Below, one piece after another: positions 1 to 64,000 of a stretch of 64,000 nt of DNA; within the stretch, counting starts at the first letter, position 1, and every line of letters begins with the position of its first letter. The stretch comes from Nodularia sp. (in: cyanobacteria) (lineage in GTDB: Bacteria; Cyanobacteriota; Cyanobacteriia; Cyanobacteriales; Nostocaceae): contig REBL01000159.1 of the NCBI GenBank assembly GCA_007692755.1, positions 1 through 64,000 of the forward strand, written 5' to 3'. Below the pieces are notes generated by a model. It saw nothing but the letters and a program-made list of their open reading frames with translations, did not search any database and was not told the DNA's origin. The position numbers and the translations under genes are program-made.

Positions 1-170
1 TGTGTCCTTTTCCCAAGCCCCTGTATTTAGGCATGGGGTTCTCCCCCCTGCACCCCGCCCCCTGCCCCTTGTCCTCTTGCCTGACTCAATTTGGGTTTTA
101 AATTGGCAGATTCAAGCCAAAATTTAAGAATCTCAAATTAAATCAGGGAAAGATTATGGTTACGGAGTCA

Positions 171-1367
171 TTACACAGAAGTCATTTCCGGTTTCTTATC
201 TAAACTGATGAGACTTTTTTTCTGCCTATTTTTCCGCAACTTGACAACACTAGCCCCAATACCGAATATTCCCAGACCTAATATCGAAGCAGGCTCAGGT
301 ACTTTAGCTGCCCGTTCTACTGATAAGACTTGAATCCGACCTTGGAAGAAATCGCCTACATAAACTTTGTCATCGTGATAGTGCAAGCCAGCAGTCCAGT
401 TAAATTTGCCAGGTTCCAGGTCTATGGGGTCGCCATAGGGAGTTGTGCCGCCTAAGGCTTGAGGTAGAGGTGGTGGTACAACTTCACCAGATGCATTCAG
501 AGTTGGTCCGCCAAAGCTAGTTAAGAAATTACCATCTTTATCGAATACTTGAACGCGGCTGTTTTGAGAATCTGCGACATAAATATTTTCGTATTCGTCT
601 ACATCAATGCCGATTGGTTCTATAAATTGACCGGGTTCAGAGCCAGTAGAGCCAAAAGCAAAGAGAAAATTATCATCCGAGTCAAGAACCTGAATGCGAC
701 CGTTGTACTGGTCGTTAATATAAATTCTGCCAGTTGTGTCGGAGATAATTAAACCTCCTGGCCCCAAAAATTGACCGGGTTCACTGCCAGAACTGCCAAT
801 ACTTCTAATGTGTTCACCTTCTGGATTATATACTTTGATAATATCGGCACTAAAATCACTTACATATAAGTTACCAGCTGCATCGAAATCCATTCCTCCA
901 GGGCCAAAGAAGAATCTATCTTCTACTGGGCCGCTAAAGGAAGCATAGGATGTTTTATAGTTACCTTCGGCATCGAATACATTAATCCGGCTGTTGAAAA
1001 CATCACCTACGTGCATATCCCCTGTAATGGGGTTGAATCGAAGGTCGGCTGGTTCGTCGAATTCTCCAGGCCCGGAGCCAGTGCTGCCGATGCCTTTAAT
1101 ATAGTTGCCTTCGCTATCGAAGACATCAACACGGTCAATACCCCGACCATTACTGACAAAAATGTTCTGAGTAGATTCTTGTACCCCTATACCTTGGGGA
1201 ACAGTGATTACTCCTGGAACACCTGGAAAATCGCCATCGCTAAAGGTGGCAGGTCTACCAATACTACTGTCGTAATTTAAAGTTAAGGCTGCGGCTGTAT
1301 TTATTGCTGCCAGTGTCATCAATCCAGCACCTGCAAGTGCAATTGACAATTTTTTTACTAATGCCAT
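171..1367 (-). CDS. scyF: NHL-repeat protein of the scytonemin cluster (ScyF-like), signal peptide and PEP-CTERM anchor
   Basis: Repeated NHL/six-bladed propeller motifs (GSTGSGPGEFDEPADL, GSSGSEPGQFLGPGG, GSTGSEPGQFIEPIGI); C-terminal VPEPASILGLGIFGIGASVVKLRKNRQKK; adjacent to scyE/D/C/B/A in the expected order. Confidence 0.85.
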   Translation of the reverse strand: MALVKKLSIALAGAGLMTLAAINTAAALTLNYDSSIGRPATFSDGDFPGVPGVITVPQGIGVQESTQNIFVSNGRGIDRVDVFDSEGNYIKGIGSTGSGPGEFDEPADLRFNPITGDMHVGDVFNSRINVFDAEGNYKTSYASFSGPVEDRFFFGPGGMDFDAAGNLYVSDFSADIIKVYNPEGEHIRSIGSSGSEPGQFLGPGGLIISDTTGRIYINDQYNGRIQVLDSDDNFLFAFGSTGSEPGQFIEPIGIDVDEYENIYVADSQNSRVQVFDKDGNFLTSFGGPTLNASGEVVPPPLPQALGGTTPYGDPIDLEPGKFNWTAGLHYHDDKVYVGDFFQGRIQVLSVERAAKVPEPASILGLGIFGIGASVVKLRKNRQKKSLISLDKKPEMTSV

Positions 1368-1473
1368 CTGAAATAAGCTCCTGGGGAATGGGAAATAGGG
1401 TTGAGGGAATGGGGAATGGGGAAATTTCTTTAAGTCTGCTATCCCTGCACCCCATTCCTTTTAAACAATTTGT

Positions 1474-2757
1474 TTAGGCGGTTTTTGTCAGGTTGGCTAA
1501 TTTGCGTTTGCGCTTCGCTAGAAAAGTTGTGCCAAATGCTGCTGCTATGAGAGCTAGGGCTGTTGTGGGTTCGGGAACTTTTTGAGGATCGTAGCTGGTA
1601 TCTTTGTGGGGATTGAAGCTGAGGACTTGTCCGACACCGGGGCGATCGCCTTTGTTGGTAATATAGATAGTGCCATCAGGGCCAACTTCTAAAGAGGTCG
1701 CAGATTCGAGTCCTTCACCAGCACTAATCAAAGTTGTGCGAGTTCCATCAGGAGCTACTTGGAATAATGAAGAGGCGAAATCATTTTCCCATGCTGGTCT
1801 ATCGGCATATTGTAAAACTAACAAGTTGCCATCTTGGTCAAATTCCAAGTCACCAATTTGTGTAAAACCATCAGCGAATACTGTTGGTACACCATCATCC
1901 CCGACTCGATAAACACGCGAGCCACCTTCTGGATAGGGAAAGCCAGAAAAGTCACTGACGTATCTCGCACCATCAGGCCCAATTGCTACACCTGTGGGTA
2001 CTGGTTGTAAGTCGATTTCGTTGGTGTTAAAGTCTATTCCTGGTGGTAGGGGTTGATCTGGGTCAAGTGGTGGGAATTCGGGATTTTCAAAGGGGGTGCT
2101 AAAAAATGGCACTACTCCTGTAATTCCGCTACCATCAAGGGCTACACTCAGTAAGGTGTTGGCTCCGGCATCAGCTATATAGGCGGTATCACCTTGAATG
2201 GCTAGAGCATAAGGGTTGCTCACAATATCTGTGCCATCAGGATTATAAAGGAGTTCATATTCTGCTAAATCGGCAAGACTGGTGAGCGCTCCTGTGTTTA
2301 AGTCGATGTTGTAAAGTTGTCCGAAGGTGGAATCATTGAAAACTGTATCCCGGTTGGCGGGGTTCCCAGCAAAGCCATAAACAAGGTAAGCGTTTCCTTG
2401 AGAATCAAACTTGATGTCTTGTGGTCCAGCACCCTCAATACCGGAAGGTTGGATAGCTAGAGATGGCAGTCCTGTGAATATTTGCTCTTGCTGACCATCT
2501 TGAATTCTAGTGATGGCAGCAGTATTACCAGAACATAAAGAAGCAAATTGTACACTGGGCGATTCTATACATCCGCCGTCTCCGCCTATACCTGTTTCTG
2601 TGACATAGATACTGCCGTCAGGGGCAACACTCACACCTCTAGCATTATCGAGTCCGTCAGCAATGACTGAGAATGAGGCAGCTTCGGCTGCTTTGGGGGC
2701 AGAAATCACAGTAATACAACAGCCGAGCAGTGTGATAGCAAATGACTTAAGTTTCAT
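1474..2757 (-). CDS. scyE: ScyD/ScyE family protein (ScyE position), signal peptide and PEP-CTERM
   Basis: Paralogous to the next gene (AAEAASFSVIADGLDNARGV vs AAEAASFTVIADNLNNPGGL); C-terminal KVPEPTTALALIAAAFGTTFLAKRKRK; ORF trimmed to MKLKSFAITLLG, where the signal peptide begins. Confidence 0.85.
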   Translation of the reverse strand: MKLKSFAITLLGCCITVISAPKAAEAASFSVIADGLDNARGVSVAPDGSIYVTETGIGGDGGCIESPSVQFASLCSGNTAAITRIQDGQQEQIFTGLPSLAIQPSGIEGAGPQDIKFDSQGNAYLVYGFAGNPANRDTVFNDSTFGQLYNIDLNTGALTSLADLAEYELLYNPDGTDIVSNPYALAIQGDTAYIADAGANTLLSVALDGSGITGVVPFFSTPFENPEFPPLDPDQPLPPGIDFNTNEIDLQPVPTGVAIGPDGARYVSDFSGFPYPEGGSRVYRVGDDGVPTVFADGFTQIGDLEFDQDGNLLVLQYADRPAWENDFASSLFQVAPDGTRTTLISAGEGLESATSLEVGPDGTIYITNKGDRPGVGQVLSFNPHKDTSYDPQKVPEPTTALALIAAAFGTTFLAKRKRKLANLTKTA

Positions 2758-2881
2758 ACTTTTGAAAACTATATAATTGGTAATTTGGGTAAATTTTGAC
2801 GATTTGCAGGATAAGGAATTCCCGCCCCAGGGATATGTGGGATAAACACTGGTATTAATTTGAAAGTTTTTATCTGAGCGC

Positions 2882-4144
2882 TCAGACTTTATGAAGGGGT
2901 TTGAGGCGGCTACTCTTTCGCAACCAAACAACGCCGAAAGCGCCGATAGTTAATACACCTAATGCAGAATTAGCTTCAGGAACAGACTGGATATTGTCAA
3001 TGCGGATAATTTGTCCTTCTCCTGGGCGATCGCCTCGGTTGGCGATGTATACAGTACCATCAAGATCAATGGTTAAGGCAGTAGGCGATTCCAATCCGTT
3101 GCCACTGATAAGAGTTGTGCGAGTGCCATCGGGAGCTATTTTGATCAAAGAACCATCGAGGTTATTTTTCCAGCCTGACTCATTGGCATACTGCAAAACA
3201 TACAAATTGCCTGCATAATCAAATTCCAAGTCCATCAGGTGGGTAAAACCTTCTGCATAGATTGTGGGTATACCGTCATCACCCACGCGATAGATGTTTG
3301 CTCCTCCTTCTGGAAAGGGAAAGCCTGTATATTCACTGATGTAATAGGCTCCGTCTAGTCCTTTAGCTACACCTGTGGGAACTGATTGAATAGTCGTTAC
3401 TAACGGTGGTGGTTCAGTTTGAGTTGGGACTTGTTCAGGTTCATTCGATGGGGTAAAGGAAGGTGGGAAGATGGGATCAACTAATGTTTGTGTGGGAAGT
3501 ACGGCCAAAGCTTGCAATTCTGAGCCATCTGTATTCACTCGTAATAAGCCGTTGCCAGCCGAATCAACTGTCAGAAGTTGATCACCATCGATTAAGATTT
3601 TTAAGGGATTGCTATTGAGATCATCGCCATCCGGATTATTAACGAGTTCATAGTTGGCTATATCTGCAATACTCGTCCAGGAATTGGTGGCAAAATCAGG
3701 AGAGATAATTGTTCCTAGTCCAGTTTCACCCAAACTCTCTCGATAAGTGGGATTAGTCCCATACCCCAGCAGCACATAAGCCTGACCTGTAGCATCAAAT
3801 TGAATATCACGGGGGCCAGCTGCTCTTTTGCCATCTGGTAATGCTAAGGAAGGTAACTCTGTGAGTACAGGCTTGATTTCACCGTTATCTATGACGCTGA
3901 CTACACCATTAGTTCCATAGCATAAGGAATCGCCCTCGCCGCTTGGTGGTGGAACGCAAGCACCATTTCCTCCTGTTCCACTTTCTGTTATATATAGTTT
4001 ACCGTCGTTGCTAAAACTAAGACCACCTGGATTATTCAGATTATCGGCAATTACTGTAAAGGATGCTGCTTCTGCTGCTTTTGTTCCCGATAAGGCAGTA
4101 ATACAAAGACTAACAAGGGTAATAGTAATCTGCTTGATTTTCAT
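2882..4144 (-). CDS. scyD: ScyD/ScyE family protein (ScyD position), signal peptide and degenerate PEP-CTERM
   Basis: Signal peptide MKIKQITITLVSLCITALSGTKAAEA; ScyD/E-type propeller repeats; C-terminal SVPEANSALGVLTIGAFGVVWLRKSSR. Confidence 0.85.
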   Translation of the reverse strand: MKIKQITITLVSLCITALSGTKAAEAASFTVIADNLNNPGGLSFSNDGKLYITESGTGGNGACVPPPSGEGDSLCYGTNGVVSVIDNGEIKPVLTELPSLALPDGKRAAGPRDIQFDATGQAYVLLGYGTNPTYRESLGETGLGTIISPDFATNSWTSIADIANYELVNNPDGDDLNSNPLKILIDGDQLLTVDSAGNGLLRVNTDGSELQALAVLPTQTLVDPIFPPSFTPSNEPEQVPTQTEPPPLVTTIQSVPTGVAKGLDGAYYISEYTGFPFPEGGANIYRVGDDGIPTIYAEGFTHLMDLEFDYAGNLYVLQYANESGWKNNLDGSLIKIAPDGTRTTLISGNGLESPTALTIDLDGTVYIANRGDRPGEGQIIRIDNIQSVPEANSALGVLTIGAFGVVWLRKSSRLKPLHKV

Positions 4145-4163
4145 CGGTTTTGTGATGTTTTTA

Positions 4164-4203
4164 AACGCAAAGGGGCGCTGAGGTAACGCAAAGGGGCGCT
4201 GAG
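4164..4203. repeat. Tandem intercistronic repeat (AACGCAAAGGGGCGCTGAG)2, period 21 bp
   Basis: Two exact 19-mers between scyD and scyC; related degenerate pair at 32997-33040. Confidence 0.75.
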
Positions 4204-4208
4204 TTTTT

Positions 4209-5192
4209 TTAGTGATTGGTTACTAGGGAGTTTTGTGTTTTTGGTACGTAACTCATTCCTAAGTCGAAGGATTTAAGATTTCCAGCTTGGGCTTCTAACA
4301 TCCGTTTGATGTTCATACTTTCAGCCCCGAAGTCTTCAATTTGCAGTTTTCCGTGGGCGAGGACTTGATCGGTTTTCCAAAATGTGATGCGATGCAATAT
4401 GAATCCAGAAGCTTCAGGATCAGCGAATGCGTAAGCTGTGGGAATAAGTAGGGCGACGGAACGCTGATAAAATCCGTAGTCTGGATAAAAGTTTTCTTGT
4501 TCAAGCAAGTGATATTTGCTTAAGTTATGTACTCTCAGAGAAATTTTAATCTTTTGGTCGTATTCATCTCTGAATTCACCTGATTGGGAACTAATTTCGC
4601 CAAATGGTCTGACTAAGTGCGCCCACTCATCCATATTTTTTAAGTCTGACAAATACTTGATTCCGATATCCATTGGCGCGTCAACATAAATGGTATCGGT
4701 ATCGATGAAGTGGCGACCTTTAGCTGCTGTACTCCGTCCCGCTTGGCGTTCTAAAATTGCTTTGAGAGAACGAGTTTCGGAAGTATGTACAGTGTGAATC
4801 CCCTGCATTATCATGGGAGTTTGTCGTTTGGGATCGACAAAGCTTAACCAATGGAAGTACACACCTTTTTCGTCTGTTTCTGGATCAATGTAGCTGGGAG
4901 GAAACAGTAAAACTGGATATACTTGGAAGTATTTATTATACTCAAATCCGCAGTGCCATTCTATTCCATAAAAAAGCGGATTTTCTAGCTTTTTAACATG
5001 ATAGTAGAGATTTTTATGATAACCTGATGCTGTTCCCAGCCAAGTATCTTCATCAATTTGCTCAATCATCCGGCTAAAAAGCGTCCAATCGTCTAAGTTT
5101 TTTAAACCGCAAAGATACTCAAAGGCAGTTTCGGGTGAGGTGGCGATATAAGTTGAGGTCGCAAATGAATTTTTTTCCATTTTACACTCCAA
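4209..5192 (-). CDS. scyC: Scytonemin biosynthesis cyclase/decarboxylase ScyC
   Basis: Two START/polyketide-cyclase-like halves (TSPETAFEYLCGLKNLDDWTLFSRM... and APMDIGIKYLSDLKNMDEWAHLVRP); position between scyB and scyD. Confidence 0.85.
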   Translation of the reverse strand: MECKMEKNSFATSTYIATSPETAFEYLCGLKNLDDWTLFSRMIEQIDEDTWLGTASGYHKNLYYHVKKLENPLFYGIEWHCGFEYNKYFQVYPVLLFPPSYIDPETDEKGVYFHWLSFVDPKRQTPMIMQGIHTVHTSETRSLKAILERQAGRSTAAKGRHFIDTDTIYVDAPMDIGIKYLSDLKNMDEWAHLVRPFGEISSQSGEFRDEYDQKIKISLRVHNLSKYHLLEQENFYPDYGFYQRSVALLIPTAYAFADPEASGFILHRITFWKTDQVLAHGKLQIEDFGAESMNIKRMLEAQAGNLKSFDLGMSYVPKTQNSLVTNH

Positions 5193-5210
5193 AAAATTAA
5201 TATTCAGTGA

Positions 5211-6272
5211 TTAAGCAGCAAGTTCTGTAATTTTGCTATTTTTGGCTTTTATAATCCGGTCTTCAGCTAACCGTTTAGAAGCATTATTTGTACTGATATT
5301 TTGCTGTTTAGCAATATCAAAAATTGCGAGAAGTGTGTCATAAATGTTATGCACTTGTTGAAAGGCTTTTTCTTCGTTATAGCCAATCATTTCGTTATAA
5401 ACATTAATCAGACCTCCGGCATTAATCACATAATCAGGACAATAAGTGATGCCTTTTTGGGTCAGCATTTGACTATGTATTTGCTCATCACCTAACTGAT
5501 TATTAGCCGCGCCAGCAATAATTCCCGCTTTGATCTGAGGAATTGTTTCACTATTGAGCATTCCCCCTAAAGCACAAGGTGAAAAAATGTCAACATCAAG
5601 AGAATAAATTTCTTCTGGGCTAACAACAGTCGCACCAAAAAGTTTTCTTACTTCCTCTGTTTTGGCTGGGTCTACATCGCTGACATAGAGTTTGATTCCA
5701 TGCTCATGTAAGTGACGACAGAGATTTTTGCCAACATTTCCCAAACCTTGGATTGCAACTTTCAATCCCTGAATTTCTTGGCTGTGTAAATGAGATTGTA
5801 CAGCAGCTTTGATGCCTAAAAATACTCCCAGGGCTGTGACAGGAGCCGGACCACCAGACTTTTCCGAGACTCCAACAACATATTTGGTTTCTTTACGAAT
5901 TGAACGGACATCTTCAGGGGTAAGATTCACATCTTGTCCTGTAATAAAACGTCCATTCAGACTTTCGATAAAACGTCCATAAGCTCTGAGGAGTTCTTCG
6001 GTTTTTTGCTCAGGATTAGCAATAATAACTGCTTTTCCGCCACCAGCAGGAATATTAGCACAAGCGGCTTTATAAGTCATACCACGACTGAGACGCAGCG
6101 CATCTTTTAAAGCAGCTTCTTCATTAACATAAGGGAAGAGTCTGGTCGCCCCCATTGCTGGTCCTAGAGTTCGGTCATGGATAGCAATAATCGCCTTGAT
6201 ATCGGGATTTCTGCCATGACAGAATAAAACCTGTTCATGACCCATTTCTCTCACAGTTTCAAATAGCAGCAT
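5211..6272 (-). CDS. scyB: Leu/Glu/Phe/Val dehydrogenase family protein ScyB
   Basis: MGATRLFPY, GGGKAVI and GLGNVGKNLCRHLHEHG dinucleotide-binding motifs of leucine dehydrogenases; next to scyA. Confidence 0.9.
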   Translation of the reverse strand: MLLFETVREMGHEQVLFCHGRNPDIKAIIAIHDRTLGPAMGATRLFPYVNEEAALKDALRLSRGMTYKAACANIPAGGGKAVIIANPEQKTEELLRAYGRFIESLNGRFITGQDVNLTPEDVRSIRKETKYVVGVSEKSGGPAPVTALGVFLGIKAAVQSHLHSQEIQGLKVAIQGLGNVGKNLCRHLHEHGIKLYVSDVDPAKTEEVRKLFGATVVSPEEIYSLDVDIFSPCALGGMLNSETIPQIKAGIIAGAANNQLGDEQIHSQMLTQKGITYCPDYVINAGGLINVYNEMIGYNEEKAFQQVHNIYDTLLAIFDIAKQQNISTNNASKRLAEDRIIKAKNSKITELAA

Positions 6273-6587
6273 TTGCTTTTTCCAAGATTGATTTGGGATA
6301 ATTTCCAGTAATTAAACACCACCTAAACTGCTACACAAAGTGATTATTCCTCACACCATTTCTTTGTAAGAAATTGCCCTGTGTAGCCATAGGTGCGCCG
6401 AATTCCTGCCTTTCCTCTCTTCTTCCTTCTCCCAAGGGGAGACGCTACGCGGTAAGCGAAGCTATGCCGAAGGCTTTACGTGTCCTTTGCGGTATGCGCT
6501 ACGCGCACGCTACGCGTTAGCGGAGCTTTCGCTTTAGCGATACGTTCCTCTTACATAGCAGACAGGATCAAAACGAAGAATTCACGA

Positions 6588-8474
6588 TCAAACTGATGGG
6601 AATGAAGCTGGTTTAGCGGAACCGTTCACCTGATTAGATTTAACTCCTTGTGCGGCTAAACTCTTATTCCGTCCACCAGAAGGCGCAGGTTGATCGGCAT
6701 CAATCACTACATCAACGAGAAAAGGAACATTTGAGGCGATCGCTTGCTCTAATGCAGCTTCTAGGTCTGACTCTCGCACAACTCCCACAGCTTCTGCACC
6801 CATACCGCGAGCAATCATGGCAAAGTTGGTCTCTGGCATATCTGCATCTGCACCTTTCAACCCCAACATTTTCATGCCTTGATGGCACATATTGTAACGG
6901 GCATCATTAAGCACAATCCAAACAGCAGGAATATTATATTTTACGGCTGTGCTGATTTCATTATTCATCAGCATCGCCCCATCCCCGACAATCGCCACAG
7001 CTTTACCATTTCGGGCTTGGGCTGCACCTAAAACTCCTGTAGCTGTGTGACCCATAGCCCCTACTCCGGTGCTGACTCGATAACGATTGGTGTGAGCAAA
7101 TCGCAAGAAATGAGTTGACCAAGTAAAGGAATTACCACACTCCGCCATAACTACCGCATCGCTACCCTCAACAATGATTTTTTGAATTGCAGCCATTAAT
7201 ACTTCTGGTCGCACTGGATAATCTACATCTGCAAGCGGTGCAATGGCTGTCTGTTCTGGATGAGGTAAGCAAATATCCCTAGAACAAGGGGGAATATCTG
7301 GCCATTGCTGCAAGAGTTCCTGCATATAAGCCTTGATATCAGACTGAATCGGGAATGTTTCCGCGTCTGAATAAGCTACCCCTGGAACTTCTGGGTCAAT
7401 ATCTACATGGACAAAGCCGAATGAGGGAACCATTGCTTTACTCCAAAAGGAAGTGGGTTCGCCTAAGCGGGTTCCTAATACAAGTGTGCGTAAAGGCGGT
7501 TGCTCTTCCATATAAGTCAAAACTGAAGCATGACCGCCCAAACCTGTGACACCGACAAACTGGGGATGATCTTCGGGAAAGATACCTTTACCACGGGGAG
7601 AACACATGACTGCGGCTCCAGTTTTTTCGGCGAATTGCCGAATCTCCTCGGCGGCGTGACGAGCGCCAAAACCTACCCAGATGGCAAAGTTTCCCGCAGA
7701 TAGTAACTCTACAGATTTCGCGATCGCTTCCCCTTGAGAGGTCATAGGAAAACTCGGTATATCTAATTGTGGCAGACAAACACCATCAACTAAGCTGGTC
7801 TGGATCGCAGTGGGAATACTTAAATGGACGACAAATCCTCCTGGTTGCGCTAAACCCAAAGCAATTTTGCGAAAAACCTGGGGAAGTTGCGCCGCCGATT
7901 CAATGGTGATCGCATAGTTAAACAGCGCCCCTGGGGTGAAAATTCCGCCACTGGGTAGGGTATAGGTGCTGGTTTCCTGAATTGCCCAGCGTCCCCTTTG
8001 CGGCGCAGAAGTGCAAGCAGAGAGCAAAATTACCTTTGCACCTTCACCACGGGCGGCAAACAACCCGGTGAGCGCGTTAGTAATCCCTGGCCCGGCTGTG
8101 GTAAAAACTACCGTAGGGCGATCGCTGGCAAAATACGCCTCGGAAGCAGCAAAAGCAGCCCCAGCTTCATGGCGGAAATTCAACACCTCTATATTGCTAT
8201 TGGATAACGCATTCCACAGGCTAGCCATTGCACCACCAGCTACCCCAAAAGCATAGCCTATGCCCAAATTTTCCAACATCTGCGCGATCGCATCAGCAAC
8301 CGAAAGCTTAGGGGTTTCATTCAGTAAAAAAGGTTCAATTTCCGTTTTTTGCTCTAATTTGTCCAACTGGTGAGAACCGTTAGACGAAGATTCTACATAG
8401 TTCTTTGGTGGCAATTCCTTGTATAGCTCAGTGGTGATTTGAGGGGAGTTTGAATCAGTATAGTTTTGACTCAT
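6588..8474 (-). CDS. scyA: ThDP-dependent acetolactate-synthase-like enzyme ScyA
   Basis: ThDP enzyme motifs (FRHEAGAAFAASEAYFAS, GDGAMLMNNEISTAVKYNIPAVWIVLNDARYNM); first gene of the scy cluster. Confidence 0.9.
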   Translation of the reverse strand: MSQNYTDSNSPQITTELYKELPPKNYVESSSNGSHQLDKLEQKTEIEPFLLNETPKLSVADAIAQMLENLGIGYAFGVAGGAMASLWNALSNSNIEVLNFRHEAGAAFAASEAYFASDRPTVVFTTAGPGITNALTGLFAARGEGAKVILLSACTSAPQRGRWAIQETSTYTLPSGGIFTPGALFNYAITIESAAQLPQVFRKIALGLAQPGGFVVHLSIPTAIQTSLVDGVCLPQLDIPSFPMTSQGEAIAKSVELLSAGNFAIWVGFGARHAAEEIRQFAEKTGAAVMCSPRGKGIFPEDHPQFVGVTGLGGHASVLTYMEEQPPLRTLVLGTRLGEPTSFWSKAMVPSFGFVHVDIDPEVPGVAYSDAETFPIQSDIKAYMQELLQQWPDIPPCSRDICLPHPEQTAIAPLADVDYPVRPEVLMAAIQKIIVEGSDAVVMAECGNSFTWSTHFLRFAHTNRYRVSTGVGAMGHTATGVLGAAQARNGKAVAIVGDGAMLMNNEISTAVKYNIPAVWIVLNDARYNMCHQGMKMLGLKGADADMPETNFAMIARGMGAEAVGVVRESDLEAALEQAIASNVPFLVDVVIDADQPAPSGGRNKSLAAQGVKSNQVNGSAKPASFPSV

Positions 8475-8715
8475 AATTTAACGTAATTTCAGAAACTTGT
8501 ATAAAGGTTGCCTTTTCTGCACATTCACATTGCTGGGAATATCTAATACAAACGTCTCTGTTTTTTACAGTTATGACCGGATTTGATCAATAGTAAAGAC
8601 GGTTGAATACTGCTGACTGATGCTTCTGAACGCAGACGCATTTTTTTTCTAAAGCGTACACAGTCAAGGAGGTGCTTATGGAAATCATAATAGAGTCCAT
8701 GAAAACATATTTACA

Positions 8716-8732
8716 ATCAATATTCTTTTGAT
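8716..8732. promoter_or_regulatory. Putative regulatory dyad ATCAA-N7-TTGAT (copy 1) upstream of scyA
   Basis: CAATCAATATTCTTTTGAT; same dyad and spacing as copy 2 at 8839-8855. Confidence 0.45.
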
Positions 8733-8838
8733 AGGATTGTCATTTTTTTCGCTTTAATACTTATGCTTAGGTTATATTATCTGTTCCACCAGGAGATTCA
8801 TGCTTTGTGATTTTTAAGATAGTTCCGTCATATTTGCA

Positions 8839-8855
8839 ATCAAAAATATTTTGAT
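8839..8855. promoter_or_regulatory. Putative regulatory dyad ATCAA-N7-TTGAT (copy 2) upstream of scyA
   Basis: CAATCAAAA-ATA-TTTTGATTG perfect 9-bp inverted repeat, embedded in a ~40-bp direct repeat of the copy-1 region. Confidence 0.5.
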
Positions 8856-9853
8856 TGTTTGTCTTTTTTTTGTTATTCTATTAGTAACCCAGAAAAAATA
8901 CTTTTTATGAGACTTAATTCAAGCCAATAAAATTCATCAATTTAAATTGCTAATACAAGCATCTAAATACAAAAGAATTTTCTATTCAACAAAAATATTT
9001 TTGCAAGTCAATTTGGTGACGCTGCTTAAAACATAAAGTTTGATATTGTTCTGTTTCCTTAGATAGATGAATAAGTAAAAATTAAGTATTTTTTACTAAA
9101 AACTGTCTTGATGACAACAAAAAATCAAGTGTTAAAATATTTTACTTTGACGAGAAATATTTCTTGAGACAGATGACTAAGCAACCTACAATATAGTTAA
9201 ATCTTTAACAATCGATAAAAAATTAATAAAATTTATAATTTCTATTTTGTGAGAGAAGACTTATTAATGATTTCAGCGAAATTAAGCCTTTATGTACTGT
9301 ACAAATCAGATATTTTATGAATTAATATAGTTGTGTCGTTTCAGATTTATTGTGACATTCTTCAATGGAGGTTATAAAAGCTGTATGGCTAATTTTACGT
9401 ATCACTCCTCCTGGAAAAATTAAACCTTAATGTTTAAGAATTTACCAAAAAAAGAAATCGCCTATTTTATTTGGGGAGGTAGGCGCTCTCGCATAATTCT
9501 TAAAATCAGGTAAAATTGCAATTTTATGTTAGATGGTTTTACGTAAAAATGAGATTTACTTTTATTAATGCGTCAGGATATATTAATAGTAAAAATGCAT
9601 CACTATCATTGAAATTGCTTTTTTAAAAATTTAAATTGTGTATACTAAACCAGTACAAATTTCTGAGTTTACCAAAAAATCTAAATGTTCATTTAAATTT
9701 TGTTGGTAATAATTTAAAAATAAAAACTATATGCCTTTTTAATTAATTTATGTTAATTTGTTAGCAGGGAATTCACAAATAATTGTAGGTATTTCTGATG
9801 TTTAGTTTATTTATGGCTCTAGTGCTGACTTATGATAAGGAGAAAGTAAAGTC

Positions 9854-11827
9854 ATGAACTCTAGTGAACGTACATTAGTTTTCTCCAATCCTCAATGGAA
9901 GCTACAGCCAGAAATAGATTTTAAATTTGCTTATTTCTTGATAAATCAAGCTGTAGATGCGGCTTTCTGTTTAAACGAAAATGAGCAATTTATTCACGTC
10001 AATGATGCCACTTGCCAAATGACGGAGTATTCCCGTGAGGAATTACTTTCCATGAGACTGCATGATCTCGATATAGACTTATCTCTACATAATTGGTCAG
10101 ATATCAAATCACAAAAGTCCTCTACCTTTAAATCTCGCTATCGTGCCAAGGGAGGGCGTGTATTTTTAGTAGAAACATCTATTATCTATGTAGAAAATCT
10201 CGGTAAAAAGTTTGGCTGTGCCGTTGTGCGAGATAAAAGTGATGAACTCATAGAGTTGAGTGTACAAACATGGATGGATGAATTAAGAAACGCCAAAAAC
10301 TATTTTCAACAAAAAGTTTCACAACTAACTACAAAAGAAGTAGAACTGGGAATATCCCTATCCATATTTAATTCTACCCTCGAATCTACTGCTGTCGGCA
10401 TTGTGGCAATTAATTTTGAGGGAGATATTCTGAGTTTGAATCAGAAGTTTATCGATATGTGGCAAATTCCAGAATCCCTGATTTTATCTCAGAAATGTCC
10501 TCAATCTAAAGCTTTATTTGAGAACAAAGTAAAAAATCCAGAAGCATTCTCTAAACTGATTTGGGAAGTTTCTAGCCAAGCTGAAATTGAGAGCTACTAT
10601 ATTCTGGAATTGAAGGATGGAAGAACATTTGCACACTACTCTAAGCCTCACTATATGGCTGATAAAATTGTCGGTAGGGTATGGAGTGTATGGGATATTA
10701 CTGAATCCAAACAGACAGATGAAGCACTGATTCTGAACGAAGCTAGATTCCGAACTTTAGCAGAAACAACAGAAGCGAACATCTTCCTGATTCAAGGCAA
10801 ACAACTTTGCTATGTAAATCCGGCGGTGGAAAAACTCACTGGCTACAAAAAAGAGGAACTGCTAAACAACTTTGACCTTCATCGACTAATTAAGAGTAAA
10901 GAATATAGGCAGGTACGCCATCAAAATGCAGCATCTAACCTGGAATATCAGGAAATGAAACTGCTGACAAAAGGCGGCACAGAACGTTGGCTAGCTTGCG
11001 CGGTTGCCAAGCTTGATGGAATGCTGGATTTCGGAGGAAAACCAGTCGAACTGATTACAGGCATTGATATTACAGATTACAAAAATGTAGAATCAGACCT
11101 TAACCAAGCGTTAGAACAAGCAAAACAACTCAGCGAACTCAGAGCGCGGTTTCTAGCTATGGTCTGTCATGAATTTCGGACTCCACTGAATATTGTTTCA
11201 TTCTCGAATAGTTTACTAAAACAACAAGTAGACAAACACACAAAGCAGAAAATACAACCATTAATCGAACATATTGAAAAAGCCATCGAACAAATCAGCC
11301 AGATGTTGGATGATACTTTGTTATTTGCTAAAGCAGAAACAGCCAAAATAAGTTTTGAGCCTCAACCGCTTGATTTAGTTCAGTTCTGCAACAATTTAGT
11401 GGCACAAATGCACATGAGCATGAGCCAAGAATTAATCAATTTTGGCAGTCAATTTGATTGCCTGATAGCCTGTGTTGATCCAAAATTACTTGCGCCAATT
11501 TTCAAGAATTTGCTCGAAAATGCCATTAAATATTCTCCCTCTGACATGATGGTTGATTTCATCCTGGGTTGTGAAAATGGAAAGTTAATTTTCCAGGTCA
11601 AAGACCAGGGAATTGGTATTCCACTAGGAGATCAAGAAAATTTATTTGAACCATTTTATCGGGGGAGTAATATCAAAAATCTACCCGGTACTGGATTAGG
11701 GTTATCGATTATCAAATCCCTTGTAGACTTACATGGCGGTCAAATTGCTCTAGAAAGTCAGGTAGGTGTAGGCACTACCTTTACTGTGATGCTGCCATTA
11801 ATTGAAGAAGAATTTCTCTGTTCCTAG
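9854..11827 (+). CDS. PAS-domain sensor histidine kinase, divergent from scyA
   Basis: Several PAS domains, H-box MVCHEFRTPLNIVSFS, N-box LENAIKYSP, G boxes DQGIGIP and GTGLGLSI; RBS-like AAGGAG upstream. Confidence 0.9.
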   Translation: MNSSERTLVFSNPQWKLQPEIDFKFAYFLINQAVDAAFCLNENEQFIHVNDATCQMTEYSREELLSMRLHDLDIDLSLHNWSDIKSQKSSTFKSRYRAKGGRVFLVETSIIYVENLGKKFGCAVVRDKSDELIELSVQTWMDELRNAKNYFQQKVSQLTTKEVELGISLSIFNSTLESTAVGIVAINFEGDILSLNQKFIDMWQIPESLILSQKCPQSKALFENKVKNPEAFSKLIWEVSSQAEIESYYILELKDGRTFAHYSKPHYMADKIVGRVWSVWDITESKQTDEALILNEARFRTLAETTEANIFLIQGKQLCYVNPAVEKLTGYKKEELLNNFDLHRLIKSKEYRQVRHQNAASNLEYQEMKLLTKGGTERWLACAVAKLDGMLDFGGKPVELITGIDITDYKNVESDLNQALEQAKQLSELRARFLAMVCHEFRTPLNIVSFSNSLLKQQVDKHTKQKIQPLIEHIEKAIEQISQMLDDTLLFAKAETAKISFEPQPLDLVQFCNNLVAQMHMSMSQELINFGSQFDCLIACVDPKLLAPIFKNLLENAIKYSPSDMMVDFILGCENGKLIFQVKDQGIGIPLGDQENLFEPFYRGSNIKNLPGTGLGLSIIKSLVDLHGGQIALESQVGVGTTFTVMLPLIEEEFLCS

Positions 11828-11942
11828 TCATAAATCTTGAATAAGCATAGTTGTGAATTAAACACTTAATATTTATAACTCTGGAACTGGGAAATCAAAA
11901 AATAATCTCGTTTGTTTCTGCCACAATTTAGGGTGCTAGAAG

Positions 11943-12776
11943 ATGAAGTACGAATCACCGAAAAAAATTTTAGTAATTGAAGATGATACTTTGACGCGGA
12001 ATCTTTATGTAAAGGGTCTTCAGGCTAAAGGTTTTGATATTATCAGTGCTGAAAATGGTTTTGCTGGTCTGCAACAAGCACAAGAGCATCTCCCTGATTT
12101 AGTAGTTTGCGATATTACAATGCCTGATATAGATGGTTATAGTCTTCTCACTATGCTGCGTCAAGATCCTGTGACAGCCATTATTCCCTTTATTTTTATT
12201 ACTGGTAGCTGTACTAGAGGTTCTGTTCGCAAAGGGATGGAGTTAGGTGCAGATGACTATGTTACTAAACCCTCTACACTAGATGAATTGCTCAGAGCAA
12301 TTACTACCCAATTGCAAAGACAAGCTATGCTCCAAAGCTGGTGCGCTACTAAATTTCAGGAAGCTCAAAAATCAGCATCCGCAGATAAGAGTTCAGTGTT
12401 GGAACAGCCTCATTCAATATTTCCCTGTATTCCCCAATTAAAACAAGTTTTTGACTTTATCGAAGCCCATTATCACGAAGGAATTACGCTGTGTGATGTG
12501 GCTGAAGCCGTTGGCTATTCACCAGCTTACTTAACAAACCAAGTAGGAAAGCAGACAGGGGAGACTATCAACAGTTGGATTGTGAAACGCCGGATGCAAG
12601 GAGCGCGTTTTTTACTGCAAAATGACCACCAAACAGTCGAGCAAATTGCCAGACAATTGGGTTATCAAGATGTTTCCCATTTTTCTCGCCAGTTTCGGCA
12701 ACATCATGGTTTACCTCCCCATGCTTGGCGCAAAGAACATCAGGTTGGGTATTGCAAATTCAAAGTCAGTAATTAG
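11943..12776 (+). CDS. Response regulator with REC receiver and AraC-type HTH output
   Basis: KKILVIEDDTLTRNLY ... VVCDITMPDIDGY ... DDYVTKPS receiver; C-terminal FIEAHYHEGITLCDVAEAVGYSPAYLTNQVGKQTGETINSWIVKRRMQGARFLLQ ... DVSHFSRQFRQHHGLPPHAWR. Confidence 0.92.
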   Translation: MKYESPKKILVIEDDTLTRNLYVKGLQAKGFDIISAENGFAGLQQAQEHLPDLVVCDITMPDIDGYSLLTMLRQDPVTAIIPFIFITGSCTRGSVRKGMELGADDYVTKPSTLDELLRAITTQLQRQAMLQSWCATKFQEAQKSASADKSSVLEQPHSIFPCIPQLKQVFDFIEAHYHEGITLCDVAEAVGYSPAYLTNQVGKQTGETINSWIVKRRMQGARFLLQNDHQTVEQIARQLGYQDVSHFSRQFRQHHGLPPHAWRKEHQVGYCKFKVSN

Positions 12777-12930
12777 AAAATTCAGTAAGTTGGCGAGAAT
12801 AAACCTAACTATGTGAATTAGTGTAAATATATGTAATTTAGCTCGTAGTAATTGCTCTCTACCCTTAATTTAGGACTAAAGTCCTGACTACAAACCTTTA
12901 ATTATTTTGAGATGAGGGAGAGAATTTGAG

Positions 12931-12969
12931 AATTTCCCGCCACAGCTTACAACTTGGCGGGAAATTTTT
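12931..12969 (+). terminator. Rho-independent-like terminator after the response regulator
   Basis: AATTTCCCGCC-acagcttacaactt-GGCGGGAAATTTTT hairpin with T tract. Confidence 0.6.
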
Positions 12970-13153
12970 GTTGGTCATATGACCTGCTTGTTGGTGATTT
13001 TAAGCTAAAACACATCTACTTTGCATAATTTAGGTCAGAAAGACACTCGGTCAGGGTATAACGAGCGTGGCTGGGCTTATTGAAAGGATTAATCAAAAAA
13101 TAAAATTTCAATGTAGCAAATTGGGCAAAAAAAATATACTTTTTTTGCCTTTG

Positions 13154-13171
13154 TTAACCTTTTGTTTACCT
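13154..13171 (+). promoter_or_regulatory. Putative Pho box (PhoB/SphR-type) upstream of the pst operon
   Basis: TTAACCT-tttg-TTTACCT: two 7-mers with 11-bp period, resembling the cyanobacterial Pho-box direct repeat; lies upstream of pstS. Confidence 0.6.
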
Positions 13172-13201
13172 TGAGATGTATCTAGTAGGAGTATTCTTAT
13201 T

Positions 13202-13345
13202 GACTGTACATACATAAATGCACAAAAAATTGACAACAATGCTTGTTTCACAGAGCAAGCCTCAAACATTCCCTGCGGTACTGCTACAAATGTAGACTTT
13301 GGTGCCAGTGATGTTGCCATGACCGATAAAGCAAGGTCTTTTTGA
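13202..13345 (+). pseudogene. Remnant of a PstS-like phosphate-binding protein
   Basis: Frame reads DCTYINAQKIDNNACFTEQASNIPCGTATNVDFGASDVAMTDKARSF*; NVDFGASDVAMTDKA matches VDFGASEAPITDSAD of the intact PstS downstream. Confidence 0.65.
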
Positions 13346-13370
13346 TCTGAATCCGTAGTCGTTTCGCAAA

Positions 13371-14468
13371 GTGAACATATTTTTCATGGTTCTCAATCGC
13401 AAAGTCCTTTTAGCAATCGCCACTCTACCCATGATGTTGGTAGCAACAGCCTGTGCGCCTAGCCCGCAAGCTGGTGGTGAAGGTAGTGGTGGGCAGAGGG
13501 TAACTATTAGTGGAGCTGGGGCGACCTTCCCAGCACCTATTTTTCAACGGTGGTTTGATGCCTATAATCGCCAAGTCGATTCCAATGTCCAAGTGAGTTA
13601 TCAGTCCATAGGAAGTGGGGCTGGTTTGGAGCAGTACATCAATGGTACGGTAGACTTTGGAGCCAGTGAAGCACCCATTACTGACTCCGCAGACCGACTA
13701 AAGTCTTTCAAAGATAATTACAATTACGATCCGATCCAAGTTCCCATGACTGGGGGCTTTTTATCGTTCTCCTACAATTTGCCAGGAATTAACGATCTAG
13801 AACTGAGATTATCCCGCACCACCTATTGTGGCATCGTCACGGGTAAAATTACTCGCTGGAGTGATCCAGCGATCGCAGCTGATAACCCCAATTTAACCAT
13901 TCCCGACTTACCTGTTACCTTCGCTCACCGTTCTGATGGTAGTGGTACCACCTTTGTATTCACCAACCATATTCAAACTGTTTGTCCAGACTGGACAGCT
14001 GGCGCAGGAACTTCAGTAGACTGGCCTGTAGGAGTTGGTGGTCAAGGTAACGAAGGAGTAGCTGCTAGCATTCAGCAGAATCCAGGAGCCATTGGTTATT
14101 TATCCTACGCCTACGCTGCTCTTAACGACATTGATTCAGCTTTAATTGAAAATAGAGCCGGAACTTTTATCGCTCCATCTCCTGAAGCAGCAGGCAGAGC
14201 TTTATTAGACGAACCAGTACCCGAAGACTTCGCTCTTTTAGTCCCCGACCCAACTGGTGCTGATTCCTACCCGATCGTCGGTCTAGCTTGGGTGATGATC
14301 TATCGCAATTATGAAGACCCAGCTAAATGGCAAGCTCTGCGTAATGTCTTGGAATGGTCTTTAGGCCCAGATGGCAAAGCGCTGGCAGAGGAACTTCTTT
14401 ATGTTCCCATTCCTGACCCTCTAGTTGAGCGGATTAAAGCTGTGTTTGACACTGTGAACACCAATTAA
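13371..14468 (+). CDS. pstS: Phosphate ABC transporter substrate-binding lipoprotein PstS
   Basis: Lipobox LVATAC; SGAGATFPAPIFQRWFDAY, VDFGASEAPITD, HRSDGSGTTFVFT; followed by pstC/A/B. Start may be an internal Met (MVLNRK). Confidence 0.95.
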   Translation: MNIFFMVLNRKVLLAIATLPMMLVATACAPSPQAGGEGSGGQRVTISGAGATFPAPIFQRWFDAYNRQVDSNVQVSYQSIGSGAGLEQYINGTVDFGASEAPITDSADRLKSFKDNYNYDPIQVPMTGGFLSFSYNLPGINDLELRLSRTTYCGIVTGKITRWSDPAIAADNPNLTIPDLPVTFAHRSDGSGTTFVFTNHIQTVCPDWTAGAGTSVDWPVGVGGQGNEGVAASIQQNPGAIGYLSYAYAALNDIDSALIENRAGTFIAPSPEAAGRALLDEPVPEDFALLVPDPTGADSYPIVGLAWVMIYRNYEDPAKWQALRNVLEWSLGPDGKALAEELLYVPIPDPLVERIKAVFDTVNTN

Positions 14469-14576
14469 GCATCTGAGATTATTGGGAGTGTCCTAGATCA
14501 TCAAACACTCCCAAAATTGACTCAGGGACTCTGACTTGAGGCATGATCAAACAATATTATGGAGTGAAAAAACGTC

Positions 14577-15542
14577 ATGACATCGGCTGATCCATCAACT
14601 CGGTTAACCAATCATAGCCTGGAAAAGCAAACCAGTCCGGCGAGGGTTCTCGATGTCGGTTTTTGGGGACTAACCTTGCTACTAGCCATCAGTGCTGGAG
14701 CAGTTTTACTCTGGGTAATCGTCCAGACAGCCATAGCAGCTACACCAGCCATTCAAGAATTTGGTCTTGGTTTTTTATGGGGTACAACCTGGAACCCTGT
14801 TACCAATGTCTATGGGGTATTGCCTCAGATATATGGAACCTTAGTCACAGCCTTTATTGCCCTGTTAATTGCCATTCCCTTGGGCATTGGAGTGGCCATC
14901 TTTTTAACTGAAGGATTTGCGCCTAAGTGGGTGACAACTCCCATCGCCTTTGCCATTGAGCTAATCGTTGCTGTTCCCAGTGTCGTTTTAGGGATTTGGG
15001 GTATTTTCGTCCTCGTTCCTACAATCAGACCGATTTTCAACTTTATTAACAGCTCCTTCGGCTGGATTCCCTTCTTTAGTGGCGATTCCGCCTCCGGCAA
15101 TAATCTGCTAACTGTGGGCTTGGTACTGGCAATTATGATTGTGCCGATTATTATCTCTATTACTCGTAGTACCTTTGAAGTCCTACCCGTATATCTCCGC
15201 AATGGTTCCTTAGCTTTGGGCGCAACTCGTTGGGAAACAATTCTCAGAGTGCTGATTCCGGCTGGCTTGTCGGGCATTATCAGTTCTGTCATGTTGGCTC
15301 TGGGTAGGGCGATGGGGGAAACAATGGTGGCCGCCATGCTAGTTGGTAACGCCAACCGGATTAACATCTCATGGCTTCAGCCCGGATCGACGATTACAGG
15401 TTTGATTGCCTCCCAGTTTGGTGAAGCCGGACGTACCCAAGTAGCAGCTCTCATGTACGCTGGCGTAGTGCTAATGGTCTTGTCACTGGTGGTAAACATT
15501 TTAGCTGAGATGATTATTCGCCGATTCCAGAATATTGAGTAA
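14577..15542 (+). CDS. pstC: Phosphate ABC transporter permease PstC
   Basis: Multi-TM permease, ALGATRWETILRVLIPAGLSGI EAA loop; operon position. Confidence 0.95.
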   Translation: MTSADPSTRLTNHSLEKQTSPARVLDVGFWGLTLLLAISAGAVLLWVIVQTAIAATPAIQEFGLGFLWGTTWNPVTNVYGVLPQIYGTLVTAFIALLIAIPLGIGVAIFLTEGFAPKWVTTPIAFAIELIVAVPSVVLGIWGIFVLVPTIRPIFNFINSSFGWIPFFSGDSASGNNLLTVGLVLAIMIVPIIISITRSTFEVLPVYLRNGSLALGATRWETILRVLIPAGLSGIISSVMLALGRAMGETMVAAMLVGNANRINISWLQPGSTITGLIASQFGEAGRTQVAALMYAGVVLMVLSLVVNILAEMIIRRFQNIE

Positions 15543-15604
15543 AGTTTCTGGCTGTTTCCTCAGCTTTAATGCGGATGCAAAATTAAGTTTACAAAAGATT
15601 AATT

Positions 15605-16510
15605 ATGGATAAATCAGGTTTTAAGCCTTCCTTTGCGTCTGAAGGCAATGATTTCGATATTAGTCAAAAGACTATGGCTCCCCATCGCCGCATGACTGGG
15701 CAGGTGTTGACGATTTTAACTATGGTCTTTGCCGCCACGGTAGTTATCCCTCTAATTTGGGTTCTGGTGAGCGTGTTTGAAAAGGGTGTGAGTTCTCTGG
15801 TATTTCCAGATATTTTTACTAAGCTTCCCCCACCTCCTGGTTTATCTGAGGGGGGCTTTGGTCATGCCATTATTGGGACTTTAATGACTCTGGGAGTGGG
15901 GACATTGATTTCAGTTCCCTTTGGTATCATTGCTGCCATTTACCTGGCTGAGTTTGGTCGGGGAACTAAATTGGCTTACTTTGTGAAATTTTCCTGCAAT
16001 GTCCTCACCGGGGTGCCGGCTATTCTGTGTGGCTTATTTGCCTATTCCATTGTGGTTACGCCTTTAAGGTCGTTTTCAGCTTTTTCTGGTGGGGTAGCCT
16101 TGGCTGTGTTAATGCTGCCTATTATTATTCGGTCTACGGAAGAAGCTTTATTGCTAGTGCCTAATGAGTTGCGTTTGGCAGCAACAGGTCTGGGAGCGAC
16201 CAGATTTGAAACCGTTGTGCAAATTGTATTACCAGCGGCACTGACTTCAATTGTGACAGGTGTCGTTTTATCTGTTGCCCGTGCATCCGGGGAAGCGGCT
16301 CCCTTGCTGTTTACTTCCTTTAACAATAATTTCTGGGCGACGAATGTTTGGGAACCTGTGTCAACTCTGCCAGTGTTGATTTACTTTTTCTCGATTATTC
16401 CCTATAAGGCTTCCCAGAGTTTGGCTTGGGCAGCAGCCTTGATATTGTTGTCAATGGTGTTATTGTTTAGTGTTCTGGCTCGGTTCTTCAGCCGGAAAAA
16501 GAAGTTCTAG
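15605..16510 (+). CDS. pstA: Phosphate ABC transporter permease PstA
   Basis: GLGATRFETVVQIVLPAALTSIVTG EAA loop; ARASGEAAPLLFTSF; operon position. Confidence 0.95.
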   Translation: MDKSGFKPSFASEGNDFDISQKTMAPHRRMTGQVLTILTMVFAATVVIPLIWVLVSVFEKGVSSLVFPDIFTKLPPPPGLSEGGFGHAIIGTLMTLGVGTLISVPFGIIAAIYLAEFGRGTKLAYFVKFSCNVLTGVPAILCGLFAYSIVVTPLRSFSAFSGGVALAVLMLPIIIRSTEEALLLVPNELRLAATGLGATRFETVVQIVLPAALTSIVTGVVLSVARASGEAAPLLFTSFNNNFWATNVWEPVSTLPVLIYFFSIIPYKASQSLAWAAALILLSMVLLFSVLARFFSRKKKF

Positions 16511-16577
16511 AATCAGTGAATTTGTATCAATTTTTGTGCTAGAAACTCATCTAGGTTCTATTTAAATTGGAGATATC

Positions 16578-17390
16578 ATGATGGAACAGAAAATGAGTAG
16601 TGCAGCCGTGGAAACTCAGCACATTTTTCAAGTCAACAATCTATCGGTTTACTATGGCGGTGCGATCGCGCTTCGGGATGTGACAATGGATATCCTGAAG
16701 GATAAAATTACCGCTTTCATTGGCCCTTCTGGTTGTGGTAAAAGCACTCTTCTACGTTGCTTCAATCGCACTAATGACTTGATTCCCGGTGCTAAGGTCA
16801 AGGGACAACTAACTTACCGAGGTCAGAATTTTTATGCTGCTGGGGTTGACCCAGTGGTAGCACGTCGTCGAGTTGGTATGGTATTTCAGCAGCCTAACCC
16901 TTTCCCAAAGACGATTTATGACAATGTAGCCTATGGCTTGCGGGTGAATGGCATGAAGGACAACATGGATGAGGTTGTCGAAAATTCCCTCCGCCGTGCA
17001 GCCCTCTGGGATGAGGTGAAAGACAATCTCCAGAAGTTGGGAACTTCTCTTTCTGGGGGACAACAGCAGCGTCTGTGTATTGCCCGCGCTATTGCGGTTC
17101 AGCCGGATGTGATTCTCATGGATGAACCTTGTTCTGCCCTAGATCCTGTCTCGACGATGCGAATTGAGGAGTTGATGCTGGATCTAAAGCAGCAATACAC
17201 CATTGTGATTGTCACCCATAATATGCAGCAGGCTTCTAGAGTTGCTGATTATACGGCTTTCTTTAATGCTGAAGCTTTGGAGGGAGGTAAGCGAGTTGGT
17301 TATCTGGTAGAAGTAGATACCACCGACACGATTTTTTCAAATCCCCAAAATCAAAGCACTCGCGATTATGTGAGTGGTCGTTTTGGCTAA
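16578..17390 (+). CDS. pstB: Phosphate ABC transporter ATPase PstB (copy 1)
   Basis: Walker [17 protein letters not shown], signature [14 protein letters not shown], Walker [14 protein letters not shown]. Confidence 0.95.
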
Positions 17391-17402
17391 GTCCAGACAG
17401 TG

Positions 17403-17423
17403 GAGTCTGGAGTCTGGAGTCTG
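17403..17423. repeat. Heptamer STRR (GAGTCTG)3
   Basis: Three exact GAGTCTG units just after pstB copy 1. Confidence 0.7.
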
Positions 17424-17533
17424 GAAGGAAGATTTTCAAAAAGTTCAAATTTCCCAAATTACAGCTTTTTGACTTATAGCAACCGCCAAGGCAGTTAGGA
17501 CATAAAAAAGTTACTAAACCCAGTCACAGCAAG

Positions 17534-17554
17534 CTTTTGACTTTTGACTTTTGA
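17534..17554. repeat. Heptamer STRR (CTTTTGA)3
   Basis: Three exact CTTTTGA units between the two pstB genes. Confidence 0.7.
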
Positions 17555-17665
17555 CTTCCGCGCCGCGGTTATCTTGGCTGGCTGGGCAACTTACCAAAAA
17601 GCTGAGTGGAACTATACCCAAAGCAAGTTATCTATCGCGAAATTTAACACTACACTACATTAACT

Positions 17666-18469
17666 ATGGCTACTAACACTAGTACATTGAATGAAACAGA
17701 AACCGCTTTACGGACAGAAAACCTCAATGTTTACTACGGCAATTTCTTAGCTTTGCAAAATATTTGGCTGGATATCCCGAAGAATCAGGTGACATCCTTT
17801 ATTGGACCTTCTGGTTGTGGTAAAAGTACATTGCTGCGATGCTATAACCGTCTTAATGACGTAATTAATTCGTTTCGAGCCGAAGGTAAAGTTTATTTTT
17901 ACAATAGCAATTTGTATGCACCAAATATTGATCCTGTAGAGGTGCGCCGGAGAATTGGGATGGTATTCCAAAAACCAAACCCGTTTCCAAAATCAATTTA
18001 TGACAATATTACTTTTGGTGCCAAAATTAACGGTTATAAAGGTAATTTAGATGAATTGGTAGAAACAAGTCTGCGGCAAGCTGCTTTGTGGGATGAAGTT
18101 AAAGATAAATTGCGCCAAAGTGGGGCATCTTTATCTGGGGGACAACAGCAACGCTTGTGTATTGCCAGAGCGATCGCAATACAACCAGAAATTATACTTA
18201 TGGATGAACCTTGTTCAGCTCTAGACCCTCTTTCGACTTTGCGGGTGGAAGAACTAATTCACGAACTCAAAGATAAATATACCATCGTGATTGTTACCCA
18301 CAATATGCAACAAGCGGCACGAGTGTCTGATAAGACAGCATTCTTCAACGTGAAGCTTTCTGAAGGTGGTCGCAGTGGTTATCTCGTTGAATACAATGCC
18401 ACAGAACTGATTTTCAATGATCCTCAGCAAGAAGATACTCGTGATTATGTTAGTGGCAGGTTTGGTTAA
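17666..18469 (+). CDS. pstB: Phosphate ABC transporter ATPase PstB (copy 2)
   Basis: Walker [50 protein letters not shown]. Confidence 0.95.
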
Positions 18470-18497
18470 GCGAACAGATTAATCAAAGTTTTCACTG

Positions 18498-18534
18498 CCC
18501 ACCCTACAAAAGTTTGAAGGTGGGAGTTTTTTTG
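18498..18534 (+). terminator. Terminator after pstB copy 2
   Basis: CCCACC ... GGTGGG stem followed by AGTTTTTTT. Confidence 0.6.
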
Positions 18535-18579
18535 ATATTTTACCGAAAGGCGAGAGGAAAGCCCGTGGTATTTATACAG

Positions 18580-20037
18580 TCACAAGCCTGCCCAAATTGT
18601 TAGGGGTTTTCCGACTTGTTTGTACAGTAGGCTGGAAAGTATGACACCGTTGTTATTGGCGGTGAGGCTTTTGTTGGGCTGGCGGAGAAATTCGTAGTAG
18701 CCGTTGTACAAGCCGTTATCGGATTGCAGATTTGTTTGGACAAATTTAGCTAATTTACTGGTATATTCGGTGTTATATAGTACGTGCCAGCCAAGGGCTG
18801 CTTTGGTACTGACAAATCGTAAATTTTGATGTTTTTCGCGGGTGTCTGTAATTGCTACCCAAGGTTGGCCATTGACAAATAAGCTGTTGTAAACGAAGTA
18901 GGGTGGACGGTCTAGGTTATCTTCGGTGACTGCTGTTAGTTGTCCGGTGGCACGATAACGGGCTTCTTGGGCGGCTAATATCCGATCTGCAAAAACTTTC
19001 GGTAAGGATTGAAATCCGGTTTCAATACCATCTAATATATAGGGTTGGCTGAGGACGTAGTTGTTCGCACCTGATTTTTCATAGTCTCGTTTGTCGTAAG
19101 GTATGCCTTCGCCGTAAAGATTGGCGTATGCGGTATTGGCTTGATATTCTAAAGCTTCATTGACATTTAAGCCCCACAGTTTCAGACCATAGGCGGCATA
19201 GTTTCCATAACCTAAGCGTCCTTCTTGGTTATATTGTTCTCTACCTTTGACGACGCTAGTACCATACATTTCACCTCTTCTGGTGAGGCGTTTAACTTGC
19301 CAATGATTCCAAACTTCTTCTGTTTGCGATCGCCACTGGGGATATTTGGAACCGACTATTTTTAACCACAGTGCCATTCTCCCTAAATCGATGGCTGACC
19401 AGCCAATTTCTTCGCGTTTGTCTAGTTGACCATAGTTAATGGGTAACAGAGTTTTGGAGTTATAAACTTTATTGGGGAGTTCTTCTTTATATAAGGGCAT
19501 AGTTGCTAAAGTCTGCAACATCACACCCATTTTTTGGTCAAATTCCGACTCAGAGACAATATCTAGTTCTTTAGCGCTGACCAAAGCGGCGATCGCAGCT
19601 GCTTGATCCCACATGGTGACCGAGGTAAATCCATCCACGGAATTGACTAAACCTGTTTCATCGTTCCAGTTACGTTGGAAGTATGACCAAGCTTGACGGG
19701 CGATCGCCATTTCCTCTGGGGTTAGTTGTCCGACGTTGGGCGCAACATAAGGAATAAAGGAGATAATAACTTGGTTAGGGCTAATGGGGTCGCCTGGTAA
19801 AACTAAAGATTCTGCGTCAAGTCTCGCCACTTCTTCTGGGTCAACTTCTGGTTCTTTCACGAGAGAAATCGGTTGAGTGATGGATGTTTCTGGTGTGTTT
19901 ACAGAAGCTGTCCGAGTCCGATTTAGATACTCAGACCACGAATTAAAAGCAGTGATTGCGATCGCGGCTGTGACTATTCCTCCTACGGAAGCCAGTATGG
20001 ATAACTTTTTTGATGGGGGTTCAAAATCAGAGGTCAT
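18580..20037 (-). CDS. DUF3131 (glucoamylase-like) domain protein, N-terminal TM anchor
   Basis: N-terminal TM ILASVGGIVTAAIAITAF; ARQAWSYFQRNWNDETGLVNSVDGFTSVTMWDQAAAIAALVSA; NNNGVILSSLLYKQVGKPL at the C-terminus. Confidence 0.75.
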   Translation of the reverse strand: MTSDFEPPSKKLSILASVGGIVTAAIAITAFNSWSEYLNRTRTASVNTPETSITQPISLVKEPEVDPEEVARLDAESLVLPGDPISPNQVIISFIPYVAPNVGQLTPEEMAIARQAWSYFQRNWNDETGLVNSVDGFTSVTMWDQAAAIAALVSAKELDIVSESEFDQKMGVMLQTLATMPLYKEELPNKVYNSKTLLPINYGQLDKREEIGWSAIDLGRMALWLKIVGSKYPQWRSQTEEVWNHWQVKRLTRRGEMYGTSVVKGREQYNQEGRLGYGNYAAYGLKLWGLNVNEALEYQANTAYANLYGEGIPYDKRDYEKSGANNYVLSQPYILDGIETGFQSLPKVFADRILAAQEARYRATGQLTAVTEDNLDRPPYFVYNSLFVNGQPWVAITDTREKHQNLRFVSTKAALGWHVLYNTEYTSKLAKFVQTNLQSDNGLYNGYYEFLRQPNKSLTANNNGVILSSLLYKQVGKPLTIWAGL

Positions 20038-20115
20038 TTTTGTTTAGGGTTTTGTGGTGTTAGTTAATATACGATTTTACTGACCATATTGACCTTTCCC
20101 CGCCATGAATAGACG

Positions 20116-20250
20116 GTGTACACACAAGTCTTATAAAGTTGCCTAACAGCGTTTCGATCCCCCCTAGCCCCCCTTGAAAAGGGGGGAACTAGAATCAAAG
20201 TCCCCCTTTTTAAGGGGGATTTAGGGGGATCAGATTATTTGTGTGTACAC
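20116..20250. mobile_element. MITE-like element with 12-bp terminal inverted repeats
   Basis: Ends GTGTACACACAA ... TTGTGTGTACAC (perfect 12-bp TIR), internal palindromic CCCCCT/AGGGGG tracts, no ORF, flanked by direct repeat CCGCCATGAATAGACGG at 20100-20116 and 20256-20272. Confidence 0.6.
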
Positions 20251-20631
20251 GGTAGCCGCCATGAATAGACGGGGATTCTAAGGGGTAAGGAAATTTAAGC
20301 GCAAAGGTACGCTGAGTTAAAATTTGAGTCGTAATTATCCTGAGAGGGTGTTGTTATTGTAGGCGCTTGCGCCGGTGTCTCGATTGCGAACATTAGTAAA
20401 CAAGTTAGCCGCAACGGATAATTGACCTAATTGCCTTAAAAAACGTAAGTTAAGTATTTATAATTATTACTATAATTATTATTATAAATATTATACAGCA
20501 TTATTTAATATTCCTTTGAGCAATAGATAAAAAATTGATAACAAAATATTGCAAATTTGGAGTATTGAACTATACTTAGCAACGGGTAATAATTTCATTG
20601 CCTAACTTGCAGTACAACAGGTGTATCTCAG

Positions 20632-21149
20632 GTGATTATAGAATCTGTATTGTATGAAATAACTAGTCAGGAACCATTGGTCTGTTCTTCAGAGGTAAGG
20701 CTTTGTAATCCTTGTGTGATTATTGCCGCCCCCGATAACTTTTATCCCCAGCCACTAGTTCCAGAAATATATAACACACCTGAGTCTACTATGCCCATAG
20801 TAGAAATACTATACCCAGATATTCCCCAGGATACTCCTAAAAAACCTACTACACTTACTAATATTCCAGCACGATTAATTCAAGAGGCTGATCAAATTGC
20901 TGCCCAACGTGCTTGGAAATACTTTGGACGCAATTGGAACCCGCAAACAGGTTTAGTAAATTCAGTGGATCATCTACCGTGGACAACTTGGTGGGATTAA
21001 GGCAGTGCTTTATTCGGAATTCATGCTGCTAGACAGTTAGATTTATTACCAAATTATGTTTTTCAAACGCGTCTCAATACTTTACTAATGCTGTTATTTT
21101 AGAAAGTTTACTTTACCAAGCTAGAAATAGACAACCATTTATTTTTTAA
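20632..21149 (+). pseudogene. Collapsed DUF3131 paralogue (in-frame stop plus internal deletion/frameshift)
   Basis: AQRAWKYFGRNWNPQTGLVNSVDHLPWTTWWD* then GSALFGIHAARQLDLLPNYVFQTRLNTL in the same frame; C-terminal TNAVILESLLYQARNRQPFIF* in another frame at 21084-21149 matches NNGVILSSLLYKQVGKPL of the intact gene. Confidence 0.75.
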
Positions 21150-21167
21150 TTTTCTTTCAGGTGCAAT

Positions 21168-23168
21168 ATGGCTTCAGTCTCTATTCTTAATGATGCAATA
21201 AAATTTCCCGGTAATAGCCGTTCCAGCCTCAAAAAAAGAACGCTGCTGTTTCGCTATTTGGCAGAAATAAATTTAATTTTTGGTGCTTGGTATTTGCATT
21301 GGCGGATTAGTAACTCTATCAACTTTGATGCCCTGTGGCTTTCGGTTCCCTTATTATTAGCCGAAATTTACAGCTACTTCGGCGGAGTCATGTTTGTCAT
21401 TGGACTTTGGCGACCCTTAGTCAGACAAATTAAATCTCTCGACAAGCTAATACCAGCCATACCCATCTCTGATTGGCCGACTGTAGATGTCTTTGTTACT
21501 TGCTATAACGAGCCGCCAGAAATTGTAGAAGCAACGGCTAGAGAAGCTTTAGGAATGGATTACCCCACCATCAAGTTACGAGTTTATATCTTGGATGATG
21601 GTAATTCACCAGAAATGCGAACCATGTCAGAAAGATTATGTATTGAAGATTTACAATCACCATTATTGCAATACGAAGCTAATCGCATTGATGCAGAACG
21701 TTCTACCCTGCTAGAACGTCTAGAAGAATTAAATAATTTGCAACCGGATTTACAAGCGGCTGAACAATGGTTACAAACTTCTTCTTCCGCAGCAGATAAT
21801 CCGATGAAATTTTTAAATAGTCTGCGGCAATTTATTTTATGGTTAAATCTTCCTGAAAAAAGTAGTATTAGTAATAAAATAAATACTATCCAAGAACGTC
21901 TAACTACAGAGCGACACTTATTAGAATCTGCCATTTACCAAAAAGAATTAGAACTAGTTGAACTAGCTCGTTTACGCTATATTGCTCGACCCAAAGAACC
22001 AGGAATACAACATCACGCCAAAGCTGATAATCTCAACTATGCGATTTTCTCCGGCGAAACGGTAGGGGATTTCATCCTGACTTTAGATGCAGATCATATT
22101 CCCAAGCCCCACTTTCTCAAGCGAGTTTTACCGTATTTCTCTACTTACAATTTTTCCACAGGAAAGTACGAAACAAACAAAATTGCTTTTGTCCAGACAC
22201 CCGAAGATTTTTACAATATTCCCTCTGGCGATCCTTTTGATCATCGCGCCAGTTTATTTTATGGGCTGTTGCAACAGGGTAAAGATGGCATGAATGCCGC
22301 TTTCTATACAGGTACAAATGCCGTATTAAGAAGAGAAGCATTAATTAGTGTAGGACTACAATATTTTGCCGATGAATACGCCAAAGATGTACAGCGTTTA
22401 GATGAATTTGAATTAATTGGTGGTGTATCCAGCAACAGTATTACCGAAGATATGAATACAGCTATGCGCTTACATTGTGCTGGCTGGAAATCTGTTTATC
22501 ATAATGAACTTTTAGCCGAAGGATTAGCGCCTGATGATTTGAGTTCTACGTTGAAACAGAAACTACGTTGGGCGCAAGGAACTATACAAGTCTTAGTCAG
22601 AGAAAATCCCCTGACTAAAGCCGGATTAAGCTTTTGGCAAAAGTTGCAATATTTCCAAACCATGTATAGTTATTTTTCAGGTTTTGCGACTTTTGTATTT
22701 ATCTTGTGTCCAATTATCTATTTTTTCACAGGAATTGTCCCCGTGAAAATATATGATCTCGATTTTGCTATACACTTCTTCCCAGCTTTTATCATTAATC
22801 GCCTCACCTTTCTCGCTGCTACTTGGGGGATTTCCGCTAGAGAAATATGGCGTTCAGAACAATATGCCATCGCCTTATTTCCTTTATTAATGCAAGCCGT
22901 GTGGAGTGTATTTTCTGGTCAACCCATTAAATTCCAAGTTACACCCAAGCAGCGACAATCAGGAATATATCTCCGGCTGATTTGGCCACAGCTAGTTGTC
23001 TTTGTCCTGACTATCTTAGGCATAGTCTGGAGCCTTTATCGTTTTGCAACAGGAACTTTAAATACTCCCTGGGTTTATTTACTCAATGGTGCTTGGTCTA
23101 TCTACAACCTGTCATTAATTTGGGCAATTATTCATGCCTCTATTTGGCAACCGAAGTCTAATTCATAA
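21168..23168 (+). CDS. Cellulose-synthase-like family 2 glycosyltransferase, multi-TM
   Basis: PTVDVFVTCYNEPPEIVEATAREALGMDYP, LRVYILDDGNSPEMR, HHAKADNLNYAI, LTLDADHIP, Q-x-x-R-W as QKLRWAQGT; C-terminal TM segments. Confidence 0.85.
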   Translation: MASVSILNDAIKFPGNSRSSLKKRTLLFRYLAEINLIFGAWYLHWRISNSINFDALWLSVPLLLAEIYSYFGGVMFVIGLWRPLVRQIKSLDKLIPAIPISDWPTVDVFVTCYNEPPEIVEATAREALGMDYPTIKLRVYILDDGNSPEMRTMSERLCIEDLQSPLLQYEANRIDAERSTLLERLEELNNLQPDLQAAEQWLQTSSSAADNPMKFLNSLRQFILWLNLPEKSSISNKINTIQERLTTERHLLESAIYQKELELVELARLRYIARPKEPGIQHHAKADNLNYAIFSGETVGDFILTLDADHIPKPHFLKRVLPYFSTYNFSTGKYETNKIAFVQTPEDFYNIPSGDPFDHRASLFYGLLQQGKDGMNAAFYTGTNAVLRREALISVGLQYFADEYAKDVQRLDEFELIGGVSSNSITEDMNTAMRLHCAGWKSVYHNELLAEGLAPDDLSSTLKQKLRWAQGTIQVLVRENPLTKAGLSFWQKLQYFQTMYSYFSGFATFVFILCPIIYFFTGIVPVKIYDLDFAIHFFPAFIINRLTFLAATWGISAREIWRSEQYAIALFPLLMQAVWSVFSGQPIKFQVTPKQRQSGIYLRLIWPQLVVFVLTILGIVWSLYRFATGTLNTPWVYLLNGAWSIYNLSLIWAIIHASIWQPKSNS

Positions 23169-23358
23169 TCAAGAATTAGCATTACTGAATATGAGGATAA
23201 AATTCAATCTCTTAAACTTTTACTCTTTGCGCCTCTGCGTCTCTGCGTGAAACAAATTTCTGATTCAGCTATTAGTAAAGCTTCATAAAGCTTGCTTTTT
23301 TCTCCATCAAATGTAAAAATCAAGACATATCTAATAAAACAAATTAAAGGTAAACTCT

Positions 23359-23685
23359 ATGAATCCCACAGTCAAAATACTTGAGCCTTCAGGCATTTTA
23401 AATGCAGTTAAGGGTAATGAACTCCGCCGTGAAATTACTAATCTTACATCTACAGGGGCTGATATTGTCTTAATTGACTTGAAAAATGTCAATTTTATTG
23501 ATAGTTCAGGTTTAGGTGCTTTAGTTTCGTCAATGCAAGCAGTAAAACAAGCTAATGGGAAACTCTTTGTTTGCTCTGTTAGTTCTCAAGTGAAGATGAT
23601 TTTTGAATTGACGAAAATGGATAGAATTTTACACATTTTTGAGACTAGAGATGAATTTAATAGTCAAGTGTTAGCCACACAATAG
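23359..23685 (+). CDS. STAS-domain anti-sigma factor antagonist
   Basis: ILNAVKGNELRREI ... VLIDLKNVNFIDSSGLGALVSSMQAVKQANGKLFVCSVSSQVKMIFELTKMDRI. Confidence 0.92.
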   Translation: MNPTVKILEPSGILNAVKGNELRREITNLTSTGADIVLIDLKNVNFIDSSGLGALVSSMQAVKQANGKLFVCSVSSQVKMIFELTKMDRILHIFETRDEFNSQVLATQ

Positions 23686-23816
23686 TTTATTTCTCTCACG
23701 CAGGGGCGCAGAGAAGAAAGTAGTAAATCTAAATTCCTCAAATTCTCTGTTTCCTCTGCGTTTGGTATGGGCTACGCGAATTGAAAAAATAACTTTCTCT
23801 GCTTAGAGAAAATTAT

Positions 23817-24977
23817 CTAAGCAAAAGTAATTTTAAGTAGAGATAAATCATCATCAAAATTATTACAGCCGCTAAGACTTTGAATCTGTGCTAATACTTC
23901 TTCAAGGTTAGAGATATTTGCCTGACTCCAGTGAATTAATAAATCAAAAAAAGCATTGAAACCCCAAATTTTACCATCTGGTTGTAGAACTTCATAAGCA
24001 CCATCACTAAAGAGGTATAAAGTGCTGTTTTCCGGAATTTCTAAACTATCCACTTGAAAATCAATATCAGGGATAAAACCAATTGGCAAATCCAAAGAAC
24101 CTAGCTGTTTAATATCTGTAGCATCTTGATTCAGCAGCACACCTGATGGATGTCCAGCATTAGCATAAATTAATCGCTGTTTTAGACGATTGTAAACTCC
24201 ATACCAAATTGTGAAATACTTATTGCCATGACTACTCATTTGAAAACTATGATTAAGCGCTTTTAAAACTTCGCCGGGATGAGAAAAATTAGTATTGGGT
24301 AGAGACTGCGATCGCAAGACATTCAACACAGACACAGACAGTAGTGCTGAACCTACCCCATGTCCTGAAACATCTAAGAGATAAATAGCCAAATTATCAT
24401 CATCAATCCAGTAATAGTCGAAGCAATCTCCCCCCAATTGTGTTGACGGAACAAACAAAGCCTCTGTAGTTACAGCACCTACAAGGGGTGATGGTAAGAG
24501 CGATCGCACATAATCAGCAGCTTCAGCTAACTCAGCTTCTAAATTTTGGTTTAACTTCTCCAAAGCTAACTGTTTATTTTTCAAATCATGATTGAGCTGA
24601 TATAACCTCAAACCTGCTCTTACCCGCGCCTTCAACTCATTCATTTCAATTGGCTTAGAAATAAACTCATCCGCGCCAGCATCTAATCCCTGAATTCGCT
24701 CCCCCTCTTCTCCTGGTGCTGCTCCCTTAGCAGTCAGCAAAATAAAAAAACTTGTTGCCAAATTGGGATCTTCCTTAACTTGACGACACACCTCCAATCC
24801 ATCTATTCCTGACATGACCCAATCACAGATAATCAAAGCCGGATGTAATAATTTCGCCTGGATAATTCCTTCTTCCCCACCACTGGTCACAGTGGTATCA
24901 TAACCCTGATTTTGCAGTGTTCTTTTCAATGCTGCCCGCACTATAGGATCATCATCAATAATCAGTATTTTAAACAT
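23817..24977 (-). CDS. Response regulator fused to PP2C/SpoIIE phosphatase
   Basis: REC: KILIIDDDPIVRAALKR...IICDWVMSGIDG...DEFISKPIEM; PP2C: GGDCFDYYWIDDDNLAIYLLDVSGHGVGSALLSVSV, YANAGHPSGVLL, LFSDGAYE. Confidence 0.92.
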   Translation of the reverse strand: MFKILIIDDDPIVRAALKRTLQNQGYDTTVTSGGEEGIIQAKLLHPALIICDWVMSGIDGLEVCRQVKEDPNLATSFFILLTAKGAAPGEEGERIQGLDAGADEFISKPIEMNELKARVRAGLRLYQLNHDLKNKQLALEKLNQNLEAELAEAADYVRSLLPSPLVGAVTTEALFVPSTQLGGDCFDYYWIDDDNLAIYLLDVSGHGVGSALLSVSVLNVLRSQSLPNTNFSHPGEVLKALNHSFQMSSHGNKYFTIWYGVYNRLKQRLIYANAGHPSGVLLNQDATDIKQLGSLDLPIGFIPDIDFQVDSLEIPENSTLYLFSDGAYEVLQPDGKIWGFNAFFDLLIHWSQANISNLEEVLAQIQSLSGCNNFDDDLSLLKITFA

Positions 24978-25158
24978 AAATTTTAACTAAAACTAAATTT
25001 ATAGCAACTCGCATTAAATAAACATTTGTCTTTTGTGAGCTTTACAGTTCGTTTCATAAAATTCATCTCATCTTCACGAAAAATTGTTATAACTAATCTA
25101 GCAATAAAAAAGTTTTATTATTTTCACGACAGAAATTAAAATATTACCAAGCTGAAGA

Positions 25159-25575
25159 ATGAATACAACAATTCATCTCAAAGTTAAAACAGACCTGGAT
25201 GATACAGCCAAAGTTTTATCATGGTTTGAGCAAATCAATCAACCTCCTCTTCTTAATCAAAAAGTTTGGTGGCAATGTCAAACCTTACTGATTGAAGGTT
25301 TTGCCAATATTGTAGAACACGCACACAAAAATTTACCTGAAGAAATTCCCATTGAGTTAGAAGTTGTGCGGTTAAGTGACTGTATAGAAATTCGTATCTG
25401 GTCTCTTGGTCAAGCATTTGACTTGGAACAGCAATTAAAAATAACACCTGAATTGACAGATAATTTTTTAGAAAGAGGTCGTGGTTTAAAAATTATCTCT
25501 TCAATAGCTGAAGAATTAAGTTATCTTCCCACAGATGATCATCGCCATTGTCTATTCTTAAAAATTAAATATTAA
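25159..25575 (+). CDS. Anti-sigma regulatory factor (HATPase_c, RsbW-like)
   Basis: LIEGFANIVEHAHKNLPEEIPIELEV...GRGLKIISSIAEELSY N and G boxes of RsbW-type kinases. Confidence 0.85.
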   Translation: MNTTIHLKVKTDLDDTAKVLSWFEQINQPPLLNQKVWWQCQTLLIEGFANIVEHAHKNLPEEIPIELEVVRLSDCIEIRIWSLGQAFDLEQQLKITPELTDNFLERGRGLKIISSIAEELSYLPTDDHRHCLFLKIKY

Positions 25576-25693
25576 GTTTTCAATATTTCCCCAATAGACT
25601 GAATTAGGATGTGGAGAAACAAACAACCTTCTCTGATGAGACGCTATTATGCCCCCATAGGCGCAGCGTCTCCCCTTCTCCCAAAGGACTACA

Positions 25694-25869
25694 GTGTACA
25701 GACAAGTAGAAAAACTTGGTCTAGGTAGGGTGTGTTATGGACGTTAGTCCTAACGCACCGATAATCGAGGATGGTGGGTTGCACTACGTGAAAAAACAAC
25801 ACCTGTTGCTACAACTGTGGAAACCCCGAAAAAAAAGATTTGGTGTAATTCAATCATTTGTGTGTACAC
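25694..25869. mobile_element. Second MITE-like element with the same terminal inverted repeats
   Basis: CTACaGTGTACAGACAA ... TTGTGTGTACACaGTAG; same termini as 20116-20250 with a different interior. Confidence 0.55.
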
Positions 25870-25907
25870 AGTAGCTGCCAAAGGCAGAAAGACGCAAATC
25901 AAGAGAG

Positions 25908-28900
25908 TTAATTTGCTGCTAAAAAAACTTTAATTTCTTGGATAAAGCCTTCTAATTCTGCTATTAATTCAGTTGTACCGACACACTTATGTTCATGACT
26001 CATTTGTTCTAATTTTTCTGCGGCTTGCTGTATAAATATAGCTCCTATATTGGCACTTGCACCCTTAAGATGATGTGCTTCTCGCGCTAGTTGTGGAAAA
26101 TCATTAGTAGCGATCGCAGCTTTGGTAGCTTCTAAATGTAACTGGCTATCTTCAACGAATATTTGTAATAATTCTAATTCAAATTCGGTGTTATTTTCAG
26201 AAAGCTGGTGTAAATGTTCCCAATCAATTGCCAGTTCAATATTAACATTTGCAGTCAATATTACTTGGCTCCAATGCTCCAGAACTGCTGCTAACTTTTC
26301 TTTTTTTACTGGTTTACTCAAATAATCATTCATCCCAGCATTTAAACAGTTTTGTTGGTCTTGTTTCATCGCATTAGCTGTCATAGCAATGATTACGGGT
26401 TGGCGCTCAAGAAGACGACGAATTTCTCTGGTAGTTTCTAAACCATCTAAAATTGGCATTTGACAATCCATGAGAATTAAGTCATAGGGAATTGTTTCTA
26501 ATAGCTGTAAAACTTCTTGACCATTACCTGCAACATCAGCTTCATAACCTAAATTTTGCAGTTGTTTCAAGGCAACTTTTTGATTTACTAAATTATCTTC
26601 TGCTACCAAAACTCTCAACTTGGATTTAGTTAAGCTGGTTTTGTGAATAATTGGTTGCTCAACTTTGGAATAATTTGGTCGGCTTTCCAAGATATTCATG
26701 ATTATATCAAGTAGCCGAGATGGTTTGACAGGTTTGACCAAATAACTGGCAAATCCTATATTTAACGCTTTTTGAACTTCATCTCTTTGATTAGTAGAGG
26801 TCAATATAATCATGGGAATATCCGCAATCAGAGAATTTGCTTTAATTTGTATTCCCAAAGTTAAACCATCTACTTCTGGCATTTGCATATCAATCAAAGC
26901 CACATCATAAGGCATTCCTTTTTCAGCAGCAGTTTGTAAAGCATTGAAGGCTTGGGCAGCACTCGCCACCTCATCTACCTGCATTCCCCAACGGGTAGCT
27001 TGATGATAGATAATTTTACGGTTGGTAGCATTATCATCCACCACTAACAAACGCCGATGGGTGAGAATTTCCCCATCCTGGACAGGGGAAACAGGCTGAG
27101 ACTGCTTCGTAAAAGTTAGCTCAAACCAAAATTGAGATCCTTTTCCTAGTTGACTATTAACTCCAATTTTTCCCCCCATCAAGCCTACTAAGTGCTGACA
27201 AATAGCTAGTCCCAAACCTGTGCCACCGTACCTGCGAGTAATGGAAGCATCTACTTGGGTAAATGGCTGGAATAGTTTGCTTTGGTCTTCAGCGGAAATC
27301 CCGATACCTGTATCTGTGACCGAAAAATTGACGGTGACTGTGTTGGGAGTTTGCGAACGCAGTTCGACTCGAACGATAATTTCTCCCGTAGTGGTAAACT
27401 TGATGGCGTTACCAATCAGATTCATCAAAATTTGTCGCAACCGACTAGCATCACCTTGGAGATAAACCGGAACGTTGCGATGAATCAATCCGGCAATTTC
27501 CAATTCTTGCTGATGAGCTTGGGGTGCTAATAATTCTAAAACTTCTTCCACACAATTAGATAAGTCAAAATCTAAAGTTTCCAGCATCATTTCGCCGACT
27601 TCTAGTTTTGATAGATCCAAAATTTCATTGATTAAGGATAAAAGCGCATCGCCGCTAATCCGAATTATCTCCGCAAAATCGCGCTGCTCTCTATTCAAAT
27701 CAGTTTCTAATAATAAGCCAGTCATCCCCAACACAGCATTCATGGGGGTGCGAATTTCATGACTCATATTTGCTAAAAAAGCACTTTTGGATTGAGAAGC
27801 TAATTCGGCTTGTTCGCGGGCAATTTCTAGTTCTTGTCGTTGGAGTGTTTCTACTTTTAGTAAATTGGCTTGAGCTAAAGCAATACCGACTTGATCAGCA
27901 AGCGATCGCAACAGTTCTATTTCCCAATTTTTCCATTTTCGGGGATGATTACATTGATGGGAAATTAGTAATCCCCACAGTTTATTTTGCATAAAAATGG
28001 GAATTACAAGATTAGCTTTGACCTGAAATTCTTCTAATAATTGTTTATGACAAGGCTCAATATCAGATTTTTCTATATTATTAATAATTCCTATTCTACC
28101 TTCATAGAATTTCTGAAGATAACTCTCTGTCAAACAAGAGTCAGCGACATTTCTACCCATAACCACGGGTAAATCCGGAATTATGGCTTCTTTGAGAATT
28201 GTGACAGAACAATCGGATTGCAGTTGCGAGATCAGTACCCGATCTGCTCGCAATAGTTTCTGCACTTCTGTAACGCTAGTTTGCAGAATTTCATCAATTT
28301 GTAACGACTCGCGAATTTTTAAAGTAACATCGGCTAATAATTGCGATGCGGAAGCCGCCGCAAGGCTTCGCAAGTTTTGCTGCTGTACTTCTTCCTCGGC
28401 TTGTTTGCGCTCGGTGATATCAATACCAGTAGCAATAATATATTCAATGTTACCTTGTTCGTCCTTCAAGTTAGCATTAGTCCAAGCAATTAAGCGCCGA
28501 TTACCATCTTTTGTTAACCAGTAATTTTCGTAGTTTTGGAATTTATGACCAGAAGCTGCTTGCTTTATAATAGCTTTGACTGGTTCTATCTCTTGAGGAA
28601 TTAAAAATATGTTCCAAATATATCTATCTTGTACTTCACTAAATGAATAACCAGTTACCTGCTCACAAGCTTGATTAAAGCGCACAATTTGCCCTTGTAA
28701 ATCCATTACTACTACTAAAGCACTAGCTGTATCTAGGACAGCTGAAATAAAGTTACGTTCGGTTTTTATGACTTCTTCTGTACGTGTTCTCTCAGTCACC
28801 TCTCGATAAATCAGGTAGTAAACACAAGATAGAATTATCAAACACAGACAAATAGCGATCGCCACTGTTACAATAGTGTTACGTCTGCTGACTCTTACTG

Positions 28901-29954
28901 CTAAAGATTGTTGCTGAAGCCGTTCTTTTTCTTCTTGCTCCATTTCCCCGATGATCTCGCGGATATCATCCATGAGATTTTTACCCTGATGAGTTTTGAT
29001 GACCTGTAAACTAGCCTCAAAGCCCTGATTTTGCCTTAAATCGATAGTATGTTTAATTCCTGCCAACCTAGTTGATATCAGACTTTCTAGGGTGGTAAAC
29101 TGTCTTTGTTGATTCAGTTGATTTAATGTTAATTGTTTAAGTAAATCAATTTGTTGAGCAATCTTGGTAATTGCCAATTGATAAGGTTCTAAATAGGACT
29201 GATCACCAGTGAGAATATAGCCACGCTGTCCAGTTTCAGCATCTGTGATCAGAGAAAGTAATTCCTCTTGAATATTGATTTTTTCTAAAGTTTTTTGTTG
29301 TTGATTACTAATTTCCAGATAAGTTTTTGTATTCTGATAGGAAACCAAACCAATAGTCACGAGAATTGCTGATGCTAACCCAAACCCTCCAGCAATCTTT
29401 TTGAAAAATTTGAACCGGGCTTTCTTTGATTGGTGACGCTCCTGATGGACGAGGACTAAACTGGCTAAATTGCGTCGCAGTTCCAGTTGTTTAATAACTT
29501 GATTACCTAAAGTACGTAAAGCATCTACTTGTTCCGCCGTCAGATTTCGCGGTACTTGGTCAATGACACAAATAGTTCCCAAACTGTGACCTTCAACATT
29601 AGTCAGAGGGACACCCGCATAAAACCGGACATTAGGAGCAGATGTTACTAGAGGGTTAGTAGCAAATCGCTCATCAGTTGTGGCATCAGGAACAATAAAA
29701 ACATCATTTTGCAAAATAGCATGAGCGCAAAATGCCACATCACGCGGTGTTTCCAGCGCGTCTAAACCAACTTTAGATTTGAACCATTGACGATTGGTAT
29801 CAATCAAACTGACTAAGGCAATGGGTGTACCGCAAATATACGAAGCTAACCGAGTCAGTTCATCAAAAGACTCTTCCGGTTTAGTATCAAGAACTTTATA
29901 CTCTAAAAGTGCCTCAACTCTTGCTGCTTCGTCATCGGGTAATGATGCTTTCAT
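25908..29954 (-). CDS. Hybrid sensor histidine kinase (GAF-CHASE3-PAS-GAF-HisKA-HATPase-REC-REC-HPt)
   Basis: FLANMSHEIRTPMNAVLGMTGLLLETDL H-box, GTGLGLAICQHLVGLMGG, two receivers (DVALIDMQMPEVDG, DLILMDCQMPILDG), HPt AREAHHLKGASANIGA; CHASE3-like LITDAETGQRGYILTGDQSYLEPY. Confidence 0.92.
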   Translation of the reverse strand: MKASLPDDEAARVEALLEYKVLDTKPEESFDELTRLASYICGTPIALVSLIDTNRQWFKSKVGLDALETPRDVAFCAHAILQNDVFIVPDATTDERFATNPLVTSAPNVRFYAGVPLTNVEGHSLGTICVIDQVPRNLTAEQVDALRTLGNQVIKQLELRRNLASLVLVHQERHQSKKARFKFFKKIAGGFGLASAILVTIGLVSYQNTKTYLEISNQQQKTLEKINIQEELLSLITDAETGQRGYILTGDQSYLEPYQLAITKIAQQIDLLKQLTLNQLNQQRQFTTLESLISTRLAGIKHTIDLRQNQGFEASLQVIKTHQGKNLMDDIREIIGEMEQEEKERLQQQSLAVRVSRRNTIVTVAIAICLCLIILSCVYYLIYREVTERTRTEEVIKTERNFISAVLDTASALVVVMDLQGQIVRFNQACEQVTGYSFSEVQDRYIWNIFLIPQEIEPVKAIIKQAASGHKFQNYENYWLTKDGNRRLIAWTNANLKDEQGNIEYIIATGIDITERKQAEEEVQQQNLRSLAAASASQLLADVTLKIRESLQIDEILQTSVTEVQKLLRADRVLISQLQSDCSVTILKEAIIPDLPVVMGRNVADSCLTESYLQKFYEGRIGIINNIEKSDIEPCHKQLLEEFQVKANLVIPIFMQNKLWGLLISHQCNHPRKWKNWEIELLRSLADQVGIALAQANLLKVETLQRQELEIAREQAELASQSKSAFLANMSHEIRTPMNAVLGMTGLLLETDLNREQRDFAEIIRISGDALLSLINEILDLSKLEVGEMMLETLDFDLSNCVEEVLELLAPQAHQQELEIAGLIHRNVPVYLQGDASRLRQILMNLIGNAIKFTTTGEIIVRVELRSQTPNTVTVNFSVTDTGIGISAEDQSKLFQPFTQVDASITRRYGGTGLGLAICQHLVGLMGGKIGVNSQLGKGSQFWFELTFTKQSQPVSPVQDGEILTHRRLLVVDDNATNRKIIYHQATRWGMQVDEVASAAQAFNALQTAAEKGMPYDVALIDMQMPEVDGLTLGIQIKANSLIADIPMIILTSTNQRDEVQKALNIGFASYLVKPVKPSRLLDIIMNILESRPNYSKVEQPIIHKTSLTKSKLRVLVAEDNLVNQKVALKQLQNLGYEADVAGNGQEVLQLLETIPYDLILMDCQMPILDGLETTREIRRLLERQPVIIAMTANAMKQDQQNCLNAGMNDYLSKPVKKEKLAAVLEHWSQVILTANVNIELAIDWEHLHQLSENNTEFELELLQIFVEDSQLHLEATKAAIATNDFPQLAREAHHLKGASANIGAIFIQQAAEKLEQMSHEHKCVGTTELIAELEGFIQEIKVFLAAN

Positions 29955-30466
29955 GGGTGTTTATCCCTGCCTATGTCGTTATGAGAGGTGACTCAGATCA
30001 TTTTGAGTAATATTAATAATGACATAGTAAATTCAGTATGTACGAAAAATGAATTAATTTTAATAAATCTGCGCCAAAATTAGCTGTCTCTAATGGCTTC
30101 ACCTCTGCAACAACACATATAAACCCAGAAAACTTTTCATGTAGGGTGTGTTGTCGTGTAGCGCAACGCACCGTCAAAACTACGGGTTCAGTGTTCACAA
30201 TTAATTCCAGGCGTTCAATTTTCTTTCGTAATTTTTCAAGTTGACGCGTAACCTCAATAGCTTCCTCGATTGCGTAGGCGTTGGCGTAGGTCTTGGCTTG
30301 AGCGAGAAAAGCGATAGCGTAGGTGTTGGCGATGCCTCTCACTGGCTTTCATCCCTTGCCTAAAGGACGGTTAAGTTTTTACGCCACGCTCCAAAACTTA
30401 ACCTCAAGGGTTTTCAGCCTGTTTTATGATAAGAATAATATCCGAATTTTTTGACTAATTTACTCT

Positions 30467-31564
30467 ATGTCAGTTTTAGCAGCGATCGCAGTCTTGGCTG
30501 TTCTGATCTTGGTACACGAGTTGGGACACTTTACCGCAGCTCGTTCTCAAGGTATTCTCGTTAACCGCTTTTCTTTAGGGTTTGGCCCAGTTCTGTGGAA
30601 GTACCAAGGGCCACAAACCGAATATGCTATCCGTCTCTTTCCCTTGGGCGGTTTTGTCGGCTTTCCCGATGATGACCCAGATAGCGATATTCCCCCCAAT
30701 GACCCGAATTTGCTGCGTAACCGGCCAATTTTCGACCGAGCGATCGTCATCAGCGCCGGAGTGATCGCCAATTTAATCTTTGCCTATTTCCTCTTGGTAA
30801 CTCAAGTCAGCCTCATCGGTGTCGGACAAGCTAGCGCCCCAGGAGTTTTAATTCAACAACTAGCCCCAGAAGTCAGTTCTGTCGCTACCGAAGCCGGAAT
30901 TCAACCAGGAGATGTCATCTTAGCCGCTGATCAAAGAGAATTTGGTACAGAGCTAAAAGACATTGAAGCTTTCAGAGACATCATTAAAAATAGTCCTGGT
31001 CAGTCTGTGCAACTAGAAATTGCCCGTGGCGACCAAAAACTGTCAGTGAATGTAGTTCCTGAAGATAAGCCAGCCGGAGGTAGTATAGGCATCGGACTAG
31101 CTCCCAATGGTGAAGTTGTTCGCCGTCCCGTCAACAATATAGGACAAGCTTTAAACATTGGTGCTAGCGAATTTCAGCGCCTTGTCACCCTGACAGTGCA
31201 AGGATTTGGACAACTAATCACTAACTTCGGCGAAACGGCGAGTCAAGTAGCCGGGCCGATTAAAATTGTACAAATTGGTTCCAATATCGCCCAAAATGAC
31301 ACAGGTGGTCTGTTTTTCTTTGCGGCCTTAATCAGCATTAACTTGGCAATTATCAATATCTTGCCTTTACCAGCTTTAGACGGTGGACAACTGGCATTTT
31401 TGCTGATTGAAGGTGTACGTGGTAAACCATTACCTAACCGGATTCAAGAAGGTGTGATGCAAACTGGTTTAGTGCTACTTTTAGGGCTAGGTATTTTTCT
31501 GATTGTTAAAGAAACTAGCCAGTTAACTTCTCAATTAGATTGGGTGCAAAAGTTATTCCAGTGA
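30467..31564 (+). CDS. rseP: Site-2 intramembrane zinc metalloprotease RseP
   Basis: HELGHFTAAR zinc motif, PDZ, NILPLPALDGGQLAFLLIE. Confidence 0.95.
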   Translation: MSVLAAIAVLAVLILVHELGHFTAARSQGILVNRFSLGFGPVLWKYQGPQTEYAIRLFPLGGFVGFPDDDPDSDIPPNDPNLLRNRPIFDRAIVISAGVIANLIFAYFLLVTQVSLIGVGQASAPGVLIQQLAPEVSSVATEAGIQPGDVILAADQREFGTELKDIEAFRDIIKNSPGQSVQLEIARGDQKLSVNVVPEDKPAGGSIGIGLAPNGEVVRRPVNNIGQALNIGASEFQRLVTLTVQGFGQLITNFGETASQVAGPIKIVQIGSNIAQNDTGGLFFFAALISINLAIINILPLPALDGGQLAFLLIEGVRGKPLPNRIQEGVMQTGLVLLLGLGIFLIVKETSQLTSQLDWVQKLFQ

Positions 31565-32229
31565 GTGTGACCCGGAAATCCCCATCTTTGAAGCAACGGG
31601 CGTTAGAAATTCTCGCCCGCTTGCAGCGTCTTTATCCAGATGCAACTTGCTCTTTGAATTACTCAACGCCAGTCCAACTGCTAGTAGCAACTATTCTTTC
31701 CGCCCAGTGTACAGACGAGCGAGTTAATAAAGTCACACCAGCTTTATTTGCGCGGTTTCCTGACGCGGCTAGTTTGGCTAATGCTGACTTAGAAGAATTA
31801 GAAAATTTGGTGCGTTCTACGGGTTTTTATCGCAATAAAGCGAAGAATATTCAAGGGGCTTGTCGGCTAATTGTCAGCGAGTTTGACTCTGTAGTTCCTA
31901 ACCAAATGGAGCAATTATTGCAGCTTCCCGGTGTGGCGCGAAAAACAGGCAATGTCGTCCTAGCTCATGCTTATGGTATTAATGCTGGGGTGACCGTAGA
32001 TACTCACGTTAAGCGTTTGAGCCAACGTTTGGGTTTAACTAAATTTCCTGATCCAATCCGGATTGAGAAAGATTTAATCAAGTTGTTACCCCAAGCAGAT
32101 TGGGAAAATTGGTCAATTCGGTTGATTTATCACGGTCGTGCAGTTTGTAAAGCCCGTTCTCCTGTCTGTGAGGCTTGTGATCTGAGTGATTTATGCCCCA
32201 CTGGTAAGAAAACGTTGGTAGGAGGATAG
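31561..32229 (+). CDS. nth: Endonuclease III
   Basis: LLVATILSAQCTDERVNKVTPALFARFPDA, LPGVARKTGNVVLAHAYG, C-terminal Fe-S cysteines CKARSPVCEACDLSDLC; GTG start overlaps the rseP TGA. Confidence 0.95.
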   Translation: MSVTRKSPSLKQRALEILARLQRLYPDATCSLNYSTPVQLLVATILSAQCTDERVNKVTPALFARFPDAASLANADLEELENLVRSTGFYRNKAKNIQGACRLIVSEFDSVVPNQMEQLLQLPGVARKTGNVVLAHAYGINAGVTVDTHVKRLSQRLGLTKFPDPIRIEKDLIKLLPQADWENWSIRLIYHGRAVCKARSPVCEACDLSDLCPTGKKTLVGG

Positions 32230-32306
32230 ACGACATAAAATATCCCTAGAATTGACGGGGACAATGTAGAATAGAAAATGCTGTCTTTAAATCTGTTAGA
32301 GAGTTT

Positions 32307-32609
32307 ATGGCAAAAAAGAGTATGATTGAGCGCGAAAAAAAACGCGCCAAGTTGGTAGAAAAGTATGCTGACAAGCGAGAAGCGTTATTGGACGAATTCA
32401 AAAATGCGGAATCTCCTTTGGATAAGTTGGCAGTTCACCGGAAAATTCAACAGCTACCCCGGAATAGCGCTCCCACTCGTCACCGCAATCGTTGCTGGGT
32501 AACTGGTCGTCCTAGAGGTGTCTACAGCGACTTTGGGCTATCTCGGAACGTGCTACGGGAATGGGCGCATCAAGGTCTTTTACCTGGTGTGGTTAAGTCT
32601 AGCTGGTAG
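32307..32609 (+). CDS. rpsN: 30S ribosomal protein S14
   Basis: [24 protein letters not shown] ... [40 protein letters not shown]. Confidence 0.98.
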
Positions 32610-32613
32610 TCTT

Positions 32614-32646
32614 TGGTCATTAGTTTGAACCAAGAACTAATGACCA
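32614..32646. terminator. Bidirectional terminator hairpin between convergent genes
   Basis: Perfect 12-bp stem TGGTCATTAGTT-tgaaccaag-AACTAATGACCA between rpsN(+) and the minus-strand gene. Confidence 0.6.
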
Positions 32647-32655
32647 TTGATAAAT

Positions 32656-32985
32656 TTATTCTCCACAGCAACGGTCTATGCCTAGACTGTCTAAGAGTAG
32701 ATCGCTGACGGCGTTGGCGATCGCAAACTCTCCATAAAAACTTTTGGAAAAATCAAATGCCTGCATCTCTGTGACAATGGCTATAACTAGAGATCCCAGG
32801 TCGTTTTCTCCTTCCATGCGTTGACGGACAAATATTTGCGCCGCACGTTGGGCAATTTTTTGATTGACGATTTCAGGTAAGAATTCTGTGTCTAGCCACC
32901 GTAATAAGGAATTTTGCAACCATTCTCCTTCTAGATCGGGGTTGTTAGAGGGTGGTAAGGTGATGGGTGGAATTGCTTCTGTCAT
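32656..32985 (-). CDS. Conserved cyanobacterial hypothetical protein
   Basis: 109-aa ORF MTEAIPPITLPPSNNPDLEGEWLQNSLLRWLDTEFLPE...; convergent with rpsN; start trimmed past the repeat-derived N-terminus. Confidence 0.65.
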   Translation of the reverse strand: MTEAIPPITLPPSNNPDLEGEWLQNSLLRWLDTEFLPEIVNQKIAQRAAQIFVRQRMEGENDLGSLVIAIVTEMQAFDFSKSFYGEFAIANAVSDLLLDSLGIDRCCGE

Positions 32986-33072
32986 CTTTTTTTTTAACGC
33001 AAAGGAACGCTGAGGGAAACGCAAAGGTACGCTAAGGGTTTTTTTTGGGGTTTTTTGCTTGTTTGCTTAATT

Positions 33073-33648
33073 ATGCAATATGATGTCGCTGCTATTATTC
33101 GGGGTTATGCTCAAGGTTATTTTCTCATGGCTGATGACAATACAGGCCTGGGATGGTATGGAAGTCGCGATCGCACTTTAATTCCTTTGGATGAGCGATT
33201 TCGCTACCCGAAGTCGTTACAGCGTGTTCTCAATCAAGAGCGTTTTACTGTGGCGATTAACCGTGACTTTCAGGGTGTGGTGGCTGGATGTGCTAATCGC
33301 GAAACTACTTGGATTTCACGAGAATTACAAGAGATTTACTGGTTACTTTACCAGAATGGTTACGCCTATAGTTTTGAAACTTGGCAAGGTGATGAACTAG
33401 CTGGGGGTATTTTAGGGCTGGTAATTGGCGGTGCTTTTATTGGTGAGTCGATGTTTTTCCGCATTACTGAAGGCTCGAAGGTGGCTATGGTTAAGTTGGT
33501 GGAACGGTTACGTCAAAAGCAATTTGTACTATTTGATGCCCAAATGATGAATCCCCATTTGGAAAGATTTGGTGCTTATGGTATTAGGGATGAAGAGTAT
33601 CAGGCTTTACTTAAGGAAGCGTTGCAACGTAGTTGTTATTTAATGTGA
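33073..33648 (+). CDS. aat: Leucyl/phenylalanyl-tRNA-protein transferase
   Basis: YAQGYFLMADDNTGLGWYGSRDRTLIPLDERFRYPKSLQR, YSFETWQGDELAGGILGLVIGGAFIGESMF. Confidence 0.95.
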   Translation: MQYDVAAIIRGYAQGYFLMADDNTGLGWYGSRDRTLIPLDERFRYPKSLQRVLNQERFTVAINRDFQGVVAGCANRETTWISRELQEIYWLLYQNGYAYSFETWQGDELAGGILGLVIGGAFIGESMFFRITEGSKVAMVKLVERLRQKQFVLFDAQMMNPHLERFGAYGIRDEEYQALLKEALQRSCYLM

Positions 33649-33753
33649 ACTGTGAGATTTTCTGTGACATACTCAGTATTAAATAGTATTTCACTGAGAG
33701 ATAACAAAATTGATCAGTTTATTTAAACTAGCAAATTTCTAGGTTAGCTTCAG

Positions 33754-34755
33754 ATGCACATCCCTCAAATTCCAGTTCTTAGTCCTTACGAAGCACAATG
33801 TTTTTCAAAGTATTTTAAATGTGTAGATATGCTTTTGGCAAAGAGATTCTCTCTTGGCTTTTTACCAAATGAAGAGCATATAACCTCAATTCTATGTGAG
33901 CTACTTGATGAGCATGGATCGCAGTTACATCCTCTTACCTACAGTCTTTCAGATTTGAATAATGACTTAAAGCAAAGCTGTGGACTTTTACAAGCTGATG
34001 TTTCAATTTCAACAAGTGATTATAATAAATATGAAGAGAGGCACTTTACACAATCGGATCTTGGAATTGTACTTGAGTATCAAGACTACATAGAACCTGA
34101 CTATAGTTTTAGTAGAGGTGTCTTGATTCAGGCTAAAAAATTATTTCCCTATCAAAATAGTGACTACAACTTTAGTTCAAAGTACGAGTCTTTTAAGTCA
34201 GACCAACACAACCGTCTTGACCAGTTGAATCAAATTTATGTAAAAAAAGGGTGTGGTAGTGAGTGCGTAAAATACTTGATGTACAATCCACCCTTAGAAA
34301 TAATCCCGAAATATGAACAGCAGAAAATTCTGCACAAAGAAATGGTGAGAGATGCAATAACATCGGAATTCTACTTCACTTTCGGTCTACATAGATACAA
34401 AGAACTTATTGAGAGTGATAAAGCTTCTATTCTTAGTTTGGGGTGTCTCTTTGCTTCTATTGAGGATGTACACGAACTTGCTATACAAGCAGCAGCAAGG
34501 GCTAGTAGAACTCAAAAAAGTCTGCATGAGTTTAATTTAGGTGCGCTTGTTGATGCTATCAACGTCTATGAAAGTTCGTTGTCATGGTTTTTTGTATTCG
34601 ATTTAATGATGAAAGGTGTAGGTTGTTCTTGCAAAGAGTTTCTTGATTTAGTTAGTTCTGGTAGACAGTCAAGAATAGTAGGTAATTTAGAGGTGATTCC
34701 ACCTAAATATTCTATAAAACTGAAAATCACTGCTGGAGTTGGAGAACAGAGGTAA
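33754..34755 (+). CDS. Uncharacterised protein with PD-(D/E)XK-like signature
   Basis: 333-aa ORF; NEEHITSILCELLDEHG ... SDLGIVLEYQDYIEPDYSFSRGVLIQAKK resembles E...D-(x)n-QxK nuclease cores; family not recognised. Confidence 0.6.
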   Translation: MHIPQIPVLSPYEAQCFSKYFKCVDMLLAKRFSLGFLPNEEHITSILCELLDEHGSQLHPLTYSLSDLNNDLKQSCGLLQADVSISTSDYNKYEERHFTQSDLGIVLEYQDYIEPDYSFSRGVLIQAKKLFPYQNSDYNFSSKYESFKSDQHNRLDQLNQIYVKKGCGSECVKYLMYNPPLEIIPKYEQQKILHKEMVRDAITSEFYFTFGLHRYKELIESDKASILSLGCLFASIEDVHELAIQAAARASRTQKSLHEFNLGALVDAINVYESSLSWFFVFDLMMKGVGCSCKEFLDLVSSGRQSRIVGNLEVIPPKYSIKLKITAGVGEQR

Positions 34756-34767
34756 TAGTTGCATCTC

Positions 34768-35121
34768 ATGAGTACACTCGACCAAGTGCTAAAAACTGCT
34801 CTACAATTACCCTACGAACAGCAGGAAATGCTGATCAAAATTCTGCAAAACCGCCACAATGAAAGTCGTCGGGCAGAAATTGCTGCTGATGCTCAAAAAA
34901 GCTTGGCTGATTTCCAAGCAGACAAATTTCAACCCCAGTCAGCAGAGGATGTAGTTACCGCATTGCGCCATTCTTTGCAAGATATCCCCAGTCAACAACC
35001 TGAACGGAACCGCATTATCAAGCAAATGAAAGGTTTGTTGAAGACAAATCAGCCAGCACCAACTGATGAACAAGTAAAAGCTATGCTAGAAGAACATCGG
35101 GTGGAGAAGTATCTTGAGTGA
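34768..35121 (+). CDS. Antitoxin-like protein (orphan)
   Basis: MSTLDQVLKTALQLPYEQQEMLIKILQNRHNESRRAEIAADAQKSLADFQ, typical of cyanobacterial TA antitoxins; no intact toxin follows. Confidence 0.55.
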   Translation: MSTLDQVLKTALQLPYEQQEMLIKILQNRHNESRRAEIAADAQKSLADFQADKFQPQSAEDVVTALRHSLQDIPSQQPERNRIIKQMKGLLKTNQPAPTDEQVKAMLEEHRVEKYLE

Positions 35122-35235
35122 GAGTTTTAATAGCATTGTGCCAGTCTTTGCAAGAGACAGACGCATGAGGTTTTTGGTTTTAGGCAGACGAGAAAACCAC
35201 TAGAATGGAGAGAATTAGCAACCCCATTACAACTC

Positions 35236-35499
35236 ATGCTAAAAACCATCGAAGGCATTTATCAAAATGGGCAAATTCAACTTACTGAGTTACCCCAAGA
35301 CTTGAGCGATCGCACTCAAGTTCTCGTTACCTTTCTTGATCCTAGTAAAATTGATTCTAGCAAACTACGCCAATTGATTGATCAGTTGGAGACAATTGCC
35401 GGTATTCAGCAAGGTTTTGAGGAACTCAACGCTGGTCAAACTCGCTCCATTGGAGATTTTGTTCAAGAAATGCAGCAAAAGTATGACATTTCAGGTTGA
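35236..35499 (+). CDS. Antitoxin of a RelE/ParE-type TA module
   Basis: MLKTIEGIYQNGQIQLTELPQDLSDRTQVLVTFLD; overlaps the start of the ParE-like gene. Confidence 0.7.
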   Translation: MLKTIEGIYQNGQIQLTELPQDLSDRTQVLVTFLDPSKIDSSKLRQLIDQLETIAGIQQGFEELNAGQTRSIGDFVQEMQQKYDISG

Positions 35500-35809
35500 G
35501 ATTACTCCCATAGCAGAAGCTCAAATTGAGCAAGCCTATGGCTGGTATCGAGAACGTAATCCAGAATTTGCTGATCGTTGGTTTCGAGCATTGATGAATG
35601 CTATTGCTACTCTACAAGAGAAGCCCCGACGCTGTAACTTAGCAGTTGAACACGAGATTTTTCCAGAGGAAGTCCGCCAACTTCTGTATGGAAAATCCAA
35701 AAACATCTACCGACTGCTGTTTACGATTCGAGATACGACAGTTTATATTTTGTACGTGCGCCATAGCGCCCAAGCACCACTGAGTTTAGACGACTTAGAG
35801 AACCTATAA
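35483..35809 (+). CDS. RelE/ParE family toxin
   Basis: MTFQVEITPIAEAQIEQAYGWYRERNPEFADRWFRALMNAIATLQEKPRRC...YRLLFTIRDTTVYILYVRHSAQ. Confidence 0.85.
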   Translation: MTFQVEITPIAEAQIEQAYGWYRERNPEFADRWFRALMNAIATLQEKPRRCNLAVEHEIFPEEVRQLLYGKSKNIYRLLFTIRDTTVYILYVRHSAQAPLSLDDLENL

Positions 35810-35810
35810 G

Positions 35811-36620
35811 TTAAACTTTTTCTTCTGTAACTAATGTTAAACTCACCCATTCGCCTTTATCGTTGTAGCTGCGAACCATGCGCTGGCGCAGATTAGGCTG
35901 AATTAACCAACCAACTTCTAAAAATAAAGGTTGACGCAACTGTACCTGTAACGGAGATGTGACAGACGCACCATCAGGGAGGAGTAATACTTGAACCTGC
36001 TTTTGCGGATTTTGATCAAAGTTAATAATTGAACCTTGGATAGTACCAGTGGAAGTAATTGTCCGCTCACCAAAAGTTAAACTTTGAATTAATCGCCCAG
36101 TATCATCTAATTGTAAATTGAGTTTGGTAGAGTAATGATCCGGGGAAGACCAATCTGGATATATGGTGACAGCTTCACCTTGCCATTCTCCCAATAAATC
36201 ATCTATTTGTAACGATGGGCGTTCTACTGCTTCAGTCCCAGCTAAATGTTCCCGAATTAGAGTGATTTTATCTAATTGACCAGTTTTATTAAATATTTGC
36301 ACCAAGCGTAAGCGGCGATTTTCATGAATCAAACCGAGTTCCGCCCCAAATTCTGTAAATGGTGCTAGCTGAATTGAACCTTGGGAAAAAGCACCATTGG
36401 CAAAAAATAGCGTACTCTTAGCCAGAGAACTGTATTCTAAAACTAAATCTTCTTGCCCTTGGCGGCTGACAATCTGGCGGATAGTTTGGTTATTATTCAA
36501 ACCTTCCAAGGACACCACACTTTTGATATCTTCTAAAAGTGCGCCTTGGGGTGAGAATCGGGTAAATGAACCTTGCCATTCACCGAGATTTTGCAGTAAA
36601 TATTCCCACTGAGTTGCCAT
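35811..36620 (-). CDS. DUF3598 family protein
   Basis: MATQWEYLLQNLGEWQGSFTRFSPQGALLEDIKSVVSLEGL ... DLLGEWQGEAVTIYPDWSSP two-lobed lipocalin-like pattern. Confidence 0.7.
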   Translation of the reverse strand: MATQWEYLLQNLGEWQGSFTRFSPQGALLEDIKSVVSLEGLNNNQTIRQIVSRQGQEDLVLEYSSLAKSTLFFANGAFSQGSIQLAPFTEFGAELGLIHENRRLRLVQIFNKTGQLDKITLIREHLAGTEAVERPSLQIDDLLGEWQGEAVTIYPDWSSPDHYSTKLNLQLDDTGRLIQSLTFGERTITSTGTIQGSIINFDQNPQKQVQVLLLPDGASVTSPLQVQLRQPLFLEVGWLIQPNLRQRMVRSYNDKGEWVSLTLVTEEKV

Positions 36621-36645
36621 AAATTACGTCCTGATTGCTGTAATT

Positions 36646-37560
36646 TTAATTCTTCGCAAACCGCCGCACAGCAAACAAGCTGCCCATTAATCCTACCACT
36701 GCACCGAAACTTAATAGAATTAACGGTAATAGTAAAACCTGTGCGGAACTAAGTTGCAAACCGTTGGTAATAAATTGGATAAAATCTGGTTGATTCGCTA
36801 AAGTCCGGCTGATAAACTGTTGGATTAAAGAAATGAAACTCCAAGCGATCGCACCACCAACCAAACCGAAAGTAATTCCTTGGAAAATAAACGGCAGATA
36901 AATCCAAGCAGATGTCGCCCCTACTAATTGCATAATTTCAATTTCTCGCCGTCGCGCCATGACAATCAGGCGAATGGTGGTAGTAGTGACTGCGATCGCA
37001 GTTAAAGTCAGAATAATTGTAATCGTCAAAGTAATCCAATTTAAACCCCGGTGCAACTGGGCAATGCGTTTAACGGCTTCATCTATATACTGCACAGTTT
37101 CCACACCCCGGATTTTCACCAGTTCCGTGGCTAAATTTGGCACAACCTCAGAATTTCGAGCTTTGACCTTAATCTCATCAACCAGAGGATTATCCCCTAA
37201 CTGTTGGGTCGCACCATCAATATTGGAAACGCCTAATTCCTGGACTAACTTCGTCCAAGCCTGTTCTTTCGTAATAGTTTGCATCGCCACTACATCCGAC
37301 ATTTGGGCGATCAATGGCTCAATGTTACGGGCTGGTGTATCTGGATCGAGATAAACTGAAACTTCTAACTGGCTACCAAACTGATTCAGGAGTTTTTCTA
37401 CTTGCCAAGAAGTTTGCAGACTCAAGCCAAACAAAAATAGTAACACTGTCACGGTACTGATAGCCGCCCAATTCATCCAACCGCCCCGCAGCAAACCGAG
37501 GAAAGTTTCTTTGAGTAGATAGTCAAGTTTTGTCAGAAATTTAAACACACACCACCCCAA
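36646..37560 (-). CDS. ftsX: Cell division ABC-like permease FtsX
   Basis: LEVSVYLDPDTPARNIEPLIAQMSDV, RRREIEIMQLVGATSAWIYLPFIFQG. Confidence 0.92.
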   Translation of the reverse strand: MGWCVFKFLTKLDYLLKETFLGLLRGGWMNWAAISTVTVLLFLFGLSLQTSWQVEKLLNQFGSQLEVSVYLDPDTPARNIEPLIAQMSDVVAMQTITKEQAWTKLVQELGVSNIDGATQQLGDNPLVDEIKVKARNSEVVPNLATELVKIRGVETVQYIDEAVKRIAQLHRGLNWITLTITIILTLTAIAVTTTTIRLIVMARRREIEIMQLVGATSAWIYLPFIFQGITFGLVGGAIAWSFISLIQQFISRTLANQPDFIQFITNGLQLSSAQVLLLPLILLSFGAVVGLMGSLFAVRRFAKN

Positions 37561-37698
37561 AATCTAAATTGCGTTGATCATCGTTATATCTCGAAGAAAA
37601 AATATATCTCAGGTGAATTTTGGCATCTTAACAGGGGGCTATGGGAGATTGATAGAATTGAAATAGTCGGAATTTTCACAAATTAGTCATAGATCATC

Positions 37699-38262
37699 AT
37701 GCCTTCTGAAATTGCTGTCGAGAAAAAAAAGTTAAAAAATCCGCCATTGACACTTCACTATCTAGGCGATCGCGTGCTGCGTCAAGATGCCAAGCGGATT
37801 GCGAAAGTAGACGATGAAATTCGTCAATTGGTGCGCGAAATGCTGCAAACTATGTACAGTAGCGATGGCATTGGTTTGGCTGCGCCTCAAGTGGGAATTC
37901 ATAAACAACTGATTGTCATCGATTGTGAACCAGATAACCCAGATCATCCGCCACTGGTATTGATTAACCCCACAATCAAACAGATGAGCAAAGAAGTCTG
38001 CGTGGCCCAAGAAGGGTGTTTAAGCATTCCCAACGTATATTTAGACGTAAAGCGTCCCGAAGGCGTGGAAATTGCCTATAAAGATGAATACGGCCGTCCC
38101 AAAACCCTCAAAGCTAACGACTTACTCGCGCGCTGCATTCAACACGAAATGGATCACCTCAAAGGCGTGGTATTTGTAGATCGTGTGGATAATTCCTTGA
38201 ATTTAGCTCAGGAGTTATCTAAAAATGGCTTCTCTTATCAAGCCGTGAAACCAGTAGCATAG
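37699..38262 (+). CDS. def: Peptide deformylase
   Basis: GIGLAAPQVG, EGCLSIP, IQHEMDHLKGVVFVD. Confidence 0.97.
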   Translation: MPSEIAVEKKKLKNPPLTLHYLGDRVLRQDAKRIAKVDDEIRQLVREMLQTMYSSDGIGLAAPQVGIHKQLIVIDCEPDNPDHPPLVLINPTIKQMSKEVCVAQEGCLSIPNVYLDVKRPEGVEIAYKDEYGRPKTLKANDLLARCIQHEMDHLKGVVFVDRVDNSLNLAQELSKNGFSYQAVKPVA

Positions 38263-38272
38263 GGGACATATA

Positions 38273-38476
38273 GTGTATTTAACTCCAAAAAGCGGTTTAT
38301 TTCTGGGTGGTTCTTGCATAACAGCGATCGCCGCCGTCGGTTCAGTATTTGAACTTACTTCTGGACAACCAAACTTTGGTGTTCAAGCAACTGCAATTAT
38401 CCTGGGATTGAGCATTCCCCTCACCGGATTATTTTTCTTTGCCGCAGTCAGGGATGCACGGGCTAACATTAAGTAA
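38273..38476 (+). CDS. Small two-TM membrane protein, hypothetical
   Basis: GTG-start 67-aa ORF 11 bp after def with two hydrophobic segments. Confidence 0.5.
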   Translation: MYLTPKSGLFLGGSCITAIAAVGSVFELTSGQPNFGVQATAIILGLSIPLTGLFFFAAVRDARANIK

Positions 38477-38670
38477 GCATCAGGTACATAAAAAGGTCGA
38501 GGGATGAAGGAAAAGGCAAAATTCATCCTTCCGCCTTTTATTTTTTATCTTCAGGTAGCCCAACGAACAGCAGATGCTTGATTTGCACCATGAAGACACC
38601 AAGTAGCTTTTAGTCAGGGCGTTACTGATTTGAAGTATGAACACGATTGTTGATCATGTCAAAACCCCTA

Positions 38671-38697
38671 TAGAGATGTTTCCTGGAACGTCTCTAC
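38671..38697. repeat. Diverged copy of the 28-bp GTAGAGACGTTCCATGGAACGTCTCTAC palindrome
   Basis: TAGAGATGTTTCCTGGAACGTCTCTAC; compare 62156-62183. Confidence 0.65.
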
Positions 38698-38712
38698 ATC
38701 TAAAATAAAACA

Positions 38713-39510
38713 ATGCTGTCAGAAACAACTCAACTAATACCCCTATCTCAGGGACATCTCAACTTACTAGAAGCTTGTCCGCGTAAATTTCAACACACTT
38801 ACTTAGAAAAACTCAACACGCCCTTAGATCCCAAACACGAAGAACACCAGACTTTGGGTAGTCAGTTTCACCTGCTGATGCAACAGCGAGAAATGGGTTT
38901 ACCAATTGGTAGTTTCCTGGAAGCGGATACTCAACTCCAAAGCTGGATGTCAGGTTTTACCAATGCAGCATCAGAAATTTTAACGCCAAGCGACTCTCAA
39001 ACTTTCCGTGAAAGCGAACATTACCGCATCCTGCAAGTTCAAGACTATTTGCTGACGGTTGTTTATGATTTATTCATAGCAGACAGTCAGCAAGCCCAAA
39101 TTATTGACTGGAAAACTTATCCTAAACCCCAAAATAAACGCAAATTAGAACGAAATTGGCAAACACGTCTTTATTTGTATGTATTAGCTGAGACGAGCGA
39201 CTATTTACCCAAAGATATTTCTATGACTTACTGGTTTGTCCAGTCTGAAAGTCAACCGCAAAACATTACCTTTAATTATAATTCTACCCAGCATCAGCAA
39301 ACAGCTAAGAAACTTAATCAACTTTTGCATAAATTAACGGATTGGTTAGAAGATTACCAAAGAAATCAACTATTTCCCCAAGTACCGGAAAATAGTAAAG
39401 ACTGTGATTATTGTCATTTTGCTGCACGTTGCAATCGCACACAAGCCAGCGCAGAAAATCAGAAAAATTATTTACCCCATCTTGCCAATATTCAAGAAGT
39501 AGCTCTCTGA
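38713..39510 (+). CDS. PD-(D/E)XK (RecB/Cas4-like) nuclease family protein
   Basis: LEACPRKFQHTYLEKL, IIDWKTYPKPQNKRKLERNWQTRLYLYVLAE, C-terminal CDYCHFAARC. Confidence 0.8.
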   Translation: MLSETTQLIPLSQGHLNLLEACPRKFQHTYLEKLNTPLDPKHEEHQTLGSQFHLLMQQREMGLPIGSFLEADTQLQSWMSGFTNAASEILTPSDSQTFRESEHYRILQVQDYLLTVVYDLFIADSQQAQIIDWKTYPKPQNKRKLERNWQTRLYLYVLAETSDYLPKDISMTYWFVQSESQPQNITFNYNSTQHQQTAKKLNQLLHKLTDWLEDYQRNQLFPQVPENSKDCDYCHFAARCNRTQASAENQKNYLPHLANIQEVAL

Positions 39511-39526
39511 ATTGTAGGTAAATTAT

Positions 39527-40156
39527 ATGAAAAGCTTTGATGAATCTGATTTGATCTATGTTCGTGAATTAGGGATAGATGATATTTCACCCGTTTATCA
39601 CTTGGGAGAACAGCTATTTACTAGCGATTTATATCCTTATTTATATCGCACCTGGGACGAATGGGAGGTAATTGGACTTTACAATACAGACCCAGAATAT
39701 TGTCTGGTTGCGGAAACCGATGGAGAATTAGCAGGGTTTGTTTTAGGAACTATCATCACCAAAGCATCCTGGACTTATGGTTATATATTGTGGCTAGCGG
39801 TGAATCCAAAATTTCAGCGTCGGGGAGTAGCAGATAAATTAGTTGATAAAGCGATCGCGCGGATGATTGAAGACGGGGCGCGGTTTATGCTAGTGGATAC
39901 AGATCCTACCAACAATCCAGCAGTTAAGTTCTTTAACCGCAAAGGATTTGGAAACATCCGCCAGCATATTTTCTTATCAATGAATTTAAGCAAGCATGAA
40001 CATTATGGCAGACTAATTGATTACGAACATCAAAAAGCCGAAAGAGCCGGTTACAGGCGAACCCGTCCAGCAATTCGCACCCGTAAACCTGAAGGAGTTG
40101 CTAATGAAATAATTCTCAATCCCCTAGTAAATGAAACTCAAATAAATGATGAATAA
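39527..40156 (+). CDS. GNAT family N-acetyltransferase
   Basis: AGFVLGTIITKASWTYGYILWLAVNPKFQRRGVADKLVDKAIARMIEDGARFMLVDTDPTNNPAVKFFNRKGF. Confidence 0.9.
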   Translation: MKSFDESDLIYVRELGIDDISPVYHLGEQLFTSDLYPYLYRTWDEWEVIGLYNTDPEYCLVAETDGELAGFVLGTIITKASWTYGYILWLAVNPKFQRRGVADKLVDKAIARMIEDGARFMLVDTDPTNNPAVKFFNRKGFGNIRQHIFLSMNLSKHEHYGRLIDYEHQKAERAGYRRTRPAIRTRKPEGVANEIILNPLVNETQINDE

Positions 40157-40186
40157 ACACTAATGTCATCTTGAAAAAGGCGAATT

Positions 40187-40221
40187 TTCTACCTTCTACC
40201 TTCTACCTTCTACCTTCTACC
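40187..40221. repeat. Heptamer STRR (TTCTACC)5
   Basis: Five exact TTCTACC units. Confidence 0.9.
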
Positions 40222-40407
40222 TTTGTGTACTTTGCGCCCTTTGTGGTTCGTTTATCATATCCATTTCAATAATCTCACATAATTTCACAGATAGGACTAC
40301 TATTTGATTTTTGAACACACCCTACAAGACTTATTGTTTTATAAATCAAACCGAATTCCTAGAGTTGAATTTATTTTCACCAACTAATTTAATTTTTAAT
40401 AAACTCC

Positions 40408-42729
40408 ATGCAGTGGATTATAGCAACACCCGAACAACCACCAGACTGGTTCATCCAAATAGTCAAACAGCATACACCAGCATCAAGCGGATTGTATGCA
40501 GCGCAATTATTATGGCAAAGAGGAATTAAAGACGAACAACAATTAGCAGCCTTTACCGACTATAAAACTTATCAACCAGCCAGCCCCTTTGAATTTGGCA
40601 ATGAAATGCAGTTAGCTATGGAAAGACTGCAACAGGCACGAAATAACGGTGATAAAATTGCCATTTGGGGAGACTTTGACGCTGATGGTATTACCGCCAC
40701 TGCTGTTTTATGGGATGGTTTAGGACAATTTTTCAACCAAGATTCCCAGTTAACTTACTACATCCCCAATCGCCTCACAGAATCCCACGGACTCAATTAT
40801 GCAGGAATTGATAATTTACAAAAACAAGGTTGTAAGTTAATCGTGACTTGCGATACAGGTAGTACAAATATTAATGAAATTACCTATGCTCAAAAGTTAG
40901 GTATAGATGTCATAGTTACAGACCACCATACCTTACCTGAACAACGCCCACCAGTTGCAGCAATTATCAACCCCCGCTATTTACCCAGCGAACATCAATT
41001 ATTTCATCTTTCTGGTGTGGCGGTAGCTTTTAAATTAATTGAAGCTCTTTATTTAACCTTACCTAATATTCCTCAAAATCCCTTAGCAGATTTATTCGAT
41101 TTAGTCGCAGTGGGATTAATTGCCGACTTGGTACAGTTAAGTGGAGATTGTCGATACTTAGCGCAATTGGGTATTCAACGGCTGCAAGCCGACTTTCAAC
41201 AGCCAGCGACAGCACGACGCAGGCCAGGGGTAGGGCGATTATTAGAATTATGCCAGAAAAATGGCGATCGCCCCACAGATATTTCTTTCGGTTTAGGGCC
41301 ACGCATTAACGCTGTGAGTCGCATTCAAGGCGATGCTCGTTTCTGCGTCGAGTTATTAACTAGCCGAGATACCAAACATTGTTATCAACTAGCCGAAGTT
41401 ACAGAACTTGCTAACACCCGCCGCAAGTCTTTACAAAAAGATGTCCAAGCACAAGTAACACAAAAACTCTCCGGGCTAGACTTATCAACCACCAGCGTTA
41501 TCGTCTTAGAAGATAGTCAATGGCCAGCTGGAGTATTGGGTTTAGTCGCTGGACAAATAGCCCAAGAAACAGGCCGCCCCACTATTCTATTGAGTACAGA
41601 AGGAATAGGGGAAAATTCCGCATCTACTCCCTCCTTAGCCCGTGGTTCTGCCCGTTCAGTCAATTTTGTTGATTTATACCAATTGGTAAAACAGCAAGCA
41701 CATCTGTTACATGGTTTTGGCGGACATCCCTTTGCAGCAGGTTTGAGTTTATTAGTAGAAAATATTCCTTTATTTACAGAAGCGATTAATCAGCAGTTGC
41801 GGCAATCTTTAGGTGGAACAACTCTCACGCCAACTGTGCAAGCAGATTTAACAGTAACCGTCGCCGATTTAGGTAAAGAGTTATTTTTAGAACTCAAACT
41901 GCTAGAACCTTGTGGAATGGGAAACCCTGTACCAAAACTGTTGATTCAAAACTGTTGGTTTGAAAATTCCTGGCATCGTAATCAGCAGGATTGGAAAGGA
42001 AAAAAGGTGCAGTACATTAAAACCGATTTTAATATTCGGGATGAGTCTACGAAAAGTGCCTTTCCTGGTATTTGGTGGGGACATTATAAAGATGAATTAC
42101 CTCTAGGTAGGTGTGATTGCATCGCTGAACTAGATTACAATACTTTTAAAAAACGCTACGAAATTAGATTAATTGCTGTTCGTTCTGTGGGTAATTCCGA
42201 GGCAATGAATGGTGTTTCTAGTCAAATAATATTAGATTGGAGAAATCAAGAATACTTAGAACTGAAAAATCAGCATTCGGCAGTTTTGGTTGAAGATTGT
42301 CCGACGAACTGGGATGATTTACGTGCATGGTTGAAGCGATGTCTTTATAATAATCGAAAATTAGCGATCGCCTGGTCTAAACCCGACCATCAACCACCCC
42401 AGGAAATTTGGCTGACTTTGGTTGGTATTGCCAAATATCTTAGTCGGACAAATCAATCAGTTACCCGTTTCCAACTTGTAGAAAAGCTTGGCATCCGTGA
42501 CCAAACTTTATTTTGGGGAATCGAAGCTTTAAAAACGTTGGGGTTCACAGTCACAAGACAAGACCGTGATTTGCAAATTAGTTGGAATTCCAGCCCCAAC
42601 TCAGACAGCATTACCGATGCAGCTGTAGAGAAATTTTTAGCCGCCATCAGGGAAGAACAATTTCAGCAAAATTATTTTGCCGAAGTTCCTTTAGCGACAA
42701 TTATGGCGATCGCTAATGGAATTAATTAG
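40408..42729 (+). CDS. recJ: Single-stranded-DNA-specific exonuclease RecJ
   Basis: WGDFDADGITATAVLWDGL, TCDTGSTNINEI, VTDHHTLPE, HGFGGHPFAAGLSL. Confidence 0.95.
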   Translation: MQWIIATPEQPPDWFIQIVKQHTPASSGLYAAQLLWQRGIKDEQQLAAFTDYKTYQPASPFEFGNEMQLAMERLQQARNNGDKIAIWGDFDADGITATAVLWDGLGQFFNQDSQLTYYIPNRLTESHGLNYAGIDNLQKQGCKLIVTCDTGSTNINEITYAQKLGIDVIVTDHHTLPEQRPPVAAIINPRYLPSEHQLFHLSGVAVAFKLIEALYLTLPNIPQNPLADLFDLVAVGLIADLVQLSGDCRYLAQLGIQRLQADFQQPATARRRPGVGRLLELCQKNGDRPTDISFGLGPRINAVSRIQGDARFCVELLTSRDTKHCYQLAEVTELANTRRKSLQKDVQAQVTQKLSGLDLSTTSVIVLEDSQWPAGVLGLVAGQIAQETGRPTILLSTEGIGENSASTPSLARGSARSVNFVDLYQLVKQQAHLLHGFGGHPFAAGLSLLVENIPLFTEAINQQLRQSLGGTTLTPTVQADLTVTVADLGKELFLELKLLEPCGMGNPVPKLLIQNCWFENSWHRNQQDWKGKKVQYIKTDFNIRDESTKSAFPGIWWGHYKDELPLGRCDCIAELDYNTFKKRYEIRLIAVRSVGNSEAMNGVSSQIILDWRNQEYLELKNQHSAVLVEDCPTNWDDLRAWLKRCLYNNRKLAIAWSKPDHQPPQEIWLTLVGIAKYLSRTNQSVTRFQLVEKLGIRDQTLFWGIEALKTLGFTVTRQDRDLQISWNSSPNSDSITDAAVEKFLAAIREEQFQQNYFAEVPLATIMAIANGIN

Positions 42730-42753
42730 ACGCGATGAATCAATAGACAATTT

Positions 42754-42781
42754 AGACGCGATGAATCGCGTCTCTACAAGG
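42754..42781. repeat. REP-like palindrome (AGACGCGATgaATCGCGTCTCTACAAGG)
   Basis: Palindrome plus CTACAAGG tail, 3' of the RAYT gene; truncated copy AGACGCGATGAAT at 42728-42740. Confidence 0.8.
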
Positions 42782-42791
42782 GTGAACGGTA

Positions 42792-43400
42792 TTATTGTTG
42801 GCGATCGCCTTCCCAATTTATAGGATTATTAATAATATATTGTTGAATTTTGTCAAGAGCAAATTCATTACGGATTATTTCGTCGTAAAACCTTTCTTGC
42901 CATCCAAAACCTTGATATATTTGATTAATTTCAAATTTACACCGTCCTTTATACCACCGCACAATTTTAGAAATAGAATTTTTAGATAACATCGGGTTAA
43001 ATACCCCAGTAACCCCACCCCGTCGCCTTGTAGAGACGCGATTCATCGCGTCTTCTTCTGGGTAATCAATCGCGTCTTCTTCTTCTAAATCTTGTATTTG
43101 CTTAATTAATAGAATACCGTGAACATGATTAGGCATGATACAAAATACATCTACATGACAATTAGGAAAATTTTGAGGAATCTCACACCATAATTTTTGG
43201 GCAACTTCTCCAATTTGTGACAACTGCATTTCACCCCCCACCACCTCACCGAAAAAGCATTTTTTACCTTCCGTACAAATTGTAATGAAATATCCACCAT
43301 TTGTGGCATAATTCCATGCTGGAAAACGTGTTGAATCAACTCGGTATTTACCTTTGTATTTAGGTTTGTTATTTATTGGCTGAGGATCATAATTATTCAT
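42792..43400 (-). CDS. REP-associated tyrosine transposase (RAYT, Y1_Tnp/IS200-like)
   Basis: GGYFITICTEGKKCFFGEV, CIMPNHVHGILL HUH motif, GFGWQERFYDEIIRNEFALDKIQQYIINNPINW; flanked by REP palindromes. Confidence 0.88.
   Translation of the reverse strand: MNNYDPQPINNKPKYKGKYRVDSTRFPAWNYATNGGYFITICTEGKKCFFGEVVGGEMQLSQIGEVAQKLWCEIPQNFPNCHVDVFCIMPNHVHGILLIKQIQDLEEEDAIDYPEEDAMNRVSTRRRGGVTGVFNPMLSKNSISKIVRWYKGRCKFEINQIYQGFGWQERFYDEIIRNEFALDKIQQYIINNPINWEGDRQQ
43026..43053. repeat. REP-like palindrome inside the RAYT coding sequence (inverted relative to flanking copies)
   Basis: CCTTGTAGAGACGCGATTCATCGCGTCT = reverse complement of the flanking REP. Confidence 0.85.
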
Positions 43401-43623
43401 GATTAGATTTTTGATTTATACACCAAAAACTTGATAATCATGTAATTATTTCCTGACGTTGATATCGTTGCCAACCCAAAATATTCGGATTTTTTTCCAT
43501 ATCAGATATATATTATCTTGAAAAAAATGTCCCATTTGTGATTGCTGCTTATGTATATTTACTGTTACAGAAATAATCAGGTCATTAGATCAATCACCCG
43601 AATTTAGCGAGTTTAGCGAATTT

Positions 43624-43651
43624 AGACGCGATGAATCGCGTCTCTACAAGG
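43624..43651. repeat. REP-like palindrome 5' of the RAYT gene
   Basis: AGACGCGATGAATCGCGTCTCTACAAGG, identical to 42754-42781. Confidence 0.85.
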
Positions 43652-43661
43652 ATATGTGTGG

Positions 43662-44372
43662 TTATTGCCGAATCAAATTCCCTACACCTCCCTGGTGTTC
43701 ACACTGAAAACCACGACTCTGCCAAGCTTGCATATCGACCTCAGCCAGTCTTGTGACATTTGAGCATTCTGGCCGCACAATGTGACTAAATACTGCCCAG
43801 AATAAGCTTCGGGTAACATCTAGCCCAGTTTTCAATCTAGACTCATAATTACCTGGAATGCCCTGCTCTTCAACGATATCTGGCTCAACCCAAATGCCGT
43901 GAGCGCCTAAGAGAATCTGTGCCATCCATTTAGCTCTGGGTAGGTGAGTGGGTGAAGTCACCAGTTTGACCTTATGTACTCCCCATTGCCGCAAAATGGG
44001 AATTCCATAATAAAAATTCTCAAAAGTTGAATCTGCACAATTTTCTAACCAAACGTTTTGTAAGTCGGCTGCTTCCCTCTGAAAAATTAGCCATATACAG
44101 GGTGCTTGGGAACCACTGGAAATTAAAACTGGAACTTGGGGATATTTTTTTGTAACTTGGGTAACATAGATTTCTCGGCGAATACTACCACCCAAGACAA
44201 AAAAAGCATCTACTGGCACAGATGATGCCCAAACTAGAGTTATAGTAGTAAAAATTAGCCACACACTAAATATCAAGCATAAACCACAAGCTATTTTTTG
44301 TAGCCGTCGCCACTGTTTACGAAGTTTTCTCAAGGAAGAAGTTGACAAAGTTTTTGTAAATTTATGTCTCAT
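43662..44372 (-). CDS. YdcF/ElyC/SanA family (DUF218) protein
   Basis: DAFFVLGGSIRREIYVTQVTKKYPQVPVLISSGSQ ... TFENFYYGIPILRQWGVHKVKLVTSPTHLPRAKWMAQILLG. Confidence 0.8.
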   Translation of the reverse strand: MRHKFTKTLSTSSLRKLRKQWRRLQKIACGLCLIFSVWLIFTTITLVWASSVPVDAFFVLGGSIRREIYVTQVTKKYPQVPVLISSGSQAPCIWLIFQREAADLQNVWLENCADSTFENFYYGIPILRQWGVHKVKLVTSPTHLPRAKWMAQILLGAHGIWVEPDIVEEQGIPGNYESRLKTGLDVTRSLFWAVFSHIVRPECSNVTRLAEVDMQAWQSRGFQCEHQGGVGNLIRQ

Positions 44373-44706
44373 GACATAGGTAATAAAGGCTTGGTTAAAT
44401 AATATCGAGAAGACCTACAATTAAGTCAGCAAAGTGCTATCTTATAAAGATAATATAGGGTGTACATCTGATATCTATAAAAATGTCACAATAAAGTCAC
44501 AGTAACGTTACTGGAAGTTCATAGTGACATATTAGACTACTAAAAAAGCTAACCATCACAGAAATCATCGTTAATAAAGTATTAAAGAATGAACAGGAGA
44601 AAATGATGAAGGAAACATAAAAAAAGATTAAGTATAAAAACTGAAAACTTTCCCAAAAGCCTGATTGCTAAACTGTCAATAATACAACTATATTCCACTG
44701 ATATAC

Positions 44707-46044
44707 ATGAACCAATCTGCGAAACGTTACTCGCCGCTCCAAGTAGTCTTGATTGGTGGAGCGATTGCCACGACCGCCACTGTCTCTGTATTTAGCTCTG
44801 CTTGGACTCGCTGCGTTCTTGCTGCCTTACAAGATAGCCCAAAAATGTTAGTTGACCAAGTATGGCAATTGGTAAATCGTGAGTATGTTGATGGCAGTTT
44901 TAATCAACAAGATTGGCTAGCCACAAGGCAGAGCTTGTTAAGCAAAGAATATTCTTCTAATGAACAAGCTTATGTGGCAATTCGTGAAGCTTTGCAAAAA
45001 CTGGGTGATCCTTACACGCGATTTATGGACCCCCAACAATATCAGAATCTTACTAGCCAAACATCCGGGGAAGTCTCCGGGATTGGGATTCGCATGGAAT
45101 TGAATGACCAAACCAAGCGCCTCACAGTATTGGAAGCTATCGAAAATTCTCCCGCGCTGAAGGCTGGGATCAAAGCAGGCGATGAGATTTTGGCAATTGA
45201 TGGCAAACCTACTCAAAAGATGGCTGTGGAAGATGCCTCTGGGTTAATTCGCGGCAAAGCTGGTACTCCCATAACGCTGCAATTAGGAAGAAAGGGACAG
45301 AGTGCTTTTGATGTGAAGCTGACACGGGCGACAATTGAAGTCCCAACAGTGCGTTATACCCTCAAGCAAGAAGGAAATCGTCGCGTTGGTTATATCCGGT
45401 TGCGAGAGTTTAGCGGCCATGCATCGGATCAAATGCGCCGAGCTATTCGAGATTTAAACAATCAAAAAGCGGATGCGTTTGTTTTAGATTTGCGCGGAAA
45501 TCCTGGTGGTCTGTTAAATTCCAGTATTGAAATTGCGCGGATGTGGTTGGATAATGGCGGGATTGTCCGCACAGTTAATCGTGCCGGAGGTAGTGAGATC
45601 ACTAACGCCAATCGCACCGCCTTGACTCAACGACCTTTAGCAATACTAGTAGATGGTAATTCAGCTAGTGCTAGCGAAATCCTGACTGGGGCGCTTAAGG
45701 ATAATAACCGCGCCGTAGTTATTGGCAGTCAAACCTTTGGCAAAGCAATGGTGCAATCTGTTCATGAACTTGGAGATGGTTCAGGCTTGGCAGTTACCAT
45801 TGCCCACTACTACACCCCTAAAGGCACAGACATTAATAAAAAAGGCATTGTACCAGATATCAAGCTAGACTTGACAGCAGCACAAGAGCGTCAGCTGGCA
45901 ACTAATCCGAATTTAATTGGCACTAAAAATGATCCACAATATGCCAGAGCGATCGCTGCACTATCAACGAAAAACTTTGCTCAACCTCCAGCTAGCCAAA
46001 CTAACCAACCTGTGAGTTCTGGTGCTAGAGATTTAAAATTTTAG
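44707..46044 (+). CDS. C-terminal processing peptidase (S41, CtpA/B/C-like)
   Basis: YTRFMDPQQYQNLTSQTSGEVSGIGI, PDZ, VLDLRGNPGGLLNSSIEIARMW, NSASASEILTGALKDNNRAVVIGSQTFGKAMVQ. Confidence 0.93.
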   Translation: MNQSAKRYSPLQVVLIGGAIATTATVSVFSSAWTRCVLAALQDSPKMLVDQVWQLVNREYVDGSFNQQDWLATRQSLLSKEYSSNEQAYVAIREALQKLGDPYTRFMDPQQYQNLTSQTSGEVSGIGIRMELNDQTKRLTVLEAIENSPALKAGIKAGDEILAIDGKPTQKMAVEDASGLIRGKAGTPITLQLGRKGQSAFDVKLTRATIEVPTVRYTLKQEGNRRVGYIRLREFSGHASDQMRRAIRDLNNQKADAFVLDLRGNPGGLLNSSIEIARMWLDNGGIVRTVNRAGGSEITNANRTALTQRPLAILVDGNSASASEILTGALKDNNRAVVIGSQTFGKAMVQSVHELGDGSGLAVTIAHYYTPKGTDINKKGIVPDIKLDLTAAQERQLATNPNLIGTKNDPQYARAIAALSTKNFAQPPASQTNQPVSSGARDLKF

Positions 46045-46163
46045 CTCAGGAGTATTCCCATATCCAGATTTTTGGAGTAATTCAAACTGTCTGAATATTA
46101 CCGCCAGAGAATTTGGGACTGGGAATACTAATTGGTATCCCATTCCTATAAATCTCGTTTTTT

Positions 46164-47126
46164 ATGATTCAGCCAGTTGATGCAACCACTACCAACAGCT
46201 TCTTGCCAATGGTATCAGTGGTTGTTCCTATTTATAACGGTGAGGCAGATTTACCAGAGTTAATCAATTGTCTGCGATCGCAAACTTACCCTCAAGACCG
46301 GGTAGAGTATTTGCTGGTGGATAATAATAGCAGCGATCGCACTCTGAGCTTATTGAAAGCAGCTGCGGAAAATTTTCCTGTAATTAAGGTTTTGAGCGAA
46401 AACCAAATTCAAAGCTCCTACGCTGCCAGAAATACTGGAATCCGCGCTGCTTTAGGCGAAATTATCGCTTTTACGGATGCTGATTGTCATCCCCAACCAC
46501 AATGGCTACACTCCTTAATCCAGCCTTTTAGTGAGCCAAATGTCGTAATTGTGGCTGGTGAAATTGCCGCCCTAGCGGGCGACAGCATCCTCGAAAAACA
46601 CGCAGAGCATCAAGAAACTTTATCCCAGAAGCATACTCTGGCTAATTCCTTTTGTGCTTATGGCCAAACTGCTAATTTAGCAATTCGCCGCCTAGTTTTC
46701 ACAAAAGCAGGTCTGTTTCGACCATATCTGACCACTGGGGGGGATGCTGATATTTGTTGGCGGATTCTGCGGTCAAATCTAGGGCAGTTAGAATTTGCTC
46801 CAGATGCAATTATCCAGCACCGTCACCGCGCCACATTCCAGGAACTAGAAAGTCAATGGCGACGCTACGGACGCTCTAATCGCTATCTACATGAACTGCA
46901 CGGTGTAGAATTAATGCCAAAGATCACAGGCAAAGATTACAGTTATCGTTTGGCACGTTGGTTATTGAAGGAACTACCAAAGAATATTTTGCAGGCGATC
47001 GCGGGTAAAGCCACTCTTGTAGACTTATTAAATACTCCCATTGGTTTATTCACTGCTAGAGCGCGGTTTGCTGGGCAAAGAGAGGCTAAATTGCCAGAGA
47101 ATGCCAAAAACATCGACTGGCTTTAA
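46164..47126 (+). CDS. Family 2 glycosyltransferase
   Basis: VSVVVPIYNGEADLPELINCLRSQTYPQDRVEYLLVDNNSSDRT ... IIAFTDADCHPQPQWL. Confidence 0.9.
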   Translation: MIQPVDATTTNSFLPMVSVVVPIYNGEADLPELINCLRSQTYPQDRVEYLLVDNNSSDRTLSLLKAAAENFPVIKVLSENQIQSSYAARNTGIRAALGEIIAFTDADCHPQPQWLHSLIQPFSEPNVVIVAGEIAALAGDSILEKHAEHQETLSQKHTLANSFCAYGQTANLAIRRLVFTKAGLFRPYLTTGGDADICWRILRSNLGQLEFAPDAIIQHRHRATFQELESQWRRYGRSNRYLHELHGVELMPKITGKDYSYRLARWLLKELPKNILQAIAGKATLVDLLNTPIGLFTARARFAGQREAKLPENAKNIDWL

Positions 47127-47193
47127 AACTAAATTTAACCAATACCTACCAACTTTCGCTAAATTGGAAAAAGGTAAATACAAGGAAACTTAA

Positions 47194-47889
47194 ATGTCAG
47201 CACAATTGTTACTGGTAGATGATGAACCGGGATTGCGGGAAGCCGTCAAAGACTACTTACAAGAAAGCGGTTTCAGCGTTCAAGTTGCCAGTAACGCCCG
47301 TGAAGGCTGGGATTTAATGCAACAGAATACACCGGATTTAGTGATTTCCGATGTCATGATGCCTCAGGTGGATGGCTATCAATTCCTCAAACAACTACGA
47401 GACGACCCGCGTTTTCAAGCACTCCCGGTTGTCTTTTTAACTGCTAAAGGGATGACAGGCGATCGCATTCAGGGCTACCAAGCTGGTGTTGATGCGTACC
47501 TACCTAAGCCATTCGATCCAGATGAGTTAGTGGCAATAGTGGAAAATTTATTATCTCGCAAGCTGACTAAGACTACAACCACTGGTGAAGAGAGTGAAAC
47601 CATTGACATTGCTGAACTAGCTAACCAGATTGCTCAAATTAAGGCTTTGTTAACTCAAAGAAGTGCAATCTCTCAATCCCCAGCCCCATTTAAAATTGAT
47701 TTGACCCCCAGAGAGCAAAGTGTTTTAAATCTGGTAGCTGAAGGGTTGATGAACAAAGAAATTGCCCGACGCTTAGAAACCAGTGTCCGTAATGTCGAAA
47801 AATATGTCAGCCGTTTGTTTAGTAAAACTGGCACGAATAGCCGCACTGAGTTAGTTCGTTTTGCATTAGAACACGGTCTTGCTCAGTGA
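47194..47889 (+). CDS. Response regulator with LuxR/NarL HTH (Ycf29-like)
   Basis: LLLVDDEPGLREAVKDYLQESG ... ISDVMMPQVDGYQFL ... YLPKPFDPDELVA; LTPREQSVLNLVAEGLMNKEIARRLETSVRNVEKYVSRLFSKTGTNSRTELV. Confidence 0.92.
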   Translation: MSAQLLLVDDEPGLREAVKDYLQESGFSVQVASNAREGWDLMQQNTPDLVISDVMMPQVDGYQFLKQLRDDPRFQALPVVFLTAKGMTGDRIQGYQAGVDAYLPKPFDPDELVAIVENLLSRKLTKTTTTGEESETIDIAELANQIAQIKALLTQRSAISQSPAPFKIDLTPREQSVLNLVAEGLMNKEIARRLETSVRNVEKYVSRLFSKTGTNSRTELVRFALEHGLAQ

Positions 47890-48662
47890 CAATCCTCGGC
47901 GTGAACGCACAGGGATTCTTCTGTCTCTGAGGCGACTTGCTCTGACCGGATTGCTGTATCCATATCTCTTAGGGGTCTGGCAAGCCCCAACCTCAAAACC
48001 TCATTCCTGTAGGGTCAAGCAAGATTTCGGGTCTGGTAGTTGACGATGCCAAACAATTAACAACTCCAGCCGAAATAGGTACTTCGACTGAGCGCGTTTC
48101 CCGCCTTATAAAAACAAGAGGAGCCGGAGCATTGATTTACTGAGCGTGTCCCTGTTCAAATCATATTAATTTATCAGAAAAAACTAGGTTATAACCTCGC
48201 AAAATACTACATAAGACTATTAAAATTACTCAAGATATCAGCCAAACTTTATTTCCTAGACATTGAGAAGAACCAAATATTTTTTCTTTGAACTTCTGAC
48301 ATTGGACTTCAAAGATAGCGATACTAGCTAATATTTTTGCAAATCGAAGCAAAACCCTGGTTAAAGCACTTAATACTGAAATTTCAAACCTCAAAAACTG
48401 TTACCCGCGTTGAAAGCTAAGTATTAGTATATGAGTTGACAATTCATGATTCCCGTAGTGCAAACGGTGAGACCTGCTATGTATAGATGCTATCTTTGGC
48501 TTCTCAAAGAGTCGGGTAAAATTAAGCTTGTCCTTTTGGAGTAAAGTTATACAAGCGAACTTTTTATGAAAGCACATAGGCAAATGGACTAACTTTAAAA
48601 AAGTTCACCCTTAGCCCAGGTGATGATTTTCTGATTACTCAATTACATCTGGAAATTTTGCG

Positions 48663-48944
48663 CTATTGACTATTGTCAACCGCATTACGTAAGCGCATCA
48701 ACTGGCGGCGCATTTGGGGTGAGGCTTTGAACTCAGATACTTCCTGCGCCTTCACAGATGCTTGCAGCGTCTCCAGAAACTCATCAGAGCCTTCTGTCAA
48801 TGCGTCCAACAACACCTGTAACAATTGCTCGCGATCTGCTAATAGACTTTTTTCCTCAATTAAGCGGAATTTCAGATGTATTTCGCACTCATAAACACCG
48901 ACTTCGATATTATTGATTTGGCGTGGTAATGCTTTCGAGTTCAT
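48663..48944 (-). CDS. Small conserved cyanobacterial protein, possibly the Npun_R1517-type heterocyst differentiation regulator family
   Basis: MNSKALPRQINNIEVGVYECEIHLKFRLIEEKSLLADREQLLQVLLDALTEGSDEFLETLQASVKAQEVSEF; family name from memory only. Confidence 0.5.
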   Translation of the reverse strand: MNSKALPRQINNIEVGVYECEIHLKFRLIEEKSLLADREQLLQVLLDALTEGSDEFLETLQASVKAQEVSEFKASPQMRRQLMRLRNAVDNSQ

Positions 48945-49598
48945 AGTTTTGAGGATTAGGTTACTTGGTGGTCGTCAGGGTGAGGAACTATATCCCCAGC
49001 CCAAATCCTTTATATTTTTTTTGTATCCACAGGGCTGGAATTAAAAGTCTTTCTTCAATCCATAACAGTTGTATTCTATATTCACTCTCCTGTGTTTTTT
49101 TCTAGCTAGACTTCAAAAGCTAATTCGTGATCTTCCTGAGCCAGATGTGCTTTTAGGTAAACCATAACTATTATTCAGTTTTTGATATCTTATACAATAA
49201 AGTTTCTGTAAGAACTTGTTCAAGCTTTTTAAAAGTTTTTACATTAACTTTATCTTTAAGTTCATAATAGTTTGAGTTTTTACTGAATTTTTAGTGTTTA
49301 TACGCAAGCTGAATCGCTATTATTTTGGCTGTTATGATAGCCAGAGGTAGTTGTACCGTAATTAAGTGAAATTACTTGATGTACGTTTTGTTCAAACTGA
49401 AAATTTTAAAGATGCTGATGAACAAATTAAGCACAAGTGAAATTATAGTGTCAAGAAGATTATTAAAACTTTAAGCTAAAATTGTGTGCCGGCAGAAAAG
49501 TGCGTTTGCGCTCCCAGCTTGTAATTAGCGGGCATTTAAGCCCTGGCATAACGTTTACAATTGTTTCAGTGTAATTCAAGCAAACCTTACGCCCTTTT

Positions 49599-49955
49599 AT
49601 GGACAACACGATACTGCTCAAGTCCACAACCCGGCATATCCGAATTTTCGCGGCAGAAATTGACCGGGATGGCGAACTGGTTCCTAGCAATCAGGTCTTA
49701 ACGTTGGATATTGACCCAGACAACGAATTCAATTGGAATGAAGATGCTCTACAAAAGGTTTATCGCCAGTTTGATGAACTAGTAGAAGCATCTAGTGGCG
49801 TTGATTTAACAGATTATAACTTACGCCGCATTGGATCAGACTTGGAGCATTATCTGCGATCGCTCCTGCAAAAAGGTGAAATTAGCTACAATCTCTCAGC
49901 TCGTGTCACTAACTACAGCATGGGACTCCCCCAAGTTGTCGCTCACGAAAATTAG
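49599..49955 (+). CDS. ndhM: NAD(P)H-quinone oxidoreductase subunit M
   Basis: [62 protein letters not shown]. Confidence 0.95.
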
Positions 49956-50092
49956 TAGAGATTTTTAACTTCTCATCGCCTGGGGCATGGTACTGCCACG
50001 CCCCCAAAACTTAATTTAAGGAAAAAGCAGAAAATTTTTGCCTCTCCACACATTTCCCAGACGGCGTATTATAATGGATATATGAACCTCAT

Positions 50093-50483
50093 GGGTCCGT
50101 CACGGTTTCGACAGGTTGGCGAACGCTACTCTGTGATTCAGGTCGAGAGTGAGTCTCCTCTCGCAAATCAAAGGCTCAAAACAAAAAGTAAATGCGAATA
50201 ACATCGTTAGCTTTGCTCGTAAGCCTGCTCTAGTAGCAGCTGCCTAAAAACCTCTTACAGGTTCGAGCGTCTCTGGTTTGACTCCGTTAAGGACTAGAGA
50301 CCAACCCCCAACGGACGCTCTAACAAGTGTTCTCTGGTTGGCTTGTTAGCTAAGACTTAATCAGAGCATCCTACGTTCGGGATAATGAACGATTCCCGCC
50401 TTGAGGGTTAGAAAGGCTAAACCTGTGAATGAGCGGGGGGTAAATACCCAGTCTGGACAGCAGTTCGACTCTGCTCGGATCCA
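50093..50483 (+). ncRNA. ssrA: Transfer-messenger RNA (tmRNA)
   Basis: 5' GGGTCCGTCACGGTTTCGACAGGTTGGCG; 3' acceptor CGGATCC pairs with 5' GGGTCCG; T arm GACAGCAGTTCGACTCTGCTC; tag frame 50194-50247 GCG AAT AAC ATC GTT ... TAA encodes ANNIVSFARKPALVAAA; CCA not encoded. Confidence 0.95.
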
Positions 50484-50499
50484 CTAAAAATCAAAAACA

Positions 50500-50537
50500 A
50501 GTCCACCAGACAGTCAGATGTTTAGGTGGATTTTGTT
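50500..50537 (+). terminator. Terminator after ssrA
   Basis: GTCCACC ... GGTGGATTTTGTTTT hairpin and T tract. Confidence 0.65.
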
Positions 50538-50544
50538 TTGCTGC

Positions 50545-50877
50545 TTATACCAGATTTGAAGTCATTTGACCCTGCAAGCGAATTCGCTCAAACTGTTCAA
50601 CTTCTAAACAATTGTTCTGGCAATTAACTTTTCGAGTGTCTACCCAGGCTTGTTGAACCTCCACACCGTGAAAGTGGAGTTTAACTGTGTTGTCAGGAAA
50701 AGCATAATTCCCCTGCTGTTGCCATGTAATTTCGAGACTATCGCGATCGCGTTTCAGATAAAATTCATCTAAGCGCCATTGACCATATCCATCTCCAGCA
50801 TCGCTATAAACCCGACCTTCACTAGTTAGAGTTATAGGTGCGTAGATGTGAAGTATCAGTTTTTCTCCTGCCGACAT
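50545..50877 (-). CDS. Short protein resembling the C-terminal beta-sandwich of GH31 alpha-glucosidases
   Basis: GEKLILHIYAPITLTSEGRVYSDAGDGYGQWRLDEFYLKRD ... QQQGNYAFPDNTVKLHFHGVEVQ; no catalytic GH31 domain nearby. Confidence 0.45.
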   Translation of the reverse strand: MSAGEKLILHIYAPITLTSEGRVYSDAGDGYGQWRLDEFYLKRDRDSLEITWQQQGNYAFPDNTVKLHFHGVEVQQAWVDTRKVNCQNNCLEVEQFERIRLQGQMTSNLV

Positions 50878-50918
50878 GGGCAGAATACTCCCCGCCTTTA
50901 CTTAGTTGCTAGTACTAT

Positions 50919-52463
50919 TTAATTTGGCTGTTCCAAGGTTGGGACTACTACAGAGGGAGGGTCTGAGGGTTTTGCTTCCGTAGGTGGTGGCGCTGTGGGT
51001 ATAATTGTCTGATTTGATGGCTTCACAGGTGGGGGTAAGGTGGAATCTTGGCGAGTAGTGGGTAAATTATTTTCCAGCGATCGCGGCGGGGGTAAAGCCT
51101 CACGAGTTGAACGGACTTCTCGCAGCCTTTCTACTAATGACGGCGTAGGATCATCAACCTTAGAAGTGTCTGACGGCTCGGCAGAACTGGTTTGTGGTTT
51201 ACTTTCCGTCGAACTGCTGCTGGTATTTGGAGTTTGCTCTTGAGCAACCGGAATATTACGCTGGCGTTGTCTGGGAGTTGTTGTAACTGGGTTACGTGGC
51301 GAAGAAGTGCGCGAATTTTGTCTGCTGTTATTTTCTTCTTCCTCAGATGAAGATGGCGAATCAGCCAATGGTTTTTCCGGCTCAATTGTGGGCTTTTCAA
51401 AAAGAACTGGTGAAGATGACTGTGGCAGAGAATTAGAAAATAAGGTAGTCAGTCCAAAACCTGCTGCGCCAGCAAAAACGGCTACACCCATACCTATGAA
51501 TAATATTTTTTTAGAAGTACCCGGCTTCTGAGGCATTGTCGGCTTTTGCTGCCGACGAACGAGGTTTTTTTGCGGAATTTTTTTTCGCTGCGGCTGGGGA
51601 GGTAAAACTATAGTTGGTACTGCCTGAGTTGGAAGTGATGGCGGTGTCTTAATTCTACTTCCAGGCAATAATTGCAACCATTCGACAACTGTTGGCGGAC
51701 GAAATTGAGATTCTATCGCCATACCACGCATGACCGCTTCATTCACTGCTGCACTCAGGTGGGGTTGCAGTTCGCGAGGAGAAGGCATTTTTTCGCGATC
51801 GCGCAATAATACTGGTAAGGGAACTTGTGCTGTTAATAAAGCATACAAAGTTGCTGCCAAACCATAAACATCTGTAGCGGGTGTGCGCTGTGCTTGGGTC
51901 AAATACTGTTCCAGGGGAGAATAGCCTTCAGAAACCATTCCAGTATGAGTTTGCCTCACACCATTATTAAATTCGCGGGCAATGCCAAAATCAATCAGTA
52001 TCACTTCCTGAGTGCCTTGACGCAGAATAATATTATCTGGCTTGACATCCCTGTGCAGCAAACCATTGTTATGTACTACCTGTAATGCTGCCCCAATTTG
52101 ACGAATGTAATGAATTGCTGTGGCTTCTGGTAAAGGGATCGCTGGCAATACAAATGCTTCTCCCAAAGTCTCCCCACGAATGTATTCCATCACCATGTAA
52201 GGCAGTGCCTCTTCCACAAAAAAGTCACTGACCCGGACAATATGAGGATGGATACAAGTAGCCAATCTTCTGGCTTCATTCTGGAATTGGCGCTCGAATT
52301 TGGCAAAATTAGAATTTTGGCGCAGTTTTTCATTAATAGTTTTCATAACTACCTCCTGACCCAAGTAATTATGAGTAGCTTTAAACGTAATGCCAAAGCC
52401 ACCGCGCCCTATTTCCTGGATCAGGGTGTATTTGCCACCTTGCAAAGTTGTGCCTGCTAACAT
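50919..52463 (-). CDS. Ser/Thr protein kinase with a disordered Pro/Ser-rich C-terminus
   Basis: [46 protein letters not shown]; one TM at [25 protein letters not shown]. Confidence 0.93.
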
Positions 52464-52827
52464 AGGAAGTTTTGAATTCTGAGTGCTGAGTAAGCAAATT
52501 TATTAATTCTTGACAGTTCAGGCAATTTTAAATCGCCAATCTTTCCCATATCTTCATACAAGGATTTTGGATACAGGGATATTTTATGTTTTGAACTCCC
52601 GAAATGGAAAACCTCTCGCTTATAGTAACAGCTTTGTCTTTTTCAGAATACAGTAGTTGCTAAATGATGACCATTCGTATTGGCATCAAGCACGCCCAAG
52701 TTTTTTGCCCACTGGTAAACAAAGGCCAATCCCCGATTTGCTACTTTTATCAAAGAAATGCTGAAAATCCCGGATAAATAGCAAGACATTTGTACTGTTC
52801 GGACTTGAGTCCAGGGATGACAAATAG

Positions 52828-54591
52828 TCAAACTCCAATATCTGCCCCAAACTTCTTTAAATTATCTTTCCTCCAGTTAGCATCTAATTTCCTATTTGTC
52901 CTGACTTCTAACACCCTAATTCCTTGCTTGGGTAACAGCTTCAACTTTTCTTTTAACTGTGACCAAGAACTAATTAACTCATGCTGCACATTATATGTAG
53001 CACACAACTGAGCAAAATCAATATCCTGGGGAGTGGCAAAAAACTCTTCAAAAGGTGGGTCAAATTTTGCTATGGGTAACATTTCAAAAATACCTCCCCC
53101 ATTGTTATTAATTAAAACAATTGTTAAATGTCCAATAAACTTATTTCTAATTAAAAATCCGTTGGTATCATGTAACAGAGCTAAATCTCCCGTTAGCATC
53201 ACGCTACTTTGCTGCTCATGTGCTATTCCTAAAGCGGTGGAAAGTGTGCCATCAATACCATTTGCACCTCGGTTAAAATAAGGTTTTATGCCTAAATTGT
53301 TCGGTTTCCAGAAAAATTCCACATCCCTTACTGGCATACTGTTGGAAATAAATAATGGTGTTCCCGGTGAGAGAATTTGCGAAATTAACCAAGCAGCTTT
53401 ACTTTCAATTAATTCGTCTATCTTTTCCCAGGTCTGATCAATGTTTTTTCTAACTTTCGCTTCAATTTCACACCATGTTCGTAAATAAACCCCCCGTTCT
53501 CTAGTCCCAATTTCTCTGTGATCTATTTCTTCTATAGATATCCTTAAATGTGTAGTTTTTCCATGCAAAGGGTCGAGGTTTTCATGGCTACTATCTAATA
53601 TCCAGCGTTGGGGTTGTGTAGTAGATAACCAGTGACGCAGTTCTTTACTGGTAGGCATTTCCCCTACCTGAATGACAATTTCTGGCGTTAATTTTTGGGC
53701 AAGTTGCTGATTACGTAAAATGATGTCGTAGGTAGAGATTAAATAGGGATTGAGGTCAGCATAATTTCTGACTGGGGAAAGTCCCTCAGCTAAAACAGGC
53801 CAGTTGAGTGTTTGGGAAAGACGCGCGATCGCTTGACAATATTTCTCTGCTGCTTGAGGTTGGGCTACACCAGCAATGATGATCCCGCGCTCAGATTTTA
53901 ACCACTCTTGGGGAATAGGGAATGGGGAATGGGGAAGAGGTTTAGTAGTTGCTATACCTGCAAAAAAGTCTTCTGGGTGGAATTGTGACTGTAAATCACT
54001 CAGGTCAATTCTATCGGGAATGGGTGCAAGGGGGTCCCGAAAAGGAATATTTAAATGCACTGGCCCCTGTGTCGGCATCTGACAGCGTTCCCAAGCATGA
54101 ATAATTGTTTGCCGTAGATAACCTAGCATTCTCATGTCTGGAGAGGGTTCAGCTAACTCTGCTTGCCAGTTTGGGTAACTACCATATAATTTAACTTGGT
54201 CTATGGTTTGCCCTGAATGGCAATTTCTCAATTCTTGTGGTCTATCGCTGGTTAACACCAACAATGGTACGCGACTTTCTTGAGCTTCAATGATGGCTGG
54301 GTAAAAATTCGCTCCTGCTGTTCCAGAGGTACAAACCAGGGCGACGGGAAGCCCGGTAGCTTTGGCTCTCCCCAAGGCAAAAAAGGCGGCTGAACGCTCA
54401 TCGAGAATAGAAACAGCCTCAATCTCAGGCATTTGCTGGACAAAGGCGACTACTAAAGGTGTTGAACGTGAACCAGGACAAATTACCACACAATTCAATC
54501 CCAGGCGCTTCAGTGTCTCGGTTAAGATATAAGCCCAAAGTTGATTAATATTTTTATAGGCAAATGGTATTAAATTAAACATAGCCATCAA
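52828..54591 (-). CDS. menD: 2-succinyl-5-enolpyruvyl-6-hydroxy-3-cyclohexene-1-carboxylate synthase
   Basis: VVICPGSRSTPLVVAF, ERSAAFFALGRAKATGLPVALVCTSGTAGANFYPAIIEA, GANGIDGTLSTALGIA, NNNGGGIFEMLP; exact start uncertain. Confidence 0.95.
   Translation of the reverse strand: MMAMFNLIPFAYKNINQLWAYILTETLKRLGLNCVVICPGSRSTPLVVAFVQQMPEIEAVSILDERSAAFFALGRAKATGLPVALVCTSGTAGANFYPAIIEAQESRVPLLVLTSDRPQELRNCHSGQTIDQVKLYGSYPNWQAELAEPSPDMRMLGYLRQTIIHAWERCQMPTQGPVHLNIPFRDPLAPIPDRIDLSDLQSQFHPEDFFAGIATTKPLPHSPFPIPQEWLKSERGIIIAGVAQPQAAEKYCQAIARLSQTLNWPVLAEGLSPVRNYADLNPYLISTYDIILRNQQLAQKLTPEIVIQVGEMPTSKELRHWLSTTQPQRWILDSSHENLDPLHGKTTHLRISIEEIDHREIGTRERGVYLRTWCEIEAKVRKNIDQTWEKIDELIESKAAWLISQILSPGTPLFISNSMPVRDVEFFWKPNNLGIKPYFNRGANGIDGTLSTALGIAHEQQSSVMLTGDLALLHDTNGFLIRNKFIGHLTIVLINNNGGGIFEMLPIAKFDPPFEEFFATPQDIDFAQLCATYNVQHELISSWSQLKEKLKLLPKQGIRVLEVRTNRKLDANWRKDNLKKFGADIGV
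53910..53937. repeat. Heptamer STRR (GGGGAAT)4, degenerate, inside menD
   Basis: GGGGAAT AGGGAAT GGGGAAT GGGGAAG within the menD reading frame. Confidence 0.8.
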
Positions 54592-54699
54592 ATAATTTTA
54601 CGTTTTAAATTTTGTATAGTTAGATTCGATTTAAAATCCCTCTGGGAAAGTTGGGCTTTTCCACTTTCCGCTAAATGTCAAATTCACTCTCAAAGTCTT

Positions 54700-55068
54700 A
54701 TGGATTGCATTCATTTAACTGATATTCGCTGCTATGGCTACACTGGGTATCTACCAGAAGAACAGGTCTTAGGGCAATGGTTTGAGGTGGATGTGAAGTT
54801 ATGGTTAGATATCTCCACAGCTGCCAAGACTGACGCAATTGAAGATACTCTCGATTATCGCAGCGTCATTAGCTCGATACAACATCTGGTGAAAACAGCT
54901 AAGTTTGCTTTGCTGGAAAGGTTAGTGGGTGCGATCGCTGATTCTATCCTGCAACAGTGCGATCGCGTCACACAAGTTCAAGTCATTGTCAGTAAACCCG
55001 CCGCACCTATTCCAGATTTTGGCGGCAGAATTAGCATTGAACTTACTAAACTTAGGTCTAACCTCTGA
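54700..55068 (+). CDS. folB: Dihydroneopterin aldolase
   Basis: MDCIHLTDIRCYGYTGYLPEEQVLGQWFEVDVKLWLD ... DTLDYRSVISSIQHLVKTAKFALLERLVGAIADSIL. Confidence 0.95.
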   Translation: MDCIHLTDIRCYGYTGYLPEEQVLGQWFEVDVKLWLDISTAAKTDAIEDTLDYRSVISSIQHLVKTAKFALLERLVGAIADSILQQCDRVTQVQVIVSKPAAPIPDFGGRISIELTKLRSNL

Positions 55069-55496
55069 AGTTCTGGTGTGTTTTTCCCTACTCAGAAATT
55101 ATCTAAGTAGAGAAATAAGGCATAAGTATATTATACCAAGCTGTTGATCAGCTTTACGCCATCAAACAGCTTGGGTTATGCTTCAAGAGTTCTCAAAGCA
55201 TTAAAATTATAATTTCCTGATATTTTTGGATAAAATAATTTCATAAAAAAGATTTTATCTCGTTTCTATCAGGTTCGGTTGACCACTTCTAATTAAAGTA
55301 GTTTGGGTAGAGGCTTTGCGTTGGCGTAGCCTTTTCGTAGAGTAACCCAACATCCTGGACAGCATAGGGTTTCATGTTACTCAACCCAATCTACACAAAT
55401 ACATTTTATTATCAGTATTCATGGGAATTTGATATCAAATAATTGCTTCGTTGTATAACAGAAATTATTCCTCAAACTGACCAACTAACTATTTGT

Positions 55497-56678
55497 TTAT
55501 TTGTTAGACTGTAAAAATTTCTGCAAAGCCGCTTGCATTTTTGGTTGTTGAATATAAACTTCTGCCGCCTCAATTAAATTATTGATATTCTCTTCACTCA
55601 CATCATCAATATCATCACTTAAGGGTTTACCCGTTAACTCCCTATCAAGCCTAAATTGCAACCGTAAAACCCGCTCATCAATAATTTTATTAGTGATGTA
55701 CTCATGAACAATTGAAGAAGCATCCAACAACACACCGATGATCGGCTGGGCCCATTGTAACAGCCCCCAGCCTTGCGCTTTTTCAAATGGGATGATTCGT
55801 GTGAGGTCTCCAGTACCTATGGAGAGAACGCTAATATCTTCAATTTTATGCCCTAATCTTAGAGCTTCCGCAATTGCACAGCTAGAGGGGTTATTAGCCG
55901 CAATACCACCATCAATTGCAGAGTAGATACTTTTAATTGAATAGCTAGAGGTGTTATCGGGGATATGTTCCCAAGGAGAATCTATTAAAGCTTGTCGTTT
56001 TCTTCCTTCATAGTTTTTGATAGTACGAGTTTGACCTTTCCCTGTGCCACTGGTTATCCTAATCTGGATATTGTTATATATATTACTAGTTGAACATGAC
56101 TGTTCACATAATGTTATGGAATCCGCAGTTGCACCTTGCGCTGTTCCATTGATTCTTTTTTCTAGTTTATGTGCCGGGAAAAAAGTTGGAGCAGAAGCCG
56201 AACAAAGACAGGCTTCCCATAAAGGCACATTGCCATAACTAGCATCTTCATGCCAGCTTTTAAATACTATTGGCTCTCTGCCAATGGTATCGTAAGCAAA
56301 TATTAATAGTAACAGATCGGTAATATCTAATAGTTTGGTATTTCCTAGAATGTCTCTGAGGACTGTAGTCAAACCCTCATCTGAAAATTTGGGAGCAGAT
56401 AAACCATACTTTAGTAGTAAAGGAATTCGCTTCAATGAAAAACGACTTCTGTAAGGGAAAATAACAGCGCCTTTTTCTTTATATATTTCAATAATTTCTT
56501 CGCTAGTTAGTCCTGCCGCAATCCCAGCTGCTAAAATTGACCCTGTAGAAGTTCCAGCAATTAAGTCAAAGTACTTGTTTAAAGGTTGACCAATTTCCTT
56601 CTGAATTTCCGCCAGCATCTTTGCGGCAATTACTCCGCGAATACCCCCACCGTCTAAACTTAAAATCCGAAAGGGCAT
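55497..56678 (-). CDS. Patatin-like phospholipase with an inserted GTGxGQxRTI module
   Basis: LSLDGGGIRGVIAAKML, GTSTGSILA nucleophile elbow, AIDGGIAANNPS catalytic Asp; insertion at residues ~176-248. Confidence 0.9.
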   Translation of the reverse strand: MPFRILSLDGGGIRGVIAAKMLAEIQKEIGQPLNKYFDLIAGTSTGSILAAGIAAGLTSEEIIEIYKEKGAVIFPYRSRFSLKRIPLLLKYGLSAPKFSDEGLTTVLRDILGNTKLLDITDLLLLIFAYDTIGREPIVFKSWHEDASYGNVPLWEACLCSASAPTFFPAHKLEKRINGTAQGATADSITLCEQSCSTSNIYNNIQIRITSGTGKGQTRTIKNYEGRKRQALIDSPWEHIPDNTSSYSIKSIYSAIDGGIAANNPSSCAIAEALRLGHKIEDISVLSIGTGDLTRIIPFEKAQGWGLLQWAQPIIGVLLDASSIVHEYITNKIIDERVLRLQFRLDRELTGKPLSDDIDDVSEENINNLIEAAEVYIQQPKMQAALQKFLQSNK

Positions 56679-56771
56679 ATCTAACTAAACTCCGTGTAAT
56701 ATTATTATTAAGTAATAGCTTTTAATATTTACCATTGTCAAGTTAGAAAATTAACTTTCGGTTGATTGGCA

Positions 56772-56876
56772 ATTGGCGATAACACTACTATTGGTGCTGG
56801 TAGCGTAGTTGTTAAACATATTCCGGCAAATGTTGTTGCTGCTGGCAATCCTTGCCGAATTATTCGGCATTTATAA
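56772..56876 (+). pseudogene. 3' remnant of a hexapeptide-repeat (LbH) sugar O-acetyltransferase
   Basis: Frame reads IGDNTTIGAGSVVVKHIPANVVAAGNPCRIIRHL*, the canonical C-terminus of maltose/galactoside O-acetyltransferases; no upstream domain. Confidence 0.75.
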
Positions 56877-56887
56877 ATTGCTAATTT

Positions 56888-57268
56888 TCAGATTTTATAA
56901 CCTCTAGCAAGCCAATAATGCCAATCTGCGATCGCTTCTTTAGTGTCAGTATCAGTATGAATTGCTACTAAATCTGATAGCTTGGCAGTAAACACGTCTT
57001 CATCCTGACCATGAGGATAAACCACTTCCACATACATATCTGTTAAACATTCATCGTCTGGTGCCATTCCCAGCACCTCAACTTTTTGCTCCTCAACTGC
57101 GGATGTTTTGCCTGATTTCTTCGTCAACTTAGCCATAAACGGCACATTCAGGTTGTCATCAAGGTAGTTGTACCAACCCATCACCCTGTCTTTTTGATCC
57201 TCAGCATCGACAATTATCTCTGTTTTAATGCGATGCTCTCTATTCTCGTCGCGTTCAACACTAGGCAT
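56888..57268 (-). CDS. Conserved cyanobacterial protein (calcium-binding-protein-like annotation family)
   Basis: MPSVERDENREHRIKTEIIVDAEDQKDRVMGWYNYLDDNLNVPFMAKL ... KEAIADWHYWLARGYKI; start trimmed to internal Met. Confidence 0.6.
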   Translation of the reverse strand: MPSVERDENREHRIKTEIIVDAEDQKDRVMGWYNYLDDNLNVPFMAKLTKKSGKTSAVEEQKVEVLGMAPDDECLTDMYVEVVYPHGQDEDVFTAKLSDLVAIHTDTDTKEAIADWHYWLARGYKI

Positions 57269-57327
57269 AAGATAAAAGCTTATGTATGATGCACCTTGAT
57301 ATGGTATAGCGCTTTGGCGATTTCCTG

Positions 57328-57966
57328 TCAATTTCCTATTTGCTGTTTTACCCAATCACGGAAAGAGCGAATCATTGGTATTTCCCCAATATTTAGACTT
57401 TCTTGCAGAAATCGGGGAATTTCAGTTGTTAAAGGCAGATTGGCAAAAGTCGGCGAAACATCACAAGGAAGATATACACCTTCTCCCAATTGGTAAATCT
57501 GCATTACAGGTTCCTCATAACGCCAAACCTCTGGTACACCCAAAGCCTGATATATAGGAAGTCGGTCAACAGAAGTGCTGGTGTAGTCTACCTCAATTAC
57601 TAAATCAGGTGGTGGATCTTGGCTTAAATCGAGATTTTGCTGATGACGCATCACAGGTTCATTCTGGATGTAAAAACTCGAATCTGGTTCCACACCCCGC
57701 TGTAAGTCCTGGCGCTTACAAGTCACGGAACCAGTGCTTTTTAGGTTGAGGTTGAGTTCCTCCGCCAAAGCAAAAACTAAGTGTTCCAGCAGTCTATTAT
57801 TATGCTCATGGGGCATTAAAGGAGTGATAATTTCCAGGGTTCCGTGGTCATAAGCCAGACGCGTCGCCCGATTATCCCCCATTTGCGCGAGGATAGTTTC
57901 AAAGGTATGCCAACTGATGTTGGACAGTATGGCGCTTTGGGAATGAGTGGGTGCAGTCATCACCAT
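57328..57966 (-). CDS. Uma2 family (DUF820) putative endonuclease, copy 1
   Basis: GTLEIITPLMPHEHNNRLLEHLVFALAEEL, DSSFYIQN, PPPDLVIEVDYTSTS PD-(D/E)XK core. Confidence 0.85.
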   Translation of the reverse strand: MVMTAPTHSQSAILSNISWHTFETILAQMGDNRATRLAYDHGTLEIITPLMPHEHNNRLLEHLVFALAEELNLNLKSTGSVTCKRQDLQRGVEPDSSFYIQNEPVMRHQQNLDLSQDPPPDLVIEVDYTSTSVDRLPIYQALGVPEVWRYEEPVMQIYQLGEGVYLPCDVSPTFANLPLTTEIPRFLQESLNIGEIPMIRSFRDWVKQQIGN

Positions 57967-58029
57967 AGGACTTATCCTCCGGTTTTCTACCAAGATATCA
58001 AAGAAATGAGCAGGCGATCTCGCCTAACT

Positions 58030-59655
58030 TTATTTACGCCTAAAATTCCGGATAATTTGTTTGGCTGCATCAATCCCCGAATTAGCAGCACCTTCCATAA
58101 AACCTTGCCACTCATAAAATGAATTAGTGTGTTCACCGGCAAAATACAAATTATCTACTGGTGTGCCTTCATTTCCAGCAATAGTTGTAAAATAGCCTGG
58201 TTGATTGCAGGTATAACTTCCTTTAGATAATGGGTTAATTAACCAATTTTCCAAATGTGCTAAATACTGATTATCCTTAATGCGGACTGCTGAATTTTCT
58301 GCCCCAGGAAAGATCAGATTTAGGTCTTTGATAAAATTAGCCGTTTCTTTGCGGATGTTTTTAGGTTTCAGTCCTGCACCTAAATTTCCACCAGTGTAAT
58401 TTGTCAACACAGCCCGAATAGCAGAGGCTTTGCTAGGGTTCGTTTCCCAAGTATCTTGAATAAAAGGTAAATCAGCGTAAGCATTACCATTACTTCCCAA
58501 AGTAGACCAAGGGCGACCATTAAAGCCCACCATTAGTTTTGAATGGGTTCCGTAAACTAAATTGTTAATAGCCGTAAGTTTCCATTCAGGCAATTGTAGC
58601 CCTTGTAAATCCACTTCTCTTAAAGTTGAAAAAGGAATAGCAAACACCACAGCATCAAATTTTTCAATGGTACTATCATTAAAAAATAATTCAACTTTTC
58701 CTGAGCTATCCTTCCTAACTGCTATCAGCTTTTTACCATATTTAATTTGTCCTGAAAGCCGATTTTTTAAGCCTTCAGCAATCTGCTGATTACCGCCAAT
58801 CACATGATAACGCTCATCACTAAACACACCAAACGGTCGAAAGTTGGAACGCTTATCTGCATTAATAAATAGCAAAAAATTAATACAACTTTGTTCGTCT
58901 AATTCTCGACCATATTCAGCAGTATAGGCAGATTTCAGCACATTCTTAATCAAATTTCCCGCGCCACGACTATCTAGATAATCTTGAAGATTGGTAAAGT
59001 CTAAAATTCTTTCAGATTCAGTAAAATTGTTAGCAGTTGGTTGTTTAATTTGCCTTAAGTCATTTCTCATGACATTCACAAAACTGCGAAATTCATCAAC
59101 TACTGCTGACTCGGTATAACGTTGATTATTAAAGTAGTAAAATACGTCCCCTGGTTCTTTCGATAAATCCTCTAACTGTAGCTTAAACTCCTTGACATAT
59201 CCCAGCATTGTCTTGTGTAGATTGTCAATAAACTCGCCACCTCGTTCCGCAACTTGGCCAGGAAACACACCACCCAGCGAGTAACAACGTCCTCCTGTGC
59301 GATCGCTAGCTTCATAGAGAGTCGCCTGAATTCCTCTTCCTTTCTGCTGGAGTTCGTAACCACAAGCCAGTCCCGCTAAACCAGCCCCAACAATTGCTAT
59401 TTTCGCATCTATAGATGGACGTGCAGCCAAAGCGCGGTGAACATAGCCAGAACCTAAACCAATGCTTCCACCCACTAAAGTCAGTTTCCCCAAATCGGCC
59501 AGAAAATCCCGCCGTTTAGTTTTGCGAACCGAAATCATGTCCTCAATAGCAGAAATTCGTTCCCACCCTTCGCTAGTCGAGATATTGTGCTGTTGACAAT
59601 AACGAACAACCCGAATTGTATGTGCTAATTTTCTAAAAAGTTGTGAATGACTCAT
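58030..59655 (-). CDS. FAD-dependent amine oxidase with Tat-like signal
   Basis: KRRDFLADLGKLTLVGG Tat-like; IAIVGAGLAGLACGYELQQKGRGIQATLYEASDRTGGRCYSL FAD motif; NLYFAGEHTNSFYEWQGFMEGAANSGIDAAKQII. Confidence 0.9.
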   Translation of the reverse strand: MSHSQLFRKLAHTIRVVRYCQQHNISTSEGWERISAIEDMISVRKTKRRDFLADLGKLTLVGGSIGLGSGYVHRALAARPSIDAKIAIVGAGLAGLACGYELQQKGRGIQATLYEASDRTGGRCYSLGGVFPGQVAERGGEFIDNLHKTMLGYVKEFKLQLEDLSKEPGDVFYYFNNQRYTESAVVDEFRSFVNVMRNDLRQIKQPTANNFTESERILDFTNLQDYLDSRGAGNLIKNVLKSAYTAEYGRELDEQSCINFLLFINADKRSNFRPFGVFSDERYHVIGGNQQIAEGLKNRLSGQIKYGKKLIAVRKDSSGKVELFFNDSTIEKFDAVVFAIPFSTLREVDLQGLQLPEWKLTAINNLVYGTHSKLMVGFNGRPWSTLGSNGNAYADLPFIQDTWETNPSKASAIRAVLTNYTGGNLGAGLKPKNIRKETANFIKDLNLIFPGAENSAVRIKDNQYLAHLENWLINPLSKGSYTCNQPGYFTTIAGNEGTPVDNLYFAGEHTNSFYEWQGFMEGAANSGIDAAKQIIRNFRRK

Positions 59656-59798
59656 TAGGTAGTACAGCCTTTCTATTAGCGAATGATGTTATCGACTGTA
59701 CTCAGTATATTATAAGTGTAAGTAATTACGACAAAATCAAAGATATAAACGCAAGATATGAGTATATATAAATTTACTTTTACACAGGCGATCGCCTG

Positions 59799-60437
59799 TC
59801 AATTTCCTCTTTGCTGTTTTACCCAATCACGGAAAGAGCGAATCATCGGTATTTCCCCAATATTTAAACTTTCTTGCAGAAACCGGGGAACTTCAGTTGT
59901 TAAAGGCAGATTAGCAAAAGTCGGCGACACATCACAAGGAACATATACACCTTCTCGCAACTGGTAAATCTGCATTACAGGTTCGTCATAACGCCAAACC
60001 TCTGGTACACCCAAAGCCTGATATATAGGGAGTCGGTCAATCGAAGCGCTGGTGTAGTCTACCTCAATTATCAAGTCAGGTGGTGGGTCTTCGCTTAAAT
60101 CGAGATTCTGCTTACTTCGCATCACAGGTTCATTCTGAATGTAAAAACTCGAATCTGGTTCCACACCCCTTTGTAAATCTTGGCGCTTAAAAGTCACAGA
60201 ACCAGTGCTTTTCAGATTGAGATTCAATTGTTCTGCTAGATTATCAATCAACTTTTCTATCAGTCTTTTATTATGCTCATGGGGCATTAAAGGAGTGATA
60301 ATTTCCAGTGTTCCGTGGTCATAAGCCAGGCGCGTTGCCCGATTATCCCCCATTTCTGCGAGGATAGTTTCAAAAGTGTGCCAACTAATGTTTGACAGTA
60401 TGGCGCGTTGGGAATGAGTGGGTGCAGTCATCACCAT
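59799..60437 (-). CDS. Uma2 family (DUF820) putative endonuclease, copy 2
   Basis: Near-identical to 57328-57966, including flanking DNA. Confidence 0.85.
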   Translation of the reverse strand: MVMTAPTHSQRAILSNISWHTFETILAEMGDNRATRLAYDHGTLEIITPLMPHEHNKRLIEKLIDNLAEQLNLNLKSTGSVTFKRQDLQRGVEPDSSFYIQNEPVMRSKQNLDLSEDPPPDLIIEVDYTSASIDRLPIYQALGVPEVWRYDEPVMQIYQLREGVYVPCDVSPTFANLPLTTEVPRFLQESLNIGEIPMIRSFRDWVKQQRGN

Positions 60438-60767
60438 AGGACTTATCCTCCGGTTCTCTAGCAAGATATCAAAGGAGTTAGCAGGCGATCTGCTTTACAG
60501 CAGTGCGATCGCCTCTTGGTTAACCTACTCTTAGTGAATATCATTACATATACTACTTGACGACGTTAAGATGCAGGTGTATAGTAAAGAAAATAAATAA
60601 ATTCAGTATAATAACCCAGCAAAAACTATTGCTTAGGGAAAATTTTTAGTATATATTCATAAATAGTTAATGAGAAGCCCCTCCTTACATAGTAATAGGG
60701 GCATTGTTGCTTAAATTTGTTTAAATAATCAACTTCATGCAGTTGGACTAAACTGCTCTAATTAATT

Positions 60768-61016
60768 ATGGCAAACTTGCCTTCAAATAACAACCCGAAC
60801 CCCATGCCTGATCCAAGTCCTTCAGGCGTATCACTTAGCTTTCAGGTTTCAAAAAATGAGATAGTTGCTTTTTTTGTTCCATTTTTGATGCTTGGGGCTG
60901 GCTTTCCTTTTCCTAATAATCAAATCCAAAACGTCAATCAAAGCCAGCACTGTTCAGTGGAACAACCAATCAGCACATCAGTATCACCTAATATGCCATT
61001 AACTCGCAAAGACTAA
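60768..61016 (+). CDS. Small hypothetical protein
   Basis: 82-aa ATG ORF with hydrophobic segment EIVAFFVPFLMLGAGFPF; no recognised family. Confidence 0.3.
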   Translation: MANLPSNNNPNPMPDPSPSGVSLSFQVSKNEIVAFFVPFLMLGAGFPFPNNQIQNVNQSQHCSVEQPISTSVSPNMPLTRKD

Positions 61017-61220
61017 AACAAATTACCCTCAAGCTAAAAAGCCTGGGGGTAAACAAAGCCTGCTTATCCAAGCTAAAACCCATATCTACTAATTTTGTAT
61101 TTAAATATAAAAGACTCCAAACACGTCTATAAAACTCAAAAAACTCAATCTTCCTCTCTGCGCCTCTACGTCTCTGCGTGAAACTCTTATCTTAAATTAT
61201 CTTTCCTCCTCCTTTCAAAC

Positions 61221-62159
61221 ATGACTATTATCGTCTTCGGCAGCATCAACATAGACCTAGTAGCCACAACATCCAGATTACCAATTGCAGGTGAAACGAT
61301 ATTGGGAGAAGATTTTCATAAAATACCAGGAGGCAAAGGAGCAAATCAAGCCGTAGCATTAGCACGATTAGAAATTCCTACTCATATAGTGGGACGTGTC
61401 GGCGCAGATAATTTTGGTGCAGAACTTGTCGATAATTTGCAAATTGCTGGCGTACAGACGGATAATATCTTCATTGATGAAACCGTGAGTTCTGGAGTTG
61501 CTATAATCACCGTAGATCATGCAGGTGAAAATCAAATTGTTGTAATTCCCGGCGCAAACGGACGCGTTAATCAAGCAGATATAGAACGATTATCCCACTT
61601 ATTACCAACAGCTACAGCACTGCTTTTACAACTAGAAATTCCCCTTAAAGCCGTAGTCGCAGCAGCAAAAGCCGCAAAAAATGCACATATTCAAGTAATT
61701 TTAGATCCCGCACCCGCACAAGCGAATTTACCCGATGAACTTTACCCATTAGTCGATATTATTACACCCAATGAAGTAGAAGCAGGGCAATGGGTGGGTT
61801 TTCCTGTAGATAATCAGGAATCAGCAATCAAAGCAGCTAAAGTTTTATTAGAAAGGGGTGTAAAATGTGTAATTGTCAAATTAGGTGCAAAAGGTGCTGT
61901 CTGCGCCACTGCTGAGGAAACATTTTTTGTCCCCGCTTTCCCAGTTCATGCTGTGGACACAGTTGCTGCTGGCGATGCTTTCAATGGTGGTTTAGCCGCC
62001 GCACTTTATAGAGGACTTTCCTTACATCAAGCAATTATTTGGGGTTCAGCCGCAGGTGCTTTAGCAACCACAAAAAGAGGCGCACAAACTTCATTACCTG
62101 ATAAATTAACCTTTGATTATTTCTTAGCAGAAAAGGGAGTAGGAAGTGAACCAGTGTAG
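61221..62159 (+). CDS. rbsK: Ribokinase
   Basis: VFGSINIDLVATTSRLPIAGETILG, GGKGANQAVALARL, VDTVAAGDAFNGGLAAALY. Confidence 0.95.
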   Translation: MTIIVFGSINIDLVATTSRLPIAGETILGEDFHKIPGGKGANQAVALARLEIPTHIVGRVGADNFGAELVDNLQIAGVQTDNIFIDETVSSGVAIITVDHAGENQIVVIPGANGRVNQADIERLSHLLPTATALLLQLEIPLKAVVAAAKAAKNAHIQVILDPAPAQANLPDELYPLVDIITPNEVEAGQWVGFPVDNQESAIKAAKVLLERGVKCVIVKLGAKGAVCATAEETFFVPAFPVHAVDTVAAGDAFNGGLAAALYRGLSLHQAIIWGSAAGALATTKRGAQTSLPDKLTFDYFLAEKGVGSEPV

Positions 62160-62183
62160 AGACGTTCCATGGAACGTCTCTAC
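62156..62183. repeat. Perfect 28-bp palindrome GTAGAGACGTTCCATGGAACGTCTCTAC
   Basis: Self-complementary over all 28 bp; contains the rbsK stop codon (TAG 62157-62159). Confidence 0.9.
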
Positions 62184-62193
62184 TTTGTTACCA

Positions 62194-62625
62194 CTATTTG
62201 CCAATATCTTCATTCCATAATTCAGGATTAGTTGCAATAAATTCGCTCATCATTTGTTCGCATTCATCAAGATTGAGATCAATTACTTCCACACCGCGGG
62301 ATACCATAAATTCTTTAGCACCTGGAAAAGTTCTCGATTCTCCGGCGATGACTTTTTTAATGCCAAATTGCACCACTGCACCAGCGCACAAATAGCATGG
62401 CATTAAGGTAGAGTAAAGTGTTGTACCTCTATAACTACCAACTCGCCCAGCATTGCGGAGACAATCTATTTCGGCGTGGGTGACAGGATCATCATCTTGC
62501 ACACGTTTATTGTGTCCTCTACCAATAATTTTGCCATCCTTAACGAGAATAGAACCGATGGGAATCCCACCTTCTTTTCTACCTTGTTTTGCTTGTGCGA
62601 TCGCAGCTTCCATAAATTCATCCAT
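62194..62625 (-). CDS. Nucleoside/cytosine deaminase (CDA fold)
   Basis: THAEIDCLRNAG and TLMPCYLCAGAVVQFGIKKVIAGE zinc motifs. Confidence 0.9.
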   Translation of the reverse strand: MDEFMEAAIAQAKQGRKEGGIPIGSILVKDGKIIGRGHNKRVQDDDPVTHAEIDCLRNAGRVGSYRGTTLYSTLMPCYLCAGAVVQFGIKKVIAGESRTFPGAKEFMVSRGVEVIDLNLDECEQMMSEFIATNPELWNEDIGK

Positions 62626-62640
62626 TTTTTATTCTCCTAT

Positions 62641-63564
62641 ATGTCTAAACAACTCGTATTAATGGATCATGATGGTGGTGTTGATGATTATTTAGCAACC
62701 ATGCTGCTGTTAACAATGGATCATATCGAACTTTTAGGTATCGTTGTAACTCCAGCCGACTGCTATATTCAACCTGCTGTGAGTGCGACACGTAAAATTT
62801 TAGATGTAATGGAATTTTCTCACATCCCGGTGGCAGAAAGTACTGTACGCGGAATTAATCCTTTTCCTCCTCTTTACCGCCGTGATTCCTTTATTGTTGA
62901 CCATCTCCCCATCCTCAATCAACGGGAATTTATCAACACGCCTTTGGTTGCAGAAACAGGTCAAGATTTTATGATTCGGGTTTTGCGTCAAGCACCAGCA
63001 CGAGTAACGTTGATGGTAACGGGGCCTTTAACCACAGTAGCAGCAGCCTTAGATAAAGCACCCGATATTGAAGGGAAGATAGCCAAAATAGTTTGGATGG
63101 GGGGTGCATTAAATGTCCCTGGAAATGTCGAGAAAAGTTTAGAACCAGGACAAGATGGTTCCGCAGAATGGAATGTTTATTGGGATGCAGTTTCCGCAGC
63201 GCGAGTATTGCAAACTGAAATTGAAATAATTATGTGTCCTTTGGATTTAACTAATAATGTGCCTGTCACATCGGATTTAGTATCCAAAATGGGACGACAA
63301 CGCCATTATCCTATATCTGATTTAGCTGGTCAATGTTATGCCTTAGTTATTCCCCAAGATTATTATTTTTGGGATGTCCTAGCTACGGCTTATTTAGGAC
63401 ACCCAGAATTTTATCAATTGCGTGAATGGGAAATAAAAGTTATCACTACTGGTTTGAGTCAGGGACGGACTAAAGTAGTAGCTGGGGAACGGAAAGTTTA
63501 TGCGATGGATAAGGTAGATAAGGATGCTTTTTATGTTTATATTTTGCAGCAATGGGCGCGGTAG
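62641..63564 (+). CDS. Inosine-uridine-preferring nucleoside hydrolase family protein
   Basis: VLMDHDGGVDDYLATMLLL calcium/ribose-binding D-x-D-x-x-x-D-D type motif, VTGPLTTVAAAL, IVWMGGAL; divergent from the deaminase. Confidence 0.9.
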   Translation: MSKQLVLMDHDGGVDDYLATMLLLTMDHIELLGIVVTPADCYIQPAVSATRKILDVMEFSHIPVAESTVRGINPFPPLYRRDSFIVDHLPILNQREFINTPLVAETGQDFMIRVLRQAPARVTLMVTGPLTTVAAALDKAPDIEGKIAKIVWMGGALNVPGNVEKSLEPGQDGSAEWNVYWDAVSAARVLQTEIEIIMCPLDLTNNVPVTSDLVSKMGRQRHYPISDLAGQCYALVIPQDYYFWDVLATAYLGHPEFYQLREWEIKVITTGLSQGRTKVVAGERKVYAMDKVDKDAFYVYILQQWAR

Positions 63565-63699
63565 GATATTTAAGAAATAAACGTTCGCGTAGCGTGCGCG
63601 TAGCGCATACCGCAGAGACACAAAGGACACAGAGAAAGAAGAAATAGCGAGATTTATTATTTTAATTTGTCAGATTTTTCCATCTCTTGTCCTTTGCGC

Positions 63700-63999
63700 C
63701 TATAAATGAGTAATAAATATGTTGTCTTCATTAAAAGATCCAACTCGGTAACTTTTTTTCCGTGCAAAAATAAAAGTCTGTTTAAATGTTGAATTATTAA
63801 ACATACTTGAGTATGATTTCCTATATATATTTTTTATAATGAAGTCAAAAAATAAAAACGGGGAAACAAGCCTATCTAAAGGAAGTCTAATATTATTAAT
63901 AGCACCAATTTGTATCTCACATACATGATGAGAAGTAACTGGGCTATAATCTATGCGAATATGAGAGCTATTAGTTATTTCATATTTGTGATTGAACTT
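63700..63999 (-). CDS. Partial hypothetical CDS running off the right edge
   Basis: Open frame on the minus strand not in the supplied track: ...KFNHKYEITNSSHIRIDYSPVTSHHVCEIQIGAINNIRLPLDRLVSPFLFFDFIIKNIYRKSYSSMFNNSTFKQTFIFARKKSYRVGSFNEDNIFITHL*. Confidence 0.5.
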   Translation of the reverse strand, partial: KFNHKYEITNSSHIRIDYSPVTSHHVCEIQIGAINNIRLPLDRLVSPFLFFDFIIKNIYRKSYSSMFNNSTFKQTFIFARKKSYRVGSFNEDNIFITHL

Positions 64000-64000
64000 C

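Follow-up and report, generated by a model that had tools for sequence, protein, structure and literature searches.

A patatin-like lipid acyl hydrolase gene of Nodularia sp., found in a 64,000-nucleotide stretch of contig REBL01000159.1 (the window), carries an insert of ~73 residues that is truly homologous to a module inside phage tail proteins, with a likeness far above chance; domains inserted in such proteins are its nearest relatives. An ordinary bacterial enzyme, chromosomally encoded in filamentous cyanobacteria, seems to have taken in a structural piece of virus type and to have retained it under selection. Within our limited reach into subscription papers we found no description of a patatin with an inserted barrel in the literature.

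The open reading frame has no N-terminal extension ahead of its catalytic motif and scores 86 bits against PF01734 (curated cut-off 27.7), with the Pfam match ending at residue 175. Judged by its motifs (Table 1), the enzyme is intact and is predicted to be a lipid acyl hydrolase; in the oxyanion loop, D9, G10–12, R14 and G15 are invariant across 17 orthologues. An obvious secretion signal is absent from the sequence, and the protein is probably located in the cytosol. The thylakoid and plasma membranes of cyanobacteria contain glycolipids and, since the patatin has no obvious secretion signal, these glycolipids are the first candidates for its natural ligands. The recurring neighbours of the gene are menD, folB, ccbP, an acetyltransferase gene and a gene for a response-regulator protein, and the patatin more probably serves as a housekeeping lipase than as an effector in defence. 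Close by, on the plus strand (56,766–56,873), lies a remnant of a maltose O-acetyltransferase-like gene comprising the last 36 residues (89% identical), a gene that is intact next to the patatin in a genome of the same genus (G080). Further along the window, two related open reading frames of equal length on the minus strand (57,328–57,993 and 59,799–60,464), the first of the Uma2 family, stand on either side of an amine oxidase gene.

Table 1. Features of the patatin gene, with positions in the window.
Feature	Residues	Position	Strand	Basis
Patatin-like lipid acyl hydrolase, 393 aa		55497–56678	minus	PF01734 profile match; full-length orthologues 59–90% identical
Oxyanion loop DGGGIRG	9–15	56634–56654	minus	sequence
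Nucleophile elbow GTSTG, Ser44	42–46	56541–56555	minus	invariant in 17 orthologues
Hairpin strand before the insert, AHKLEKR	169–175	56154–56174	minus	alignment with insert-free orthologues
Inserted module, predicted small β-barrel of phage-tail type	176–248	55935–56153	minus	sequence, profile and model comparisons
Hairpin strand after the insert, KSIYSAI, leading into Asp256	249–255	55914–55934	minus	alignment with insert-free orthologues
Catalytic DGG, Asp256	256–258	55905–55913	minus	D256 and G257 invariant in orthologues

The preliminary description of this DNA had placed the insert in a stretch that is normally contiguous in patatins, and its reading frame, coordinates and sequence proved exact to the base. 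The insert lies between ...SAPTFFPAHKLEKR and DGGIAANNP, and seven residues separate its end from the catalytic Asp256. A solved CBASS-type phospholipase aligns to patatin residues 3–172 and 255–314 and skips the insert; because the alignment holds on both sides, the interruption is real. Alignment with insert-free orthologues shows that the insert takes the place of the tip of one β-hairpin just ahead of the catalytic Asp, where these proteins have a short turn, such as AHQLKTQ-SKTYSAIDGG. The insert-free orthologues of the order (L190–L209), which are up to 71% identical over the N-terminal 174 residues, share the hairpin but have the plain turn AHQLKTQSKTYSAIDGG where the studied patatin has the barrel. 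What splits the patatin is a domain that is missing from most patatins.

The kinship of the insert with phage tail modules is seen both in single sequences and in profiles. In tblastn searches, the insert matched a T4-gp8-like baseplate protein of Ochrobactrum phage vB_OspM_OC (6e-8, 41%), a protein of Microcystis phage Mae-JY22 whose gene is the second one downstream from that for the tape measure (2e-5), and a Paenibacillus tail sheath protein (4e-4). When a profile made only from 14 viral modules was run against the patatin's own genome, the insert was its sole match in 5.56 Mb (E 7.9e-22), and hhalign related a patatin-only profile to a phage-only profile with 99.8% probability (E 4.9e-29). 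Both results bear out the likeness to phage structural proteins noted in the preliminary description. A pattern scan of viral contigs, for which alignment A3 was used as A1 was too diverse, placed the module at no fewer than 247 viral loci. Eighty of these loci were read. The module sits internally in viral reading frames for proteins of the tail. It interrupts the PHROG families phrog_376 (tail), 438 (baseplate wedge), 457 (tail), 11439 (tail fibre), 290 (minor tail) and 23 (sheath), and further viral proteins that bear it include nozzle, gp8 and sheath proteins. The patatin insert resembles the phage modules in its sequence (34–44% identity over ~70 residues), its predicted fold and its internal position within a host protein. 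Unlike them, it interrupts a cellular enzyme and not a part of the virion, and the patatin inserts group apart from the viral ones. No family in Pfam, NCBIfam or PHROGs names the insert, its weak matches to tail sheath, LoaP and an AAA model being unconvincing. Other members of the module likewise found no convincing match in Pfam (the best, 0.002 to an AAA model, is chance-like), and a sequence search of the PDB with the insert returned chance matches only.

From modelling, the insert is predicted to be an independently folding small β-barrel. In an AlphaFold-type prediction of the insert alone (AlphaFold modelling was a check that the preliminary description had proposed), it forms seven strands with a pLDDT of 93.6. 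The full-length model is confident over most of the insert (block means mostly 88–97) and weak in the patatin core (mean pLDDT 65); the alignment behind this model was too uniform, and the placement of the barrel in the patatin was not taken from it. Compared with models of viral proteins in BFVD, the insert model gave 19 matches at E ≤ 1e-3, with an rmsd of 0.7–0.8 Å for three of the best, and it superposes on viral models at 0.7–0.9 Å overall with up to 43% identity. Three BFVD entries labelled Mimivirus (A0A1X9VNT2, A0A1X9VNQ1 and A0A481Z1A5) have a structurally matching domain, and by these models the module may reach giant viruses. The PDB entry closest in fold is that of the RcGTA hub (TM 0.81, E 0.012); lower-ranking matches include the insertion barrel of the LKA1 gp49 tailspike (TM 0.59, E 0.034), along with proteins from the tail tip or baseplate of Chi and JBD30. 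These fold matches have E values of 0.01–0.03, and the insert also resembles unrelated barrels (Uba1, V-ATPase).

The RcGTA hub and LKA1 gp49 domains, which the insert may resemble in fold, are small β-barrels set into another fold, and the LKA1 barrel flanks the active site of an enzyme; neither has detectable sequence similarity to the insert. In the LKA1 paper, the six-stranded inserted barrel is described as deepening the substrate groove and sending Arg329 to the active site, and its role is also called unclear (PMC5701251). The RcGTA hub domain has been labelled oligosaccharide-binding on the grounds of similarity (PMC7296036). That report also credits the LKA1 insertion domain with demonstrated sugar binding, which the available portions of PMC5701251 do not show. 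The sugar-binding label of barrels of this type is a lead, not a fact, for the patatin insert.

The explanation that best fits the whole, and to which we give somewhat better than even chances, is that of a lipase with a CapV-like core in which a hairpin tip has been replaced by a phage-tail-type barrel acting as a recognition or lid domain beside the active site. In this mechanism, the self-folding barrel that replaces the tip ahead of Asp256 would, judging by distance along the sequence, stand near the mouth of the active site. There it would help to determine the lipid or surface that the enzyme engages, one candidate target being the sugar head groups on glycolipids of cyanobacteria, and its action would be analogous to that of the LKA1 barrel on its groove. 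The patatin core does not need the barrel, since insert-free orthologues exist and one orthologue (L037) has lost most of the barrel in frame. Of the earlier proposal that the insert serves ligand or surface recognition, for example in sensing phage, recognition is the best reading, while the phage-sensing part found no support, as set out below.

A search for other patatins with the insert, also suggested at the outset, found full-length insert-bearing orthologues in 58 of 193 genomes of the same family (~30%) and in 24 of 391 genomes of the order, spread over five families, with Scytonema, Tolypothrix and Calothrix among the named relatives. In ∼52 of the 391 order genomes, relatives match only around the insert, and all 20 that were fetched are insert-free; across the phylum, 10 of 386 genomes have any match. 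The preliminary description had reasoned that occurrence in housekeeping patatins throughout cyanobacteria would speak against its proposal, and this holds by half: the insert is common in one family and occurs here and there in four others, but ∼50 of the sampled genomes of the order have an insert-free version. On the tree of the patatin core, its presence and absence require five state changes. Constraining the inserts to a single clade gave a p-AU of 0.671 and a tree better by 12.8 lnL over 72 columns; since this constraint is not rejected, the data fit one capture followed by several losses. The insert was probably captured once, in an ancestor within the cyanobacterial order, is old there and was later lost several times, and separate captures (for example that of L156) are possible. 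The L037 orthologue (genome G048), which retains ∼11 residues of the module with its frame intact, is a secondary loss. When a phage-borne patatin was sought as the vehicle, the main relatives found were patatins of Wolbachia WO and four viral contigs.

The insert is under purifying selection, with a median omega of 0.29 against 0.16 for the patatin core (NG86, 275 non-independent pairs). Its rate of change is about twice that of the core (mean identity 53% versus 72%), and this pace, together with the five changes on the tree, the coexistence of insert-free and insert-bearing orthologues in the order, and the in-frame loss in L037, would fit a barrel that is mere surface decoration tolerated by the enzyme, originating as a stretch of phage tail gene that landed in a length-tolerant hairpin and having stable folding as its only role. 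We regard this reading as possible and give it a clear minority of our credence: the omega value, the retention of the insert in nearly a third of the same-family genomes, and the motif residues G, Q, R, Y, W and P, which are invariant across families, all argue for a function.

It is rather unlikely, in our judgement, that the insert is a domesticated virion module working as a ligand-gated switch, one that would bind a glycan, a glycolipid or a tail part and then open or direct the adjacent active site. In the patatin, nature provides a clear example of a structural module of virus type that became fixed in an enzyme of the cell and has been maintained in several families; the insert-free orthologues serve as natural controls. 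Being small and soluble, the enzyme makes testable the ligand question of a widespread, unnamed tail module that is in no Pfam family despite its many viral loci.

The patatin core matches the PADLOC model of CBASS phospholipases (7.6e-74) and, marginally, NF041079 (204.6 bits, cut-off 200), and it shares its fold and catalytic motifs with the CapV-type CBASS phospholipases (NF041079; 9KH7, 8ZR9). The solved CapV relatives 9KH7 and 8ZR9, in contrast, have no barrel, and, unlike in a CapV-type system, neither the genome nor the neighbourhood of the studied patatin yielded a cyclase. A search for the SMODS CD-NTase (PF18144) gave no match in its own genome (92% complete) or among the neighbours of the gene, and membership in CBASS was rejected because no cyclase was found. 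The core matches would fit a phage sensor, a membrane-damaging effector of CapV type that is activated through its tail-like barrel when phage tail proteins assemble in the cytoplasm, and there is a precedent in DSR2, which senses the tail tube protein of a phage (PMC11263360). We consider such a sensor improbable: besides the lack of a CD-NTase match, the insert is inherited within an ordinary chromosomal gene and shows no sign of rapid adaptive change, and the neighbours (menD, folB, ccbP) are housekeeping genes. With this synteny and no CBASS cyclase found in the genome, the phage sensing proposed in the preliminary description is without positive support, despite the CapV-like core.

The module is not strictly viral, as it also occurs in cyanobacterial RHS/YD-repeat and β-helix proteins. 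In one family of the order (f5), it lies inside RHS/YD-repeat proteins of ∼2250–2360 aa (residues 1285–1350 of L163 and 1662–1725 of L165) and interrupts β-helix (pectate-lyase-like) proteins (L162, L164 and L167), as it does in Klebsiella phage phiKp_32. These proteins would suit the reversed direction, an old bacterial surface-protein domain taken up independently by phages and by the patatin, which we think has little chance of being correct given the contrast between 247 viral loci and the 12 of a more extensive scan of genomes (near-identical, slightly stricter patterns; viral and cellular sets unequally sampled), the resemblance of the six non-cyanobacterial cellular loci to phage-type tail or sheath proteins, and the rarity of any match in the phylum. 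In a tail sheath protein of Paenibacillus cellulosilyticus (L173/L035), the module sits between the sheath domains.
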